The translations under genes and the position numbers were made by a program. A stretch of DNA of 64,000 bases from contig CATOSZ010000001.1 of the NCBI GenBank assembly GCA_951812805.1, positions 186,001 through 250,000 of the forward strand, written 5' to 3'. The stretch is from an uncultured Alphaproteobacteria bacterium. Its GTDB lineage: Bacteria; Pseudomonadota; Alphaproteobacteria; GCA-2731375. This document shows positions 1 through 64,000 of this stretch, in pieces. Each line of letters opens with the position of its first letter. Positions within the stretch are counted from its first letter, which is position 1. The notes beneath the pieces are model-generated. The model was not told the origin of the DNA, made no database searches, and saw only the letters and a program-made list of their open reading frames with translations.

Positions 1-34
1 CGCGCCCACACCCGGTTTCTGGCGTCACAGGGAT

Positions 35-492
35 CTATTCCTCGGTCGGCGTGGGTTCGATGATTGTTCCATTCATCAAGACCACCAGCCAGTCCGCCCG
101 GGAACTCCAGGAATCATCCGTTTCGAAGATCTTCAACGTCATCTGGTAGTACCAGTGATACTTCAATTCTTTGCATATATGCCGGTGAAGTCCGATGTGC
201 CAAACTCGACCCTCGCTGCCGCTTGGTGTTTCGCCCTGGCCCAATCCAGGGAAAGAGCGGTCGCCGCTGGCACGGACAGGGGTATCGGTTCCAAACCAGG
301 CTTCCATTTGGGGCTCGCCATGAAATCTCGTTTCGACATGGACAATTCGAAGTGCTGGCTGCCGGAATTGTCGGAGCGATACATCGTGGAAAAGACGACC
401 GGATCGCTTGCACAAGCCTCCGCAGTGGAGCAAAGAAATGCAAACGCCAAGAACCCGAAACCAAACTTTCGGCCGGGTTTCGCAAGATTCAT
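35..492 (-). pseudogene. small exported protein, probably frameshifted
   Basis: A reading frame starting at 492 gives an N-terminus with a basic residue cluster, a hydrophobic stretch (FGFGFLAFAFLC) and a small-residue cleavage region, so it looks like a secreted or periplasmic protein. This frame stops at 163, but the next frame continues without a break to 35 with a sensible C-terminus (KYHWYYQMTLKIF, then VLMNGTIIEPTP). The two halves join if one base is missing near 165-180. I do not recognise a named domain; the overall style is that of small uncharacterised periplasmic proteins. It lies in a decayed region next to a transposase remnant. A genuine short 109-residue protein is the alternative. 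Confidence 0.4.
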
Positions 493-715
493 GAGTGCGA
501 CAGTCCCCAAATGTCCTTTCAGTGCGATGCAAGATTGTAGACTTGCGGGGAGGCGGATACAACAATGTATCGGATCTCGCGCCTGTGGTTCCGGGGATTG
601 ATCTTCCGGTTCCGCATAATGTTCCGAGAGGCAGCGCTGGTTGGTTGGACAACGAAGCCGCGCTGCCAAGGTGTGTTCCGCTTTTTCGCCAGACCGCCAT
701 AGTCCTTGTTTCTTT

Positions 716-859
716 TCAACCGTTCTGCTGCTGTTGCACCTGTGGCGATGTGGGCAAGGCGAGAAGCGGCTTATCCATCAAATCTACAGGCTCGCCAGTA
801 CCATAGGCCTCCGCCGGGGTCCGGCCGCCAAGCGCCGAATGTGGCCGCTCGGTGGTGGT
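716..859 (-). pseudogene. C-terminal remnant of an IS3-family transposase
   Basis: The minus strand encodes the typical tail of an IS3-type DDE transposase: ERPHSALGGRTPAEAY, followed by a Gln-rich end (QVQQQQNG). The Glu in this tail motif normally lies downstream of the integrase core. Nothing recognisable of the rest of the transposase remains upstream, so this is an inactive fragment of about 47 codons. It shows that the 1-1,200 region has hosted insertion and deletion events. Sequence between 493 and 715 holds no gene I can support. Confidence 0.7.
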
Positions 860-1204
860 ACGAGCGGCGGACGGAACAGCCCCGTTACAGGGGCACTGGA
901 TCGGCGAGAGGTTTGCTATTCCTGGCATCCGCTGTCGGGTCGGGTGGTCTTGCGTTCCGTGGGAGGGCTTGGATGGGGGCGGCGGGCAATGGGCAGAAGG
1001 CTGGAAGCTCGGACAAGTGTTCGACGCGGGCTCAGATCCGACACACGGTCTTGCACAAGTTCGGAAGTCCTCGGAAATTCCCAAGTTTCTTCGTATGCAT
1101 ACAGTCTGGATTCAATACCTCGAAATCAGCCGACACCGTTGACGGACAGGTCCAGGATCGCGCAAGTGTCGGCCTGGAGGTGCGGCCTCGTCGGGTGGGT
1201 GGGA
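860..1204. other. no supported gene
   Basis: About 345 bases between the IS3 remnant and the stop codon of the FecR-barrel gene. Open frames here are short or are antisense extensions of neighbours. I see no tRNA, no clear terminator and no recognisable protein motif. It is probably decayed sequence left from the mobile element. Confidence 0.5.
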
Positions 1205-3043
1205 TCAATAGGCGGCGAACAGCGGCCCCATGCGATCCGCGTCGAAGCGGAAGCGGACCGTCAGCCAGAGCTTGCGGGTATCGCTGGAAAAGCCGACCGC
1301 ATCGTAGTCCGCGTACTGGACGCCGAGGTACAGCGTTCCGTAACTGAGCGGGGTCGCCTTGAACAGACCGACATTCCATTCCGAGCCATACTGGGTGCCG
1401 CTCTCTTCGGCCCAGAAACGGTGGTATGCGGCGGTCAGGCGGAAGCCGTCGTACCAGCCACGACCGGGCAACGGCGCGTCCACGCCGGCATAGAGGTCTC
1501 GCAAGCCGTTCGCTGGCGTCCGCAGGAAGCGGTCGGTCGAGCCGTTGAACTTGTGCCCGGTGGCGAGCGGCAGCTGGAAGGCGTCCGCTCCGTCGCCGTC
1601 CAGGGATTCGTAGCCCAGGCGAAGGCGAATGCCGCGATAGGAGACGCTCGGCTCGATCCGGTAGAACCACAGTCCGAAGTTGCCGGGGTTGTCGCCGAAA
1701 TCAACCTGGTGTGCGATGTCGCCGCCGAGGGAGAAGGTCCAGTCCGCGCTCAACGGCAGGTCGCCTGTCATCCGCAGGCCTGTCGTCGCCGACGACATCA
1801 CGTCGGCGCTTCGTCTCTCGAAGTCCAGCAGCAGGGCGAAGGGGGAAAGCGTCAATCCAGGCACGATGTCATGGCGTGCGCGCAGGCCATGACCGCGAAG
1901 GCCGAGGCGCCCAAGGGGCGAGTCGGCACCCGCGACGCCGCGCACCTTGTCGAAATAGGCATACTCGAGCTCAGCGACGCCGTCGAAGCTCGCCTGCGCG
2001 CGGAAGGCATCGAAACTCTGCTGGTTCTGGCGGAAGTCGACGCTGCCGACGAAGCGTTCGTCGTCCCACTGGATCGTCTGACGCCCGAGCTTGAAACGCG
2101 TGCCCGGAACGACCCCGTCGGCGGAGAGATAAAGCTGATTGAGTTCGAAGCCGGGCGGGTCGACGATCAGCGGATAGCGCGTGCGACCACCGGTCGAGTC
2201 GTTGAAATCCCGCCTCCCGAAATCCGTGATCCATTCGACGTCGGCGCCGAGGGCGAAACCCAGCACCCGGCCGCTTTCGACGCCGAGGCGCGTCCGCGCG
2301 GTATCGGCGTTACCATCCTTGGGGACGGCGTCACTGTCGACGAATTCATGGCGGTAGCGAATATCGAAGGCGGGCCGTGCACCGCGCAGCAAGGCGCCGA
2401 AGTCACTCTCCGCCGGTGCGCGCGGCGCGGCGAAGCTCACCGTCGCCAGGGCCCGATCGACCTTGCGTGCCGCCCAGGGGGCGGGCGGGCGCGGCGCGGC
2501 GCCAGCGCGCGGTATCGTCGTGCCCAGGCCCGGCGCGTCGAGCACCACCGTGCGGGATGCCGTCGTCACCTCGACCTCGCCGTCCAGCAGCAGGACACCG
2601 TATTCGCCGTCGATCGGCCCGGCCCAGAAGTCGGTGCCGCGAATGCCGATGACGCCGATGGGCGTGCGAACGCGAACGATCGCCGGCCGCTTCCGGCCGA
2701 GCGTGCCCGTGACGAACCGGAAGGCCCCCTTGACGGTAGCGCCGACCTGGTTCGTCGTTCCCGACATCGCATAGACGAAATCGTCCAGGCGCACCCGCGC
2801 ATTCTCGCCGAGGTTCAGCCGGGTCTCGTCCTCGAAGGTGATTTCGAGACGCGAGGCGTCGCCCGTACGCACGACCTCGCTTTGAAAAACCGGCGCTTGA
2901 GGTGCGAGTGCGCGGCGGATGCCCGGCCGCTCCGCCTCGCTCGTGCCCTGCGCCGCCGATACGTTGCCGATCTCGTTCGTGGCGACGACCGGGGCCGGCA
3001 ATAGGGTGAGAAGGACGAGTGCCGCCCGAAATACAAATCGCAT
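1205..3043 (-). CDS. FecR-domain protein fused to an outer-membrane beta-barrel
   Basis: This 612-residue protein has a signal peptide (about residues 1-22), then a FecR-type domain at about 52-175. In that domain the segments LEITFEDETRLNLGENARV, then GTLGRKRPAIVRVRTPIGVI and GIRGTDFW, are characteristic. From about 220 to the end it is rich in alternating aromatic and polar strands (FDIRYRHEF, FKLGRQTIQWDDERFVG, LRLGYESLDGDGAD) and ends in a C-terminal Tyr. This resembles alginate-export-type outer-membrane barrels. FecR domains usually sit in periplasmic regulators, so the fusion suggests a periplasmic FecR module tethered to a pore. It starts 14 bases after the stop of the interrupted racemase gene on the same strand, so the two were probably one transcript before the IS insertion. 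The function is not known; the architecture is well supported. Confidence 0.75.
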   Translation of the reverse strand: MRFVFRAALVLLTLLPAPVVATNEIGNVSAAQGTSEAERPGIRRALAPQAPVFQSEVVRTGDASRLEITFEDETRLNLGENARVRLDDFVYAMSGTTNQVGATVKGAFRFVTGTLGRKRPAIVRVRTPIGVIGIRGTDFWAGPIDGEYGVLLLDGEVEVTTASRTVVLDAPGLGTTIPRAGAAPRPPAPWAARKVDRALATVSFAAPRAPAESDFGALLRGARPAFDIRYRHEFVDSDAVPKDGNADTARTRLGVESGRVLGFALGADVEWITDFGRRDFNDSTGGRTRYPLIVDPPGFELNQLYLSADGVVPGTRFKLGRQTIQWDDERFVGSVDFRQNQQSFDAFRAQASFDGVAELEYAYFDKVRGVAGADSPLGRLGLRGHGLRARHDIVPGLTLSPFALLLDFERRSADVMSSATTGLRMTGDLPLSADWTFSLGGDIAHQVDFGDNPGNFGLWFYRIEPSVSYRGIRLRLGYESLDGDGADAFQLPLATGHKFNGSTDRFLRTPANGLRDLYAGVDAPLPGRGWYDGFRLTAAYHRFWAEESGTQYGSEWNVGLFKATPLSYGTLYLGVQYADYDAVGFSSDTRKLWLTVRFRFDADRMGPLFAAY

Positions 3044-3057
3044 TACAGGCGGCCCAT

Positions 3058-3300
3058 TCAGCCCTCACCCCGCGCCAGCACGTGGCCGCCATAGTCCGCG
3101 ATCGGTTGCGGCGGCAGCGCGAACTTGCGTCGCTTGGAATGGCTGAGCCCGGCGGCGACCAGCATCTCCGCCGTCTTGACGCCGACCACGACGGGGTCGA
3201 GGACCGGCACGCCCGTGGTTTCCGAAAGCTCCCGGTCGTAGTCGCAGAGGCCGGCGCAGGCGAGGATGACGACCTCGGCGCCGTCCTGCTCGACGATCCG
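3058..3300 (-). pseudogene. 3' half of interrupted Asp/Glu/hydantoin racemase-family gene
   Basis: These 81 codons, including the TGA stop, encode the C-terminal lobe of an Asp/Glu/hydantoin racemase-family enzyme. They include the second catalytic-cysteine motif (VVILACAGLCDYD) and the usual GVPVLDPVVVG segment. The fragment has no start codon because an IS630-type element (3303-4471) separates it from its 5' half at 4472-4972. Joining 4972-4472 to 3300-3058 gives 248 codons in frame, which matches the normal length of this family (about 240-250 residues). In the reconstructed protein this cysteine is residue 182. Confidence 0.85.
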
Positions 3301-3302
3301 TA

Positions 3303-3326
3303 ATACCAGTCGACATTGATGTCAAC
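3303..3326 (+). repeat. IS630-type left terminal inverted repeat
   Basis: Matches the reverse complement of 4448-4471 over about 23 positions with five mismatches. The first A is unpaired and belongs either to the element or to a TAA target duplication. Confidence 0.85.
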
Positions 3327-3394
3327 TCGCGGTTGGATTCCCTTGCTGGCTGATTTCTGACTCAATTGTGGTGATTCGGAAGAGGGGGATCACC

Positions 3395-4455
3395 ATGGGT
3401 CGGGGTATTGCCTTGCGCGAGGATTTCGATGCGGCGGCGTTGCGACGTCTGGCCAAGGGATCGAGGGATGCTAAACAGATCCGGCGCTTGCTTTCGCTTG
3501 CTGTGATCTACGAGGGCGGGAGTCGGACGGAGGCCGCGCGGACGGGGGACGTCGGCCTTCAGGTGATCCGTGACTGGGTGCTGCGTTTCAACGCGGAGGG
3601 CCCGGCCGGCCTGATCGACCGCAAGGCGCCGGGCGCGGCGAAGAAACTGGACCCGGCGCAACGGGACGCCTTGGCGGCCCGGGTGGAAGCGGGACCGGAT
3701 CCGGCGCGCGACGGCGTCATGCGCTGGCGGCTAGCGGATCTGGTCGACTGGATCGGCGAGAGCTTCGCGATCACGCTCGACCAGCGGACGGTGAGCCGGG
3801 AGCTGAAGGCGATGGGCTTCGCCAGGATGACGATGCGGCCGCGCCATCACGCCCAGGAGCCGGGGGTGATCGAGGACTTCAAAAAAAATTCCCCGAGCTG
3901 GTCGCGCGGGCTCGCAAAGCACTCCCCGACGGCACCGGGATAGAGATCTGGTGGCAGGATGAAACCCGCGTCGGACAGAAGAACAAGCATGCCCGGCGCT
4001 GGGCCCGGCGCGGCACACGGCCACGCACCCCGCACGATCAGCGCACCAAGTCGGCCTATATCTTCGGCGCCATCTGCCCCGAGCGCGGCACCGGCGCCGC
4101 CATCGTCCAGCAACGCTGCAACACCGCCGCCATGCAGCAGCATCTGGAGGAAATCTCCGTCCAGGTTCAACCCGGAGCCCATGCCTTGATGCTGCTCGAC
4201 CGGGCCGGCTGGCACACCACGAAACGGCTCGACGTCCCGGCCAACATAACCCTCCTGCCGCTGCCGCCGAGATCGCCCGAACTCAATCCTGCCGAGAACG
4301 TCTGGCAGTACATCCGAAACAACTGGCTCTCCGACATCGTCTTCGAAGACCAGGACGACATCACCGATCATTGCTGCAAGGCCTGGAACAACCTCATCGC
4401 ACAGCCGGACAGAATCAAATCCATCGGACGAAGATCATGGGCCATCGGGTTCTGA
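3395..4455 (+). CDS. IS630-family transposase, made by -1 frameshifting
   Basis: The first frame (from the ATG at 3395) encodes a helix-turn-helix and linker region. It runs through a run of eight A bases at 3881-3888 and then terminates at 3943. The -1 frame continues as FKKKFPELVARARKALP to the TGA at 4453-4455. The total length with one base re-read is 354 codons, i.e. 353 residues, normal for the family. The catalytic DDE residues are in the second frame: Asp in IWWQDETRV, Asp in LMLLDRAGWH and Glu in SPELNPAENVW. A slippery A run at the junction is the usual IS630 device for producing the fusion product, so I read it as programmed frameshifting or transcriptional slippage rather than decay. 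It could instead be a simple frameshift mutation. Confidence 0.85.
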
Positions 4456-4471
4456 TCATTGTCGATTGGTA
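4448..4471 (-). repeat. IS630-type right terminal inverted repeat
   Basis: Reverse complement pairs with 3303-3326. The TA(A) target duplication follows at 4472-4474. The transposase stop codon (4453-4455) lies inside this repeat. Confidence 0.85.
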
Positions 4472-4972
4472 TAAGACGGCCTCGGTCAATTCGGCAAGCG
4501 TGCGTTCCCGCTCGATCGCCGCGGCCTCGACGTTCACGTTGATCGCGCGCACGGAGGCGCACTTCGCCTCGAAACCGTAGTAACGCACCATGTCCTGCTG
4601 GTAGGGGATGAACTGGTCCAGCATGGTGAGGCTGGTGAAGCGATGGCCGAGCTGGCAGGCGAGCGCCATGCTCGATTCCGAGATCGAGACGACGGGGATC
4701 GACAGCACCTCGCGCAGCGCATGGATGCCGACATTGCCGAAACCGGCGAGCACGACGGCGTCGAAACTCTCCTCGCCGACGCGGCGGCGCACCGCTTCGA
4801 TCATGTGCGGCGCGCTCATGTAGTCGCCGTAAGCCGAGTCGATGTTGCGCGTGCCGCCGGGCGACGCCATGCCGACGATTTCGGTGCCCTCGGCCGCGGC
4901 GCGCCGGGCCGAACGTTCGATCACCTCCAGCACGATTCCGGACGTGTTCGGATTGACCACCAGAATACGCAT
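4472..4972 (-). pseudogene. 5' half of interrupted Asp/Glu/hydantoin racemase-family gene
   Basis: These 167 codons begin MRILVVNPNTS, the classic N-terminus of hydantoin/Asp/Glu racemase-family proteins. As it stands the frame reads 19 codons into the IS630-type element and stops at 4415. In the first active-site loop the family normally has Cys (ACFGDPG-like). Here the sequence is VVLAGFGNVGIHALREV, with Gly77 at that position. The protein therefore has only the second cysteine (C182, in the 3' half). Arylmalonate decarboxylase of the same fold also has Gly here, so the ancestral activity may not have been racemisation. The gene is divergent from prpE (126 bases between starts) and was upstream of the FecR-barrel gene. 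Confidence 0.85.
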
Positions 4973-5097
4973 CGCTCTCTCCCCTCGGGTTCGCCCGCGA
5001 CATTCTGGCCCGATCCCTGCTCCGAGGCGAGGGAAAGGCTTGAAAAGCCGGCCCCAGCCGTGAAAATGGAATTTCGCCGAAGGAGGAGATCGAGCCG

Positions 5098-7002
5098 ATG
5101 AGCACCCGCTACGACGAGGCCTATGGCGCCTGGCGCGCCGATCCCGAAGCCTTCTGGGCGGAGGCGGCGGAAGGCGTCGACTGGTTCCGCCGTTGGGACC
5201 GGGTGCTGGACGCGGACCGCGCCCCGCTCTATCGCTGGTATGCGGGCGCCGAGACCAATACCTGCCACAACGCCGTCGACCGCCATGTCGCGGCCGGGCG
5301 CGGCGATCAGCCGGCGGTGATCTACGATTCGCCCGTCGCCGGCAACATCAAGCGGGTCCTGACCTTCGCCCAGCTCCAATCCGAAGTCGCCCGGGCCGGC
5401 GGCATGCTGCGCGCGCTCGGTGTCGCTAAGGGCGACCGGGTCATCATCTACATGCCCATGGTGCCGGAGACGCTGGTCGCCATGCTGGCCTGCGCGCGCA
5501 TCGGCGCCATCCATTCCGTGGTCTTCGGCGGCTTCGCGGCGAACGAGCTGGCGACGCGGATCGACGATGCCAAACCGAAGGCGATCCTCTCCGCCTCCTG
5601 CGGGATCGAGCCCGGCCGTGTCGTCCCCTACAAGCCCCTGCTCGACGGCGCGATTGAGATGTCGAGCCACAAGCCCGAAAAATGCGTCGTGCTGCAACGC
5701 GAGATGGAGACGGCGGAGCTGATCCCCGGCCGCGACCTCGACTGGGACGAGGCGATGGCGGCGGCGACGCCCGCCGATATCGTGCCCGTGGCGGCGACCG
5801 ACCCGCTCTATATCCTCTACACCTCCGGCACCACCGGCATTCCGAAGGGCGTGGTGCGCGACAACGGCGGCCATCTGGTGGCGCTGAAATGGTCGATGAA
5901 GAACATCTACGACATCGACCCGGGCGAAACCTATTGGGCGGCGAGCGACGTCGGCTGGGTCGTCGGCCATTCCTATATCGTCTATGCGCCGTTGTTCCAC
6001 GGCTGCGCCACCATCGTCTACGAGGGCAAGCCCGTCGGCACGCCGGACCCGGGCGCCTTCTGGCGGGTGATCTCGGAACATGGCGCCGCCGCCCTCTTCA
6101 CCGCGCCGACCGCCTTCCGCGCGATCAAGAAGGAAGATCCCGAAGGCGCGCTGATTGGGAACTACGACCTCTCCAAGTTCCGCACCCTGTTCCTCGCCGG
6201 TGAGCGGGCGGACCCCGACACCCTGCAATGGGCGGAACGGATCCTGGACCGCCCGGTGATCGACCATTGGTGGCAGACCGAAAGCGGCTGGCCGATCGCC
6301 GCCAACTGCATGGGCCTCGGCCAGTTCCCGGTGAAGCACGGCTCCTCCACCAAGGCGGTGCCGGGCTACGACATCCAGGTGGTGGACGAGCAGGCGAAAC
6401 AAGTGCCGGCGGGCGAGACCGGCGCCATCGTCGTCAAGCTGCCCCTGCCGCCCGGCTGCCTGCCGACGCTCTGGCAGGCCGACGACCGCTATGTCGAGAG
6501 CTACCTGGAAGAGTTCCCCGGCTACTACAAGACGGCGGACGCCGGCTATCTCGACGAGGACGGCTACGTCTTCATCATGAGCCGCACGGACGACATCATC
6601 AACGTCGCCGGCCACCGCCTGTCGACCGGCGGCATGGAGGAGGTACTGTCCGCCCACCCGGACGTCGCGGAATGCGCGGTGATCGGCGTCGCCGACCAGC
6701 TGAAGGGCCAGGTCCCGCTCGGCCTCGTGGTCCTGAAGTCGGGCGTGACGCGCGGCGAGGGCGAGATCTGCCAGGACCTGGTCGGCATGGTCCGCGGCCA
6801 GATCGGCCCGGTCGCCTCCTTCCGCACCTGCGCCGTCGTCGCCCGCCTGCCGAAAACCCGCTCCGGCAAAATCCTGCGCGGCACCATGCGCCGGATCGCC
6901 GACGGCGAAGAGTGGTCGATGCCGGCGACGATCGACGATCCGGTGATCCTGGACGAGATCACGGGCACGTTGGGCGAGGTCGGGTATCCGGGGAAGGGGT
7001 GA
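5098..7002 (+). CDS. prpE: propionyl-CoA synthetase (acetyl-CoA synthetase family)
   Basis: A 634-residue AMP-forming acyl-CoA ligase that activates propionate (and possibly acetate) to its CoA thioester. The N-terminal ACS domain is followed by the AMP-binding P-loop YILYTSGTTGIPKG, the WWQTESGWPIA adenine-binding motif, the hinge region MSRTDDIINVAGHRLSTGGM, and the C-terminal lysine motif LPKTRSGKILRGTM. The lack of a long acetyl-CoA-synthetase N-terminus and the THAVV-like start favour PrpE over Acs. A strong AAGGAGG lies upstream of the ATG. No methylcitrate-cycle genes are adjacent, so propionyl-CoA probably enters metabolism elsewhere. Substrate choice between propionate and other short acids cannot be settled here. 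Confidence 0.88.
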   Translation: MSTRYDEAYGAWRADPEAFWAEAAEGVDWFRRWDRVLDADRAPLYRWYAGAETNTCHNAVDRHVAAGRGDQPAVIYDSPVAGNIKRVLTFAQLQSEVARAGGMLRALGVAKGDRVIIYMPMVPETLVAMLACARIGAIHSVVFGGFAANELATRIDDAKPKAILSASCGIEPGRVVPYKPLLDGAIEMSSHKPEKCVVLQREMETAELIPGRDLDWDEAMAAATPADIVPVAATDPLYILYTSGTTGIPKGVVRDNGGHLVALKWSMKNIYDIDPGETYWAASDVGWVVGHSYIVYAPLFHGCATIVYEGKPVGTPDPGAFWRVISEHGAAALFTAPTAFRAIKKEDPEGALIGNYDLSKFRTLFLAGERADPDTLQWAERILDRPVIDHWWQTESGWPIAANCMGLGQFPVKHGSSTKAVPGYDIQVVDEQAKQVPAGETGAIVVKLPLPPGCLPTLWQADDRYVESYLEEFPGYYKTADAGYLDEDGYVFIMSRTDDIINVAGHRLSTGGMEEVLSAHPDVAECAVIGVADQLKGQVPLGLVVLKSGVTRGEGEICQDLVGMVRGQIGPVASFRTCAVVARLPKTRSGKILRGTMRRIADGEEWSMPATIDDPVILDEITGTLGEVGYPGKG

Positions 7003-7008
7003 GGGGGC

Positions 7009-8133
7009 TCACGGCCGCTCGATCACCATCTCGAACACTTCCCCCCGATACCTCACCCAAAACCTTTGCATGTCCGTCTGCATCAGGGCGTTGAGCTTGG
7101 CGCTGTTCTGATAGTCGCGGTGGAAGGTGTAGCGGCCGCTCTTGTCGACGGCGGTGCCGGGGGCGGCGAGCGCGCGTTCGATGTCGGGGAAGACGCCGCT
7201 GGCGAGTTCGCCCTCGGGGATGTCGATGAGGGGGGTGCCGGCGGCGGACGACGCGACGCGGCGGGCGGTCAGGGTCGGGCTTTTCGGATAGTGGCCGAGG
7301 CGTTGCATGTCGCGGTTCACGGCCAGCAGGGCCTCGCCTTCGGAGAGGCCGCGGGCCTTGTGGCGGGCGAGGCTGGCGGCGTGGTCGCCACGAAGGGTCC
7401 GCAGGCGGGCGACGTCGGTGGCGATCGAATGTTCGGCGATCCAGCGGGCGCGCAGGCCGTCCGGGTCGGCGGGGTCGTGATCGGGGCCGGCCAGCAGGGT
7501 GCGGACGGCGCCGGTGGCGAGGTCGCGGGCGAGGATGGCGCTCGGATAATAATCGGGACCGGGTGGGGCCATCAGTTCCGAAGCAGGGCCGACGGCGTCT
7601 TCCAGGTGGCCGGAGATGGTGGTGAATTTGGTGCTCCAGTCGGCACGCTCGTCGAGGCGTCGGGTCTTGTTGTTCCAGCGGGCCTGGACGCCGTATTGCT
7701 CGGCCCGGGGGCGGGTCGGGACCGTCAGGCGGATGGCGTATTCCAGGCTGCCGGCTTCGCCATGGCGCAGGCGGACGCGGGGCAGCGTGTAGAGCCGGCC
7801 GCGATAGGTGTCGAGCCAGCGGCCCTCCAGCGGCGAGGCCGGCCAGTCGCGGAGTGTTTCGACCCTGCCCGTCGCGGGGTCGAGGCGGCGCAGCGAAAAC
7901 CGGTCGGACAGGACATAGGCATGCGCCGGCGGGCTGAAATGCTCGTAGCCGAGGCCGAAGGAAAAGCCGCGCGTTTGCCGTTCGACGTAGAGGACACGCG
8001 TGCCGTCGCGGTCCCAAATCGGCGCGTGATAGCCGGTGCGGCTGTCGATGCCGGCCCGCAGCACCACCGTCACCACGATCAGGCCCAGGAGGCCGGCGCC
8101 ACCAAGAGCCCAAAACAACCAACGTCTTTGCAT
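7009..8133 (-). CDS. hypothetical membrane-anchored protein
   Basis: A 374-residue protein with one N-terminal membrane segment (WLFWALGGAGLLGLIVVTVV) and a large, presumably periplasmic, remainder. The start at 8133 is chosen because AAGGAGG lies eight bases upstream; an upstream in-frame start has no such site. The first part of the exported region reads like a propeller or WD-like repeat protein (DRDGTRVLYVERQ, RRLDPATGRVETL). I do not recognise a family. It is convergent with prpE (six bases apart) and divergent from the MFS gene. Confidence 0.65.
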   Translation of the reverse strand: MQRRWLFWALGGAGLLGLIVVTVVLRAGIDSRTGYHAPIWDRDGTRVLYVERQTRGFSFGLGYEHFSPPAHAYVLSDRFSLRRLDPATGRVETLRDWPASPLEGRWLDTYRGRLYTLPRVRLRHGEAGSLEYAIRLTVPTRPRAEQYGVQARWNNKTRRLDERADWSTKFTTISGHLEDAVGPASELMAPPGPDYYPSAILARDLATGAVRTLLAGPDHDPADPDGLRARWIAEHSIATDVARLRTLRGDHAASLARHKARGLSEGEALLAVNRDMQRLGHYPKSPTLTARRVASSAAGTPLIDIPEGELASGVFPDIERALAAPGTAVDKSGRYTFHRDYQNSAKLNALMQTDMQRFWVRYRGEVFEMVIERP

Positions 8134-8237
8134 GCCGGTCCTCCTTGCGTCGGACCATGCCCCGGGGCCATATGTGGCGCCGTTCGCGGGCCGATGCAAG
8201 CGGCGTGATCCGCGCGGCGCAGCGGGAGAGGCGGGGC

Positions 8238-9497
8238 ATGGACGAGGCGGGGGACGAGGGGGGCGACGAGGGGCGAAGAGGCATGGGGCTCCTCCGCATC
8301 GTCGCGCTCGTGTTTCTGCCGTTCGCCGGCGGCTACTACCTCTCCTACCTCTATCGCTCGACCAACGCGGTGATCGCGCCGGACCTGATCTCGGAACTCG
8401 GCCTGACGGCGGGGGAGCTCGGTCTCATGACGGCGGCCTATCCGCTGGCCTTCGGGCTGTTCCAGGCGCCGCTCGGCCTGCTGCTGGACCGTTTCGGGCC
8501 GCGCCGCGTGCAGACCGTGCTGCTGGCGCTCGCGGCGCTCGGCGCCATCGGTTTCGGCCTGGGTCAGGACATGACCAGCCTCACCCTGTCGCGGGCGCTG
8601 ATCGGCGTCGGTGTGTCGGGTGGGCTGATGGCCGGCTTCAAGGCGGTCACCATGTGGTTTCCCGAACGGCGCTGGCCGCTCGCCAACGGTTGCTACCTGG
8701 CGGCGGGCGGCCTCGGCGCGCTCAGCGCGACGGTGCCGCTCGAATTCGCGCTGACCTTCGCCGACTGGCGTCAGGTCTATCTGGGCCTCGGTGGGGTGAA
8801 TATCGTCGTCGCCGGCCTCGTCTGGTGGCTGGTGCCGGAGCGCGCGGCCGGGAGCGAGGGCAGCTCGCTACGCGATCAGTTTGCCGGCCTGGCGCGGATC
8901 TACCGTGATCGCCTGTTCTGGCGGTTCGCGCCGATCTGCATTTCCGCCTTCGGCGCCTCCCTCGCGTTCCAGGGGCTGTGGGCCGGGCCCTGGCTCGCCG
9001 ACGTCATCGGGCTCTCGCGCGACGGCGTCGCGGCACATCTCCTCCTCACCACGGCGCTGCTGGTGGGCGGCTCCATCCTGATCGGCCTGGTGGCCGACCG
9101 GCTCACCGCGCGCGGCGTCCCGCTCGCCACCATCATCGCCTGGGGGACGGCGATCTTCGTGCTGGCGCAGCTGCCGCTAGTGTTCGACTGGCGCTGGGCC
9201 ATGCTGGTGCCCGTGGCCCTGGTCGGACTGCTGTCGAATGTCGGATCGCTCGCCTACGCGCAACTCAGCGGCCATTTCGGCCCGGCGCTCGCCGGCCGGT
9301 CCAACGCCGGCCTCAACGTCCTGGTCTTCCTCGGCGCTTTCGCCCTCCAATACCTGGTCGGCGCGGTGCTCGACCTCTGGGGGCCAGGCGAGGACGGCCG
9401 CTATCCGGCGATTGCCTTCCAGGCCGGCTTCGGCCTCGCCGTCGCGATCCAGGTCGTCGCCTGGATCTGGTTCGTCGCCTGGGGCCGGCGCCGTTAG
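8238..9497 (+). CDS. MFS transporter
   Basis: A 419-residue major facilitator with about 12 predicted membrane segments. The loop motif between helices 2 and 3 is visible as GLLLDRFGPRRVQ, and the N-terminal half contains FGLFQAPLG. A cytoplasmic acidic N-terminus (DEAGDEGGDEG) precedes the first helix. The start at 8238 has a GAGAGGCGGGGC site just upstream; a longer frame exists but lacks support. Organisation suggests an anion or small-acid symporter of the NarK/NNP or sugar-phosphate type, but no substrate motif is decisive. Its stop overlaps the convergent acyl-CoA dehydrogenase stop by four bases. Confidence 0.8.
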   Translation: MDEAGDEGGDEGRRGMGLLRIVALVFLPFAGGYYLSYLYRSTNAVIAPDLISELGLTAGELGLMTAAYPLAFGLFQAPLGLLLDRFGPRRVQTVLLALAALGAIGFGLGQDMTSLTLSRALIGVGVSGGLMAGFKAVTMWFPERRWPLANGCYLAAGGLGALSATVPLEFALTFADWRQVYLGLGGVNIVVAGLVWWLVPERAAGSEGSSLRDQFAGLARIYRDRLFWRFAPICISAFGASLAFQGLWAGPWLADVIGLSRDGVAAHLLLTTALLVGGSILIGLVADRLTARGVPLATIIAWGTAIFVLAQLPLVFDWRWAMLVPVALVGLLSNVGSLAYAQLSGHFGPALAGRSNAGLNVLVFLGAFALQYLVGAVLDLWGPGEDGRYPAIAFQAGFGLAVAIQVVAWIWFVAWGRRR

Positions 9498-10672
9498 TTG
9501 GCTTTCAGGATCCGCCGCGACAACGCCCAGCGATGCACCTCCGAGGGACCGTCGTAGATGCGGAAGGCGCGGATGTCCTTGTAGATCTTCTGCACGACGG
9601 TTTCGCCGGTGATGCCGGTGCCGCCCAGCACTTGCACGGCGCGGTCGACGACCCGGCAAAGCGCTTCGGAACACAGCACCTTGGCCATCGAGCTTTCCGT
9701 GCCGCCGCGCCCGCCCTGGTCGAGCACCCAGGCGGCGTGCCAGATCGCCAGGCGCGAGGTGTGCAGGTCCATATGGTTGTCGGCGAGCTGGAAGCCGACG
9801 CCCTCGTGCTCGCCGATCGGCTTGCCGAAGGCGTGGCGGTTGCGTGCATAGTCGACCGCGACATCGTGCGCGCGGCGGGCTTGGCCGAGCCAGCGCATGC
9901 AATGGGTCAGCCGCGCCGGCGCCAGGCGCACCTGGGCATAGCGGAAGCCCTGGCCGACCTCGCCAAGGATGGCGCTTTTGGGGACCCGCACGTCCTTGTA
10001 GTCGACGATCGAATGGCCGCCGGTGAGGTTGGTGTCCATGGTTTCCAGAACGCGCACGACCTCGGTGCCGGGCGCGTCGGCCTCGAACAGGAACATGGTG
10101 GCGCCGACGTCGTTGCCGGCCGCGTCCAGGGTCTTCGCCATGACGATCTGGAAGGCGGCGCCCAGCATGCCGGTGATCAGCCACTTGCGCCCGTTGATGA
10201 CGTAGTCGTCGCCGTCCTCGCGCGCGATGGTCTTCATCATGGAGGGGTCGGAGCCGGCGCCGCCGTCCGGCTCCGTCATCGAGAAGGCGGAGCGGACCTC
10301 GCCCGCGACCAGTGGGCGGAGGAAGCGTTCCTTCTGGTCCTCGTCGGCGATGACCTCCAGCATGTGCATGTTGGCCTCGTCCGGGGCGGAGATGTTCAGG
10401 GCGTGCGCGCCGAGGATGGAATAGCCGGCCTCCTCGAAGACCACGGCCTTGGCGACATGGCCGATGCCGAGGCCACCGAACTCGACCCCGCAATGGGGTG
10501 AGAGCAGGCCGGCGTTTCGCGCCTTGGCGACCAGGTCGGCGCGCAGCGCGTCCGTCGGGCCGTGCTCGTCCTGGCGCGGATCGCCTTCCATCGGCATGAT
10601 CTCGTCGCGGATGAAGCTCGCCGTCCGCTCCTTCAGTTCTTCCAGTTCCGGCGGCAGCTCGAAGTCGATCAT
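9494..10672 (-). CDS. acyl-CoA dehydrogenase
   Basis: A 392-residue flavin acyl-CoA dehydrogenase. The FAD/substrate signature FSMTEPDGGAGSDP and the helical C-terminus (RNRHAFGKPIGEHEGV, VQVLGGTGITGETVVQKIYKD) are typical. Near the end it reads FRIYDGPSEVHR: Asp occupies the position of the usual catalytic Glu (YEGTSEIQR-type), which is the arrangement seen in the ACAD10/11 branch. It would oxidise an acyl-CoA and hand electrons to ETF. It is divergent from a solute-binding protein gene, 134 bases apart, so the two may share a regulatory region. The substrate is unknown; a branched or hydroxylated acyl-CoA would fit the branch. Confidence 0.88.
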   Translation of the reverse strand: MIDFELPPELEELKERTASFIRDEIMPMEGDPRQDEHGPTDALRADLVAKARNAGLLSPHCGVEFGGLGIGHVAKAVVFEEAGYSILGAHALNISAPDEANMHMLEVIADEDQKERFLRPLVAGEVRSAFSMTEPDGGAGSDPSMMKTIAREDGDDYVINGRKWLITGMLGAAFQIVMAKTLDAAGNDVGATMFLFEADAPGTEVVRVLETMDTNLTGGHSIVDYKDVRVPKSAILGEVGQGFRYAQVRLAPARLTHCMRWLGQARRAHDVAVDYARNRHAFGKPIGEHEGVGFQLADNHMDLHTSRLAIWHAAWVLDQGGRGGTESSMAKVLCSEALCRVVDRAVQVLGGTGITGETVVQKIYKDIRAFRIYDGPSEVHRWALSRRILKAN

Positions 10673-10806
10673 GGCGCGCGTCTCCTCTGTCTCTGTTCGC
10701 CCTAGATAGCATTCGCCGCGTCCGGCGCAAATCGCCCGGCGCCGACTTTCGCCCGTGCGCCGGGCGTGCTAAGCCCAGGGCCTTCAATCCCGGGAAAGGT
10801 GGCCCT

Positions 10807-12117
10807 GTGACGCGGCCGTCTGGAAGATCACGCCGAGTGCCGCCGACCGTCCTCCGCCGGGGATGGAGGCTGGCGCTCCTTATCATGTTGGGCATTTGGG
10901 CTTCCGGGCCGGCAGCGGCGGCGGAAACCGTCCACATCGGCGTGCTCTATCCCTTGAGCGGCGCGTCCGCCGGTGCCGGCCAGGCGGCCCTCGCGGCGAT
11001 CCAGGCCGCCGTCGATGTCGTCAACGGCGCGCATTTCGGCGACCTCCCGCTCGCCCGCAATGCCGGCCTCGCCGGCCTCGGGAACGCCAAGGTCGAACTG
11101 GTTGTCGCCGATACCGGGGGCGAGCCGGCCCGCGGGCGGATCGAGGCGGAGCGGCTGATCGCCGAGGACGGCGTCGTCGCCCTGCTGGGGGCCTATCATT
11201 CGAGCGTCACCGCCGTCGCCAGCCAGGCGGCGGAGCGTGCCGGCATTCCCTTTCTAACCGGTGTCTCCTCGGCGCCCTCGCTAACCCGGCGAGGATTGCG
11301 CTGGTTCTTCCGCGCCGGTCCGCACGACGGCCACTTCTCCCGCGTCATGTTCGACTTCCTGGTCGAGTTCTCCGGCCGGCACGACGCGGCGCTCGGCGCG
11401 ATCGCCATCCTGCACGAAGACTCGGCCTTCGGCGTCGGCAGCGGCAAGGTGCAGGCCGAGATGGCGCAGGCGCGCGGCATTCCCGTCGCGGCCAAGCTCG
11501 CCTACCGGGCCGAGACCAGCTCCCTCGTCGCCCAGCTGGCGACGGTGATGGGCAGCGAGGCCAAGACTTTGATGCCGACCGCCTATTCCCAGGACGCGTT
11601 GTTGATGATGCGCACGGTGAACGAGCTCGGCTACGAGCCGGAGATCGTGCTGGCGCAGAACGCGGGCTTCATGGACCCCGCAGTCATGGCCGAACTGGGC
11701 CCGCTCGCCGAAGGCATCATCTCGCGCGCGCCCTTCGCCCACGACATCGCGGACCGCGCCGCTCTCATCGCGGAGGTCGATACGCATTATCGCCGCCGCT
11801 CCGGCGGGCAGGCGATCCATGATCCGCCGATGCGCGCTTTCGTCGGCGCCTTGGTCCTGCTGCGGGCGATCGACCAGGCGGGCGATACCGCGCCCGAGGC
11901 GATCCGGCGGTCCTTGCGGCAGACCTTCATTCCGGGCAACGAGCTGCCGATGCCCTGGCGTCATGTCCGCTTCGATCCCGATGGCCAGAACGACGGCGTC
12001 GCCGCGATCCTGGTGCAGTACCAGGACGGCGCCTATCGCACGATCTATCCCTTCGACCTGGCGACGCGGGCGGTGCTGCACCCCTATCCCGCCGGTATCG
12101 GTGTCGACGGCCAGTAA
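10807..12117 (+). CDS. branched-chain-amino-acid-type ABC substrate-binding protein
   Basis: A 436-residue periplasmic binding protein of the LivK/Peripla_BP_6 type. It has a long basic N-terminus then a signal peptide ending around AAAAETVHIGVLYPLSGASA, the common beginning of this family. Internal motifs include VVALLGAYHSSVTAVASQAAE and IPFLTGVSS. The gene starts with GTG. No permease or ATPase genes adjoin it, so it is an orphan binding protein that would need transporter subunits encoded elsewhere, or acts as a receptor. It is followed after 16 bases by the CoA transferase, suggesting co-transcription. Confidence 0.85.
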   Translation: MTRPSGRSRRVPPTVLRRGWRLALLIMLGIWASGPAAAAETVHIGVLYPLSGASAGAGQAALAAIQAAVDVVNGAHFGDLPLARNAGLAGLGNAKVELVVADTGGEPARGRIEAERLIAEDGVVALLGAYHSSVTAVASQAAERAGIPFLTGVSSAPSLTRRGLRWFFRAGPHDGHFSRVMFDFLVEFSGRHDAALGAIAILHEDSAFGVGSGKVQAEMAQARGIPVAAKLAYRAETSSLVAQLATVMGSEAKTLMPTAYSQDALLMMRTVNELGYEPEIVLAQNAGFMDPAVMAELGPLAEGIISRAPFAHDIADRAALIAEVDTHYRRRSGGQAIHDPPMRAFVGALVLLRAIDQAGDTAPEAIRRSLRQTFIPGNELPMPWRHVRFDPDGQNDGVAAILVQYQDGAYRTIYPFDLATRAVLHPYPAGIGVDGQ

Positions 12118-12133
12118 GGCGGAACAACAGGCG

Positions 12134-13369
12134 ATGAAGCATATTCTCGACGGCGTCACCGTGCTCGACTTCACGCAGTTCATCGCCGGGCCGGTGATGA
12201 CCCGGGCGATGGCGGAGATGGGCGCCGAAGTGATCAAGGTCGAGCTGGCGCCGAACGGCGACTTCGCGCGGCAGATGCCGGTCATGAAGGACGGACGCAG
12301 CGCCTATTTCGTGCAGCAGAACCAGGCCAAGCGCGGCCTCTGCCTGGACCTGCGCGACGATCGCGCCCGCGAGCTCATGCTTCGCCTGGTGGAGAAGGCG
12401 GACGTACTGGTCGAGAATTTCTCCCCCGGCACGATCGGCCGTTTAGGCCTCGGCTGGGAGGCGGTGCATGCCATCAACCCGCGCCTCATTATGTGCTCCA
12501 TCTCCGCTTTCGGGCAGGAGGGGCCGCTCGCCGACCAGCCGGGCTTCGATTACATCGCCCAGGCCTACACGGGCGTCACCCACCTGATCGGCGAGCCGGG
12601 GGAGCCACCGCCGGTGACCGGGGTCGCGATCGGCGATGTCGGCGCCGGGATCTCGGCGCTCGCCGCGGTCAACGGCGCGCTCTACCACCGTCTGGCGACG
12701 GGTGGAGACGGGCAGTATCTCGACATCGCGCTGATCGATTTCTATTTCTATTCCCACTCCCTCTCGGTCGAGGTGTGGAGTGCCAGCGGCGGCGCCATCC
12801 AGCCGAACCGGACCGGCTCGCACCACCAGCACGTCGCCCCGGTCGGTGTTTTTCGCGGCAGCGAAGGCTTCCTCTTCATCTGCGCCGTTTCCGACGACAT
12901 GTGGCAGCGCCTGGTCCGCGCCATGGGCCGCGACGACCTGAAGGAAGATCCGCGCTTTTCGGGCTTGAGCGAGCGACGCGAGAACCTCGAGCCGCTGCGC
13001 GACATCATCGAGGGCTGGATCCAGGCGCAGCCGAGCGACCAGGCGGCGCTCGAGAAGATGCAGGCGGAGCGGGTTCCCGTCGCCCCGGTCCTGGACGTCG
13101 CCCAGGCGATCCAGACCCCGCACCTCCAGCAGCGCGGCACGGTGCGTACCGTGACCGATCCGGTCGTCGGCACCTATCAGATCCCGGGCGTGCCGCTGCA
13201 TTTCTCCGCCTTCCCGGATCCGGCGGGGGAGGGGGCGCCGTTTCTTGGGCAACACAACCGCGATGTGCTGACCCGTCACCTCGCCATGGCGGCGGGTGAG
13301 ATCGACGTGCTGGAGGCCGCGGGGGTTCTGGTTTCAGAGCCCGTGCCGGCCGGCGTCAAAGGGGAATGA
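12134..13369 (+). CDS. class III (CaiB/BaiF family) CoA transferase
   Basis: A 411-residue formyl-CoA-transferase-like enzyme. The N-terminus DGVTVLDFTQFIAGP and the region ITSFG-like SISAFGQEGP are family signatures. Asp168 in VTGVAIGDVGAG is in the position of the catalytic aspartate that forms the enzyme-bound anhydride. It moves CoA between organic acids. The gene follows the binding protein by 16 bases and its last codons overlap the convergent Rieske beta gene by 14 bases. With the neighbouring acyl-CoA dehydrogenase it suggests activation of an imported carboxylic acid. The actual acid is not inferable from sequence alone. Confidence 0.88.
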   Translation: MKHILDGVTVLDFTQFIAGPVMTRAMAEMGAEVIKVELAPNGDFARQMPVMKDGRSAYFVQQNQAKRGLCLDLRDDRARELMLRLVEKADVLVENFSPGTIGRLGLGWEAVHAINPRLIMCSISAFGQEGPLADQPGFDYIAQAYTGVTHLIGEPGEPPPVTGVAIGDVGAGISALAAVNGALYHRLATGGDGQYLDIALIDFYFYSHSLSVEVWSASGGAIQPNRTGSHHQHVAPVGVFRGSEGFLFICAVSDDMWQRLVRAMGRDDLKEDPRFSGLSERRENLEPLRDIIEGWIQAQPSDQAALEKMQAERVPVAPVLDVAQAIQTPHLQQRGTVRTVTDPVVGTYQIPGVPLHFSAFPDPAGEGAPFLGQHNRDVLTRHLAMAAGEIDVLEAAGVLVSEPVPAGVKGE

Positions 13370-13832
13370 CCAGCAGCGTGTCGATGCGCTTGTTGTCGAA
13401 CACCACCAGCCGCTCGGCGAAGCGCATGTCCTCGCCCGCGCCGGTCAGACGGTCGAGGTAGCGGCCGAGCGAAAACAGCATGGCCGAGCCGTCGCGCATG
13501 ATGCGGGTCACCTGGTAGTTGGTCTCGGCCCAGACCTCATCGTCGGCCGCCCTGCGGACCAGCGGTGTCGAGACGATGTGGCGGTAGCGATGGTCCTCGA
13601 AGATGTTGGCGTCGCGCAGCGCGGTGATCCGGTCGCGCATCATCGCCCGGCCACGGCAGTCGATGACGCCGAGCGGCAGCCCCTGCTCGTGGTTCTCGGC
13701 CGAGATGATCTTGTAGACGGCGTCCTCGGTGAAGAAGTCCGGCCAGCCCTCGAAGCGGCCCTGGTCGAGACAGTCGACATAGCGGGCGTTCAGGTCCTCG
13801 AGCGCGAGGCGGGCCTGCAGGCGCGTGTCCAT
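13356..13832 (-). CDS. ring-hydroxylating dioxygenase beta subunit
   Basis: A 158-residue protein of the aromatic-ring-hydroxylating dioxygenase small-subunit family (NTF2-like fold). The N-terminus LEDLNARYVDCLDQGRFEGW, then DFFTEDAVYKI and FEDHRYRHIVSTP, are conserved features. The start at 13832 is five bases after the alpha-subunit stop, so the two are an operon and are translated in sequence. It would be structural rather than catalytic. Overall it resembles anthranilate/salicylate-type small subunits. Confidence 0.85.
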   Translation of the reverse strand: MDTRLQARLALEDLNARYVDCLDQGRFEGWPDFFTEDAVYKIISAENHEQGLPLGVIDCRGRAMMRDRITALRDANIFEDHRYRHIVSTPLVRRAADDEVWAETNYQVTRIMRDGSAMLFSLGRYLDRLTGAGEDMRFAERLVVFDNKRIDTLLVIPL

Positions 13833-13837
13833 CGCCG

Positions 13838-15085
13838 TCAATCGCCCATCATCCGCCGCCAGGCCCGCCAGAAGCCGCGCACCGAGGCCTCGGTCACCCG
13901 GCTTTCCTGGCTGGCATCGCCGGCGCCGCCCATCTCGATGACGGAGGCCGCATCGCCCGCACCCTTGACGCCGCGCTGGACGAAGCCGCCGACGGCGCCG
14001 TCTTCCAGGCTGACGTAGCCGGCCGGGCCGATCAGGTTGGCTTGCCTGAGGCGCATCTCCGTCATGTCCTCGTCGTCGTCCTCGTAGCCGAGTACGGTCC
14101 ACAGCAATTCCGTCTCCTCCGTCCCCTTGGGCAGAACCTGGCGCACGGCGATCGAATTCTCGACCTGCTGCAGCACGAAGTTGGGGAAGATGGTGAGGAT
14201 CTGCACGTTGATCCCGTCGCCGAATTCGTCGACCGAGTCGAGCAGGCGGGGATCGGCGAGCGCATAGTCGTCGCGGGCCGCACGGAGCGTCGAAGAGTCG
14301 TATTCCGCGTCCGCATGGATGGTGCGCCGGCGGGAATAGCTCGCATGATTGCCGCCGCACTCCGAGACGACGACACCGCCTTCGGAGGCCAGCCGGTTCA
14401 ACTTGAAGGTGGCGAAGAACAAGTGCAGCAGGCCCGCGTGATAGGTGTCCTTCACGTTCTCGATATAGAGCTTCCAGTTGTTGGCGAGATACTGCGAATG
14501 GTAGCCGAGGATCCGGGTCGGTCGGTTCAGCACCCGGCGCAGGCGGGCCGTGATCTCCGGCCCGATATAATCCTCCAGCTCCCCCGCGTCGTCGTCGAAG
14601 GTGGCGAAGACCAGGCCGCAGAGCTCGCGGACGCGAAGCGGGCGCAGCCGATGATCCTCCAGCCGGAAGCTGTCCTCCATGCCGCCGATGCCCTTCACGC
14701 CCCGGCGGAAGGCGACGCTCTTCAGCCGGCCGGCGAGGTCGTAGGTCCAGTTATGATAGACGCAGGTGAAATGCTCGGCCCGGCCCCGGTCGGCGAGACA
14801 GACGAGCGCGCCCTTGTGGACACAGCGGTTCTCGAAGGCGTTCAGGCCGCCCGTCTCGTCGCGCACGACGACGACGGGCGTCTCGCCGACGAAGGTGTTT
14901 TTCCATTCGCCGGGCCCCGCCACTTCCTGCGCGAGGCAGACGAACTGCCAGCAGGGACCCTGGAAGACGCGGGCCTGCTCGCGGGCATGTACCTCGCCAT
15001 CGTCGAAGATGTGGTAGGGGACCCGCGTGTTGTCCGCGCGCGGCCAGCGCACCGCGCCGCTCTCGTTGCTCCCGTCCGTTGGCAT
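13838..15085 (-). CDS. Rieske ring-hydroxylating dioxygenase alpha subunit
   Basis: A 415-residue oxygenase large subunit. The Rieske [2Fe-2S] ligands are visible as C88-x-H90 and C108-x2-H111 (ENRCVHKG, FTCVYHNWTYD). The catalytic iron site follows the D213, H216, H221 pattern in ENVKDTYHAGLLHLFF. The spacing and the phrase YHSQYLANNWKLYIEN resemble anthranilate 1,2-dioxygenase (AndAc-type) subunits; this substrate assignment is inference. The start at 15085 is chosen at the first Met of a plausible N-terminus. No ferredoxin or reductase gene is adjacent, so electron donors must come from elsewhere. Confidence 0.85.
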   Translation of the reverse strand: MPTDGSNESGAVRWPRADNTRVPYHIFDDGEVHAREQARVFQGPCWQFVCLAQEVAGPGEWKNTFVGETPVVVVRDETGGLNAFENRCVHKGALVCLADRGRAEHFTCVYHNWTYDLAGRLKSVAFRRGVKGIGGMEDSFRLEDHRLRPLRVRELCGLVFATFDDDAGELEDYIGPEITARLRRVLNRPTRILGYHSQYLANNWKLYIENVKDTYHAGLLHLFFATFKLNRLASEGGVVVSECGGNHASYSRRRTIHADAEYDSSTLRAARDDYALADPRLLDSVDEFGDGINVQILTIFPNFVLQQVENSIAVRQVLPKGTEETELLWTVLGYEDDDEDMTEMRLRQANLIGPAGYVSLEDGAVGGFVQRGVKGAGDAASVIEMGGAGDASQESRVTEASVRGFWRAWRRMMGD

Positions 15086-15137
15086 GAACCGCTCCGTTGC
15101 TGTCGTGTGGCAAGCCTGCGGGCGGCGGCCCCGGAAA

Positions 15138-16250
15138 TCAAGCTGTCGCCGGCGGTGGGGGCAGGGTCTCGGCCGGGTCCTCGAGCTGCACCTCCTCGAT
15201 ACGGGTGGCGCGCAGGTTGATCCGGCCGGTCGATGTGCTGATCTCACGTACGTCCTTTTCCGCCTGCTCGAAATGGCGGCGCAGGTTGTCGACCCGCTTG
15301 TCGAGGCGGCCGACGTCCTCCATCAGCTTCAACACCTCGGTCTGGATGACGCCGGCCTGTTCGCGCATGCGGGCGTCCTTCAGCACGGCGCGCACGGTGT
15401 TGAGCGTCGCCATCAGCGTGGTCGGCGAGACGATCCACACCCGGTTGCGGTAGGAGAGTTCGACGACCTCGGGAAAGCTGGCGTGCAGCTCGGCATAGAC
15501 GGCTTCCGAGGGCAGGAACATCAGCGCCGATTCCGCCGTCTCCCCCGGCACGATGTAGCGCTCGCGGATGTCGGTGATGTGCTTCTGCATGGCCGCGCGG
15601 AACTCGCGCTGCGCCCGAACCATCTCCGCGTCGTCGCCGGCGGCGCGCAGCGCGTGGTAGCTCTCCAGCGGGAACTTGGAATCGATGCCGATCGGGCCCG
15701 GCGGCTGCGGCAGGCGGATCAGGCAATCGACCCGCCTTCCGTTCGAGAGCGTGTATTGGAAGGCATGCGCCGAGGGCGGCAGGATGCCCGAGACCAGGTC
15801 GTTCAGCTGCACCTCGCCGAAGGCGCCGCGGGCCTGCTTGTTGTCGAGCAGGTCCTGCAGGCTGACGACCTGGCCGGCGAGGTCGGTGATGTTGCGCTGG
15901 GCCTGGTCGATCACTTCCAGGTGCTTGGTCAACTGGCCGAGCTTTTCCGCCGTCTGCGTCGTCGACGTCTCCAGCCCCTCGCCGAGCCGCTTGCCCACGG
16001 CATCGAGCCGATCGTTCAGCGCCCGGGTCAGCGCCGCGCGATCCGTCGTCGACTGTTCGGCGAGTTGGCTGAGCCGGCCGGCAAGCTCGCGCTGGGACTG
16101 CAGCAGCGCCTCCGTCGTCGCCCGCACGCCATCGAGTTCCGCGTCCCCGCCCGGCGTGCGGGTCCGCGCGAGCAGCCAGGCGAGGCCGCCGCCGACGGCC
16201 AGCACCGCTGCCAGGACCAGCCAGATCGCGACCTCCACGACATACCTCAC
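15138..16250 (-). CDS. rmuC: DNA recombination protein RmuC
   Basis: A 370-residue protein with one N-terminal membrane anchor (residues about 5-27), a long coiled coil (about 40-130, heptad-rich with many Leu, Glu and Arg), then the RmuC nuclease-like domain. The domain contains GAFGEVQLNDLVSGILP, IGIDSKFPLESYHAL and the VIMFLPSEAVYAEL-type segment ALMFLPSEAVYAEL. RmuC limits inversions at short inverted repeats. It lies directly upstream of the oxygenase pair on the same strand but shares no obvious pathway. It is divergent from def (100 bases). Confidence 0.9.
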   Translation of the reverse strand: MRYVVEVAIWLVLAAVLAVGGGLAWLLARTRTPGGDAELDGVRATTEALLQSQRELAGRLSQLAEQSTTDRAALTRALNDRLDAVGKRLGEGLETSTTQTAEKLGQLTKHLEVIDQAQRNITDLAGQVVSLQDLLDNKQARGAFGEVQLNDLVSGILPPSAHAFQYTLSNGRRVDCLIRLPQPPGPIGIDSKFPLESYHALRAAGDDAEMVRAQREFRAAMQKHITDIRERYIVPGETAESALMFLPSEAVYAELHASFPEVVELSYRNRVWIVSPTTLMATLNTVRAVLKDARMREQAGVIQTEVLKLMEDVGRLDKRVDNLRRHFEQAEKDVREISTSTGRINLRATRIEEVQLEDPAETLPPPPATA

Positions 16251-16350
16251 GAATGCGAATCAGGCCTCCAGGCTAGCATGGCTCCCGGCTTGACGCCCTT
16301 CGGGGGAGCGATTAGGTAAGCCGGGCTCGCCAACACTGATCGAGAGTTCC

Positions 16351-16863
16351 ATGACGCTGCTGCCGCTGATCATTGCACCCGACCCGCGCCTGAAGACGCG
16401 ATCGGTGCCGGTGGAGAATATGGACGCGAGCGTCGACCGTCTCATCGACGACATGCTGGAGACGATGTACAAGGCACCCGGCATCGGCCTCTCGGCGGTT
16501 CAGGTGGGGGTGCCCAAGCGGCTCATCGTGCTCGACGTCGCCCGCGACGACGAGGACCCGGCGCCGCAGGTGCTGATCAACCCGGAGATCGTTCGGTTCT
16601 CCGAAGAGGGCGCGCTCTATAACGAGGGTTGCCTCTCCTTGCCGGAACATTTCGTCGAGATCGAACGGCCGGAGAACTGCACGGTCGAGTATGTCGACCG
16701 GCATGGCGCCAAACAGGTGATGGAGGCGGACGGCATCCTCGCCCGCTGCGTCCAGCACGAATACGATCATCTGGACGGCACGCTCTTCGTCGATCATCTG
16801 TCGGCGCTGAAGCGCAACATGATCCTGCGCAAGCTGGTGAAGGCCCGCAAGCAGGCGAGTTAG
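16351..16863 (+). CDS. def: peptide deformylase
   Basis: A 170-residue metalloenzyme removing the formyl group from nascent proteins. All three motifs are present: GIGLSAVQVG (motif I; Ser replaces the common Ala), EGCLSLPE (motif II, metal Cys) and QHEYDHLDG (motif III, two metal His and catalytic Glu). The gene is followed four bases later by fmt, the standard pairing of formylation and deformylation genes. Confidence 0.96.
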   Translation: MTLLPLIIAPDPRLKTRSVPVENMDASVDRLIDDMLETMYKAPGIGLSAVQVGVPKRLIVLDVARDDEDPAPQVLINPEIVRFSEEGALYNEGCLSLPEHFVEIERPENCTVEYVDRHGAKQVMEADGILARCVQHEYDHLDGTLFVDHLSALKRNMILRKLVKARKQAS

Positions 16864-16867
16864 AACC

Positions 16868-17791
16868 ATGCGGTCCCTCGCGCTCGCCTTCATGGGAACA
16901 CCCGAATTCGCGGTGCCGACGCTGGCCGCCCTGGTCGCGGCCGGGCACGACGTCCGCTGCGTCTACACCCAGCCGCCGCGTCCCGCCGGGCGCGGCAAGC
17001 GGGACCGTCCCTCGCCGGTACAGCAGTGGGCCGAAGCGAACGGCCTGGAGGTCGTCCATCCGACGGGCCTGAAGGACGTTGGCGAGCAGGACGCCTTCGC
17101 CGCCCTCGCGCTCGACGCGGCGGTGGTGGTGGCCTACGGCCTGATTTTGCCGACGCCGATCCTCGAGGCGCCGCGCCTCGGCTGCATCAACCTGCACGCC
17201 TCGCTGTTGCCGCGTTGGCGCGGCGCGGCGCCGATCCAGCGCGCGATCATGGCGGGCGATGGGGAAACCGGCCTGACGACCATGCTGGTCGACGAAGGCC
17301 TCGACACCGGCGACATGCTGCTAGTGGAACGCGTCGCGATTGGGCTCGAGACCACGGCGGGGGAATTGCACGATATCCTGGCGGCGGCGGGTGGGCCCTT
17401 GATGGTCCGCACGCTCGCCGGTCTGGACGCGGGTGAGGTTCGGCCGATACCCCAGCCTGAAGCGGGCGTCACCTACGCGCGCAAGATCGACAAGGCGGAG
17501 GCGCGCCTCGACTGGACCCGCCCGGCGCGCGAGCTGGCGGCCCAGGTCCAGGGGCTGTCGCCGTTTCCCGGCGCCTGGTTCGAACATGCGGGCGAGCGGA
17601 TCAAGCTGCTGCGGGCAGACGCGGTCACCGGCACCGGCGTTGCCGGTACCGTCATCGATGCGGCCCGGACCATCGCTTGCGGCGAGGGGGCGCTGCGTCC
17701 GCGCACCTTGCAGCGCGCCGGCAAGGGGCCACTCGATGCGGCGGACTTTTTGCGGGGTCTGCCGCTCACGCCCGGCACGCGTCTCGACTAG
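16868..17791 (+). CDS. fmt: methionyl-tRNA formyltransferase
   Basis: A 307-residue enzyme that formylates initiator methionyl-tRNA using 10-formyl-THF. The N-terminus [18 protein letters not shown], the folate-site [20 protein letters not shown] and GLDTGDMLL are conserved. The C-terminal OB-like domain follows from about residue 205. It sits between def and truA, three bases before truA, consistent with one transcript. Confidence 0.96.
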
Positions 17792-17793
17792 CC

Positions 17794-18546
17794 ATGCCGC
17801 GCTATCGCCTCACCATCGAGTATGACGGGCGCGGCTTCGTCGGCTGGCAGCGCCAGAACAACGGGCCGTCGATCCAGGCCGCGTTGGAGGCGGCGCTGGC
17901 CCCGATGACGACGGTGCCACCCCTCGTCTACGGGGCCGGGCGGACCGACGCGGGCGTGCATGCGCTGGGCCAGGTCGCCCATGTCGATCTGGAGCCGGCG
18001 CGGGCCCTGGACGTCGTGCGCGATGCCGCCAACTTTCGTCTGAAACCGACCGCCATCGCGGTTCTGGAAGTGGAAGCCGTCGACGACGACTTCCACGCGC
18101 GGTTCTCGGCGACGGAACGGCGCTATCTCTATCGCATTCTCAATCGGCGGCCGCCTGCGACCTTCGACCGGGGCCGGGTCTGGCATGTGGCGCCGCAGCT
18201 CGATGCCGAGGTCATGGCGACCGCGGCCGAAATTCTCGTCGGCCGGCACGACTTCACCACCTTCCGCGCCGCCGAGTGCCAGGCGAAGTCGCCGGTCAAG
18301 ACGCTGGACCGCCTGGAGGTCGCGCAACGCGGCGCAGAGATCGAGGTGACGGCCGTGGCACGGTCCTTCCTGCACCACCAGGTCCGCTCCCTCGTCGGCA
18401 GCCTGAAGCGGGTGGGCGAGGGGGCCTGGAGCCGCGACGACCTCGCCGCCGCACTGGCCGCCCGGGACCGGACCGCCTGCGGGCCGGTGGCACCGGCGGA
18501 CGGGCTCTATCTCGTTTCCGTCGGCTACGACCCGGTTACAGGATGA
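17794..18546 (+). CDS. truA: tRNA pseudouridine(38-40) synthase
   Basis: A 250-residue TruA protein. It begins [20 protein letters not shown], and the catalytic Asp is in [14 protein letters not shown]. The RNA-binding and C-terminal part includes [19 protein letters not shown]. It modifies positions 38-40 of many tRNA anticodon arms. The gene starts two bases after fmt ends and its own end overlaps the convergent membrane-protein gene by 11 bases. Confidence 0.96.
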
Positions 18547-19102
18547 ACAGCGCCGCCTTGTAGATGAAAAGGTTCAGCACCAGCTCGAACACCATGATGC
18601 CGAGCGCGATCGGCACCGTGCAGGCGAGGCCGACGCGGGCGACCCGGAAGCCGTAATAGAGCAGCGCGAAATAGAACATCAACGGCAGCACGGCGCCCAG
18701 GCCGCCGGCCGAGGCCGGGTCGTGCGGGAACAGACTGATCGGCAGCATGAAGAGGGTGCCGATGACGCTCGCCCAGTTCCAGACGATGATGTACTGGGCA
18801 TAGGTCGCCGCCAGGTTCAGCAGCCTGGTGATCCAAATCATCACCACGACGTAGAGCAGCCAGCCGATCAGGCCGAACAACAACATGACCGGGGCGGACG
18901 GTTCGGCAAGCGCGTCGGCGGCTGGCACCTCGTCCCGCAGCAGGTACTTCGGCAGGGTCACCGCAAAGGCGATCGGCACTGCGATGAAGGAACGCCAGAA
19001 GCCGTCCGCCGACAGGTTGAAATAGCGAAGCGCATTTGGATCGGTCAGCGCGATGCGCCAGGCGCCGTGGATCGAGCTTCGGATTTCCGCGCCGATGGAC
19101 AT
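18536..19102 (-). CDS. Yip1-like membrane protein
   Basis: A 188-residue integral membrane protein with about five hydrophobic segments: [61 protein letters not shown] and [19 protein letters not shown]. The layout and the short N-terminal soluble stretch resemble the Yip1-type family found near dapE in related genomes. Function is unknown. It is one base downstream of dapE on the same strand, so probably in the dapD-dapE transcript. Confidence 0.65.
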
Positions 19103-19103
19103 T

Positions 19104-20249
19104 TCAGGCGAAGTAGCGTTCGAGGATGCGGCCGTAGATCCGGGCCAGCCGCTCGACGTCGCCCGCGGGCACCTGTTCGTCGACCTTGTGCATGGTCTGG
19201 CTGATCAGGCCGAATTCGGCGACCGGACAATGGTTCTTGATGAAGCGGGCATCCGACGTGCCGCCGGTGGTCGACAACGCCGGCGTCAGGCCGGTCTCCT
19301 CGCGGATCGCCGCTATCAGCAGGTCGGTGAACGGGCCGGGCGGGGTGAGAAACGGCTCACCGCTCACCTGGATCTCGATGTCGCAGGGGGCCGCGGCCGT
19401 CTCGCATTGCTCGCGCAGCCAGGCCGACAGGCTCTCGCCCGAATGGTTGGTGTTGAAGCGGATGTTCAGCCGCGCCTGCGCCGCGTCGGGAATGACGTTG
19501 GTGGCGGTATTGTCGACCGTGAGGCCGGTCACCTCGAGGTTGGTCTCCTGGAAGTGTTCGCTGGCGTCGAGGAAGCGGCGGTCCTGTAGCCGAGAGAGTA
19601 GCCGCGTGAGGCGCGGCAAAGGATTGTCGGCCAGGTGCGGATAGGCGACATGGCCGGCGGTGCCCCGGGCGGTGATCCAGGCGTTCAGGCTGCCGCGCCG
19701 GCCGTTCTTGATCATCTCGCCGAGCTGGCCGGGATTGGTCGGCTCGCCGACCAGGCAATGGTCCAGCCGCTCGCCCCGCTCGGCCAGCCAGTCGAGCATG
19801 CGCACCGTGCCGTTCACCGCCGGGCCTTCCTCGTCCCCGGTGATCAGCAGGCTGATCGAGCCGTCGAAGCCGGCGCCCCGCGTCTCGATCAGGCCGGCGG
19901 CGGCGGTGACGAAGGCGGCGATCGCCCCCTTCATGTCGGCCGCCCCGCGACCGCGCAGCATGCCGTCGACGACCTCGCCGGCAAACGGCGGCACCGACCA
20001 GTCGGCCGCATCGCCGGTCGGCACCACGTCGGTGTGGCCCGCGAAGCAGAAGTTCGGCGCGCCCGTGCCGAAACGGGCATAGAGATTGTCGACCTCGTCG
20101 AAGGGCAGGCGGTGACAGGCGAAGCCGAGGCCGCCCAGGACCTCGCCCAGCAGGTCGAGCGCCCCGCCCTCCACCGGCGTCACGCTCTCGCAGCGGATCA
20201 GCGCCCCCGCCAGGCGCAAGGGGTCGGTGGCAAGCCCGCCGGTGGTCAT
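19104..20249 (-). CDS. dapE: succinyl-diaminopimelate desuccinylase
   Basis: A 381-residue M20 metalloenzyme that hydrolyses N-succinyl-LL-diaminopimelate in lysine and peptidoglycan-precursor synthesis. The metal-binding [27 protein letters not shown], the catalytic pair in [14 protein letters not shown], and the C-terminal [10 protein letters not shown] with the terminal His region are all present. The start at 20249 is the Met beginning [20 protein letters not shown]. Gene order dapD-dapE-membrane protein fits the pathway. Confidence 0.95.
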
Positions 20250-20275
20250 GGCCGCACCCTCCCTCCGGGTCCGTC

Positions 20276-21121
20276 TCAGTCGCGCAACAGCTCGTTGATC
20301 GAGGTCTTGGCCCGGGTGCCGGCGTCGACGGTCTTGACGATCACCGCGCAATAGAGGCTCGGCCCCGGCGAGCCGTCGGGCAGCGGGCCGCCCGGCAAGG
20401 TCCCCGGCACGACGACCGAATAGGCCGGCACGCGGCCCATATGGATTTCACCCGTGCTGCGGTCGACGATCTTGGTCGAGGCGCCGATATAGACGCCCAT
20501 GGAAAGGACGGCGCCCTCTTCGACGATGACGCCCTCGGCGACTTCCGAGCGCGCGCCGATGAAACAGTTGTCCTCGATGATCACCGGGTTGGCCTGCAGC
20601 GGCTCCAGCACGCCGGCGATCCCGGCGCCGCCGGAGATATGGCAGTTCTCGCCGACCTGGGCGCAGCTGCCGACGGTCGCCCAGGTGTCGATCATGGTGC
20701 CGGAGCCGACGCGGGCGCCGAGATTGACGAAGCAGGGCATCAGCACCGCGCCCGGCGCGATATGGGCCGAGCGGCGCACCACGCAGTTCGGCACCGCGCG
20801 GAAGCCCGCGTCGCGGAACCGGTTGTCGCCCCAGCCCTCGAACTTGGAGGGCACCTTGTCGAACCAGGGGGCGTTCTCGCCCGGGCCGCCCGGCACCGGC
20901 GCCATGTCGTAGATGCGGAAGGAGAGCAGGACGGCCTTTTTCAGCCACTGGTTGACGTGCCAGCCTTCGGACCGCTTCTCGGCGACGCGCAGTTCGCCGC
21001 TGTCCATGCCAGTGAGGGCGGTTTCGATGGCGTCCCGGACCGCGCCCTGGGTCGTCGTCGAAATGCTGTCGGCAGTGTCCCAGGCGGCTTCGATCGTGCT
21101 CTCGAGCGTCGCGGCGTCCAT
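20276..21121 (-). CDS. dapD: tetrahydrodipicolinate N-succinyltransferase
   Basis: About 281 residues; catalyses the step two before DapE in the succinylase branch of lysine synthesis. It has the left-handed beta-helix hexapeptide region ([39 protein letters not shown]). The start at 21121 (MDAATLES) is preferred: GGAGG lies nine bases before it, whereas the ATG at 21130 abuts that site directly. It is 26 bases upstream of dapE on the same strand and divergent from the cyclase gene. Confidence 0.95.
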
Positions 21122-21244
21122 CGTCTTCATCCTCCGGCGAAGTTTGCAAGCGCCAGAACTTAGAGCACGATCGAGACCTAGGGAAGCGTTCGAAGACGCC
21201 TATATCGTGACAGGGGAGCCGATCGCTCCCGGGGGGGACGTGGC

Positions 21245-22573
21245 ATGGCAATCGATATCGATCATCGCCAGGCGAGGCTGGACGAAACGCTGTCCGAAGC
21301 GGAGCAGGCCGGCCTGCGCGTCGCCATCAAGGGCCGGCTGGTGGCGCTGGCGCTGCTCGGCACTTTCATGGTGCTCACACGGCTCGCCAATCCGGGACAT
21401 GCCTTGGAACTCGGCCTCGGCATCGCCGGGTTTGCCGCGCTCGGCCTCGTCCATTACGCGCTGATCGGCACCCGCTACGACCGCGCCTGGTTGAAATACG
21501 CTTTCATCAGCATCGACATCGCGATCCTGTCGCTGCTGATGGCGACCCAGCCGGTCTACGATTCGATCGACGTTCCCCAGGCCATGTTGTTTCGCGGCAC
21601 CGTATTCCCGTTCTATTTCCTCATCCTGGGCATTGCCGCCTTCAGCTTTTCGCCGGGGCTGGTGGTGTGGTCCGGCCTCATGGTCGTGGTCGGCTGGCTC
21701 GGCGCCTTCGGCTGGGCGATCCGGGACATGCCGGTGCGCCTCGACTGGGGCGACATCGGCGTGACGCCGACGACGGAGCATTTTGTGGCGACTTTCCTCA
21801 GCCCCAATTTCGTCGGCACCGGCAGCCGCATTCAGGAGGCGGTCGCCTTTCTGGTCGTGGCGGTGCTGATCGCCGCGGTGATGTGGCGGGCGCGGCGAAC
21901 CGTGCGCCGGCAACTCGAACTGGACGAGGAGCAGCGCGCGCTCACCGATATCTTCGGGCGCTACGTTCCCAAGACCATCGCCGACTCCCTGATCAGCGAC
22001 CGGGGCCTGCTCGAACCTGTCGAGGGCACGGCGACGGTGCTCTTCATCGACGTCGCCGGCTTCACCCGCATGACCGAGGCGAGCGGCCCGCGGCGCGTGG
22101 TCGGTGTGCTGAACGCCTTCTTCGACCAGGCCACCGGCGCCATCAACCGCTACGACGGTGTCGTCACCCAGTTCATCGGCGACGCCATCATGGCCTCCTT
22201 CAACCTGCCGGCCGAAGATCCCGAGCACGCCGCCAAGGCCGTTGCCGCCGCCCGCGATATCATCGACCTCGCGGCGCGGGAGACCTTCAACGGCGAGCGT
22301 CTGGAAATCCGCGCCGGCATCGCGACCGGGCCGGTGATCGCCGGCAGCGTCGGCGGCGGCGGCCGGCAGACCTATTCGCTCTATGGCGATACCGTCAATC
22401 TCTCGGCCCGGCTGGAGGCGCTCAACAAGGAACACGGCACGCGGTTGTTGATCGACGCGGCAACCGTCGCACGTCTCGGCGAGGTTCCCGTGCGCGAGAT
22501 CGGCCGGATCGCGGTGCGTGGCTTTTCCGAACCGGCGGCGGTGTTCACGACGATCGAGGACCGCGGGCCCTGA
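21245..22573 (+). CDS. adenylate/guanylate cyclase with six-helix membrane domain
   Basis: A 442-residue class III nucleotide cyclase. Six hydrophobic segments (between residues about 28 and 218) form the N-terminal membrane half, followed by a short linker and the catalytic domain. The metal-binding LFIDVAGFTRM, IGDAIMASFN and the transition-state Asn and Arg in GDTVNLSARLE are present, so it should be active as a homodimer. The membrane part is not one I can name (MASE-like in style) and may sense a membrane or small-molecule signal. It probably makes cAMP; cGMP cannot be excluded. It is convergent with the downstream HAD gene, 22 bases apart. Confidence 0.85.
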   Translation: MAIDIDHRQARLDETLSEAEQAGLRVAIKGRLVALALLGTFMVLTRLANPGHALELGLGIAGFAALGLVHYALIGTRYDRAWLKYAFISIDIAILSLLMATQPVYDSIDVPQAMLFRGTVFPFYFLILGIAAFSFSPGLVVWSGLMVVVGWLGAFGWAIRDMPVRLDWGDIGVTPTTEHFVATFLSPNFVGTGSRIQEAVAFLVVAVLIAAVMWRARRTVRRQLELDEEQRALTDIFGRYVPKTIADSLISDRGLLEPVEGTATVLFIDVAGFTRMTEASGPRRVVGVLNAFFDQATGAINRYDGVVTQFIGDAIMASFNLPAEDPEHAAKAVAAARDIIDLAARETFNGERLEIRAGIATGPVIAGSVGGGGRQTYSLYGDTVNLSARLEALNKEHGTRLLIDAATVARLGEVPVREIGRIAVRGFSEPAAVFTTIEDRGP

Positions 22574-22595
22574 TCCGCAAGCGGGCGGCCCGTGG

Positions 22596-23288
22596 TCAGC
22601 CGGCGTTGCTGGCCCGGGCGCGGACCACGCCGGCGAGCCATTCGCCGAGGTCGTCGACCACATGGTGGATATGCTCGCCCGCGGTGCCGTCGCGCGACCA
22701 GGCATAGGGGTTCGGTACCAGCACCGTGGTCATGCCGAGGGCGGCGGCCGGCGCGAGGTTGCGTGGGATGTCCTCGAACATCGCCGCGGCCTTCGGCTCG
22801 ATGCCATGGCGTGCCAGCAGTTTTTCATAGGGTGGCAGCTGCGGCTTGGGCAGGTAGTCGCTTTCGATGATGTCGAACAGGTCCTCGAAATGGTGGCGAA
22901 TGCCGAGGTGACGGGTCACCCGGTCGGCGTGGCCGCTGGAGGCGTTGGTGAAGATGAACTTGCGCCCGGGCAGCGCGTCGAGTGCCTCGGCCAAGGTCGG
23001 GTCCGGCGGGATGGGCGACAAGTCGATATCGTGCACATAGTCGAGGAAGGGTGCCGGTTCCATGCCGTGCACCCGCATCATGCCGTTCAAGGTGGTGCCG
23101 TGTTCGTGAAAGAACGACTTCTGCACCCGCTTCGCCTCGACCGGATCGAGGTCGAGGAACTCGGCCACGAACTCCCCCATCTTCTGGTCGATCTGGGCGA
23201 AGAGGTCGTGCTTGGCGGCATAGAGCGTGTTGTCGAGATCGAAGATCCAATACTCGACATGATCAAGTGTGGGGGTTTTGTCCATCAT
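22596..23288 (-). CDS. HAD-family pyrimidine 5'-nucleotidase
   Basis: A 230-residue HAD-superfamily phosphatase. The catalytic motif I is YWIFDLDNTLYAAKHDLF, motif II IFTNASSGHADRV, motif III with Lys in YLPKPQ and motif IV in AAMFEDIPRNL. This is the SDT1/pyrimidine 5'-nucleotidase type, which removes phosphate from UMP/CMP-like nucleotides. The ATG at 23288 overlaps the tilS stop in an ATGA, which fixes the start and implies translational coupling. In many relatives the gene after tilS is ftsH, so the neighbour here is a different arrangement. Confidence 0.88.
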   Translation of the reverse strand: MMDKTPTLDHVEYWIFDLDNTLYAAKHDLFAQIDQKMGEFVAEFLDLDPVEAKRVQKSFFHEHGTTLNGMMRVHGMEPAPFLDYVHDIDLSPIPPDPTLAEALDALPGRKFIFTNASSGHADRVTRHLGIRHHFEDLFDIIESDYLPKPQLPPYEKLLARHGIEPKAAAMFEDIPRNLAPAAALGMTTVLVPNPYAWSRDGTAGEHIHHVVDDLGEWLAGVVRARASNAG

Positions 23289-24619
23289 GCGGGGCAATCT
23301 GCCGCGACGGCGGCCGGGGCGCAAGGGTGGCCGGCTTCGAAGGGGTGGGGGACGAGCGGGTTCGGCGGCCGATACGCGAGCCGGAGCGACAGCCCCTCCC
23401 CATCTGCCCGTCGGAAGCCCAGATAGGGAACTAGAACCGGCCCCCTGTCGTCGTGCAAGGCCGGCAGCGTCGGCCGTACCGCGGCGGGCAGGGCCCGTGT
23501 CGCCGGGGTCGGCCTGGCGTTGCCCAGTGCGCCGAGACGGAGCGGTCGCGGATGTGTGGCGATGCCGCCGACCACGGCCTCGAAGCGGTCCCAGCGCAGC
23601 GGCCCGTCACCGGTGAGGGGTCGCGGCGGTACGAGCGTCGCGGCGCGATCTTCCCGGCAGATCAGCAGGCGTTTGCGCCAGGTCATGAAGCGGCAGCCGC
23701 CGAGCGTATGGCCGCGCGGGCCCGCACCCGGCGCCATGGCCGCGTCGAGCCGGGCGACGGCGGCCCGCCCGGGCGCATAGGGCCCGCCGCCGACTGCCAG
23801 GGCCAGGCGCGCCAGCAGCAGCCGGCGCAACGCGCTCGGCAGGGCGGCCAGTCCGTCGGCCTCGACCAGGCAGTAGCCGGCGTCGGCCGGCATGACCAGG
23901 CGCGCGGCCGCCACCGCCAGCTCTCGTTCCGCTTCTCGTCGTGCCTCGGCCGCGGCATCGGTGCGGACGAGCGCGGTCGCACGTGCTCCGTCGTCGAGCG
24001 TCAGGCGTTGTCGGATCCGTTCGAAGCGGCGGTCCGTATTGCTCGGATCCTCGATCCATTCCAGGCCTCGCGCGCGCAGCAGGTCGCGCAGCTCCGCCCG
24101 CCCGGCCGCCAGCAGCGGGCGCAGCCAGCGCACCCCGCCGGCGACGCGCAGGGCGGGCATGGCGGCCTCGCCCGGCCCGACACCGCGGGCCCGGCGCATG
24201 AGGTGGGTTTCCGCCTGGTCGTCGCGTTGGTGCGCCAGCAGCAGATGCAGGACACCATGTTGTCGGCACCACTCGGCCAGCAATTCAAGACGCACCTCGC
24301 GCGCCCAGGCCTGGAGGCCTCGCCCGGGCGGTGATGTCGCGGGGCGGAGGATGTGGTGCGCGAGGCCGCCGTCCCGCATCCAGTCGCCGACACGGTCCGC
24401 CTCCGCCGCCGCGTCCGCCCTCAGGCCGTGGTCGACGGTGAGCGCGACGGCCCGCCCACCGCGGGTTCGGGCCCAGGCGGCGGCCAGCAGGGCGAGGGCC
24501 CGGCTGTCGCCGCCGCCCGAGACGGCAAGCGCGATGTACGGCCGGTCTTCGAACGGGCCGAGGTCAGCCATCGCCCGGTCGAACCAGGCCTCGTCGAGGG
24601 AATGGGCCGTCAGCCGCAC
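23285..24619 (-). CDS. tilS: tRNA(Ile)-lysidine synthetase
   Basis: A 444-residue essential enzyme that converts the wobble cytidine of tRNA(Ile) CAU to lysidine. The PP-loop ATP motif SGGGDS is at residues 34-39, followed by ALTVDHGLRADAAAEADRV and LLAHQRDDQAETHLMRRARG. The C-terminal part is longer and more divergent, as is common in this group. The GTG at 24619 overlaps the cpoB stop (GTGCGGCTGA), and no ATG is nearer, so GTG is the likely start. It is the last of the tol-cluster transcript before the HAD gene. Confidence 0.9.
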   Translation of the reverse strand: MRLTAHSLDEAWFDRAMADLGPFEDRPYIALAVSGGGDSRALALLAAAWARTRGGRAVALTVDHGLRADAAAEADRVGDWMRDGGLAHHILRPATSPPGRGLQAWAREVRLELLAEWCRQHGVLHLLLAHQRDDQAETHLMRRARGVGPGEAAMPALRVAGGVRWLRPLLAAGRAELRDLLRARGLEWIEDPSNTDRRFERIRQRLTLDDGARATALVRTDAAAEARREAERELAVAAARLVMPADAGYCLVEADGLAALPSALRRLLLARLALAVGGGPYAPGRAAVARLDAAMAPGAGPRGHTLGGCRFMTWRKRLLICREDRAATLVPPRPLTGDGPLRWDRFEAVVGGIATHPRPLRLGALGNARPTPATRALPAAVRPTLPALHDDRGPVLVPYLGFRRADGEGLSLRLAYRPPNPLVPHPFEAGHPCAPAAVAADCPA

Positions 24620-25572
24620 TTGTGGGCCCGCATCTCCCGCACGGTGCGGGGGCGCAGGCGACGCTCGCTCTTGTTCAGGCGGCCCAGCAATTCGGCGTAG
24701 ATGCCGCAGGCCTCCTCCACCTGGCCCAGGCGGACCAGGGAGAGGCCCAGCTTCAGCAGGGTGTCGTTGGCCTTGGCGCTGTCGGGAAACCGCTGGTAGC
24801 CGTCGAAGTAAACCTGGGCGGCGTCCTGATAGGCCTTGCGCAGATAGAGCGTATCGCCCAGCCAGTAGTTGGCGAGCGGCGTCAACTCGTGCTCCGGGTG
24901 CGTGGCCATGAAGGCCTGGAAGGCCGCTTCGGCGGCTTCGAACTGGCTCTTCCGCATCAGGCCCTGGGCATAGCGGTATTGCTGGCGGGGGGTGCCTTCG
25001 GGCAGGGCGGCGGCATTCGGCTGCGCCGACGCTACGGTTTGCCCGGTGGCCGAGGCGGCCGGCGCCGGCGGCTGCGTACCGGCGCCGGAGACGATGACCG
25101 AGCCGTCCCGTGCCGTCGTCACCGTGCCGGCCGGGGCGCCACCGGGCGGGAGGCCGGTGCCGGCGCCCGCGGCGAGCCGGCGTTCGAGCTCCTTCAATCG
25201 GCCGTCCATGGCACCGACCAGGCGCTCGTGCCGGGTCTCCAACTGGCGGATGCGATGCTCGCTCTCCTCCAGCCGGCCGGTCATGGCGCGAAGTTGTCGT
25301 TCGAGGGCGGCGACGCGCAGATCGGCCTGGGCCGCCCTTTCGACCGGGCTGCCGCCGCCGCTTCCCGTCGCGGCACGTTGCCCGGCCGCGGGCGCCTCGC
25401 CCCGGTAGACCTGCCGCTCCAGGTCCGTGATCTTGCTTTCCAGCAACTCGATCTTGCGCAGCAGGGCCCGCGTGCTGCCCGATTGGGCCGCCGCATCCGC
25501 CGCGATCAAGAGGACGAGCCCCGCGAGCCCGGCCCTGAGCCATACCCCTGCGGCGGAACGCGCGTGCTGCAT
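24610..25572 (-). CDS. cpoB: cell division coordinator CpoB
   Basis: A 320-residue periplasmic protein linking Tol-Pal to peptidoglycan synthesis. It has a signal peptide (residues about 10-29, ending AADAAAQSG), an N-terminal trimerising coiled coil (about 35-135, LRKIELLESKITDLERQV and similar), a Ser/Pro/Gly linker and three TPR-like repeats at the C-terminus (YAQGLMRKSQFEAAEAAFQAF, NYWLGDTLYLRKAYQDAAQVY). It follows pal on the same strand, separated by a hairpin terminator. Confidence 0.92.
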   Translation of the reverse strand: MQHARSAAGVWLRAGLAGLVLLIAADAAAQSGSTRALLRKIELLESKITDLERQVYRGEAPAAGQRAATGSGGGSPVERAAQADLRVAALERQLRAMTGRLEESEHRIRQLETRHERLVGAMDGRLKELERRLAAGAGTGLPPGGAPAGTVTTARDGSVIVSGAGTQPPAPAASATGQTVASAQPNAAALPEGTPRQQYRYAQGLMRKSQFEAAEAAFQAFMATHPEHELTPLANYWLGDTLYLRKAYQDAAQVYFDGYQRFPDSAKANDTLLKLGLSLVRLGQVEEACGIYAELLGRLNKSERRLRPRTVREMRAHKCG

Positions 25573-25664
25573 GGTCGAACCTTTCCTTATTCGTCGTCGG
25601 CGGCGGCCGATTCAGCCCCTCAAATGCGGCGAAAATACGGAACCGCCGGCACGCCGCCCAGACG

Positions 25665-25709
25665 AAAACGCCCGGCCGCGGGCCGCCGAAGCGGCCCGAC
25701 GCCGGGCGT
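25665..25709 (-). terminator. rho-independent terminator or attenuator between pal and cpoB
   Basis: On the minus strand, a perfect outer stem (ACGCCCGGC at 25701-25709 pairing with GCCGGGCGT at 25668-25676) encloses an inner stem CGGGCCGC/GCGGCCCG with a short TTCG-like loop, and the run of T residues follows (AAAA at 25665-25668 on the plus strand). It lies 25 bases after the pal stop and before cpoB, so it may reduce read-through into cpoB-tilS. Confidence 0.75.
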
Positions 25710-25733
25710 CGTCGTCGGGTCGTTGGTCGGCGG

Positions 25734-26267
25734 TCAGTTGACGAGCAACTGGCCTCGCCGGTTCTGCGACCAGCAGGCCTCGTTCGAACCACCGCAGACC
25801 GGGCGTTCCTTGCCGTAGGAGATCGTGCCGAGACGGCTTTCGTCAACGCCGAGGGCGACCAGGAAGCTGCGCGCCGAACTCGCGCGCCGCTCACCGAGGC
25901 CGAGGTTGTACTCGCGCGTGCCGCGCTCGTCGCAATGACCTTCGATCGACACGGTCACGCTCGGATACTGGTTTAACCACTGGGCCCAGCGCTTGACCGT
26001 CTCCTGTCCCTCCGGCGTCAGCTCCGACTGGTCGTAATCGAAGAAGACGAGGGAGCCGACGTTGAGGTCGAGATCTTCCTGCGAGCCCGGGGCCGGGCCT
26101 TCCTGCACGGGCTTCGCGGATTGTTGCACCTGCGGCGGGGGTGTCGAATTGGCGCCGCCACCACTTCCGCTTCCGTCCGTAGTGCTTTCGGGGTCCGAGG
26201 CACAGGCGGCGAGCGCAAGGGCGCCAAACAGGCAGAGGGCCTTGAGACCGATGTTACGAATTGGCAT
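25734..26267 (-). CDS. pal: peptidoglycan-associated lipoprotein Pal
   Basis: A 177-residue outer-membrane lipoprotein. The lipobox ALAAC places the lipidated cysteine at about residue 22, after a short signal sequence. A Ser/Gly/Pro linker is followed by the OmpA-like peptidoglycan-binding domain: FFDYDQSELTPEGQ, IEGHCDERGTREYNLGLGERRA and RLGTISYGKERP. Pal binds TolB and holds the outer membrane to the wall. An AAGGAG site lies eight bases upstream of the ATG. A 207-base gap from tolB holds no gene and may carry a pal promoter. Confidence 0.95.
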   Translation of the reverse strand: MPIRNIGLKALCLFGALALAACASDPESTTDGSGSGGGANSTPPPQVQQSAKPVQEGPAPGSQEDLDLNVGSLVFFDYDQSELTPEGQETVKRWAQWLNQYPSVTVSIEGHCDERGTREYNLGLGERRASSARSFLVALGVDESRLGTISYGKERPVCGGSNEACWSQNRRGQLLVN

Positions 26268-26474
26268 CTAACCAGCTCCTTTCCGGGTACAGTGAGCGGA
26301 CATCACCAGTGGGATTTCGAAACACCAGCGACCCTTCCCTGTACGAATAAACTCCGAGCCCCATGGGGCGCAACCGACAATGTCGGCCGAGCCCCCCGAA
26401 CGAACCCGCTTCACCGACATTTTATCGCTAAACATCTTATTTTCTTCGCGGAAAACACTAGTCCCCCACCACGC

Positions 26475-27824
26475 TCAGTTCAAGGGGGCGAGGGGGGACC
26501 ACGCGGGATCCGACGCGTCGGTAGGCGTGATGATCTCGCGTTCGTTGTATCCGGTGAGGTCGATCGAGCGCAGGCGTACCCGTCCGGCGACCCCGTCGGA
26601 CTTGCTGCGTTCCTGGCGGAAATACATCAGAACCCGGCCGTTGGGCGACCAGGTCGGTGCTTCGTCCAGGAAGCTAGTGGTCAACAATCTTTCGCCACTG
26701 CCGTCGGGATGCATCACGCCGATGTGGAACTTGCCCTTGCGGAACTTGGTGAAGGCGATCAAATCTCCGCGGGGCGACCACACGGGCGTGGCATAACGCC
26801 CCTTGCCGAAGCTGATTCGGCGCTGGTCCGAGCCGTCGGCGTTCATCACATAGAGTTGCTGCGTGCCGCCGCGATCCGAATTGAAGACGATGCGCTTCGA
26901 ATCGGGCGAGTAGCAGGGCGAGGTGTCGATCGCCGGATTGCGGGTTAGGCGACGGATCACCCGGGTGCGCAGGTCCATCGAATAGATCTCGGAGTTGCCG
27001 CTTTGCGCCAGGCTCATGATCACCCGGTCGCCTTCCGGGGAGAAGCGGGGTGCGTAGGTCATGCCGGGGAAATCGCCCAGCACCTCCTGGCGGCCCGTGT
27101 CGATGTTGTAGATGTAGACCCGTGGTTTGTTGCGATAGTAGGAGAGATAGGTGATCTCCTGCCGGCTGGGTGAGAAGCGGGGCGTCAGCACCAGATAGCT
27201 GCCGTCGGTCAGGAAGCGGTTGTTGTCGCCGTCCTGGTCCATGATCGCGAGCCGTTTCTCACGCCGGTCGGGTGGGCCCTTCTCGGCGACATAGACGATC
27301 CGGGTGTCGAAATAGCCCTCCTCGCCGGTCAGCCGCTTGTAGATCGCGTCCGAGATGATGTGGGCGATGCGCCGCCAGTTGGCGGGCGTCGTCTCGTAGC
27401 CGATGCCTTCCATCTGCTCCGAGGCGAAGACGTCCCAGAGGCGGAATTCGACGCGCAGCTGCCCGTCGGACTTCTGCTGCACCTTGCCGGTCACCAGCGC
27501 CTGCGCGTTGATCACCCGCCACTGGGCGAAGTTGGGCTGCACCAGCATGTCCTCGGGCTTTTCGAGGAACGCCTTGCGGTCGAGCGCGTCGAACAGGCCG
27601 GAGCGCTCGAGGTTGTCGCTGATGACACGGCTCATGTCGCGGCCGACCTGGCCGGCCGTCTCGTTGGAGCCGTGGAAATCCGTGACCGCCATCGGCAATG
27701 GATCGACATTGCCGCTGGTGACCGTGATCTGCAGGCCCTGGGCCCGGGGCGTGCCCGTGCCGCCGACGAGCAGCAACGCGAACACGAGGGCTCCTAAACC
27801 GAGGCGCATGGGTATTCCCATCAT
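26475..27824 (-). CDS. tolB: Tol-Pal system protein TolB
   Basis: A 449-residue periplasmic beta-propeller. The start at 27824 (MMGIPMRLG) is preferred because GGAGG lies seven bases upstream; a longer frame overlapping tolA lacks this. A signal peptide (to about residue 28) precedes the N-terminal TolB domain ([17 protein letters not shown]), and several TolB propeller repeats end in a six-bladed region ([28 protein letters not shown]). It connects TolA with Pal. Its start lies 13 bases after the tolA stop. Confidence 0.95.
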
Positions 27825-27837
27825 CGAAGATCCTCCC

Positions 27838-28956
27838 TCAACGTCCAAGCATTTCCCTGGGATCGAAACTCAAGGTGATGTCCCGCCATTGATCGAATTT
27901 CGCCACCGGTAGGTTGCGCAGCGGCTGGCAGGTGTTGACGGCGCGCAGTGCCGATTCCGCCGCCGCGCGCTGGAAGCCGCCGCGCCGGCGCAACTTGTGC
28001 CCGTCCAGAACCTCCGGCGGCCGGGCGAGCGAGCCGTCCCGGTTCAGCTGGATGCGGATCCGGATGATCAATTCCGCCGCGTCGCGGGCGCCGGCGGGCA
28101 CGGTCCAGCATTGCTCGATCTGCAACTTGATGGCGTCGATCTCGCGTATGGTCATCCGTTGGTCCAGCCGCACCGCTTGTCCGCGCGTGCGCGGATTTTT
28201 GGCCGCGCTCCGCTCGGCGCTGGGCGCGGCGGCGCGTTTGGCGCGGTTCGCCGTCTCGGGCGTGTCCTCGCGGCTCTTGTCCAACAGGGCGGCGACGCGG
28301 CTCATGGTGCGCTTGAAGTCCTTCTTCTTCGGCTCCTCGCGCGGCTTGCGTTTCGGCACCGGCGCGCTCGCGACCTCCGTGCCTTCGATCGGCTTCGCTT
28401 CGGGCGCCTGCACGGTTTCGATCGGCGTCGGTTTGGCCTGCGGCGGCGGCGGTGGGGTCGCGGCCTTGACCTCGGCCGGCTTGATCTCCGGCGGCGGGGG
28501 GGCGGCCTCCGGCTTGATCTCGGCGGGTTTGATCTCGGGCGGTGGCGGCGGCGCTTCGGGCTTGACCTCCACCGGCTTGGGGGCGGGCGTCGGGGCGGGC
28601 TGGGCCTCCGCGATGGGGGTCGGCGCCGTCGGCGCCGCGAGCGCGACCTTCACTTCCGAGGAGGCGGGCGGCGGCGGTGGCGGCGGCGCTTCGGCCGTCG
28701 CGGGCGGCGGGGCCTCGATCTGCTCGGCTTCCTTCGCCGCTTCGGGCGCCGTTTCGCTCGCGTCCGGTGGCCGGGTCTCGTCCACCTGTTGCAACTCCGG
28801 CAGTTGCGGCGTCGTTTCCTCGGCGATCTCCACCAGCTCGACCACCATGATCTGCTGCGCCGGCGGCGGCTCGTCCAGCAGATGCGGCAGGCCGTAGACC
28901 GTGACCACGATCAGGCTGGCATGCAGCGCCAGGGATATGACCAGGGCGAAGCGCAC
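27838..28956 (-). CDS. tolA: TolA-like inner-membrane energy transducer
   Basis: A 372-residue protein with one N-terminal membrane helix (residues 5-23), a very Pro/Glu/Lys-rich periplasmic middle (about 60-215) and a C-terminal TolA-like domain (about 250-372) with QLEQ-like [20 protein letters not shown] and [18 protein letters not shown]. The middle contains near-repeats such as [16 protein letters not shown]. In E. coli this region is an alpha-helical rod; here it is a proline-rich, TonB-like linker, a form common in alphaproteobacteria. It couples the proton gradient through TolQR to the outer membrane. It follows tolR by nine bases. Confidence 0.92.
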
Positions 28957-28965
28957 GGCGGCGGC

Positions 28966-29445
28966 TCACCGCGCCTTGTCCGGTTCGCCGTCGCGGGCGG
29001 GCCGCCCGCGCGGCGTTTCCGTGACCAGTGCTACCCGGCGGAAGCCCGCGGCGTTCAACGTGCCCATCACCCGCATGACCGTGCCGTAACTGATCGAACG
29101 ATCGCCGCGCACGAAGATCCGCGCCTGGTCGCCGCCCCGCGCAGCGGCGATCGCGGTCAGCTTGGGCACCAGTTCGCCGAGCACGACTTCGGCGTCGTGC
29201 AGAAAGATCTTGCCCTGCGCGTCGATCGACACGGTCAGCGGCTCGTCCGAGCCGGGGATCGCCTTGGCCGAGGCCTCCGGCAGGTCGACGGTGACGCCCA
29301 CCGTCAACAGCGGCGCCGTGATCATGAAGACGACCAGCAGCACCAACATGACGTCGACGAAGGGCGTCACGTTGATTTCCGCCATCGGCTTGTAGCTGTA
29401 GCGGCGTTTGAGATGCCCGCCGCGCCCGTTCAGGTTCGCCGCCAT
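28966..29445 (-). CDS. tolR: Tol-Pal system protein TolR (ExbD family)
   Basis: A 159-residue ExbD/TolR protein with one membrane helix containing the conserved Asp: INVTPFVDVMLVLLVVFMIT. Its periplasmic domain includes GKIFLHDAEVVLGEL and VFVRGDRSISYGTVMRVMG. It forms the proton channel with TolQ. Its ATG overlaps the tolQ TGA (ATGA), which indicates translational coupling. Confidence 0.95.
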   Translation of the reverse strand: MAANLNGRGGHLKRRYSYKPMAEINVTPFVDVMLVLLVVFMITAPLLTVGVTVDLPEASAKAIPGSDEPLTVSIDAQGKIFLHDAEVVLGELVPKLTAIAAARGGDQARIFVRGDRSISYGTVMRVMGTLNAAGFRRVALVTETPRGRPARDGEPDKAR

Positions 29446-30179
29446 CAGCCGCGCCGCTCCTCGAGCTGGCGGGAGAGGATGGCATTGAACTCGCCGGCGA
29501 AGCCTTCCAGCCGATTGGCGAAACGGCCGAGGTCGCTGGAGAATTTGTTGTAGGCGATGACGGCGGGGATCGCCGCGACGAGGCCGAGGGCGGTGGCGAA
29601 GAGGGCTTCCGCGATGCCCGGTGCCACCACGGCGAGGTTGGTGTCCTTGGAAATCGCGATCGCCTGGAAGCTGTTCATGATGCCCCAGACCGTGCCGAAG
29701 AGACCGAGAAAGGGCGCGGTCGAGCCGACGGTGGCGAGGAAGCCGAGATAGCGTTCCAGGCGGTCCATCTCCCGCCCGAGCGTGACCTGCATGACCTGGG
29801 CGATCCGCTCGCGGATCCCGGCGCGCAGCGCGTTGTCCTCGCTCAGGCCCCGGGAGGTGGAGCGGCGCCACTCCCGCATCGCGGCGGTGAACAGGATCTC
29901 CATGGGATGGTCCGGCTCGCCGCCGATCTCGTCGTAGAGTTCCTCCAAGCTGCCGCCGGACCAGAAGCTGTCCTCGAACTCGTCGGCCTGGGTGCGCAGG
30001 CGGCGCAGCCGCAGGATCTTCTCGATGATGATGGCCCAGCACCAGATCGAGGCGACGAAGAGCATCATGATGACGATCTTCACGACGATGTCCGCCTTCA
30101 GGAACAGGCCCCACAGGGACATGTCCACATCGGCCACGGAGCCGGCGAGGGCGATGGCGTCGATCGCTTGAGGTTGCAT
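29445..30179 (-). CDS. tolQ: Tol-Pal system protein TolQ (ExbB family)
   Basis: A 244-residue MotA/TolQ/ExbB-family protein with three membrane segments: FLKADIVVKIVIMMLFVAS, then GFLATVGSTAPFLGLFGTVWGI and LFATALGLVAAIPAVIAYN. It is the other half of the TolQR motor. The start at 30179 is the first Met of the family N-terminus. It lies 14 bases after ybgC, in the usual ybgC-tolQRAB-pal order. Confidence 0.95.
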   Translation of the reverse strand: MQPQAIDAIALAGSVADVDMSLWGLFLKADIVVKIVIMMLFVASIWCWAIIIEKILRLRRLRTQADEFEDSFWSGGSLEELYDEIGGEPDHPMEILFTAAMREWRRSTSRGLSEDNALRAGIRERIAQVMQVTLGREMDRLERYLGFLATVGSTAPFLGLFGTVWGIMNSFQAIAISKDTNLAVVAPGIAEALFATALGLVAAIPAVIAYNKFSSDLGRFANRLEGFAGEFNAILSRQLEERRG

Positions 30180-30193
30180 GGGCTGGTCTTTCC

Positions 30194-30610
30194 CTAGGTT
30201 GTGGTTTCGGGCGTGAGGCGTCGGGCGATCTCGCCCGGGATCCGGCGGGGCCGGCCGTCCCGGCCGACGCAGGCGAGCGTTATCTGGGTGCGGACCAGGG
30301 CCGCCGCGTCCCGTAGAACGTCCTGCGACATGTCCATCCGGGCGCCCCGCAGCCGGTGAAGGCGGGTTTCCACCACCAGTTCGTCGTCCAGCCGGGCGGG
30401 CGTGAGGTAGTCGATCTCGCAGCGCCGCACCTGGAAGGCGATGCCGTCCTGGCCGAGCAGGGCCGCCTGGTCGATGCCGAAGCCGCGCACCAGGTCGCTG
30501 CGCGCCCGTTCGATGAAGCGCAGGTAATTGGCGTAATAGACGATGCCGGCGGCATCCGTGTCCTCCCAATGGACCCGGACGTCGTAGCGATGGGGTGCGG
30601 CCGCGTTCAT
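30194..30610 (-). CDS. ybgC: acyl-CoA thioesterase YbgC
   Basis: A 138-residue hot-dog thioesterase. The active-site motif [21 protein letters not shown] carries the catalytic Asp seen in the 4-hydroxybenzoyl-CoA-thioesterase type. It is regularly the first gene of the tol-pal cluster. It acts on short to medium acyl-CoA in the cytoplasm, possibly supplying lipid remodelling. Its start overlaps the ruvB stop by four bases (ATGA). Confidence 0.93.
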
Positions 30611-31668
30611 TCGCCCGCCTCCCCGAGGTCCAGCAGGTCGCCCTGGTCGCGACCCGCGTAGCCCTTGGGCGTCGCCAGGCCCAGATGATCGTAGGCGAGC
30701 GGCGTGGCGATGCGGCCGCGCGGCGTGCGCTGGACCAGGCCCTGCTGCACCAGGAAGGGCTCGATGATCTCCTCGATGGCGTCGCGCGGCTCGGAGAGGG
30801 CGGCGGCGATCGTCTCGACGCCGACCGGGCCGCCGCCGAAGGTCTCGGCGATGCAGAGCAAATAGCGCCGGTCCATCCCATCGAGGCCGCGCCCGTCGAT
30901 CGCCAGGCGGTTCAGCGCGCCGTCCGCCTTGATGCGGTCGATGACGTCGGCGCCCGCGACCTCGGCGAAGTCGCGCACCCGGCGTAGCAGGCGTACGGCG
31001 ACGCGAGGTGTGCCCCGGCTGCGCATCGCGATCTCCCGCGCGCCGTCGGGCGCCAGCTGCATGCCGAGCAGGCCGGCACCGCGTTTGACGATCAGTTCCA
31101 GCTCCTCGACCGTATAGAAATTCAGCCGGATCGGGATGCCGAAACGCTCGCGCAGCGGCGTGGTGATGAGCCCGGAGCGCGTGGTGGCGCCGACCAGGGT
31201 GAAGGGCGGCAGATCAATGCGCACGCTGCGCGCCGCCGGCCCTTCGCCGATCACCAGGTCGAGCTGGAAATCCTCCATCGCGGGATAGAGGATTTCCTCC
31301 ACCGCCGGGTTCAGCCGGTGGATCTCGTCGATGAAGAGGACGTCGCGCTCCTGCAGGTGGGTGAGGATCGCCGCCAGGTCGCCGGCCTTGGCGATGACCG
31401 GGCCGGAGGTCGCGCGAAAGCCGACGCCGAGTTCACCGGCCAGGATCTGCGACAGCGTCGTCTTGCCGAGGCCGGGCGGCCCGTGGAAAAGAACATGGTC
31501 CAAGGCTTCGCCACGCCTGCGCGCCGCTTCGATATAGACCGCGAGGTTGCGCCGCTCCTCCGCCTGGCCGACGAACTCCGCCAGGCTCTTTGGCCGGATG
31601 CCGGTCTCGCCCGTATCGCGCTCACCGGCCTCGGCGCCGACCAGCCGTTCGCCCTCCGCCCCGTTCAC
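30607..31668 (-). CDS. ruvB: Holliday junction branch-migration ATPase RuvB
   Basis: A 353-residue AAA+ ATPase. Walker A is [15 protein letters not shown], Walker B is [12 protein letters not shown], and sensor 1 is [11 protein letters not shown]. The C-terminal winged helix follows ([32 protein letters not shown]). It pumps DNA through RuvA at Holliday junctions. Its start overlaps ruvA's stop by four bases. Confidence 0.96.
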
Positions 31669-32273
31669 GAGGCCAGCTCCCGCAAGCCGCCGCGGATCAA
31701 GCTTTCGACGGCGATGTCGCCGTCGAGCTCGGCGCCGGCCCGACGCACGGCAGCCGCGGCGTCGGCCGGGCGGTAGCCGAGATTGACCAGGGCGGATACC
31801 GCGTCGTTCTCCGGCCCGGCCGGCACGACGGCCTCGCCGGTCCCGACGATCGGGGCGCCCGGCCCGAGATCCAGGCCGGCGACCTTGTCCTTCAATTCCG
31901 TCACCAGGCGTTGGGCGAGGCGGGCGCCGACGCCGGGCGCACGGGTCAACATCGCCTTCTCACCCTGCGCGATGGCCTGCGCCAGCTCCGCCGGGCCGAG
32001 TGTCGAAAGGATGGCGAGCGCGAGGCGGGCGCCGACGCCCTGCACGCTTTGCAGCAGGGTGAACCATTCCCGTTCCGCCGGTTCGAGGAAGCCGTAGAGG
32101 TGGATATGGTCTTCGCGCACATGGGTCTCGATGTGCAGCGTCGCCTCGCCCTCGTGCGGCAACTGGCCGAGGGTGCGCGCGGAGCAGAACACCAGATAGC
32201 CGACACCGCCGACGTCGAGGATGACGCGGTCGGCCGCCATCGGGCCGATACGACCCCGCAGGCGGGCGATCAT
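31665..32273 (-). CDS. ruvA: Holliday junction DNA helicase subunit RuvA
   Basis: A 202-residue protein beginning [10 protein letters not shown], with the N-terminal OB fold ([15 protein letters not shown]), tandem helix-hairpin-helix motifs ([37 protein letters not shown]), and the C-terminal RuvB-binding helix bundle ([19 protein letters not shown]). It forms the tetramer that opens the junction. Its start overlaps ruvC's stop by four bases. Confidence 0.96.
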
Positions 32274-32794
32274 GCGCCGCGGCCCGTCGCGGCGGCCAGT
32301 ACGCGGCGCTCGCTCTGGCGGAGATGGGCATGGCAGATGGCGACGGCCAGCGCATCGGCCGCGTCCGTGTCGAGGGTGGCCGCCCCCGGCCGCGCGACGC
32401 CCGGCAGCAAGGTGCGGACCATCGCCTGGACCTGTTGCTTTTCCGCGTGGCCGACGCCGACGACGGATTTCTTGATGAGGTTCGGGGGATACTCCGCGAC
32501 CGGCAGTCCGGCCGTTGCGGCGGCGAGCAGGACGGCGCCGCGGGCCTGGCCGAGCTTCAGGGTGGAGCCCGGGTTCTTGTTGACGAAGGTTTCCTCGACC
32601 GCCGCCTCGCCCGGCGCGTGATCGGCGATGACCTCGCCCAACGCCTCGAACAGATCGCGCAGCCGTTCGGCCAGGGTCTGATCGGCTTTCACCGAAACGC
32701 GGCCATGGGCGACGTGGACCAGGCGGTTGCCGTCGACGTCGATCACGCCCCAGCCGGTTCGCCTGAGGCCCGGATCCAGCCCGATGATGCGCAT
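32270..32794 (-). CDS. ruvC: Holliday junction resolvase RuvC
   Basis: A 174-residue endonuclease. Catalytic acidic residues sit in [36 protein letters not shown] and in [17 protein letters not shown]. The start at 32794 is supported by GGAGA five bases upstream; a Met 15 bases earlier is less likely. It cuts junctions made by RuvAB. Gene order ruvC-ruvA-ruvB is standard for the group. Confidence 0.95.
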
Positions 32795-32805
32795 GGCGTC
32801 TCCGT

Positions 32806-33555
32806 TCACGCGTTCAGGGTCGCCATGACGTCGTCGGAGACATCGAAGTTGGCCGATACCCGCTGCACGTCGTCGTTGTCCTCCAGACCTTCCAGCAGGC
32901 GGAACAGGCTTTCCGCCTTTTCCGCGTCGAGGGAAATCGTGGTTTGCGGCCGCCAGGAGAGGGCAGCGCCCCGTGGCTCGCCGAAGCGGGCCTCCAGCGC
33001 CTCGCGCACGGTATGCAGCTCGTCGGGGGCGCAGATGATCTCGTGCCCGTCGTCGGAGCTTTCGACATCGTCGGCGCCGGCCTCGACTGCGGCCTCGAAG
33101 ACCTCGTCGCCGTCACCGACCTCGACCGCCAGCTGGATCGCGCCGACCCGGTCGAACAGGTAGGAGACGCTGCCGGTTTCACCGAGCGCCCCGCCCGAGC
33201 GGGTAAACAGCGCGCGAACCTCGGACGCGGTGCGGTTCCGGTTGTCCGTCAGCGCCTCGACGATGACGCCGACGCCGCCGGGACCAAAGCCCTCGTAGCG
33301 AATCTCCTGGTACTCGTCACCCTCGCCGCTGGCGGTCGCCCGCTTGATCGCGCGCTCGATGTTGTCGCGCGGCATGTTGGCGCCGCGGGCCGCCTGGATC
33401 GCCGCGCGCAGTCGTGGGTTCATCTCCGGGTCCGGCAGGCCGGAGCGCGCCGCGACGTTGATCTCGCGGATCAGCTTGGTGAAGATCTTGGCGCGCTTCG
33501 CATCCTGCGCGCCCTTGCGATACATGATGTTCTTGAATTGTGAATGGCCAGCCAT
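32806..33555 (-). CDS. yebC: YebC/PmpR-family regulator
   Basis: A 249-residue protein beginning [22 protein letters not shown], the family hallmark. The central and C-terminal TACO1-like domains include [23 protein letters not shown]. Members act as DNA-binding regulators or as translation factors that relieve proline stalling. It is the first gene of the run leading into ruvCAB, 11 bases before ruvC, and probably carries its promoter in the 290 bases upstream. Confidence 0.94.
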
Positions 33556-33846
33556 GGGCTCCCGAAACCCTCATAACGTTCGCGGTAACGCACGGCACGA
33601 GCTGAGCGATGCGCAGTGGCTTGGCCCGTGCGTGCTCCCGGTCATGCAAGTCGACATATCTACCAGATATGGTGCCACCACGCCGGTGAACCCCTAACAC
33701 CTCGCCAGACATTCGTCTATTGCTCCTTTGTGGCGAGATTGAGGCTTTGGCTATTTGCAGCGTTAAACATTGAGTAATGCGGTCCCGCCTATTCTTCTGG
33801 CGATCAGGCGTCTCGGCGGGGGACGCCGCGACGCCGGGGACTCCGG
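33556..33846. promoter_or_regulatory. divergent intergenic region between yebC and the binding-protein gene
   Basis: About 290 bases with no gene. It is less GC-rich than its neighbours and must hold the promoters for the yebC-tol transcript (minus) and the binding-protein/kinase pair (plus). A short palindrome, ATATCTaccAGATAT, is at about 33655-33669. I cannot assign -35/-10 boxes with confidence. Confidence 0.4.
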
Positions 33847-34689
33847 ATGCGTATTCTGATGCTAGCGATTGCGCTTTCGATGTTCGCCGCCTTCGGCGCG
33901 GCACGAGCTGAAACAGTGCGCCTACAGACCGGGCAGGAGTATGTCCCCTACATCGATCACGACCGCGTCGGCGGCGGGCTCTATACGGAGATCATCCGCG
34001 AGAGCTACCGGATGAGCGGTCATGACCTCGCCCTCGAGATCATGCCCTGGAAGCGCAGCTACGCCATGGTCGAAGCCGGCCGGGCCTTGGGAACCTTTTC
34101 CTGGGCCTACAGTGCCGAGCGGGAGAAGCAGTTCCACCTCTCGCCGCCGTTTTTCCGGGGCATCTCCGCCGTGTTCACCAGCCTGGCCTCCCTGGCCAGC
34201 TGGCCGAGTGCCGAGCTGTTGAAACCGTCTCTCGACGGTTTGCGGTTTTGTCTGCCACACGGTTGGACGGTCTCGCCGGTCCTGCGCGACCTGGTCGAGG
34301 CGGGGCGGATCGCGCGCAGTTCCGCGCGCGGCATGCGTGGTTGTTTCGAGCAGCTGGCCCTGCGTCGTGCCGATATCGTCATCGCCGATCTGCTGCAAGG
34401 GCGGCGATGGCAGCTGGCCGTGAACGCGGATGGCCGGGCCGGGGGCAAGGTCGAGGTCGGGGCCGAGAAAGGGGCGACCGTGCGCATGCTGTCAGCGCCG
34501 CTGCTGCCGAGAGGCACGTCCCATATCCTCTTTGCACGCACGCCGGCCGGCAGCGGCGCGCGGGAAAGCTTCGCCCGCGGTCTCGCGAAGATTCGCGCGA
34601 ACGGTACCTACGATGGAATCGTGACGAAATACTTTGCGGAAATCGACGACCTGACGCGAACGGCGATCCTGTCCAGGCTGGGTGAGTGA
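33847..34689 (+). CDS. periplasmic solute-binding protein (SBP family 3-like)
   Basis: A 280-residue protein with a signal peptide (residues about 1-21, ending FGAARAETVRLQTG) and the layout of amino-acid-type periplasmic binding proteins: YVPYIDHDRVGGGLYTEIIR, VEAGRALGTFSWAYSAERE and the closing region FARGLAKIRANGTYDGIVTK. No ABC permease or ATPase is nearby. Its stop overlaps the ATG of a histidine-kinase-like gene (TGATG), so the two are translationally coupled. That suggests it delivers a ligand signal to the sensor rather than feeding a transporter, an inference from context. Confidence 0.82.
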   Translation: MRILMLAIALSMFAAFGAARAETVRLQTGQEYVPYIDHDRVGGGLYTEIIRESYRMSGHDLALEIMPWKRSYAMVEAGRALGTFSWAYSAEREKQFHLSPPFFRGISAVFTSLASLASWPSAELLKPSLDGLRFCLPHGWTVSPVLRDLVEAGRIARSSARGMRGCFEQLALRRADIVIADLLQGRRWQLAVNADGRAGGKVEVGAEKGATVRMLSAPLLPRGTSHILFARTPAGSGARESFARGLAKIRANGTYDGIVTKYFAEIDDLTRTAILSRLGE

Positions 34690-36782
34690 TGTCGCTCGGG
34701 GCCAGCAGGGGCGCGGCGGCCGGCGTGGGCGTCGACGACGAGGCGCGTCTGCTGGATCATCGGGGGTGGCGCAGCCCGCTGGCCCGCAGAATCGTGGCGC
34801 TGACGGTGGTCTTCAGCTCGTTGATAACCCTCGCCGCGACGGCATGGCAGCTGTTCGGCGACTACCGGTGGGAACTCGACGGTATCGAGACGCGGGTCCA
34901 CGCCATCGAGCGCAGCCATGTCCCCGCCCTCGTCGAAAGCCTCTGGGTTCTGGACGATGTCCTGGTGAGCGCGCAGATCGACGGCCTGCACCACGAACCG
35001 GTGATTGCATCCGTGCTGGTCGAAGGCGTCAACGGGCGACAGTGGCGCGTGGGTCGGGCCGACGACGGGTCCTATATGCGCTTCGAGATCCCGCTCGTGC
35101 GGACCGAGGCGGGCAGGACGCATGTCCTGGGGACGTTGCATCTGGCCGCCGGTCTCGACCGGGTGTACCGCCAGTTGCTGCGGAAGGTCGGAATCATCCT
35201 TCTCGGGAACGGCGCGAAAACGTTCCTGGTCGCCGGCTTCATCCTGTTTCTGTTCCATCGCCTCGTCGGGCGGCACCTTCGTGACCTGGCCGATCACGCC
35301 GGCGCGCAAAGCCCGATGGAGGCCGCGACTCCGTTGGTCCTGGCGGGCCGCAGAGCGAGGGCGGGCGAAGGGGACGAGCTGGACCGCCTGGTCACCGCCT
35401 ACAACGAAATGCTGGCGCGCGGGAGCCGCCATGCCGACGAGCAGCGCGCGGCGCGGCGCGAAATTGCGCGGCGCGGGGAGGCGCTGCAGATCGCCAATCG
35501 GGACCTCGAGGGGGAAGTCGAAGAACGGCGCCGGGCCGAGGCGGCGTTGCGCCGCCGCTCCGAACGGCTCGACCTGCTGAACGAGGTCACCTCGCTCGCC
35601 AATCGGAATCAAGCCTTCGAAGCGGCGGCGGAATCGATCCTCGCCGCCATTTGTAGGGCATGCGGTTGGCCCGTGGCGATGGTCCGCCCCTTGAATGCCT
35701 GGGATGCGAAGCTGCCGGCCTATGATCTCGTCTTCCTGCATCCGGGTGAGGACGGCGGGCTCGGCTTCGACGAAAGAGCGTTCGACACGGTCGAGCACAT
35801 GGCCTTCGCGAGGCTGTTCAAGGGCCTCGCCATGGATCGTCCGGTTCCGCTCGCGCCGGGCGACCTGGCGGTCCTGGACCTGCCGGACGGCATCGATCTC
35901 GACCGGGGTCTCCTGGTGCCGATCGTGGCCGGCGAGCGTGGCCTCGCCTGGGCCGTGTTTCTTTGGTACGGCCCGTTGGATCCGGACAAGGAAATGCTCG
36001 ATATCCTCCGGCTCGCCGGCGTTCAGCTCGGCCATGTCTTCGAGCGCGACGAGGCGGCATGGGAAATGAGCGAGCAGTCGGTGGTGCTGAATCGCTCGAA
36101 AACGTTCCTCGAACAGGTCGCCGAGATCATCTCCCTGGACCTGCGCGCGGTCTTCCAGCAACTGACGGCGGCGACGGCGACGCATGCGACCGGTGATCGC
36201 GATACGCGGTCCGTCGACAACGCCATCCGCTGGCTTGGAAACATCATTCACGGCGTCGAAAGCATTTCCAAAACAATCCAGGACGACGCGCATTTCGATT
36301 TGCTGCCCCTCGACGACGCCCTCGACCAGGTCCGTGCCGAGCTGGCCGAAACGGCTTGGGGCTGCCACCTGGTGATCGATGCCGATCCGCTGCCGACGGT
36401 GTTCGGCGATATGTCGATGCTGCGCCGGCTGTTCTGGCACCTGGCCGAGAACGCGGTCCGTTTCCGCCATTCGACCCGCTCGCCCCGGCTCGAAATTCGG
36501 GTCGACTACGAAACGGATGCGACCCTCGACGAGATGGGCAGCGAACTTCCGGTGGTGGCGCTGGCGTTCTCCGACAACGGCGTCGGCTTCGACGAAGCAA
36601 TCGCCGAGCAGATCTTCGTTTCGTTCCGACGCGCGCCCGACGCAGACGAACGCTCTGGCGACGGGGTGGGGTTGGCGCTCTGCCGTCAGATCGTGGAACG
36701 CCATGGCGGCCAGATCAGTGGCGAAGGGCACCCGGGCGAGGGCGCGACGTTCCATGTCGTCTTGCCCTATTACCTCATGTGA
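34689..36782 (+). CDS. sensor-kinase-like protein lacking the phospho-acceptor histidine
   Basis: A 697-residue protein: membrane segments at about 33-53 and 167-190 bracket a periplasmic sensor, followed by a HAMP-like region and coiled coil (about 245-298), a GAF-like region (about 299-455), a dimerisation helix pair and an HATPase domain (about 570-695). The ATPase boxes are intact: FWHLAENAVRF, FSDNGVGF, SFRRAP and SGDGVGLAL. At the H-box the usual S-H-D-L-R-A reads S-L-D-L-R-A, with Leu483 in place of His, and no other His is positioned nearby. So it may be a pseudokinase or use another residue. It overlaps the upstream binding-protein gene. No response regulator adjoins. Confidence 0.8.
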   Translation: MSLGASRGAAAGVGVDDEARLLDHRGWRSPLARRIVALTVVFSSLITLAATAWQLFGDYRWELDGIETRVHAIERSHVPALVESLWVLDDVLVSAQIDGLHHEPVIASVLVEGVNGRQWRVGRADDGSYMRFEIPLVRTEAGRTHVLGTLHLAAGLDRVYRQLLRKVGIILLGNGAKTFLVAGFILFLFHRLVGRHLRDLADHAGAQSPMEAATPLVLAGRRARAGEGDELDRLVTAYNEMLARGSRHADEQRAARREIARRGEALQIANRDLEGEVEERRRAEAALRRRSERLDLLNEVTSLANRNQAFEAAAESILAAICRACGWPVAMVRPLNAWDAKLPAYDLVFLHPGEDGGLGFDERAFDTVEHMAFARLFKGLAMDRPVPLAPGDLAVLDLPDGIDLDRGLLVPIVAGERGLAWAVFLWYGPLDPDKEMLDILRLAGVQLGHVFERDEAAWEMSEQSVVLNRSKTFLEQVAEIISLDLRAVFQQLTAATATHATGDRDTRSVDNAIRWLGNIIHGVESISKTIQDDAHFDLLPLDDALDQVRAELAETAWGCHLVIDADPLPTVFGDMSMLRRLFWHLAENAVRFRHSTRSPRLEIRVDYETDATLDEMGSELPVVALAFSDNGVGFDEAIAEQIFVSFRRAPDADERSGDGVGLALCRQIVERHGGQISGEGHPGEGATFHVVLPYYLM

Positions 36783-36913
36783 CGCGACCCCCGGGCCGCG
36801 GTGCGGGGTGCCCGGGACCTTTCCGTCATTGACCTCGATCGCCAATCATGCTGCCTTGCGCGGCGAAGCGGCGCCGACGCGCCGTCCCGTGAATATCTTG
36901 GGGAGCAGGATCC

Positions 36914-38290
36914 GTGCCCAGCTACGACTACGACCTCTTCGTCATCGGCGGCGGCTCGGGCGGTGTCCGCGCGGCCCGGATTTCCGGCGGACATGGCGCT
37001 CGCGTTGCCTGCGCGGAAGAGTACCGTTACGGCGGCACCTGCGTGATCCGGGGCTGTATCCCGAAAAAGCTGCTGATCTATGCGGCCCATTTCTCCCATG
37101 ATTTCGAGGATGCCGCCGCCTATGGCTGGAACGTGCCGGAACCCACGTTCGACTGGTCGCGGCTGATCGCGGCCAAGGACAAGGAGATCGACCGGCTGAA
37201 CGCGATCTATGAACGCCTGCTCGACGGTGCCGGGGTCAAGGCGTATCACGGCCGCGCGACGATCCTCGATGGCAACACGATTGAGGTGGACGGCGAACGA
37301 GTGACGGCCGAGAAGATCCTCATCGCCTGTGGCGGCACCCCGAGCTTGCCTGTCCTGCCGGGGATCGAGCATGCGATCACCTCGAACGAGGCGCTGAACC
37401 TGACCCGGTTGCCGGAGCGGATCGTCATCGTCGGCGGTGGCTACATCGCGGTCGAATTCGCCAATATCTTCCACGGCCTCGGTGCCAAGGTGACGGAGCT
37501 CTATCGCGGTGAGCAGATCCTGCGCGGTTTCGACGACGACGTGCGGAACGCACTGGCCGAGGAGATCGCGAAGCAGGGCATCGATCTTCGCGTCGGCGTC
37601 AACGTCACGGCGATTGAGAAGCGCGGCGAGGCATTGGTCTTGAGCCTCACCGACGGCACGACGCTGGAGTGCGACGAGGTGATGTATGCCACCGGCCGCC
37701 ATCCAAACACCGACGGCCTCGGCCTGGACACGGTCGGGGTCGAGCTGGCGGCGAACGGCGCCATCAAGGTCGACGACTTCAGCCGGACCAACGTCGACAA
37801 CATCTTCGCGATCGGCGACGTCACCGACCGGATCAACCTGACGCCGGTAGCCATCATGGAGGGCCACGCCTTCGCCGATACGGTGTTCGGCGGCGCGCCG
37901 CGCAAGCCGGATCATTCCGACGTCGCCTCCGCCGTGTTCAGCCAGCCGCCGATCGGCACCGTCGGCCTGACCGAGCCCCAGGCGCGCGAGCGGCACGGCG
38001 AGGTTGACATCTACCGCGCCCGCTTCCGGCCGTTGAAGCACACGCTCACCGGGCGGGAGGAAACGACGCTGGTCAAGCTGATCGTCGAGCCCGAGAGCGA
38101 ACGCGTCGTCGGCGTGCACATGATGGGGGCCGACGCGCCGGAGATCGTGCAGCTGGCCGGTGTGGCGCTCAAATGCAATGCGACCAAGGCGCAGTTCGAC
38201 GCCACCGTCGGCATCCATCCGACGTCGGCGGAGGAGTTCGTCACCCTGCGAGAGAAGGTTGCCCCGCAACAGGCCGTGGCGGCTGAATAA
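36914..38290 (+). CDS. gor: glutathione-disulfide reductase
   Basis: A 458-residue pyridine-nucleotide disulfide oxidoreductase. The FAD motif is DLFVIGGGSGGVRAARI, the redox-active pair is in GGTCVIRGCIPKKLL, the NADPH motif is IVIVGGGYIAVEFANIFHGLG, and the C-terminal dimer region carries the catalytic His (GIHPTSAEEFVTLR). CVIRGC rather than CVNVGC is the form typical of alphaproteobacterial Gor. It keeps glutathione reduced with NADPH. It starts with GTG behind a GGGGAG site. Confidence 0.9.
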   Translation: MPSYDYDLFVIGGGSGGVRAARISGGHGARVACAEEYRYGGTCVIRGCIPKKLLIYAAHFSHDFEDAAAYGWNVPEPTFDWSRLIAAKDKEIDRLNAIYERLLDGAGVKAYHGRATILDGNTIEVDGERVTAEKILIACGGTPSLPVLPGIEHAITSNEALNLTRLPERIVIVGGGYIAVEFANIFHGLGAKVTELYRGEQILRGFDDDVRNALAEEIAKQGIDLRVGVNVTAIEKRGEALVLSLTDGTTLECDEVMYATGRHPNTDGLGLDTVGVELAANGAIKVDDFSRTNVDNIFAIGDVTDRINLTPVAIMEGHAFADTVFGGAPRKPDHSDVASAVFSQPPIGTVGLTEPQARERHGEVDIYRARFRPLKHTLTGREETTLVKLIVEPESERVVGVHMMGADAPEIVQLAGVALKCNATKAQFDATVGIHPTSAEEFVTLREKVAPQQAVAAE

Positions 38291-38368
38291 ACCGCCGCAA
38301 TCCGGCCTTTGCATCCAGGCGCGGGCGGGCGTATAAACGCCGCCTCATTTCGAGCGAGGAGCGGGAAA

Positions 38369-39754
38369 ATGGCTCAGAACTGGAGTCCGAACGGCTGGCG
38401 CGACAAGGCGGTGCTGCAGTTCCCCGACTATCCGGATCCGGCGGCGCTGGATGCGACGATCGACAAGATCCGCAGCTTTCCGCCCCTGGTCTTCGCCGGC
38501 GAGGCGTTGGAGCTGCGGCGTAAGCTGGCCGAGGTCTGCGAGGGCCGCGCCTTTCTGCTGCAGGGCGGCGACTGCGCCGAGAGCTTTGCCGAATTCCATC
38601 CCGACAACATCCGCGACACCTTCCGCGTGCTCATGCAGATGGCGGTGGTACTGACCTTCGGCGGCTCTCTCCCGGTGGTGAAGGCGGGCCGCATGGCGGG
38701 GCAGTTCGCCAAGCCGCGCTCCAATCCCTTCGAGACGGTGGACGGGGTCGAGCTGCCGATCTATCGCGGTGACATCATCAACGGCATCGACGAGACGCTT
38801 GCCCAGCGCCTGCCGAACCCGGACCGGCTGCTGCAGGCCTACAGCCAGGCGGCGGCAACGCTGAACCTGATCCGTGCTTTCGCCAAGGGCGGTTTCGCCG
38901 ACCTCAAGGCGGTGCATGGCTGGAACCTGGACTTCATCGCCGGGACCGAGGCGGCGACGCGCTACCAGGACATGGCCGACCGGATTTCCGAGGTGCTCTC
39001 CTTCATGGAGGCCTGCGGCATCACCGGCGACAAGGTGCCCGAGGTTCGCGAGACCGACTTCTACACCTGCCACGAGGCGTTGCACCTGCCGTACGAGGAG
39101 GCGCTGACCCGGGCCGATACGATCACCGAGAACGGCGGCCATTTCGCGACGTCCGGTCACTTCGTGTGGATCGGCGATCGCACCCGGCAGCTCGACGGCG
39201 GTCATGTCGAGTATTTCCGCGGCATCCAGAACCCGATCGGCATCAAGGCGGGCCCCAGCCTGGAGGCGGACGAGTTCATCCAGCTCGTACAGATCCTCAA
39301 CCCGGAGAACGACCCGGGCCGGCTGACGGTGATCTGCCGCATGGGCGCCGATAACGTGGCGGAGAAACTGCCCCCGCTGGTTCGCGCGGCGGAGCGCGAG
39401 GGCCTGAAGATCGTCTGGTCCTGCGATCCCATGCACGGCAACATCGAAAAGGCCGCCAACGGCTACAAGACCCGCAATTTCGATCGCATCCTGATGGAGG
39501 TGCGCGGATTTTTTCAAGTTCACCAGGCCGAGGGCACGCATCCGGGCGGCATCCACGTCGAGATGACCGGCAAGGACGTCACGGAGTGCACCGGCGGCGC
39601 GCAGCTGATCAGCGAGGAGGACCTGTCCTCGCGCTATCACACGCATTGCGATCCGCGTCTCAACGCCTCGCAGAGCCTGGAGCTGGCCTTCCTGGTGGCG
39701 GAGATGTTGAAGCAGCGTCGGGCGAACGGAGGCCTGCGGAGCGCCGCCGAGTAG
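38369..39754 (+). CDS. class II 3-deoxy-7-phosphoheptulonate synthase
   Basis: A 461-residue plant-type (class II) DAHP synthase, the first enzyme of the shikimate pathway, joining phosphoenolpyruvate and erythrose 4-phosphate. Typical segments are [56 protein letters not shown] and WSCDPMHGN. The start at 38369 has GAGGAG just upstream; a Met at 38309 has none. It lies 78 bases after gor and 15 bases before the nicotinate phosphoribosyltransferase gene. Confidence 0.93.
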
Positions 39755-39769
39755 GCGCGCGCGGCCGGA

Positions 39770-40912
39770 GTGGATGCGGTGATGGATCTCGAAGGCGACA
39801 TATCCGGCCGCGTTGACCATTACTTCAAGCGGACCAAGGAGATCGTCGGCGCCAACGGCGATACCGAGGTGACCTATGCGGTGTTCATGCGCCGGCCGGT
39901 CATCTTCACGCCGAAGCTGATGGTCGACTGGCTGGACCGGGTCGCCGCCGAGCGGGGCGCGAGTTTCGACATCCGCCTTTGTCACGAGGAGGGCGACTGG
40001 GTCGGCGCCGGTGAGCCGCTGGTCTATCTGACCGGACCGCTGACCCACCTGGTCGACCTGGAGACGATATACCTACAGAAGCTGGGCCCGGCCTGCGTCG
40101 CCGCCTACAACGCCTATGTGATGTGCCGCGACCTGCCGGACGCCGCCTTCCTGGCGATGGATGCGCGGCACTGCGCGGGCGCCGAGATGGCGGAGATGAT
40201 GGCCTATGCCGCGAGCGTCGGGGGCGAGGCGGCGCGGCGCGAGAACGGCGCCAAGGGCTTCATCGGCTGCGCCTCCGACTTCACCTCGCATTATTTCGGC
40301 AGTTCCGGTGGCCTCGGCACCATGCCGCACGCGCTGATCGGCTATGCCGGCACCACCGTTCGCGCGGCCGAGATGTTCGTCGATACCTATCCCAACGACC
40401 CGCTCACCGTGCTGGTCGACTATTTCGGCCGCGAGGTGAGCGACAGCCTCGCCGTCTGCCACCGCTTCCCCGAGATGGCGCGGGCGGGCCGCATCTCGGT
40501 CCGCCTCGACACCCACGGTGGCCGTTTCCTCGAAGGGCTCGATCCGCCGAAGTCCTATGCCGTGCTGGAACGCAGCGTCCCGAAGGCGGTTCGGCAATAC
40601 CGCACGGAGGACGAATTGCGCTGGCTGGTCGGCACCGGCGTCTCCGCCGCGGCGATCTATCACATGCGCGAAAGCCTCGACGGGGCCGGGTTCCAGGCGG
40701 TGAAGATCGTTGCCTCCTCCGGCTTCAATCCGGCGAAGTGCCATGTCATGGGGGCGGTCAAGGCGCCGATCGACGTGGTCGGTACCGGCTCCTACCTGCC
40801 GGAGAACTGGCGCGAGACCTACGCGACGGCCGACATCGTCGCCTACGGCGGCCGGCCGAGCGTGAAGGTCGGGCGGGAATTCCTGCTCACACGCCTGGCC
40901 GAGGGACGTTAG
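39770..40912 (+). CDS. nicotinate phosphoribosyltransferase-type enzyme
   Basis: A 380-residue member of the nicotinate/quinolinate phosphoribosyltransferase superfamily. A phosphate-binding barrel is indicated by SVRLDTHGGRFLEGL-like segments and by GASSGFNPAKC-like VASSGFNPAKCHVMG and DVVGTGSYLP. It would make nicotinate mononucleotide for NAD salvage. Two start codons (39770 and 39782) are possible; a GGAG lies near both. Its length matches the shorter type of this family rather than the PncB type. Its stop overlaps the convergent LLM gene by four bases. Confidence 0.8.
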   Translation: MDAVMDLEGDISGRVDHYFKRTKEIVGANGDTEVTYAVFMRRPVIFTPKLMVDWLDRVAAERGASFDIRLCHEEGDWVGAGEPLVYLTGPLTHLVDLETIYLQKLGPACVAAYNAYVMCRDLPDAAFLAMDARHCAGAEMAEMMAYAASVGGEAARRENGAKGFIGCASDFTSHYFGSSGGLGTMPHALIGYAGTTVRAAEMFVDTYPNDPLTVLVDYFGREVSDSLAVCHRFPEMARAGRISVRLDTHGGRFLEGLDPPKSYAVLERSVPKAVRQYRTEDELRWLVGTGVSAAAIYHMRESLDGAGFQAVKIVASSGFNPAKCHVMGAVKAPIDVVGTGSYLPENWRETYATADIVAYGGRPSVKVGREFLLTRLAEGR

Positions 40913-41991
40913 TTTCGAAGCGCCGGTAGCACTTCCGTCTCCACGAGGCCCTTCGCCGTCGCCGCCTCTTCACCACGCAAAGCGCGCCAGCCGCCGTTCA
41001 GGACGACCTTGGTGAGGCCCAGCGACTTCAGGGCCAGCAGCCGTTCCAACACTCGTTCCGGCGTGCCGGAGGCGGCATATTCGTCGATGAAGGCCGGCGT
41101 GAGCAGGCGGGCCTGCGCGGACTCGCCCAATGTGTGCTTTTCCATGTCGTAGGCCTCGCGGACGGCGGCCATGACGCGGCGGCTTTCATCGGAGAGCGGC
41201 CCCGCCGTCTTGCCGTGCATGTTGGCGAAGCGGGCGGCGACGGTGAGGCCGCCGCGCACCATGTCGCGGCCGACCTCCGCATCCCGGTGGCAGCCGCACC
41301 AGACATAGGCGCCGAAGTCGATGGCGTCCGGATCCAGACCGGCCTCGATCCGGGCGCGGCGGGCGAGATCCATGCCCCATTCGAGGCGTTCGGGCGCTAC
41401 GCCGAGGGCGAACATCACCCGGTCGGCCCGGCGCGCCGCGATGGCGATCACCTTCGGGCCGGTCGCCGCGACCTCGACCGGAACACGGCCGTTCCGTGCG
41501 AGGCTGTCCGCCATCCAGGTAATCCGGCTGGCCTCGGGCGCGTGCGCGAGATCCAACTCGGCCACCGGTGGCGCCACGGCCTCTGGAATGTCGACCAGGT
41601 CCTCGAAAGGCACGGCCTCGCCCGAGAGGTAGGTCTTCAGGTGACCGACATAGCGTTCGAAGGGGGCGAGACGCGCCGGCGCCCGGCCGAGGTGGGCAAG
41701 CGCTGAATCGCCCCGGCCGATGCCGAGTTCCATGCGTCCGCGGCTGACGCTTTGAACGCTCGCCGCGGCGGCGGCGAGGACGGCGGCGGTGCGGGTGAGG
41801 GGATTGGAGACCGCGGTGCCGAGCTTGAGCCTGCGGGTCGCCGTCGCCGCCATCGCCAGGGCGACGAAACTGTCGGCGGCGAGGTTCTGCGAGTCGACGA
41901 CCTTCATGCCGTCCCAGCCCTTTTCCTCCAGGTCCCGCGCGACATGTTGGATGCCACGGGGCGAGGGCACGCCGCCCGACCAGATTTCCAT
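40909..41991 (-). CDS. luciferase-like (LLM class) flavin oxidoreductase
   Basis: A 360-residue protein of the LLM/F420-dependent-type superfamily, beginning MEIWSGGVPSPRGIQ. A TIM barrel is suggested by LKLGTAVSNPLTRTAAVLA, GRMELGIGRGDSAL and VPVEVAATGPKVIAIAARRAD. Members use FMN or F420 to oxidise varied substrates; the cofactor and substrate cannot be told from this sequence. The start at 41991 follows an AGGACAC site. No neighbours suggest a pathway. Confidence 0.78.
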   Translation of the reverse strand: MEIWSGGVPSPRGIQHVARDLEEKGWDGMKVVDSQNLAADSFVALAMAATATRRLKLGTAVSNPLTRTAAVLAAAAASVQSVSRGRMELGIGRGDSALAHLGRAPARLAPFERYVGHLKTYLSGEAVPFEDLVDIPEAVAPPVAELDLAHAPEASRITWMADSLARNGRVPVEVAATGPKVIAIAARRADRVMFALGVAPERLEWGMDLARRARIEAGLDPDAIDFGAYVWCGCHRDAEVGRDMVRGGLTVAARFANMHGKTAGPLSDESRRVMAAVREAYDMEKHTLGESAQARLLTPAFIDEYAASGTPERVLERLLALKSLGLTKVVLNGGWRALRGEEAATAKGLVETEVLPALRN

Positions 41992-42055
41992 GTGTCCTCG
42001 CAAAAGATCCCGACCGACGCCGGCAGTTTAGCACGGCGTGGGGAGGGGAGACGGA

Positions 42056-44767
42056 TCAGCCGCTCCGTCCATCGAGGCATGTTCGAATCGTCGTGAACAG
42101 GCGTTTGGCATCGATCGGCTTCGAGATATAGGCATTCATGCCGGCTGCGAGATATTTTTCACTGTCACCCGACATGGCATGCGCCGTCAGCGCAATGATC
42201 GGTATGTCGTTGTTGCCGGCGCGAATTTCACGGGCCGCGGCCAGCCCATCCATCAGCGGCATCTGGATATCCATCAACACGAGATCGTGGCGGCCGTCCC
42301 GCAAGGCTTGAATGGCGTCCTCGCCGTTCGCGACGACATCGATCGCGTGGCCGGCCCCTTCGAGCATCGCCCGGATCAGGATCTGATTGTATTCGTGGTC
42401 CTCGGCCACCAGCACGCGCAGTGCCGGCCCCGCCCCGGTCGCCGCCCCCGTCCCGGGCGTCTCGGGCGGCGTGGGCGCGGCATGGGCCCGGGCATCGCCG
42501 GCCACGGCGCCGAGGCGCACCGTGAAGACGAAGCTCGAGCCTTCCCCCGGACGGCTGGTGGCGTCGATCTCGCCACCCATCTCGCGCACGATATTGCGGC
42601 AGATCGCCAGGCCGAGGCCGGTGCCGCCGAACTGCCGTGTCGTCGAGCTGTCGGCCTGGGTGAATTCCTCGAACAGACCGGGCAGGACGTCCTCCGAAAT
42701 TCCGATGCCGGTATCCGAAACCTCGAACCGCAACTCGTGCCAATCCCCCTGGCGGCCCGAACAGGCGACGCGAAGGGTGACGCTGCCGTCGGCGGTGAAC
42801 TTGAAGGCGTTGCCGAGGAGGTTGTAGAGGACCTGGCGCAGACGCAGCAGGTCGCCGACGACGCGTGTCGGCACGTCGGGCGCGACGTCGACGGCGAAGG
42901 CGAGATGGACTTGCTCGGCGCGGCCGCCCCAGATCCGGCGCACTTCGTCGAACAGGTGCGTGAGATTGAAGTCGTGCGCCTCCAGCGTCATGTGTCCGGC
43001 TTCGATCTTCGAAATGTCGAGCACGTCGGAGATCAGCTGCAGCAGGATCTGGCTTGAGGAATCGATATTGTCCGCATAGCCGGCGAGCCGCGGATCCACG
43101 CCGGCGCCGGTCAATTCCTCCTTCAGGAGTTGGGCGAAGCCGACCACGGCATTCAGCGGCGTCCGCAACTCGTGGCTCATGTTGGCGAGGAAGGCCGACT
43201 TTGCCTGGCTCGATTGTTCGGCGCGGGCCTCGCTGCGGCGCAGCGCCTCCTCGAATTCGATCCGCTCGGTGACGTCGATCAGGATGCCGCCGAAGCCCGT
43301 CGGCCCGCCCTCGTCGATGATCGGGAATTTCGTCAGCACGAAGGTGCGGTCGGGATCGTCGCCGACCGGAATTTTCAACTCCTGGCTCGTCAGCTTCCAG
43401 TCGCTCAGGATCGACCGGTCACTCTCCGCATAGCGCTCGGCGCGTTCCCTGGGATAGAGGTCGTAGACGCCCTTGCCGCGGATGCTGTCCCCATCGACGC
43501 CGAACCAGTCTTCGAACTGCTTGTTGATCAGCAGGTAGCGCGCCTCGGCGTCCTTGAGGAAGAGGGCAGCCGGGATGTGGTCGATGATCGCCTTCAGCCG
43601 CCGCTCGCTTTCCTGCAATCGCTCTTCCGCGAGCTGGCGGTGCGTGATGTCGCTGCCCGTGCCCCGGTAGCCGCGGAAGACACCGTCCTCGCCGAAGACG
43701 GGCTTGCCGTTGATCGACAGCCAGACGATGCTGCCGTCGGACAGGGTGCGGGGATGGTTGAAGGCGCGAAACGGCCGATGATCGGCGAGGATTTGCAAAT
43801 GTTCCTGCCAGGCCGCCGGATCGACGTCCGGGATGCCGGTCTCCTCGCGGGTTTTGCCCAACAGGGCCTCTTGCGGCACGCCCGTCAATTCCGTGAAACG
43901 GTCCGAGAAGTAGGAAAAGCGGCAATCCGCATCCATTTCCCAGAACCAGTCGGAAGTCGCGTTGGCGAAATCCTGAAACCGCGTCTCCCGCTCGCGCAGC
44001 GAAACCCGGTAGGCGTTGGAGACGCGGGCCAGCAGGTCGTTGACCGCCGCCGCCATTTCGCCGATCTCGTTGCGTCCGATATCGTCGACGACGTAATGGT
44101 CGGCGTTCTCGTGGTCCTGTTCGGCCGCGACCAGCATCTCGCGCAGACCCAGCATCGGCCCCAGGATCAGCCGATGCAAAATTACCGCCGTCATCACGCA
44201 GACGAAGAGGGAGATCACCAGAACCAGGCCGACGATACGCAGCGTGAAGGCCAGGAGTTCGCCCGCGACATGGCTGGTATCCAGTCGGACGACGGCGCTC
44301 AACGGGCGCGCCAGGGTCTGGGCGGAAAAGGCCACATCGATACGTTTCGCATCCACGACCCGCGACCCAGCGCCGCCGTGGGCTTCGATGTCGGCGGCCG
44401 GCACTTCGCCGAAACTGTCGAGCACCCGGCCCTCGCCATCCCGCAGAGCGGCACCCTTCAGCGCGGTAAAATCGGCCAGCACCTCGTCGAAGCGCCATTC
44501 GCCGTCCGCTGATCGCCCAACGGCGCCCTTTACCTCTGCCAATCCGACCTGCCGGACCGTCGCCAGCAGGTCGCGTTCATAGTTGAAGTAGGACGGGATC
44601 AGGATGACCCCTTCGATGATGACGATCGAAATGAAGACGAAGAACGTGATCCGCCAGCAGATGCGGCAGCGAAACCGCTCCCGCAGCCACGCGCCGCCCG
44701 TGGGCCCCGGTCTGGCGAGGCCGGAACGCCCTGGGGCGGCCAGGTCTTCCTGCGCGGATCGTGACAT
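42056..44767 (-). CDS. hybrid sensor histidine kinase with two PAS domains
   Basis: A 903-residue membrane kinase: membrane segments at about 40-60 and 173-197 around a periplasmic domain, HAMP (about 198-250), two PAS domains (about 262-385 and 386-512), HisKA with the phospho-acceptor His532 in [12 protein letters not shown], HATPase with DTGIGI and GGTGLGLAI, and a C-terminal receiver ([30 protein letters not shown]). All key residues are intact. This contrasts with the histidine-less kinase upstream in the window. The start at 44767 is the Met after the divergent region facing DUF1194; the target pathway is unknown. Confidence 0.9.
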
Positions 44768-44893
44768 CACTCCCTCACGTTTCGGTGAGAAGCAACAGCT
44801 TTGCTTAAGATTGGTTAACGTTTCGTGAAGACGCAAGTGCTGAGGGCGTGGCACCATACTTTCTAACCTCGATCGCGGAGGTACGCAGCCGAA

Positions 44894-45640
44894 ATGGTCG
44901 ACCGATTCATACGCTTCTGTCTTGTCGCCCTGTCGTCGCTGCTGGCGGCCCCGGCGCTGGCGGGACCCGTATCGGCGGTCGATCTGGCGATCGTCGTCTC
45001 GCTCGACCGTTCGCGTTCCATCGACGATGTCGATGCGGTCGCACAGATCGACGGCCTGTTGCACACCCTGCGCCATTCCGAGTTTGCGGAGGTCGTGGCC
45101 CGCGGGCGCCATGGTCGCGTCGCCCTCTCGGTGGTGACCTGGTCGAGCTTCGGCCACCACGAGGTCATCCTGCCCTGGATCGCCATCGCCGACCGTCGCG
45201 ACGCCCGCCGCGCGGCGATTGTGCTGGAGGCGGATACGGCGCGGCGAAAGACGGCGCGCCATGGCTCGCTCACCGATCACGACCTTGCCATCGAGGTCGG
45301 GCTCGGACAGCTCGGGCGGCTGCCCTGGCGAACCGCCGCGCGCGTCATCAACGTCGTCGCCGACGGCGTCGGCAACATTCGCCGGATGAGCGCCATCGAT
45401 CGGGACGACGCGCTTCGCCGAGGCGTTACCATCAACGGCCTGGTGATGGCCCATGGGGCCGAAGCCCCCCGCCTGGTGGAGTACTTCCGCCGCGAGGTCG
45501 TCGGCGGCCCGACGTCCTTCGTCCTGGTCAGCCACACGGCCGAGGATTTCGCCGCGGCCATGCTGCGCAAGATGGTGCGGGAGATCGTCCTCTTGCGCCC
45601 GGCGCCCGGACGGTCGAGGATTCCCCGAACCGAGGGCTGA
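44894..45640 (+). CDS. DUF1194 (von Willebrand-like) exported protein
   Basis: A 248-residue protein with a signal peptide (about residues 1-23, ending [12 protein letters not shown]). The core [20 protein letters not shown] is a MIDAS-like DxSxS variant (D-R-S-R-S), and [10 protein letters not shown] and [12 protein letters not shown] are other VWA-fold landmarks. Members of DUF1194 are common in alphaproteobacteria and have no assigned function. It is 16 bases upstream of a penicillin-acylase-family gene, so the two may be co-transcribed. Confidence 0.8.
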
Positions 45641-45656
45641 GCCGGAGGGCCGAGGC

Positions 45657-47927
45657 ATGGTGGACGCGACCGAGGAAATCCCACTCACGGGCCTGGACCG
45701 GCCGGTCGAGATCCTGATCGACCAATGGGGCATCGCCCATATCTATGCGGAGACCCAGGCGGACTGTTTCTTCGCCCAGGGCTGGAACGCCGCGCGAGAC
45801 CGGCTCTGGCAGATCGATCTTTGGCGCAAGCGCGGCCTTGGTCTGCTGGCCGGCGATTTCGGGCCCGACTACGTCGCCCGGGACCGGGCGGCGCGGTTGC
45901 TGCTCTATCGCGGCGACATGGCGGCGGAATGGGCCTGCTACGGGGCGAACGCCAAGCCCTGGACGGCGGCGTTCGTCGCCGGCATCAACGCCCGCATCGG
46001 CGAGGTGGAGGCCAGGCCCGAATTGTTGCCGGAGGAGTTTCGCCTGCTGGACACCAGGCCCGCGCGCTGGCGGGCCGAGGACGTGGTCCGCATTCGCAGC
46101 CATGCCCGCATCGGCAACCTCGATTCCGAGATCCGCCGCGCCGCCGTCACCGCACGGCACGGCCCGGCGGCGGACGCCGGGCGCAAGCGCCTGCGGCCCG
46201 AATGGCGGCCCGCCGACCTCGAAGGCGTGGCGCAGGGCGAGATCCCGCCCGAGGTAATGGCGACCTATCAGCTCGGAACCGAGCCGCCGGTCTTCGGCGC
46301 GCTGCCGGCGGTGGGAGAGGACGGGCGTGAAGGTCGGCCCGACGGGTCCAACGCCTGGGCCCTGCGGCCGGAGCTCAGCGAGACCGGTCGCGCCCTGTTG
46401 GCGAGCGATCCGCACCGGGTCCACGGCATGCCCTCGTTGCGTTACATGGTGCATCTTTCGGCGCCGGGGCTGGACGTCATCGGCGCGGGCGAGCCGGCGG
46501 TCCCCGGCGTCTCCCTCGGCCACAACGAGCGGCTCGGTTTCGGCCTGACCATCTGGCCGGTCGACCAGGAGGATCTCCGCGTTCTCGAGCTGCACCCCGA
46601 CGACGCCGGCCGCTACCGCGAGGGCGAGGGGTGGGGGAAAATCGAGGAGGTGCGCGAAACGATCCCGGTGCGCGGCGAAGCGGCGCGGGAGATCACGCTC
46701 GCCTACACGCGCCATGGACCGGTGCTGCATCACGATGGCACGGCCGGGCGGGCCTATGCGCTCCGCACGGTCTGGAGTGAGCCCGGCACCGCGGCCTACC
46801 TCGCCAGCCTGAACTATATGCAGGCGGAAAGCTGGTTGGACTACCGCCGCGCCCTCGAAGGCTGGGGTGCGCCGCCGACCAACCATGTCGTCGCCGACGT
46901 CGAGGGCAACATCGGCTGGGCCACCGCCGGCATGGTGCCGCGCCGCGGAAAGGGCGACGGCCTGCTGCCGGTACCGGGCGACGGCAGTCACGAATGGGAC
47001 GGGTTTCTGGCGGCGGCGGAAAAACCGAACATCTTCAACCCCACGTCCGGCTGGGTCGCCACGGCAAACCAGTTCAACCTGCCGGGGGATTTCGACTGGC
47101 GTCGCCACCGGACGAATTTCGAGTGGCCCGATCCCGCGCGCCACCGGGTGATCACGCGCGCGCTCGAGGCCAAGCCGCGCCATTCCTTCGCCGATATGCA
47201 GGCCCTGCAAACCAGCTTTCACGCCCTGCCGGCGGAACGGGTCGTCGCCCTGCTCGCGGCGGCGGGTGTGAGTGGCACCGCCGCGGATCTGTTGCGCGCG
47301 TGGGACTGCCGGTTGAGCGCGGACTCGGGGCCGGCTGCGCTCTTCGAGATCTGGTGGGGGCGCTATCTGGTGCCCGAGGTGCTGGCCGCCGCCTCCTCGC
47401 CCGAGGTGCAGGCGTTGGCCCTCGCGCCCGACACCGAGCTGGCGTTGGATCTGCTGGAGGCGGGCCTACCCGGGCGGGACGCCCTGCTGGCGGAAACGCT
47501 GGAGCGGGCCTGGCGGGATACCGTCGCCCTGCTCGGCGCGGCGCCCGAGCGTTGGGCCTGGGGCCGGTTGCATCACGGTTACTTCGCACACCCGCTCTCC
47601 GCCCTGCTGGACGAGGACGGGCGCCGGCGCTTCGATGTGGGCCCCGCGCCCAAGGGCGGCAGCGGCCTCACCGTCAACAACAACGGCTACCGGGCCGAGG
47701 ACTTCCGCGTCATGCACGGGGTGACTTGGCGGATGCTGCTCGACGTCGGCAACTGGGATGCCTGCCTCACCATCAACGCGCCGGGGCAGTCGGGCGATCC
47801 GGCCGACCCGCACTACCGCGATCTCTTTTCGCTCTGGGCGCGGGAGGCGTATGTGCCGATGACCTATACCCGCCCGGCCGTCGAAGCCGCGGCCGAACGC
47901 CGCCTGCTGCTGACGCCGACGGCGTGA
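45657..47927 (+). CDS. penicillin-acylase-family N-terminal-nucleophile hydrolase
   Basis: A 756-residue Ntn hydrolase. The autoprocessing nucleophile is Ser231 in [15 protein letters not shown], after an A-chain of about 230 residues, and typical downstream signatures include [27 protein letters not shown]-like [14 protein letters not shown] and [15 protein letters not shown]. The substrate is an amide, perhaps a beta-lactam, an acyl-homoserine lactone or a peptide-like compound. There is no recognisable signal peptide, unlike many members, so it may work in the cytoplasm. The start at 45657 has GGAGGGCCGAGGC upstream. Confidence 0.85.
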
Positions 47928-47942
47928 CGGGGGGCTTGTTCG

Positions 47943-49040
47943 TCACTCGGGGTTGCGTAACCACGCCGACTTGTAGGCGCGGACATGCTGGGGGGGATAG
48001 TCGACGTCGGCGTCGAGGACGGCGGCGGCGTGCCAGGGCCAGCGGGGATTGGCCAGCATGCCGCGGGCCAGCGCCACGAAGTCGGCCTGTCCCTCGGCGA
48101 TGATGGCCTCGGCGTGCCGCGGCCGATGGATCATGCCGACGGCCATGGTGGGGACGTCCGCCTCGCGGCGGATCGTGGCGGCGAAGGGGACCTGATGGCC
48201 TTCGCCCAGGGGCACCTGCTGCGCGAGTGAGAGACCGCCGGTGGACACCGCGACATAGTCGCAGCCGAGCGCACGAAGCTCTTGGCAAAAGACCACCGCT
48301 TCCGGCAGATCCCACCCGCCCTCCAGCCAATCGGTCGCGGAAATCCGTACGCCCATCGGTTTCTCCGCGGGCCAGGCCTCGCGCATGGCGGCGAAGATCT
48401 CGAGCGGATAGCGCAGGCGGCCGGCGAGGTCGCCGCCATAGGCATCCGGGCGGCGGTTCGTCAGCGGTGAGAGGAACTCGTGCAGCAGATAGCCATGCGC
48501 TGCCGTCAGTTCGACGAGGTCGAGGCCGAGCCGCCGGGCCCGCCGGGTGGCGTCGACATGGGCGTCCTTCACCTCCCGCAACCCGGCCGCATCCAACGCT
48601 TCGGGCAGCGGCCAGCCCGCGGCGCGCGGCAGGCCCGAACAGCCCCGTGTCGGCCAACCGCCCGCGGCGGCGTCGAGCGGCGCGCCGCGCTGCTCCCAGG
48701 GCACCCGGGCCGAGCCCTTACGGCCCGCATGGGACAATTGAATGCCGAGCCTGGCCGCGCCGTGCTCCCGGCAGAAGGCGATCACCGGCGCCAGCGCGGC
48801 CTCGTTCTCGTCGCTGTAGAGGCCGAGACAGGCCGGCGTGATCCGCCCCCGCGCCTCCACATGCGTCGCCTCGATGACGACCAGCCCGGCGCCGGACATC
48901 GACATCTGTCCGAGGTACACGAGATGCCAGTTCGTGGCCGACCCGTCGCGGGCGCTGTACTGACACATGGGCGAGACGACGATCCGATTGGCAACCGACA
49001 TCTCCCGCAGCGCCAGGCCGGAAAACAGAGCGCTGCTCAT
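47943..49040 (-). CDS. old-yellow-enzyme (NADH:flavin oxidoreductase) homologue
   Basis: A 365-residue FMN-dependent ene-reductase of the YqjM type. Conserved parts are NRIVVSPMCQYSARDGSATNW, QLSHAGRKGS, DLVELTAAHGYLLHEFLSPLTNRR and YGGDLAGRLRYPLE. It reduces activated double bonds. The start at 49040 is the Met at the family's usual position; an upstream Met at 49088 would add a non-homologous extension. It is convergent with the acylase gene (15 bases) and lies downstream of enoyl-CoA hydratase. Confidence 0.86.
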   Translation of the reverse strand: MSSALFSGLALREMSVANRIVVSPMCQYSARDGSATNWHLVYLGQMSMSGAGLVVIEATHVEARGRITPACLGLYSDENEAALAPVIAFCREHGAARLGIQLSHAGRKGSARVPWEQRGAPLDAAAGGWPTRGCSGLPRAAGWPLPEALDAAGLREVKDAHVDATRRARRLGLDLVELTAAHGYLLHEFLSPLTNRRPDAYGGDLAGRLRYPLEIFAAMREAWPAEKPMGVRISATDWLEGGWDLPEAVVFCQELRALGCDYVAVSTGGLSLAQQVPLGEGHQVPFAATIRREADVPTMAVGMIHRPRHAEAIIAEGQADFVALARGMLANPRWPWHAAAVLDADVDYPPQHVRAYKSAWLRNPE

Positions 49041-49174
49041 CGATGAAGGCTCAGCCCGACCGGCCATCGCCGCCGGCACCCGAGCCATCGAAAGAACCGT
49101 CGATGTTTGTCACCATTTCCTCCCCGTCGAAACCGAGACTATAGGCCGGGCGATCTCCTGGTAAGGGGCAGATA

Positions 49175-49237
49175 GGGGTCAGGTCTTGCTTTTTGCCTTC
49201 ATTAGATCTCTCTAGGCAAGAAACAAGACCTGACCCC
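49175..49237. repeat. REP-like intercistronic hairpin
   Basis: Two perfect 14-base arms, GGGGTCAGGTCTTG (49175-49188) and CAAGACCTGACCCC (49224-49237), enclose a further imperfect stem (49190-49197 with 49215-49222). The GGGGTCAGGTCT core is common in RAYT/REP-type repeats. It lies between the enoyl-CoA hydratase and old-yellow-enzyme genes on the minus strand and could end transcription or protect mRNA. Confidence 0.7.
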
Positions 49238-49292
49238 GTTTGAGACATGAGACCAATCGAGGCGGACGGGAATTCGTCGAGCAGCCAGGGGA

Positions 49293-50168
49293 TCAGGGTT
49301 TCTTCGGGCGGGCGCCGTAGTCGCCGTGGGGGGCGTCGCGTTCGGCGACGACGTCGCGCAGGCCTTCGGTGTCGACGCGTTCCATCCAGCGCTGCGCCTC
49401 TTCCGTGTGGCGGGCGATGCCGTCGAAGACCGTGCCGATCAGCTGGGTCGTGCGCAGGCCCATGTTCTCGAAGGCCTGGTTGATCAGCAGCTTGTTGAGC
49501 GCGAGCTGGTTCGCCGGGATATGCGCCAGGCGCCGGGCATGCGCCTCGATCGCCGCCTCGAGTTCGCCCGCCGGGCAAACATGGGAGACCAGGCCGATGC
49601 GATGGGCCGTCGCGGCATCGATGGCATCGCCGCTCAACAGGTACTGCTTGGCGTGTTCGAGGCCGAGACGATAGACCCACATCATGGTTGTCGGCAGGCC
49701 GTAGATCCGGCTCGGCGCATAGCCGATGAAGGCGTCGTCGGCCATGTAGAGCAGGTCGCAGCACAGGACGAGGTCGGTGGCGCCGCCGATCGCCCAGCCG
49801 TGGATCTGGCCGAGCACGGGCTTGGGGCACTCCCAGATCTTCATGAAGCGGGCGACGTTGTGGCGCATCGCTTGGTAGTCGCGGACCGGATCCCAGGCGC
49901 CCGGCCGCGGCTCGGGTCCTTCGGCATCGTAGGGCGAGGGGGTGCCGCCCTCGGCCCGCCAGGCGTCGAGATCGTAGCCTCCGGTGAGCGCCCGGCCCGC
50001 ACCCCGCAGCAGAATCGCGCGAACGGCGCGCGAGGCCGTCGCCCGCTCGATACCGTCGGCGACGCCTTGGATCATCTCTTCCGTCAGCGTGTTCATCCGC
50101 GCCGGCCGGTTGAGGGTGAGGATGGCGAGGCTGTCGCGTTCTTCGTAGAGTAGTGGTGCGTCGCTCAT
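49293..50168 (-). CDS. enoyl-CoA hydratase/isomerase family protein
   Basis: A 291-residue crotonase-fold enzyme. The oxyanion-hole segments are LLRGAGRALTGGYDLDAW and GQIHGWAIGGATDLVLCC. The position of the usual catalytic glutamates is altered (YGLPTTMMWVYRLG), so it may be an isomerase, hydrolase or a hydratase of unusual substrates rather than a plain beta-oxidation hydratase. Its ATG overlaps the stop of the upstream EamA gene (ATGA), so TauD-like, EamA and this gene form an operon. Confidence 0.82.
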   Translation of the reverse strand: MSDAPLLYEERDSLAILTLNRPARMNTLTEEMIQGVADGIERATASRAVRAILLRGAGRALTGGYDLDAWRAEGGTPSPYDAEGPEPRPGAWDPVRDYQAMRHNVARFMKIWECPKPVLGQIHGWAIGGATDLVLCCDLLYMADDAFIGYAPSRIYGLPTTMMWVYRLGLEHAKQYLLSGDAIDAATAHRIGLVSHVCPAGELEAAIEAHARRLAHIPANQLALNKLLINQAFENMGLRTTQLIGTVFDGIARHTEEAQRWMERVDTEGLRDVVAERDAPHGDYGARPKKP

Positions 50169-51058
50169 CGTGCTTTCCTCTCGTTGCGCACCAGCCGCCG
50201 TTGCTCCCGGATTGCCAGCAGGGCGTTGGTGAGCAGGGCCGCGACCACGATACCACCGCCCAACAGGGCGAGCGGCGTGGGCGTCTCGTGGATGACCAGC
50301 CAGACCCAGAGCGGGCCGAGCACGGTTTCGCCCAGGGTCAGGAGGCCGACCTCCGCCGCTGGAATATAGCGTGGGCCGAGGGTGGTGAGGGTGATCGCCG
50401 GCGCGATCACGGCGAGGCCCATGATCGCGACCCAGAGCATCTGCGTGGATTGCACCGCCAGGGGGCTGGAGAAGGCGAGTGCGCCGGCGGCGAAGAACAG
50501 TCCCGAAATCGCCATCGCCGGCACCATGTTGATGGCGCGGCGGTGGCGGATGATCGTGAACTTTGCGCCCAGCACGAGGGAGGCGAAGATCGCCAGCCCG
50601 TCGCCGAGCAGCGTGCCCTGGCCGAGGCCTTCCCAGACGATGAGGCAGATGCCCGCAACGGCGACGGCGATCGCCAGCCAGATCCGCCGCGGCACGTGTT
50701 CCTTCAGGAGCAGGCGCGAAAGAATCGCAGCGAACAGCGGTGCCGTCGCCAGCATGACCAGGGCGTTCGCCACCTTGGTGTTCTGGATGGCGCCGAGGAA
50801 GGTGATGGTGTTGACGGCGAAGAGGGCGGCCAGCACGACGCCGGTCCAGCCGATGGCCCGGAAGATCTCCGGCGTGCGGCGGCGATAGAGGACGGTCAGG
50901 ATCAGCGTGATGCCGATCGCCTGGAACACGCCGCGCCAGACCGCGAGCGTCCAGACGTCCATGGCGGCGAGACGGATCAGCAAGGTGTCCGGGCTGATCA
51001 GCAGAATGCCGAGCGCGGTGATCGCCAATCCCTTGGCGTGATCGGAAAGCGGTGCCAC
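50165..51058 (-). CDS. EamA-family (DMT) exporter
   Basis: A membrane protein of about 297 residues with ten predicted helices in two EamA repeats: ITALGILLISPDTLLIRLAAM, FAVNTITFLGAIQNT and, in the second half, LTTLGPRYIPAAEVGLLTLGET. It belongs to the drug/metabolite transporter superfamily. The start is taken as the GTG at 51058, four bases after the TauD-like stop; the upstream frame has no better support. Its stop overlaps the start of the enoyl-CoA hydratase gene. Confidence 0.8.
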   Translation of the reverse strand: MAPLSDHAKGLAITALGILLISPDTLLIRLAAMDVWTLAVWRGVFQAIGITLILTVLYRRRTPEIFRAIGWTGVVLAALFAVNTITFLGAIQNTKVANALVMLATAPLFAAILSRLLLKEHVPRRIWLAIAVAVAGICLIVWEGLGQGTLLGDGLAIFASLVLGAKFTIIRHRRAINMVPAMAISGLFFAAGALAFSSPLAVQSTQMLWVAIMGLAVIAPAITLTTLGPRYIPAAEVGLLTLGETVLGPLWVWLVIHETPTPLALLGGGIVVAALLTNALLAIREQRRLVRNERKAR

Positions 51059-51062
51059 CGGC

Positions 51063-51869
51063 TCAGGCGGCTTCGAGCGCGGTGCAGCGCAACAGCAACC
51101 GCCGCGCGCCGGTGAAGTCATTGATCGGATAGTGCAGGGTGAAGCGATTGTCCCAGATCACCACCTGGCCGGGGCGCCAGCCAATGCGACAGGTGAATTC
51201 CGGCCGGGTCATATGGCGGGTGAAGAAGTCGATCAACGGCCGGCTTTCCGCCGCCGTAAAGCCCTCGAAGCGCGTCGCGAACATGGCGTTGAGATAGAGC
51301 CCTTCCGCCCCGCTTACCTGGTGCCGACGGACCAGGGGATGGATCGCCGTCTCGCCGGGCGTGTCCGGCCGCCCGGGTCCCTCGTAGCTGTGCACCGCCC
51401 GCAGGCCGCGCGCCAGGCGCTGCATGCCATCGCTGAGTGCATCGAAGGCCGCGATGGTATTGGCAAAGGCGGTATCGCCACCGACCGGCGGAATGATCAG
51501 GGCGTGCAGGACACTATAGAGCGCTGCTGGATCGCGGAACGTCACGTCGGCATGCCAGTCGGACCCACCAAAGAGCCGCTCGCCGTCCGGCTCCTTGCGC
51601 ATCTCCAGGACCTCCGGCAGGCCGTCGGCGCGCAGCACGCCCTCGTCCGCGTGATGGAGGAAGAGCGGCCCGAAGCAGGCCGTCAGGTCGCGCAGGTCCG
51701 CGGGCGAAAGCGATTGGTCCTCGATCACCACCACCAGATGGGAATCAAGCGCGCCTTGCAGGTCCGCCAGAAGTTTCGCCGACGGCGCGCCGGAAAGCGC
51801 TACGCCGTCGAGCACCGCGCCCAGTTGCGGTGTCAACGGTCGGGCGGTGATGGATGGCGATGGGCTCAT
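51063..51869 (-). CDS. TauD/TfdA-family 2-oxoglutarate dioxygenase
   Basis: A 268-residue Fe(II)/2-oxoglutarate enzyme. The metal triad pattern appears as HADVTF (His-x-Asp) in GSDWHADVTF and the distal His in RFTLHYPIND. The C-terminus RRLLLRCTAL contains the oxoglutarate-binding Arg region. Such enzymes release sulfite, aldehyde or amine from alkyl substrates; a sulfonate or herbicide-like substrate is possible. The start at 51869 follows GGGAGGGGCGCGGC. First gene of the operon with EamA and enoyl-CoA hydratase. Confidence 0.85.
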   Translation of the reverse strand: MSPSPSITARPLTPQLGAVLDGVALSGAPSAKLLADLQGALDSHLVVVIEDQSLSPADLRDLTACFGPLFLHHADEGVLRADGLPEVLEMRKEPDGERLFGGSDWHADVTFRDPAALYSVLHALIIPPVGGDTAFANTIAAFDALSDGMQRLARGLRAVHSYEGPGRPDTPGETAIHPLVRRHQVSGAEGLYLNAMFATRFEGFTAAESRPLIDFFTRHMTRPEFTCRIGWRPGQVVIWDNRFTLHYPINDFTGARRLLLRCTALEAA

Positions 51870-51968
51870 GCCGCGCCCCTCCCACGGGCCGGGCGACGAT
51901 AGGATATGGACGCGTGCGACGAAAGCGGATTTCGTCATGCTAGATTTCGGAGCGGGGAGGGAACACCG

Positions 51969-53246
51969 ATGACCGAGAACGACGCGAGCGCCAAGGCTTT
52001 GGCTCATGTGGACGAGGACCGTCTGCTCGAGCTGGAGCGGGACCTCATCCGCATTCCCTCGACCACTTTCGAGGAGGGGGAGATCGCCGACTATCTCGCC
52101 AACTACATGGCCGACCTCGGCCTGGAGGTCGAGATGATGCAGGTCGCCAACCCGAAGGCGCCGGGCAGCTTTACCCGCCAGCCGGTCGGCCGCCTCGCCG
52201 GCGCGGGGGGCGGGCGCAGCCTGATGTTGAACGGGCATATGGATCCGGGGATCGAGATGTCCGGCTGGTCGGTCGATCCCTACGGCGCCAAGTTCGAGGA
52301 CGGCTGGATCTGGGGCATGGGCGCGCATGACGACAAGGGCGGGATCGCCGCCATGATCACGGCGCTGGCGGCGGTGATGCGCGCGGGCGTGCGGCTCGCG
52401 GGCGATGTGCTGGTCTGCCCCGTGGTCGCCCACAAGCATGGCGGCGCCGGGACCCGGGCGCTGGTCGAGGCCGGGATCCTCGCGGATTGCTGCATCAACC
52501 TGGAGCATTCGGCAAATACCATCGCGACGGCCTGCGTCGGCATCCAGATTGCGCTCGTCCGCACGCGCGCGCCGGACCTGTTCTTCCGCTACAACGCCGA
52601 AGCGCGGGCCGCCTACATGAACCCGGTCGAGCAACAGGCCGAGTTGACCCGTCGCCTCGGCCCGAGCCTGACGCCGATTGCACCCGACGGCTGGCTATCG
52701 TTCGAACCGCATCCAGACCTGCCGGGCTTCCCGATGCACTGCATCGACATCATCCACAAGGAGCACTATTTCCATCCCGACCACACCGGCCTGTCGACGC
52801 GGGAGTGCGAGCTCGAATTCCAGCTGCGCACCGTGCCGGGGCAGACCGTCGAGAGTATTCGGGCCGACCTGCAGGGCCTGCTCGACGCCATCGCCGCCGA
52901 TCATCCGGCGTTCGACGCCGAGCTGGTGATCCCGGCACCGGGACAGGAGGAGATCTGGAACCTCGCGCCGATGCTGATCGAGAAGAGCCATCCGATGGTC
53001 GTAGCGCTCGCCGAGGGGCACGCGCTGGCTGCGGGCGCGGCGCCGGAGGTGAGCGGCTCCGGCCGTCTCGGGAACGTCGGCGACGGCAACATTCTCGCTG
53101 CCCATGGCGTCGCCAGCCTGCAATACGGGCCGGGCGACATCCGTATTTACGACGAATGGCCGACGCCGGACGAGCGGGTTCGCCTCTCCGACCTGGTGAC
53201 CGCGTCGAAGGCGATCGCCTACGCCATTCCCCGGATTTGCGGTTGA
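51969..53246 (+). CDS. M20-family metallopeptidase-like protein with altered active site
   Basis: A 425-residue ArgE/DapE/M20 homologue. Metal positions His90 and Asp92 (LNGHMDPG), Asp121 (GAHDDKGGIAAM) and Glu179 (NLEHSANT) are kept. At the position of the catalytic and bridging Glu pair the sequence is VVAHKHGGAGTRALVE: His155-Lys156 instead of Glu-Glu. The nearby DapE in the same window keeps the pair, so this is a real divergence, not a weak alignment. Zinc binding or hydrolysis would be changed; it may catalyse another reaction. It overlaps no neighbour and its stop lies 16 bases from the DGC stop. Confidence 0.8.
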   Translation: MTENDASAKALAHVDEDRLLELERDLIRIPSTTFEEGEIADYLANYMADLGLEVEMMQVANPKAPGSFTRQPVGRLAGAGGGRSLMLNGHMDPGIEMSGWSVDPYGAKFEDGWIWGMGAHDDKGGIAAMITALAAVMRAGVRLAGDVLVCPVVAHKHGGAGTRALVEAGILADCCINLEHSANTIATACVGIQIALVRTRAPDLFFRYNAEARAAYMNPVEQQAELTRRLGPSLTPIAPDGWLSFEPHPDLPGFPMHCIDIIHKEHYFHPDHTGLSTRECELEFQLRTVPGQTVESIRADLQGLLDAIAADHPAFDAELVIPAPGQEEIWNLAPMLIEKSHPMVVALAEGHALAAGAAPEVSGSGRLGNVGDGNILAAHGVASLQYGPGDIRIYDEWPTPDERVRLSDLVTASKAIAYAIPRICG

Positions 53247-53262
53247 GGCAGCGGTCGGGGCG

Positions 53263-54360
53263 CTATTCGGCCGGCGCGTGGAAGCCGAGGTTTTCCTGGG
53301 CGACGCGACGCAGCGAGCCGACCTCGCAGACTTCGTCCACATCACTCTCGGAAGAGACGACCCGATTGCGACCGCCACGCTTGGCCGCATAGAGCGCTTC
53401 GTCCGCCCGGTTGAGGATTTCGTGCCAGGCCGTGTCGGTGGTGTGGTTCTTGGCGACGCCGACGCTGCAGGTGAATTCGAGGCGTTCGCCGGCGAAATCG
53501 AAGGCCGCATCCTGCACCGCCTTGGCCAATCGGCGGCCCGCACGCAGTGCCGTCGCCGCGTCGGCGTCGGGCAGCAGGACCGCAAACTCCTCGCCGCCCA
53601 TGCGGCCCGCGATATCGACGTCCTCTCGTATGGCACCGGACATCGCGGCGGCGGCATGGCGCAGAACCTCGTCGCCCGCCTCGTGACCGTAGGTGTCGTT
53701 GATCCCCTTGAAGAGGTCGAGATCGAGATAGAGTAACGACATGTCCGTGCCGCCACGCCGGGCGCGGCGGAACTCGCGCTGGCAGAATTCGGTGAAGGCG
53801 AGGCGATTGGCGAGCCGGGTGAGCGGATCGGTACGGCTCTCTTCATAGAGGCGCCGATTAGCGACGTTCAGGGAGCCGACGGCGTCCTGCAGCTTCTCCT
53901 CGAGGATCTTGCGTTCCGCCTCGGCCTCGGCCCGGTGGGCGAACAGGCGGGCGATCTCTAGCTCGGGGCCGTCGGGATCGATTTTTCGGTCCGCATAGAC
54001 GGCGAGATGACCGTAGACTTTGCCGGTCTCCGTCTTCAGGGGAATGCCGATGAAGCTTTTGTAGGGAAACTTGCGTTTCTTCTCGAAGTCCCTGTTCACG
54101 TCGCAGGGGATGAGGGTCGGCTCGCCGTCATAGGGAATCCGGCAGGGCTGTCCGTCGATGTCGTAGTCCCAGCTGTCGCGAAACTCGTTGCGGCACCAAG
54201 ACGCTTGCACCCGGACCCGGGTCGCCGGCTCGTCCAGAGCATAGGCGACGAAGACATGGTCGACCTGCAAGGCCTCGGCGAGGCTGCGGACCATCGATTT
54301 GAAAAAGGCGTCTCCGATATTGCGCCCGGTGAGCTCGATGAGCCGCTTCAACAGCTCGTA
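53263..54360 (-). pseudogene. diguanylate cyclase (GAF-GGDEF), 5' end displaced by IS21
   Basis: The frame encodes a GAF-like domain (about residues 10-150 of the intact protein) and a GGDEF domain with the active-site GRMGGEEFAVLL (residue 262-266 of the reconstructed protein). The RxxD inhibitory site is not evident. The native start, MTHVTNDYEL, is split off at 58562-58582 by an IS21-family element. Removing the element and one copy of the GTCGTT duplication gives 372 codons in frame. In the current state no ATG is in frame until within the GAF domain, so the product, if any, is shortened. It is convergent with the M20 gene. Confidence 0.88.
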
Positions 54361-54366
54361 GTCGTT
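54361..54366. repeat. target duplication, left copy of the IS21 composite
   Basis: GTCGTT, identical to 58562-58567. Confidence 0.85.
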
Positions 54367-54482
54367 TGTGAATCGGCATGCAAAACTGACCCACTTTGGT
54401 GGGTTATGAGCGGTAAGAATTGACCCACCTGGAACGCTAGCATCCGCACGGAACAGTGCGGAGGAAAGAGCAGGTGGTATTG

Positions 54483-55983
54483 ATGGAAAGCGTATTGAAG
54501 ATCCGACGTTGGATATTACGGGAGGGTCGGAGTATCCGATCTGTATCTCGTCAGACTGGTTTGTCGCGGAACACGATTAAGAAGTATCTGAAGGACGGCG
54601 ATCCACCGAGCTATCAGCGGCGCGTTTCACCCGTCCGGCGTAAGCTTAGCGATGGCTTCGCCAGCCGGCTTCGGGCGCTCTTTGAGCAGGACCTGGGGCG
54701 CCCGCGCCGTGAGCGCCGGACGGCCAAGAAGCTTTATGAGCAGCTTGTGTCGGAAGGCTATAGCGGATCCTACTCGACGGTTCAGAGGTTTGTCCGCGAC
54801 CTGAAGCGTTCTGGCGCCGGATCGGGGGATGCGTTCATTCCGTTGCACTTTACGGCAGGTGACGCGCTCCAGTTTGACTGGAGCACGGAATACGCTGTCC
54901 TGGGCGGTGTCGAGCAGAAGGTAAAGGTTGCCCACTTCCGCCTATGTCATAGCCGCAAGCCCTTTGTTGTTGCCTATCCCAGCGAATCTCAGGAGATGGT
55001 GCTGGACGCCTTTGCACGGGCGATGTCTTTCTATGGCGGCGTACCGCGCCGGGTGATCATCGACAACCCCAAGACGATGGTAACCTATGTTTCGCGCTCT
55101 AAGGACCGTGTGTTCCATCCGCGCTTTCTGGCGTTGATGAACCACTATGTGATGGAACCGGTTGCTTGCACACCCCGCGGCGGGGTGGGAGAAGGGTCAG
55201 ATTGAGAACCAGGTTGGGTTCCTGCGGGGACAGCTGTTTGCGCCCAAGCCCGCCTTTGACGATCTGGATGCGCTGAACGGCTGGTTGCGTCTGCGCTGCG
55301 AGGAATTGGCGAATCGCGCCCACCCCGAACAATCGGATCGCAAGATCTCGGACGTGTTCGCAGACGAGTGCGCCGAACTGCGTCCCCTGGGCCGGGCTTT
55401 TGACGGCTATGTTGAGAAGGCCGCTCGTGTCCGCTCTACCTGTCTGGTCCAATATGCCACCAATCGCTATAGCGTCCCCTCCCGGTTCGCCGGGGAGCTT
55501 GTCTCTCTGCGCGCCTATGCGGACCGGATCGTGGTTGTGTCAGGGCAGAATGTGATTGCCGAGCACAAGCGCCGCTTTACCCGCAACGCCAGCTATTTCG
55601 AGCCCTGGCATTACCTGCCCCTACTCGACCGCAAGCCCGGCGCGCTGAGAGATGGCGCGCCCTTTGTGGGTTGGCAATTGCCTGAGGCGATGCACCGGGT
55701 CAGGGCGCATTACATGGCCGGCAAAGGCGGGGACCGGGAGTTTGTCGATCTGCTCCTGCTGGCCCAGGATCACGGGATCGAGGTGGTCGAGATAGCCTGT
55801 GAACTGGCCGTGGAGCAGAACACGCTGCGCCTTCCGGCCATCATCAATCTGATCAACCAACTGGTGGAGCCGGTCATCGCGCCATGGGGCGAGAGCCACG
55901 CCTATCCGCAACTGACCTTGCGGCCCGAAGCGGACTGCAAGCGCTATGAGACGCTGTGCGTTGCCGGGGAGGCCGTCGCATGA
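54483..55983 (+). pseudogene. istA: IS21 transposase IstA, one-base frameshift
   Basis: The first frame (start 54483) covers the helix-turn-helix (GRSIRSVSRQTGLSRNTIKKYL) and the start of the DDE core, with Asp in QFDWSTEYAVL and Asp in IIDNPKTMV, then hits a stop at 55205. A C run at 55173-55176 has one extra base; deleting one C joins it to a second frame (GWEKGQIENQVGFLRGQLF) carrying the catalytic Glu and running to 55983. The intact protein would be 499 residues. As sequenced, the product lacks the Glu. This could be decay or a sequencing error. Confidence 0.8.
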
Positions 55984-56711
55984 AAGCTTTGATAGACCAA
56001 CTGATCGCCCTGAGGCTGTATGGAATGGCGGCTTGCGCCGAAGCTTTGCTGGCCGCGCGCAAGCCGCCAAGTCTGACCACTGCGATAAAGCAACTGATCG
56101 ACGCCGAGACTGTAGAGCGCCGGGTGCGCTCTATCCAGCACCAAATGCGGGCCTCGAAGTTCCCCCACCATAAGGACTTCGCCACTTTCGATTACGGCCT
56201 AGCCGCCGTCACCCAAGCGCAAATCGACCCCTTCTGCTCAGGGCAGTTCACCCAGGAGGCCCACAACCTCATTCTGGTGGGCGGAACCGGTACGGGCAAA
56301 ACCCACATCGCCATTGCTCTGGGGACGCTGTTGATCAATCAGGGAAAGAAGGTCCGTTTCTTCAACGCCGTCGATCTGATCAATGCGCTGATCAAGGAAC
56401 AGGCCGAAGGCAACGCCGGCAAGATCATCCGGCAACTGACGGCCATGGATTGCGTCATCATCGACGAACTGGGCTATATCCCATTCCCCAAATCCGGCGG
56501 TGCGCTCTTGTTCCACCTGATCAGCAAACTCTATGAGAAGACCAGCGTCATCATCACCACCAATCTGGAGTTCGGGGAATGGGTCTCCGTCTTCGGAGAT
56601 GCAAAAATGACAACCGCGTTGCTGGATCGTGTAACGCATCACTGCGCAATCATCGAAACAGGCAACATGTCTTACCGCTTCGCACAAAGCAAACAGCGAC
56701 GACAAAAGTAG
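55980..56711 (+). CDS. istB: IS21 helper ATPase IstB
   Basis: A 243-residue AAA+ ATPase of the IS21 type. Walker A is [19 protein letters not shown], Walker [16 protein letters not shown]. It assists IstA in target selection. The ATG at 55980 overlaps the istA stop (ATGA), the usual coupling. Confidence 0.93.
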
Positions 56712-56728
56712 CCGCCCTGTAAGCAAAG

Positions 56729-56768
56729 CCCCAGGCTGATCCGCTATATGGAGCCAATCAGCCTGGGG
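56729..56768 (+). terminator. hairpin terminator after istB
   Basis: CCCCAGGCTGAT (56729-56740) pairs perfectly with ATCAGCCTGGGG (56757-56768) over a 16-base loop, followed by GCTTTC. It is 18 bases after the istB stop. Confidence 0.7.
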
Positions 56769-56871
56769 GCTTTCATCGCAAAGGCGGGCAAATCAAAACG
56801 GGTCCTGTACAGATTGTTCTGCAAAAGGGGTTTCGTAGCTGGGGCACAAGTCCGGGCCGATGGGGTGGATG

Positions 56872-56997
56872 AGCTGCCTCCGGCTGGTCCGGGCTCTCGC
56901 GATCGAAATCCATGAGGACTGGCTGGATGCCAACCGCTAGCTCAACATGATCCATCTCAAGGAGAGCAAAAGCGAACGCATCCAGAAAGCCGCCTGA
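56872..56997 (+). pseudogene. IS256 transposase C-terminal fragment
   Basis: Forty-two codons with an in-frame TAG where a Tyr is expected (in place of RYLNM), then a stop. Only the C-terminal tail of the transposase survives. Confidence 0.7.
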
Positions 56998-57006
56998 CGG
57001 CGGCTC

Positions 57007-57054
57007 GGCATGCCTGGCGCTCCGAGCAATCGAAATCTCCGCGCCAGGCATGCC
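57007..57054. repeat. perfect 14-base inverted repeat
   Basis: GGCATGCCTGGCGC (57007-57020) and GCGCCAGGCATGCC (57041-57054), with a 20-base loop, just after the IS256-type transposase stop. Probably the terminator of the former IS256 gene. Confidence 0.65.
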
Positions 57055-57166
57055 GGTGGCCCTCATCGGCAGCCATGACAAACTTGCAGAACAGTCTGGA
57101 CACTACTTCAAAAGCTCATTGCCACTTCAAGAACCCCACCTGATCCCCACGTTCCGCCGCCGGCCC

Positions 57167-57273
57167 GGTTGTCCCGGTGGGCCCACAGGCCCCTCCCACG
57201 CGGCTTCGCTCCGCGTAACGCAAAGCGCTACACGAAGCCGCGCGGGGCCCTCCCGTGGACTACCGGGACAACC
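57167..57273. repeat. long imperfect hairpin in the IS21 3' region
   Basis: Outer arms GGTTGTCCCGGT (57167-57178) and ACCGGGACAACC (57262-57273) are perfect. Inner arms CGCGGCTTCG (57199-57208) and CGAAGCCGCG (57233-57242) are also perfect. It lies between the IS256 remnant and the IS21 terminal repeats, with no coding function evident. Confidence 0.6.
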
Positions 57274-57317
57274 TCCGTCGAAGCAAGGGGGGGGGTCAAT
57301 TTTGCACGCCGATAGGG

Positions 57318-57327
57318 GGTCAGAATT
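57318..57327. repeat. target duplication, left copy of the ISAs1 element
   Basis: GGTCAGAATT, identical to 58537-58546. Confidence 0.9.
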
Positions 57328-58536
57328 CAGGGCAATCGCATTTCAGAATTTGCCGAGGAGTGACAGGAGATAGTCGTTGTTCCAAGCGGCGATTTTGAAC
57401 TTGGCGCGCAGCGAGTCTTTTCGTGGATCCTTTCGCATGACATTGAGCGCCATGTGGCGCAGGACGGCGAGATTGTGCGGTCCATTGTCCTTGCGGGTTC
57501 TGTCTTGGTCTTCGTTCATTTGGACATCGAGGCACCAGTGCAGGCGGTTTTCGACCCCCCAGTGCGCCCGGGCAACGGGATTGAAGCGCTCGGCGTCGAG
57601 CGGCTGGCTGAGCAGGTAGTAGGCGGTTTCGCTCGACGTCTTCTCCGCGCACTCGCGGGTCCGGGTGACTTTGGCGACCGCCTTCAGGCCCGGCCAATGA
57701 TGGCGCTCTTGCAGCCACTCGACGTGGCTGGAGACGAGAGCGGCACGGGTCTCGATGCGGCCATGATCGCCATCGACCGTGGTGTCGGTGGTGGTCGCTT
57801 CGGCTTTCGGATCGTCGAGGAAGGTTCTCACGTCGTCATGCAGCGTGCCTTGATTGCCCTTCAACGCCAGGGCGTAGTCACCCCCCTGCTCGATAATCTG
57901 GCTGGCGATGGCGCGCTGGCAATTGAGGGCGTCCACGGTCACGATCGTCCCCTCGAGGCTCAATAGTTTCAACAGCTTCGGCACGGCGGTGATCTCGTTG
58001 GACTTGGCGTCGGTGGCGACTTGCCCCAACACCAGCCGCTGATCACAGCCCCAGGCCGAGACCATATGCAGCGCCGACGTGCCGCTCGCCTTGTCGTAGG
58101 ATCGCCGCACCACCTTGCCGTCGATCGCAATGACCCCTTGGCAGGTCTCGGAAAAGCGCGCCATGAAGCGCTGGAAGCAGGCGCCGAACGCCTCCGGATC
58201 CAGCAACCGGAACACCCGGCTGAAGGTGTCGTGGCTCGGCACGCCATGTTCGAGTACGAGAAATTCCCGCAGGAACGCCTCCTTTTCACGCGCGAAGATC
58301 GCCATGTCGACCGCCGTCTGACCGCCCGAGAGGACCGTGCACAGGGCGATCGTCAAGATCTCCAGCAGATCGTGACGCCCGGCATTGCCAGTCCGCGGAT
58401 CCTCGAGACCCTCAAAGCACTCCAGAAAGCCTTCCATCGCAACCTCCACCCGTGAAAAGACCGGGTAGAATCGATTCGCGCCAATACCTCAAGATCAAAC
58501 ACGCACGTCAAGGCAATTCCAAATGCGATTCCCCTG
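57328..58536 (-). mobile_element. ISAs1-family insertion sequence, complete
   Basis: A 1,209-bp element with terminal inverted repeats (CAGGGCAATCGCATTT at the left, reverse complement CAGGGGAATCGCATTT at the right) and a 10-base target duplication, GGTCAGAATT, at 57318-57327 and 58537-58546. The target lies in a terminal repeat of the IS21 element. It carries one intact transposase gene on the minus strand. Confidence 0.92.
57343..58449 (-). CDS. ISAs1-family transposase
   Basis: A 368-residue DDE transposase with the ISAs1 N-terminus (FECFEGLEDPR-like LECFEGLEDPRTGNAGRHDL). Catalytic residues are Asp in GVIAIDGKVVRRS, Asp in TIVTVDALNCQ and Glu in RAHWGVENRLHWCLDV. The frame is unbroken, so the element could still transpose. 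Its stop codon overlaps the left terminal repeat. Confidence 0.93.
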   Translation of the reverse strand: MEVAMEGFLECFEGLEDPRTGNAGRHDLLEILTIALCTVLSGGQTAVDMAIFAREKEAFLREFLVLEHGVPSHDTFSRVFRLLDPEAFGACFQRFMARFSETCQGVIAIDGKVVRRSYDKASGTSALHMVSAWGCDQRLVLGQVATDAKSNEITAVPKLLKLLSLEGTIVTVDALNCQRAIASQIIEQGGDYALALKGNQGTLHDDVRTFLDDPKAEATTTDTTVDGDHGRIETRAALVSSHVEWLQERHHWPGLKAVAKVTRTRECAEKTSSETAYYLLSQPLDAERFNPVARAHWGVENRLHWCLDVQMNEDQDRTRKDNGPHNLAVLRHMALNVMRKDPRKDSLRAKFKIAAWNNDYLLSLLGKF

Positions 58537-58561
58537 GGTCAGAATTAAATGCTGATTGACA

Positions 58562-58582
58562 GTCGTTGGTGACGTGCGTCAT
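58562..58582 (-). pseudogene. displaced first codons of the diguanylate cyclase gene
   Basis: On the minus strand, ATG at 58582 begins MTHVTND, and AACGAC (the GTCGTT duplication) is followed, after removal of the IS21 composite, by TACGAGCTG at 54360. The ATG has an AGGGGG stretch in the usual place upstream. Seven codons, now cut off from the body of the gene. Confidence 0.85.
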
Positions 58583-58675
58583 GGTGCGGGCCCCCTGCCT
58601 GCTTTGCGCCGTCAATTCACCGCGAATCTTGGCTCAGTGTTGCGGCGCCATCGGGGAAGTGTTGCCAGCAGGGTG

Positions 58676-58714
58676 CTAGGAAGCCGTTAAGGAGTGTGCC
58701 TAGTAAGCCGTTAA
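58676..58714. repeat. tandem 15-base direct repeat upstream of the DGC start
   Basis: CTAGGAAGCCGTTAA (58676-58690) and CTAGTAAGCCGTTAA (58700-58714) differ at one base and have a 24-base period. They lie between the dehydratase stop and the original DGC start, and could be an operator for the DGC gene. No protein matches the site that I can name. Confidence 0.6.
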
Positions 58715-58722
58715 CCGTCTTT

Positions 58723-60447
58723 TTACGGCCCCGGCACGCCGGCCAGGAAGGCGAAGTCGCAGCCTTGGTCGGCTTGCAGAACCTGCTCGTTGTAGAGTTT
58801 GGCGTAGCCGCGCGACGGCACCGGCGGGGCGGGCGGCAATTCGGCGCGGCGACGGTCCAGCTCCGCCTCGTCCACCAGCAGGTCGAGGGACTTGTCGGCG
58901 ACGGAAAGGCGGATGCGGTCGCCGTCGCGGACCAGCGCCAGGGCGCCGCCCGAGGCGGCGTCGGGCGTGACGTGCAGCACGATGGTGCCGAAGGCGGTCC
59001 CGCTCATCCGCGCGTCGGAAATCCGCACCATGTCCTTGACGCCCGCCTGCGCCAGCTTCTTCGGGATCGGCAGGTAGCCCGCTTCCGGCATCGCCGAGGG
59101 GCTGCGTGGGCCGGCGTTCTGCAGGACCAGGATATCGTCGGCGGTAACGTCGAGGTCGGGGTCGTCGATGCGGGCGGAAAGATCCTCCAGGCTGGTGAAG
59201 ACGACGGCCCGGCCTTCCCGCTCGAACAGGGTCGGGTCCGCGGCCGAGCGCTTCAATATCGCCCCGCCCGGCGCCAGGCTGCCGAACAATGCTACGAGGC
59301 CGCCGACCGGCTCGTAGGGGGCATCGAAGGCGCGGACGATCTCCCGGTCGACCCAGGCGCCCTCGTCGCCGGCGAGGCGCGCGCCCAGAGTTTCGCCGGT
59401 GACCGTCATGCAGTCGAGGTGCAGAAGCGGCTTCAACTCGCGCAGCACGGCGCCGAGGCCGCCCGCGGCGAAGAAATCTTCCATGTAGTGGTCGCCTGAG
59501 GGTTTCAGGTTGACCAGCACCGGCGTCTCGTCGGAAAGCGTGTTCATCCGCTCCAGGCTGACCGTGATGCCGCGTCGGCCGGCGATCGCCGCCAGGTGGA
59601 TGATCCCGTTGGTCGAGCCGCCGAGCGCCAGCAGCACGCGGAGCGCGTTCTCGACCGAGGCCTCGGTGATGAGCTCGGAGGGGCGGGGACCGCCGTTCGC
59701 CAGCGCCATCGCCTGCGCCCCGCTCGCCTCGGCCGCGCGCAACCGGTCGGCGTGCACCGAGGGGATGGCGGCCGTGCCGGGCAGGGCCATGCCGAGGGTC
59801 TCGGTGATGCAGGCCATGGTGCTGGCCGTGCCCATGACCGCACAAGTGCCCGCCGTCGTGGCGAGGCCCATTTCGATTTTGCGGATTTCCGGCTCGTCGA
59901 TACGGCCGCCGCGGAACTCGCCCCAATAGCGTCGGCAATCGGTGCAGGCGCCGAGCCGGTCGTCCTTGTAGCGGCTGGTCATCATCGGCCCGACCAGCAG
60001 ATAGATCGCCGGTACGTCGGCCGAGGCGGCGCCCATCAGCTGCGCCGGCGCCGTCTTGTCGCAGCCGCCGATCAGCACCACCGCGTCCATCGGCTGGGCG
60101 CGGATCATCTCCTCCGTGTCCATCGACATCAGGTTGCGGAACATCAGGCTGGTCGGGTTCAGGTAGGTTTCGCCGAGCGAGATGGTCGGGAAGACCAGCG
60201 GCAGGCCGCCGGCCGCCAGCACGCCGCGCTTCACCGCCTCGATCAGTTCCGGGACCTGGCGGTGACAGTTGTTGAAGCCGCTGGTCGTGTCGGTGATGCC
60301 GATGACGGGGCGGGCCAGCATTTCCCGGCTATAGCCCATGGAGCTGGCGAAGGAGCGGCGCAGGTAGATCGAGAAGTCGGGATCGCCATAGTTTGTCAGT
60401 CCGCCGCCCAGGCCCTTCGGTCCGTCGTTTGCCCCGTCGTTCGTCAT
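58723..60447 (-). CDS. IlvD/Edd-family dehydratase (sugar-acid type)
   Basis: A 574-residue iron-sulfur dehydratase. Cysteines in IGGCDKTAPAQLM, GACTDCRRYWGE and AGTCAVMGTAST fit the [2Fe-2S] ligand pattern, and ISDARMSGTAFG with VLHVTPDAASGG is the C-terminal signature. The GACTDCRRYW form suggests arabonate/xylonate-type sugar-acid dehydratases rather than dihydroxyacid dehydratase of branched-chain synthesis. The start at 60447 follows GGGGAG. It is divergent from the hyuA-type gene. Confidence 0.86.
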   Translation of the reverse strand: MTNDGANDGPKGLGGGLTNYGDPDFSIYLRRSFASSMGYSREMLARPVIGITDTTSGFNNCHRQVPELIEAVKRGVLAAGGLPLVFPTISLGETYLNPTSLMFRNLMSMDTEEMIRAQPMDAVVLIGGCDKTAPAQLMGAASADVPAIYLLVGPMMTSRYKDDRLGACTDCRRYWGEFRGGRIDEPEIRKIEMGLATTAGTCAVMGTASTMACITETLGMALPGTAAIPSVHADRLRAAEASGAQAMALANGGPRPSELITEASVENALRVLLALGGSTNGIIHLAAIAGRRGITVSLERMNTLSDETPVLVNLKPSGDHYMEDFFAAGGLGAVLRELKPLLHLDCMTVTGETLGARLAGDEGAWVDREIVRAFDAPYEPVGGLVALFGSLAPGGAILKRSAADPTLFEREGRAVVFTSLEDLSARIDDPDLDVTADDILVLQNAGPRSPSAMPEAGYLPIPKKLAQAGVKDMVRISDARMSGTAFGTIVLHVTPDAASGGALALVRDGDRIRLSVADKSLDLLVDEAELDRRRAELPPAPPVPSRGYAKLYNEQVLQADQGCDFAFLAGVPGP

Positions 60448-60530
60448 GCCGCGTGTCTCCCCGGTTGTCGCCTGCGCCGCCTCGACTATATTCGCCAGCG
60501 CCGAAAGCACCAGACCCGGAGGGGGAGCCT

Positions 60531-62546
60531 ATGCGCGTTGGCGTCGAAGTGGGGGGCACGTTCACCGACCTGGTGGCGATCGACGGCGAGACGGTCACCG
60601 TCGCCAAGGTCGCCAGCACGCCGGCCCGGCCCGACGAGGGCGCGCTGGCCGCGCTGGAGGCCGCGACCATCTTGCTGGGCGGGGTCGAGGACCTGGTGCA
60701 CGGCTCCACCGTCGCCACCAACGCGATCCTGGAGCGCAAGGGCGCGCCCACGGCCTTCGTCACCACGGCGGGCTTTCGCGACATCCTGGCCCTGCAACGC
60801 CACAGCCGGCGCAGCATCTACGACCTCGCCTATGCCAAGCCGGAACCGGTGGTCCGTCGGCGCGACTGTCACGAGATCGAAGAACGGATGGGCCCCGACG
60901 GCGCCGTCGTCGCCGCCCTCGACATCGCCGCGGCGGAGGCGCGGCTGCGCGCCATTCTCGATGGTGGCGACTACCGGGCGGTGGCGGTCTGCCTGCTGAA
61001 CGCCTATGCCAACCCCGCGCACGAAATGCAGCTGGCCGAGCTGCTCGCCAAGATCGACCCCGGTCTTTCCGTTACCTGCAGCCACGACGTGACGCGGGAG
61101 TTCCGCGAATACGAGCGGGCCTCGACCACCACGCTCGCGGCCTATGTCCAGCCGGTGATCGACAGCTACCTCTCGCGCTTCGAGGCGAGTTTGGGGGAGC
61201 GGGCCTTTGCCGGCCGCTTCAGCGTCATGCAGTCGAACGGCGGGCGCCTGCCGGCCGCCGCCATGGGACGGAACGCCATCACCTCGCTGTTCTCGGGCCC
61301 GGCGGCGGGGGTGATCGGCGCGGTGCGCCAGGCGGGGCTTTCCGGTTACCGCGATCTCATCACCCTCGACATGGGCGGGACCAGCACCGACGTCTGCCTG
61401 GTCGCCGACGGCCAGCCGGCGATTTCCGGCGAGACGGAGGTCGACGGCCTGCCCATCCGCACGCCCGTGCTCGACATCGTCACCGTCGGCGCCGGCGGCG
61501 GCTCCATCATCTGGGTCGACGACGGCGGTATGCTGCGGGCGGGTCCGCGCTCCGCCGGGGCCGATCCGGGGCCGGCCTGCTACGGCAAGGGCGGGACGCA
61601 GGCGACGGTGACGGACGCGCATCTAACGCGCGGTACGATTCGCGCCGAGGCGCGCCTCGGCGGTCACATGACCCTCGATGCGGCGGCGGCGGAGGCGTCG
61701 CTCGGCCCGCTGGCGGAACGCTTCGAACGGGGGCGGGAAGAAATCGCGGCCGATGCGATCCGCGTCGCCGATGCCAATATCGTGCGGGCGATCCAGCTGG
61801 TCTCGACCGAACGTGGCCGCGATCCCCGCGACTATGCCCTGGTTCCTTTCGGCGGCGCCGGGCCGTTGCACGCGGCGGCCGTCGCCGCGGAACTCGACAT
61901 CGCGACCGTGGTCGTCCCGCCCAACGCCGGCGTGCTGTCCGCCTACGGCCTGCTGGCGAGCGACTATGTCACCTACGAGACGCGAACCCGGCGGATCATG
62001 GTCGACGGCGATGCCGCCGATCAGGTGCGCGCGGTCTTCCAGGAGCTCGGTCAGGCGGCCGACGATCGCTTTGCCGCGCTCGGCGTCACGGGCGACGTGG
62101 ACTACAGCCATACCCTGGAGATGCGCTATGTCGGCCAGGCCTTCGAGGTGCCGGTGCCGTTGACGGCGGCGGATCTGGACGCCCTCGACGAGGCCTCGTT
62201 GCTGGCGCATTTCGACACGGCGCACCATCGGGTCTTCGAGTTTGGCGGCTCCGGCGGTTTGGCGCGGGCGGAGATCGTCTCCTTCCGCCTCGGCTCCGCC
62301 GTCTCGCCCGGCACGCTGCCGGCGCTGCGCGAAGCCGCCCAGGGCGGCACGGCCACCGAAGTCGAGATCTTCGATGCCGGTGCCCGAACGACGGCCGCGC
62401 TCTGGCTGCGTGCGGCGCTGCCCCGCGGCGAATGGCTCGACGGGCCGTTGCTGGTGGAGGACGTGACCAGCACGATCCTGGTCCCCGCCGGCTGGCGGGC
62501 CCGGGTCGATGAATGTGATAATCTGGTGATGCAAAAGGGGACGTGA
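60531..62546 (+). CDS. hydantoinase/oxoprolinase A-subunit family protein
   Basis: A 671-residue HyuA-type protein. The ATP-binding N-terminus is VGVEVGGTFTDLVAID, followed by DLVHGSTVATNAILERKGA, ITLDMGGTSTDVCLV and GAGGGSIIWVDDGGMLRAG. It uses ATP to open cyclic amides (hydantoin or 5-oxoproline type) or carboxylates acetone-like ketones with its B partner. The start at 60531 follows GGAGGGGGAGCC. The hyuB-type gene begins four bases after its stop. Confidence 0.88.
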   Translation: MRVGVEVGGTFTDLVAIDGETVTVAKVASTPARPDEGALAALEAATILLGGVEDLVHGSTVATNAILERKGAPTAFVTTAGFRDILALQRHSRRSIYDLAYAKPEPVVRRRDCHEIEERMGPDGAVVAALDIAAAEARLRAILDGGDYRAVAVCLLNAYANPAHEMQLAELLAKIDPGLSVTCSHDVTREFREYERASTTTLAAYVQPVIDSYLSRFEASLGERAFAGRFSVMQSNGGRLPAAAMGRNAITSLFSGPAAGVIGAVRQAGLSGYRDLITLDMGGTSTDVCLVADGQPAISGETEVDGLPIRTPVLDIVTVGAGGGSIIWVDDGGMLRAGPRSAGADPGPACYGKGGTQATVTDAHLTRGTIRAEARLGGHMTLDAAAAEASLGPLAERFERGREEIAADAIRVADANIVRAIQLVSTERGRDPRDYALVPFGGAGPLHAAAVAAELDIATVVVPPNAGVLSAYGLLASDYVTYETRTRRIMVDGDAADQVRAVFQELGQAADDRFAALGVTGDVDYSHTLEMRYVGQAFEVPVPLTAADLDALDEASLLAHFDTAHHRVFEFGGSGGLARAEIVSFRLGSAVSPGTLPALREAAQGGTATEVEIFDAGARTTAALWLRAALPRGEWLDGPLLVEDVTSTILVPAGWRARVDECDNLVMQKGT

Positions 62547-62550
62547 AGGG

Positions 62551-64000
62551 ATGGAAAGCATGCGCGTCGATCCGGTCGACCAGGCGGTGATCAGCCAGGC
62601 CCTCGTGGCGGCGGCCCGCGAGATGGGTGTGAAACTGGTGCGCAGCGCCTATTCGCCGGTGGTGCGGGAGGCGAACGATTGCGCCGCCGCCCTGCTGGAC
62701 CGCCACGGCAACGTCATCGCCCAGGCGGAGCTGATCCCCATGCAGCTCGGCCCCATCGGCACCACCTTCCGCCCCTGCGCCGAGGTCGTACCGCCGGAGG
62801 AGCTGGTCGAAGGCGACTTCTACATCAACAACGACCCCTACCAGGGCGGCCAGCACCTGCAGGACGTCTTCCTGTTTTCGCCGATCTTCCACGAAGGTGT
62901 CCTCGTCGGCTTCGGGGCCACGGTCGCGCATCACCTCGATCTCGGCGGCGGCGCACCCGGCCTCAATCCCGAAGCGAGTGACGTCCACCAGGAGGGCATC
63001 ATCTTCCCGCCGAGCCGCTACAACCTGGCACGGGACTGGAACGGCGGCCCGCTGGAGCGCCTGGTCCGCGCCAACATCCGCGTGCCGGAGGAGACCATCG
63101 GCGATTTCAACGCCCAGTTCGCCGCCAACGGCATGGGCGCCAAGCGGGTGGAGGAGCTGTGCCGGCGCTTCGGCGCGGAGACGGTGATGGCGGCGATGGA
63201 CAACCTGCTCGACTATTCCGAGCGGCGCATGCGGCAGTCCGTGCGTGAGGCGCCCGATGGCGTCTATTGGGGCGAAGACGCGCTCGACGACGACGGGGTC
63301 GGCGATACGCCGCTTCCCGTGCGCGCGCGGGTCGAGATCCGCGGCGAGGACGTCTTCGTCGATTTCGAAGGCACCGCCGGACAGGTGAAGACCAACATCA
63401 ATTGTCCCTATGCCTCGACCATCGCCGCCGCGCTTTCTTGCGTGAAGTCGGTGCTGACCAGCCCGGATATTCCCTTCAACGAGGGCTCGAAGCGGCCGGT
63501 GCACGTCAGCGCGCCGCATGGCTCGCTGTTGAACCCGAAGGCGCCGGCGCCGGTGCGTGCGCGGATGCTGTCGGCCTACCGGGCCTTCAACGCGGTGATG
63601 AAGGCGCTGGCGAGCGCGGTGCCCGAGAAGGTGATCGCCGCCGGCTTCGATACGACGGAGGTCGCCTGCCTCTCGCAGCTCGGGCCGGACGGCTACCGGA
63701 TCTATCTCGAGATCCTCGGCGGCGGCTACGGCGCCAGCGCCGGCGGCGATGGCTGCGACGCGGTGGACAGCCCGCTCTCCAACTGTTCCAACGTGCCGAT
63801 CGAGGCGATGGATATGGAGTATCCCTTCTTCCGCCTCGAGGAGTATTCTTTGCGCGAAGGCTCCGGCGGCGGCGGACGGCACCGCGGCGGCATGGGCTTT
63901 TGCCGCAAGTACCGGGTGCTGGCGGACGATGTCGAGTTTGCGACCTATTCCGACCGTTTCCGCATCGCGCCCGAGGGCCTGTTCGGTGGCGAACCGGGGG
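62551..64000 (+). CDS. hydantoinase/oxoprolinase B-subunit family protein, partial
   Basis: The first 483 codons of a HyuB-type protein, with no stop before the window ends. It begins MESMRVDPVDQAVISQALVA, with REANDCAAALLDRHGNVIAQ, FYINNDPYQGGQHLQD and GATVAHHLDLGG, and includes the central FEGTAGQVKTNINCPYAST. It forms the heteromer with the preceding gene. The specific substrate is undetermined; the separate racemase-family gene at 3058-4972 is not adjacent. Confidence 0.88.
   Translation, partial: MESMRVDPVDQAVISQALVAAAREMGVKLVRSAYSPVVREANDCAAALLDRHGNVIAQAELIPMQLGPIGTTFRPCAEVVPPEELVEGDFYINNDPYQGGQHLQDVFLFSPIFHEGVLVGFGATVAHHLDLGGGAPGLNPEASDVHQEGIIFPPSRYNLARDWNGGPLERLVRANIRVPEETIGDFNAQFAANGMGAKRVEELCRRFGAETVMAAMDNLLDYSERRMRQSVREAPDGVYWGEDALDDDGVGDTPLPVRARVEIRGEDVFVDFEGTAGQVKTNINCPYASTIAAALSCVKSVLTSPDIPFNEGSKRPVHVSAPHGSLLNPKAPAPVRARMLSAYRAFNAVMKALASAVPEKVIAAGFDTTEVACLSQLGPDGYRIYLEILGGGYGASAGGDGCDAVDSPLSNCSNVPIEAMDMEYPFFRLEEYSLREGSGGGGRHRGGMGFCRKYRVLADDVEFATYSDRFRIAPEGLFGGEPG

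Follow-up and report, generated by a model that had tools for sequence, protein, structure and literature searches.

A coupled periplasmic binding protein and CHASE5 receptor lacking the acceptor histidine suggest a candidate pseudo-histidine-kinase in an uncultured alphaproteobacterium

The window analysed here, a stretch of 64,000 nucleotides from the genome of an uncultured alphaproteobacterium, carries two coupled genes on its forward strand, to which all coordinates below refer unless stated. The upstream gene (33847..34689) encodes a 280-residue periplasmic binding protein of family 3 (SBP_bac_3; PF00497, 33.0 bits against a cut-off of 26.4), with a signal peptide recognized by eye at its N-terminus, MRILMLAIALSMFAAFGAARA. 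The downstream gene (34689..36782) encodes a CHASE5 receptor of 697 residues, a histidine-less kinase, as assigned from sequence, translation and Pfam. The stop codon of the binding-protein gene (TGA, 34687-34689) and the receptor ATG at 34689 share one base in the motif TGATG, confirming the overlap reported in a preliminary description of this DNA. Five flanking proteins were scanned with Pfam, namely YebC, a pyridine-nucleotide-disulphide reductase, a class-II DAHP synthase, a QPRTase-like protein (24.1 bits, under its cut-off of 27) and a luciferase-like monooxygenase. None of the five is an ABC transporter or a response regulator, as that description had also stated. ABC transporter genes beside a binding-protein gene are usual for transport proteins of this kind and not for those that serve sensors. 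The closest kinase gene observed, which encodes a hybrid, lies on the opposite strand (ORF at 42056-45733). The GC content of the pair is slightly lower than that of the left flank and similar to that of the right flank, and is therefore uninformative on transfer.

The receptor is organized as a membrane segment, a CHASE5 domain, a second membrane segment, a coil, a region resembling GAF by eye, a DHp region and a HATPase_c (CA) domain. The CHASE5 periplasmic domain (residues 58-163; 34860..35177) is matched by PF17149 with 58.8 bits (cut-off 27) and is predicted with pLDDT values of 87-97 in ten-residue blocks. Long predicted helices flank it on both sides, and their membrane nature was judged by eye. 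The first membrane segment (about residues 33-56; 34785..34856), placed by hydrophobicity, lies in one long helix spanning residues 30-86, and the second (about residues 167-190; 35187..35258) lies in a helix spanning residues 157-206 and bears the KTFLVAGF-like motif of the family. Further along, the cytoplasmic region at 35556..36053 resembles a GAF domain by eye, with no Pfam match, no PDB sequence match and a mean pLDDT of 38.7, mostly below 50. The degenerate DHp region (about residues 455-540; 36051..36308) was delimited by alignment and predicted helices, and gave no HisKA match by Pfam. The CA domain (residues 574-694; 36408..36770) is matched by PF02518 with 69.7 bits (cut-off 26.4). 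Of the GAF-like region and intact ATPase proposed previously, the former is thus tentative and the latter is nearly correct: Asn588, DNGVGF, F643/F646 and GDGVGL, representing the G1, F and G2 boxes, are kept, while the N-box Asn584 is replaced by His and Lys591 by Arg.

At the phospho-acceptor position the receptor carries Leu483 (CTG, 36135..36137). Among 51 related DHp-CA rows, this column holds His in 50, the remaining row being a fragment with a gap there; Leu occurs only in the window protein, which bears out the earlier claim of Leu for His at the H-box. The H-box proline, present in 45 of the 51 aligned relatives, is likewise replaced by Val488 (GTC, 36150..36152), and Asp484, the acid following the acceptor position, is kept. 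Two base changes separate CTG from either His codon, and likewise GTC from any Pro codon; one wrong base therefore explains neither residue, and a single-base error is ruled out. A shifted histidine is also ruled out: the acceptors of the aligned relatives fall in one same column, and the remaining histidines of the window DHp, which follow helix 1 or lie within helix 2, match none of the acceptor columns. The H-box alignment proposed in the preliminary description was run on relatives, which have His in the aligned column or a normal H-box, and the use of a different acceptor residue, which it had offered as an option, is unsupported.

The DHp region of the receptor has diverged more strongly than its CA domain. 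Only 10 of 31 conserved DHp columns are kept, the lowest of 36 rows, compared with 37 of 53 conserved CA columns, which is within the range of the other rows. A His-bearing kinase of the same genome (L002) has a nearly identical DHp-versus-CA imbalance (-0.37 vs -0.38 for the receptor). The predicted DHp helices (residues 435-497 and 504-531) have modest block pLDDT values of 54-66 (residues 451-500) and 64-77 (residues 501-530); from residue 541 on, 10 of 16 blocks exceed 90. In a fold search that covered DHp-CA only, the top match was the kinase domain of RpBphP2 (PDB 8f71; Z 22.0, 2.6 Å over 189 residues, model residues 496-695, 29% identity), while DivL (4q20) matched with Z 17.9 and 6.1 Å over 213 residues. 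The closest fold is thus that of bacteriophytochrome-type HisKA kinases, although, unlike RpBphP2, the receptor has no phytochrome domain by Pfam and has lost the acceptor histidine. The DHp-CA module probably still folds and may bind ATP.

Other CHASE5 kinases retain the acceptor histidine in three overlapping samples: 18 of 18 with a readable DHp in the class and family samples, 70 of 70 in a GTDB scan and 17 of 17 readable kinases in a phylum sample. Three candidates per genome were scored in the class sample and two in the phylum sample. The 18 derive from 25 fetched loci, of which four with weak CHASE5 scores (L084-L087) were dropped, being missed with the CHASE5 region of the window as query; from the 21 kept, a GGDEF protein, L090 (at a contig end) and L075 (in two frames, only one of which was checked for His) were left out. 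The GTDB set comprises the best 80 of 87 relatives, found with two short patterns derived from five sequences, and became 70 kinases once 10 GGDEF/EAL proteins, one of them frameshifted, were set aside. The H-box pattern matches 68 of these 70; in the remaining two, L165 and L218, acceptor-His motifs of another form were read by eye. Because the 80 loci include many close relatives, such as three from Paraburkholderia with Peripla_BP_4 and five from marine gammaproteobacteria with NMT1_3, they do not represent independent events. Two phylum-sample proteins with His but without a CHASE5 match (L255, L256) were excluded. Inactive sensors are already known; by sequence comparison, the receptor stands out since the other CHASE5 kinases examined keep His. 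Its own genome also encodes a separate Tyr-type protein (L102), and 7 of 67 HATPase loci there have no DHp readable by eye. The missing regulator gene is ruled out as proof of pseudokinase status: 46 of the 70 His-bearing CHASE5 kinases are likewise non-hybrid with no regulator within 1.5 kb (local profile), and the absence of an adjacent regulator is therefore weak evidence.

No orthologue of the receptor was found in 14 other genomes of the family or in 384 other genomes of the class (three candidates scored per genome), and a search of GTDB contigs with the receptor alone returned no close relative. A plasmid collection gave partial matches only, in 21 records, none covering 80%. Since no orthologue was found, selection on the histidine-less gene can only be inferred. 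In 13 other family genomes no binding-protein gene lies ahead of yebC within the fetched stretch, indicating that the pair has arrived recently or is labile. The closest relatives of the window binding protein are eight proteins with no receptor-like gene in their 1.5-kb flanks, and the pair may therefore not have co-evolved.

SBP_bac_3-like genes adjoin CHASE5 genes far above the background of the same stretches. With a local profile, such an ORF was called directly upstream of 29 of the 80 CHASE5 genes (77 loci having at least 900 bases upstream), against 11 SBP_bac_3-like domain hits in 472 kb of sequence more than 1.5 kb away. The local profile is looser than Pfam, which confirms 18 of its 36 adjacent ORFs at E 0.001; among ten of them examined as a sub-sample, PF00497 matches five at E 0.01, and three score above its cut-off. 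For 20 of the remaining 44 loci, a single protein per locus, picked partly by sight, was scanned, giving nine binding proteins (one SBP_bac_3, five NMT1_3 and three Peripla_BP_4) and 11 that were not binding proteins or were unassigned. A Pfam-confirmed binding-protein gene thus adjoins 27 of the 80 loci, from three families, with the background rate measured for SBP_bac_3 only. The 21-locus sample contains seven adjacent binding proteins, two of which (L077 and L092) are also seeds of the local profile. Within the same genome such a neighbour occurs at 1 of 67 HATPase loci, a weak control as only 20 of the 67 stretches have at least 900 bases before the kinase ORF.

Few histidine-less sensor kinases have a studied function, and the most familiar example, DivL, senses a response regulator and not a nutrient; the DivL family is also characterized by binding DivK~P and controlling CckA. 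Like DivL of Caulobacter crescentus, the receptor is an alphaproteobacterial protein with a DHp-CA module that lacks the acceptor His. It differs in having Leu rather than Tyr or Ala at this position, and a CHASE5 domain and binding-protein partner gene with no PAS domain by Pfam (E up to 1). For DivL, the published account reports a sensor role with no kinase or phosphatase activity, PAS domains, and Tyr at the acceptor position, replaced by Ala in Magnetospirillum magneticum (PMC4211667). A second comparison is the ChrS pseudokinase of Corynebacterium glutamicum, also a catalytically dead sensor, which is reported to promote signalling that runs through the paralogous kinase HrrS; heterodimerization with HrrS was observed with native ChrS and not with the truncated form (PMC9491836). 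The ChrS pseudokinase arose in laboratory evolution by a CA frameshift with His kept (PMC9491836), whereas the window receptor is the natural reverse, with His lost and CA largely kept. AruS (PA4982) of Pseudomonas aeruginosa shares with the receptor a CHASE5 ligand-binding domain and a nearby binding-protein gene, PA4985, but forms a two-component system with AruR, and its neighbour belongs to SBP_bac_8 (PMC11113362). In that study a two-hybrid test detected no interaction between AruS and PA4985, and the authors concluded that a gene neighbourhood of this kind does not necessarily imply function (PMC11113362).

The pairing of CHASE5 genes with SBP_bac_3-like genes far above background, and in places with genes of two other binding-protein families, suggests that binding proteins provide the signal for CHASE5 domains, even though the single published test of such a pair gave a negative result. 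We read the receptor as a pseudo-histidine-kinase because its DHp-CA module is predicted to be unable to accept phosphate at the usual position. We lean, with slightly better than even confidence, towards a lineage-specific protein that reads the binding protein and, in the manner of DivL, most likely controls another kinase or a response regulator through binding. The periplasmic family-3 protein would bind a small ligand and dock onto the CHASE5 domain of the receptor whose gene is coupled to its own. A conformational change would then travel along the second membrane helix and the coil, and on across the GAF-like region, to the DHp-CA module, which would carry no phosphate at the usual position, and the receptor would act on its partner through binding rather than its own phosphotransfer. 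The ligand-sensing pseudokinase proposed in the preliminary description fits best and may act through partner kinases, although the searches found no orthologue that would document maintenance of the histidine-less form.

Early decay, in which the acceptor site and signalling have been lost and the CA motifs persist for want of time, is the main rival and appears possible but rather unlikely. It is consistent with the occurrence of the receptor in only one genome in the searches made, the loss of most conserved DHp positions, and the recent or labile arrival of the pair suggested by the 13 family genomes without a binding-protein gene before yebC. However, the 697 codons run without a stop, the gene is coupled by one base to an intact binding-protein gene, and uniform decay would not leave 37 of 53 CA columns and 10 of 31 DHp columns. 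The same one-base coupling, together with binding-protein genes beside many CHASE5 genes (background for SBP_bac_3 only), argues against the two proteins being neighbours and not partners, with the binding protein serving a distant transporter or another receptor. We consider this alternative unlikely, even though the best relatives of the binding protein have no CHASE5 gene nearby and the AruS study reports no interaction with PA4985 (PMC11113362).

In a further reading, an ATP-using, SBP-steered pseudo-histidine-kinase might have given up its own acceptor and kept its CA domain to phosphorylate or nucleotide-gate a partner kinase in a mixed dimer, passing a nutrient signal into the pathway of that partner; this would be the reverse of DivL, with its weak ATP binding, and of the ChrS variant, with its broken CA, and we judge it quite improbable. 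Finally, the receptor could be active without the usual His, with its CA domain acting in trans on a partner His in a heterodimer, with another acceptor residue, or as a phosphatase only. Retention of Asn588, the G1-, F- and G2-box residues and Asp484 is compatible with such activity, but changes affect the H-box Pro, the majority of conserved DHp positions, N-box Asn584 and Lys591, and no other His occupies the acceptor column, making this reading very doubtful.

If the favoured DivL-like reading is correct, a pseudokinase coupled to a single binding protein would show that ligand sensing can feed into a two-component network although the sensor itself transfers no phosphate. Should the ATP-using alternative hold instead, CHASE5 domains would serve in general as docking sites for binding proteins from several families. 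The pairing of CHASE5 and binding-protein genes makes testable what the CHASE5 domain senses.

The binding-protein gene (33847-34689, forward strand) encodes 280 amino acids, and the ATG of the 697-residue kinase-like receptor (34689-36782, forward strand) takes the last base of its TGA stop in a TGATG junction, as the preliminary description had placed both reading frames and their overlap. Pfam assigns the first product to SBP_bac_3 (33.0 bits, cut-off 26.4) and finds CHASE5 (58.8 bits, cut-off 27) and HATPase_c (69.7 bits, cut-off 26.4) in the receptor, which matches no HisKA model. CHASE5, unnamed in that description, is the key to the receptor's family. The coil-to-DHp region looks GAF-like by eye and passed no test. 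Structure prediction is confident for CHASE5 (blocks 87-97), good for the HATPase_c ATPase domain (CA; above 90 in 10 of 16 blocks) and modest for the helices of the phospho-acceptor region (DHp; 54-77). The receptor model is matched best by the RpBphP2 bacteriophytochrome kinase domain (Z 22.0, 2.6 Å, 189 residues, model 496-695), and DivL (4q20) matches at Z 17.9 with 6.1 Å over 213 residues.

The DHp-CA part was aligned with 51 rows drawn from alphaproteobacterial genomes, the window's own included: 50 of them show His in the acceptor column, one (a fragment) has a gap there, and the window protein has Leu483 (CTG). The H-box proline column holds Pro in 45 of the 51 rows, and the window protein has Val488 (GTC). 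The earlier claim that leucine stands for histidine at the H-box is thereby borne out, and an alignment check of the kind proposed for it, made here on relatives, finds the histidine conserved. The window's SLDLRAV aligns without gaps to SHDLQEP of bacteriophytochrome-like kinases; both substituted codons lie two bases from the expected codon, and Asp484, the acid following the acceptor position, is retained. Among CHASE5 kinases, His is present in 18/18 with a readable DHp in the class and family samples, 70/70 in a GTDB scan and 17/17 in a phylum sample, these samples overlapping.

The window gene is one of 68 HATPase places in its genome. Of the 67 others, all retrieved, seven lack a readable DHp (CheA, gyrase-like proteins and fragments, named by eye), and 59 of the remaining 60 carry the acceptor His, by pattern or by eye. 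The exception, L102 (G000:C3:2052768-2053094 region), has Tyr in SYELRSPL and several PAS-like stretches, for which we take it to be perhaps a DivL orthologue. Because the histidine is near-universal in the HATPase loci of the genome and in the CHASE5 samples, its loss in the window receptor is rare and looks like a derived change of this gene.

Other loci of this genome include L109, L117 and L125, three HATPase fragments in which DHp is scant or absent upstream and which may be split domains or the remains of broken kinase genes, and a kinase with a normal His adjoining an SBP_bac_3-like ORF (L110, G000:C3:1420068-1423903). Of the kinases seen, the one closest to the pair is a large hybrid ORF (42056-45733, reverse strand), in which an H-box, an ATPase and a receiver can be made out by eye and whose listed start is apparently too far upstream.

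With the acceptor histidine gone, a normal kinase reaction at this site is, judging from the sequence, impossible. DivL illustrates how such a protein can work: it is devoid of kinase and phosphatase activity, its ATP binding is weak, and it binds DivK~P (PMC4211667). According to PMC9491836, CckA is under DivL control, and the pseudokinase ChrS promotes signalling via HrrS to ChrA, directly or indirectly, with ChrS-HrrS heterodimers observed for native ChrS and not for a truncated form. Given the lost acceptor and these precedents, we favour, by analogy, a reading in which the receptor would be a pseudokinase controlled by the binding protein and would act upon another kinase or regulator.

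The main rival is decay of the kinase gene. Set beside 35 His-bearing rows of its own type, the window protein retains 10 of the 31 conserved DHp columns, and no other of the 36 rows scores as low (the rest span 0.45 to 1.0, mean 0.81). Of the 53 conserved CA columns it retains 37, inside the others' range (0.60 to 0.96, mean 0.82). Its DHp-versus-CA difference of -0.38 lies at the edge (others' mean -0.01, SD 0.12), close to the -0.37 of L002, a His-bearing kinase of the same genome. The ATPase, earlier called intact, retains the G1, F and G2 residues and Asn588, but Asn584 is replaced by His and Lys591 by Arg. An ATP-dependent role is compatible with the conserved motifs and would set the receptor apart from DivL. 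The preliminary observation was right, and the pseudokinase interpretation is plausible, short of proof.

Searches turned up no full-length relative of the receptor: matches at E 1e-20, all of them partial, occur in 7 of 14 other family genomes; 10 of 384 other class genomes (three candidates scored per genome) reach E 1e-30, all in the CHASE5 half only; and GTDB contigs hold no close relative. Upstream of yebC (1.5 kb fetched, about 0.5 kb in one), none of the 13 other family genomes with yebC has a binding-protein gene. The pair is therefore specific to the window's lineage, as far as searched. The closest relatives of the window's binding protein, eight in number, have nothing receptor-like in their 1.5-kb flanks, which would count against co-evolution of the pair. 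In 10 of the 13 family genomes (L263-L275) yebC is preceded by another gene, YmdB-like as judged by eye; in the window (33556-33846 region), the pair stands in its place.

Binding-protein genes often adjoin CHASE5 genes elsewhere. In the best 80 of 87 CHASE5 genes found in GTDB (L161-L240; kinases and some GGDEF/EAL proteins), a local profile places an SBP_bac_3-like ORF immediately 5' of the CHASE5 gene, in the same orientation, in 29 and divergently beside it in 7 more, with gaps up to about 550 bases; the background for this set is 11 SBP_bac_3 domain matches in 472 kb more than 1.5 kb distant. Of these 36 ORFs, 18 are also supported by Pfam at E 0.001. One neighbour was scanned in each of 20 of the other 44 loci, and 9 are binding proteins: one SBP_bac_3 (L190), five NMT1_3 (L179, L182 at 4094-5122, L184, L207, L210) and three Peripla_BP_4 (L206 at 4201-5292, L217, L225), the background figure covering SBP_bac_3 only. 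Pfam-confirmed binding-protein genes of three families thus adjoin CHASE5 in at least 27 of these best 80 loci, which are not independent. In the class and family sample, 7 of 21 CHASE5 loci likewise adjoin an SBP_bac_3-like ORF. A weak control comes from the 67 other HATPase loci of the window's genome: one has such an ORF within its 3.8 kb, at least 900 bases before the kinase being covered in only 20. At L075 (G323:C53:1500-9044), with an SBP-like ORF directly upstream of CHASE5, the kinase part continues in a different frame, and the receptor may be broken. In an uncultured Shewanella (L171:4686-5411, reverse strand), the gene divergent from a CHASE5 kinase encodes the superinfection-exclusion protein SieB (PF14163, 152.5 bits).

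Such frequent adjacency across three Pfam families suggests that CHASE5 may read binding proteins. Among the literature matches listed for CHASE5 with binding proteins or histidine kinases, one paper was relevant: in PMC11113362, the P. aeruginosa kinase AruS carries a CHASE 5 domain and the binding protein PA4985 is encoded nearby, the two gave no two-hybrid interaction with ligands present or absent, and the authors conclude that adjoining kinase and binding-protein genes need not cooperate. As presented there, this is direct evidence against inferring contact between binding protein and CHASE5 from gene neighbourhood. A cytoplasmic two-hybrid assay differs from the native setting. The pairing of CHASE5 with binding proteins is a more useful lead than the window case itself.
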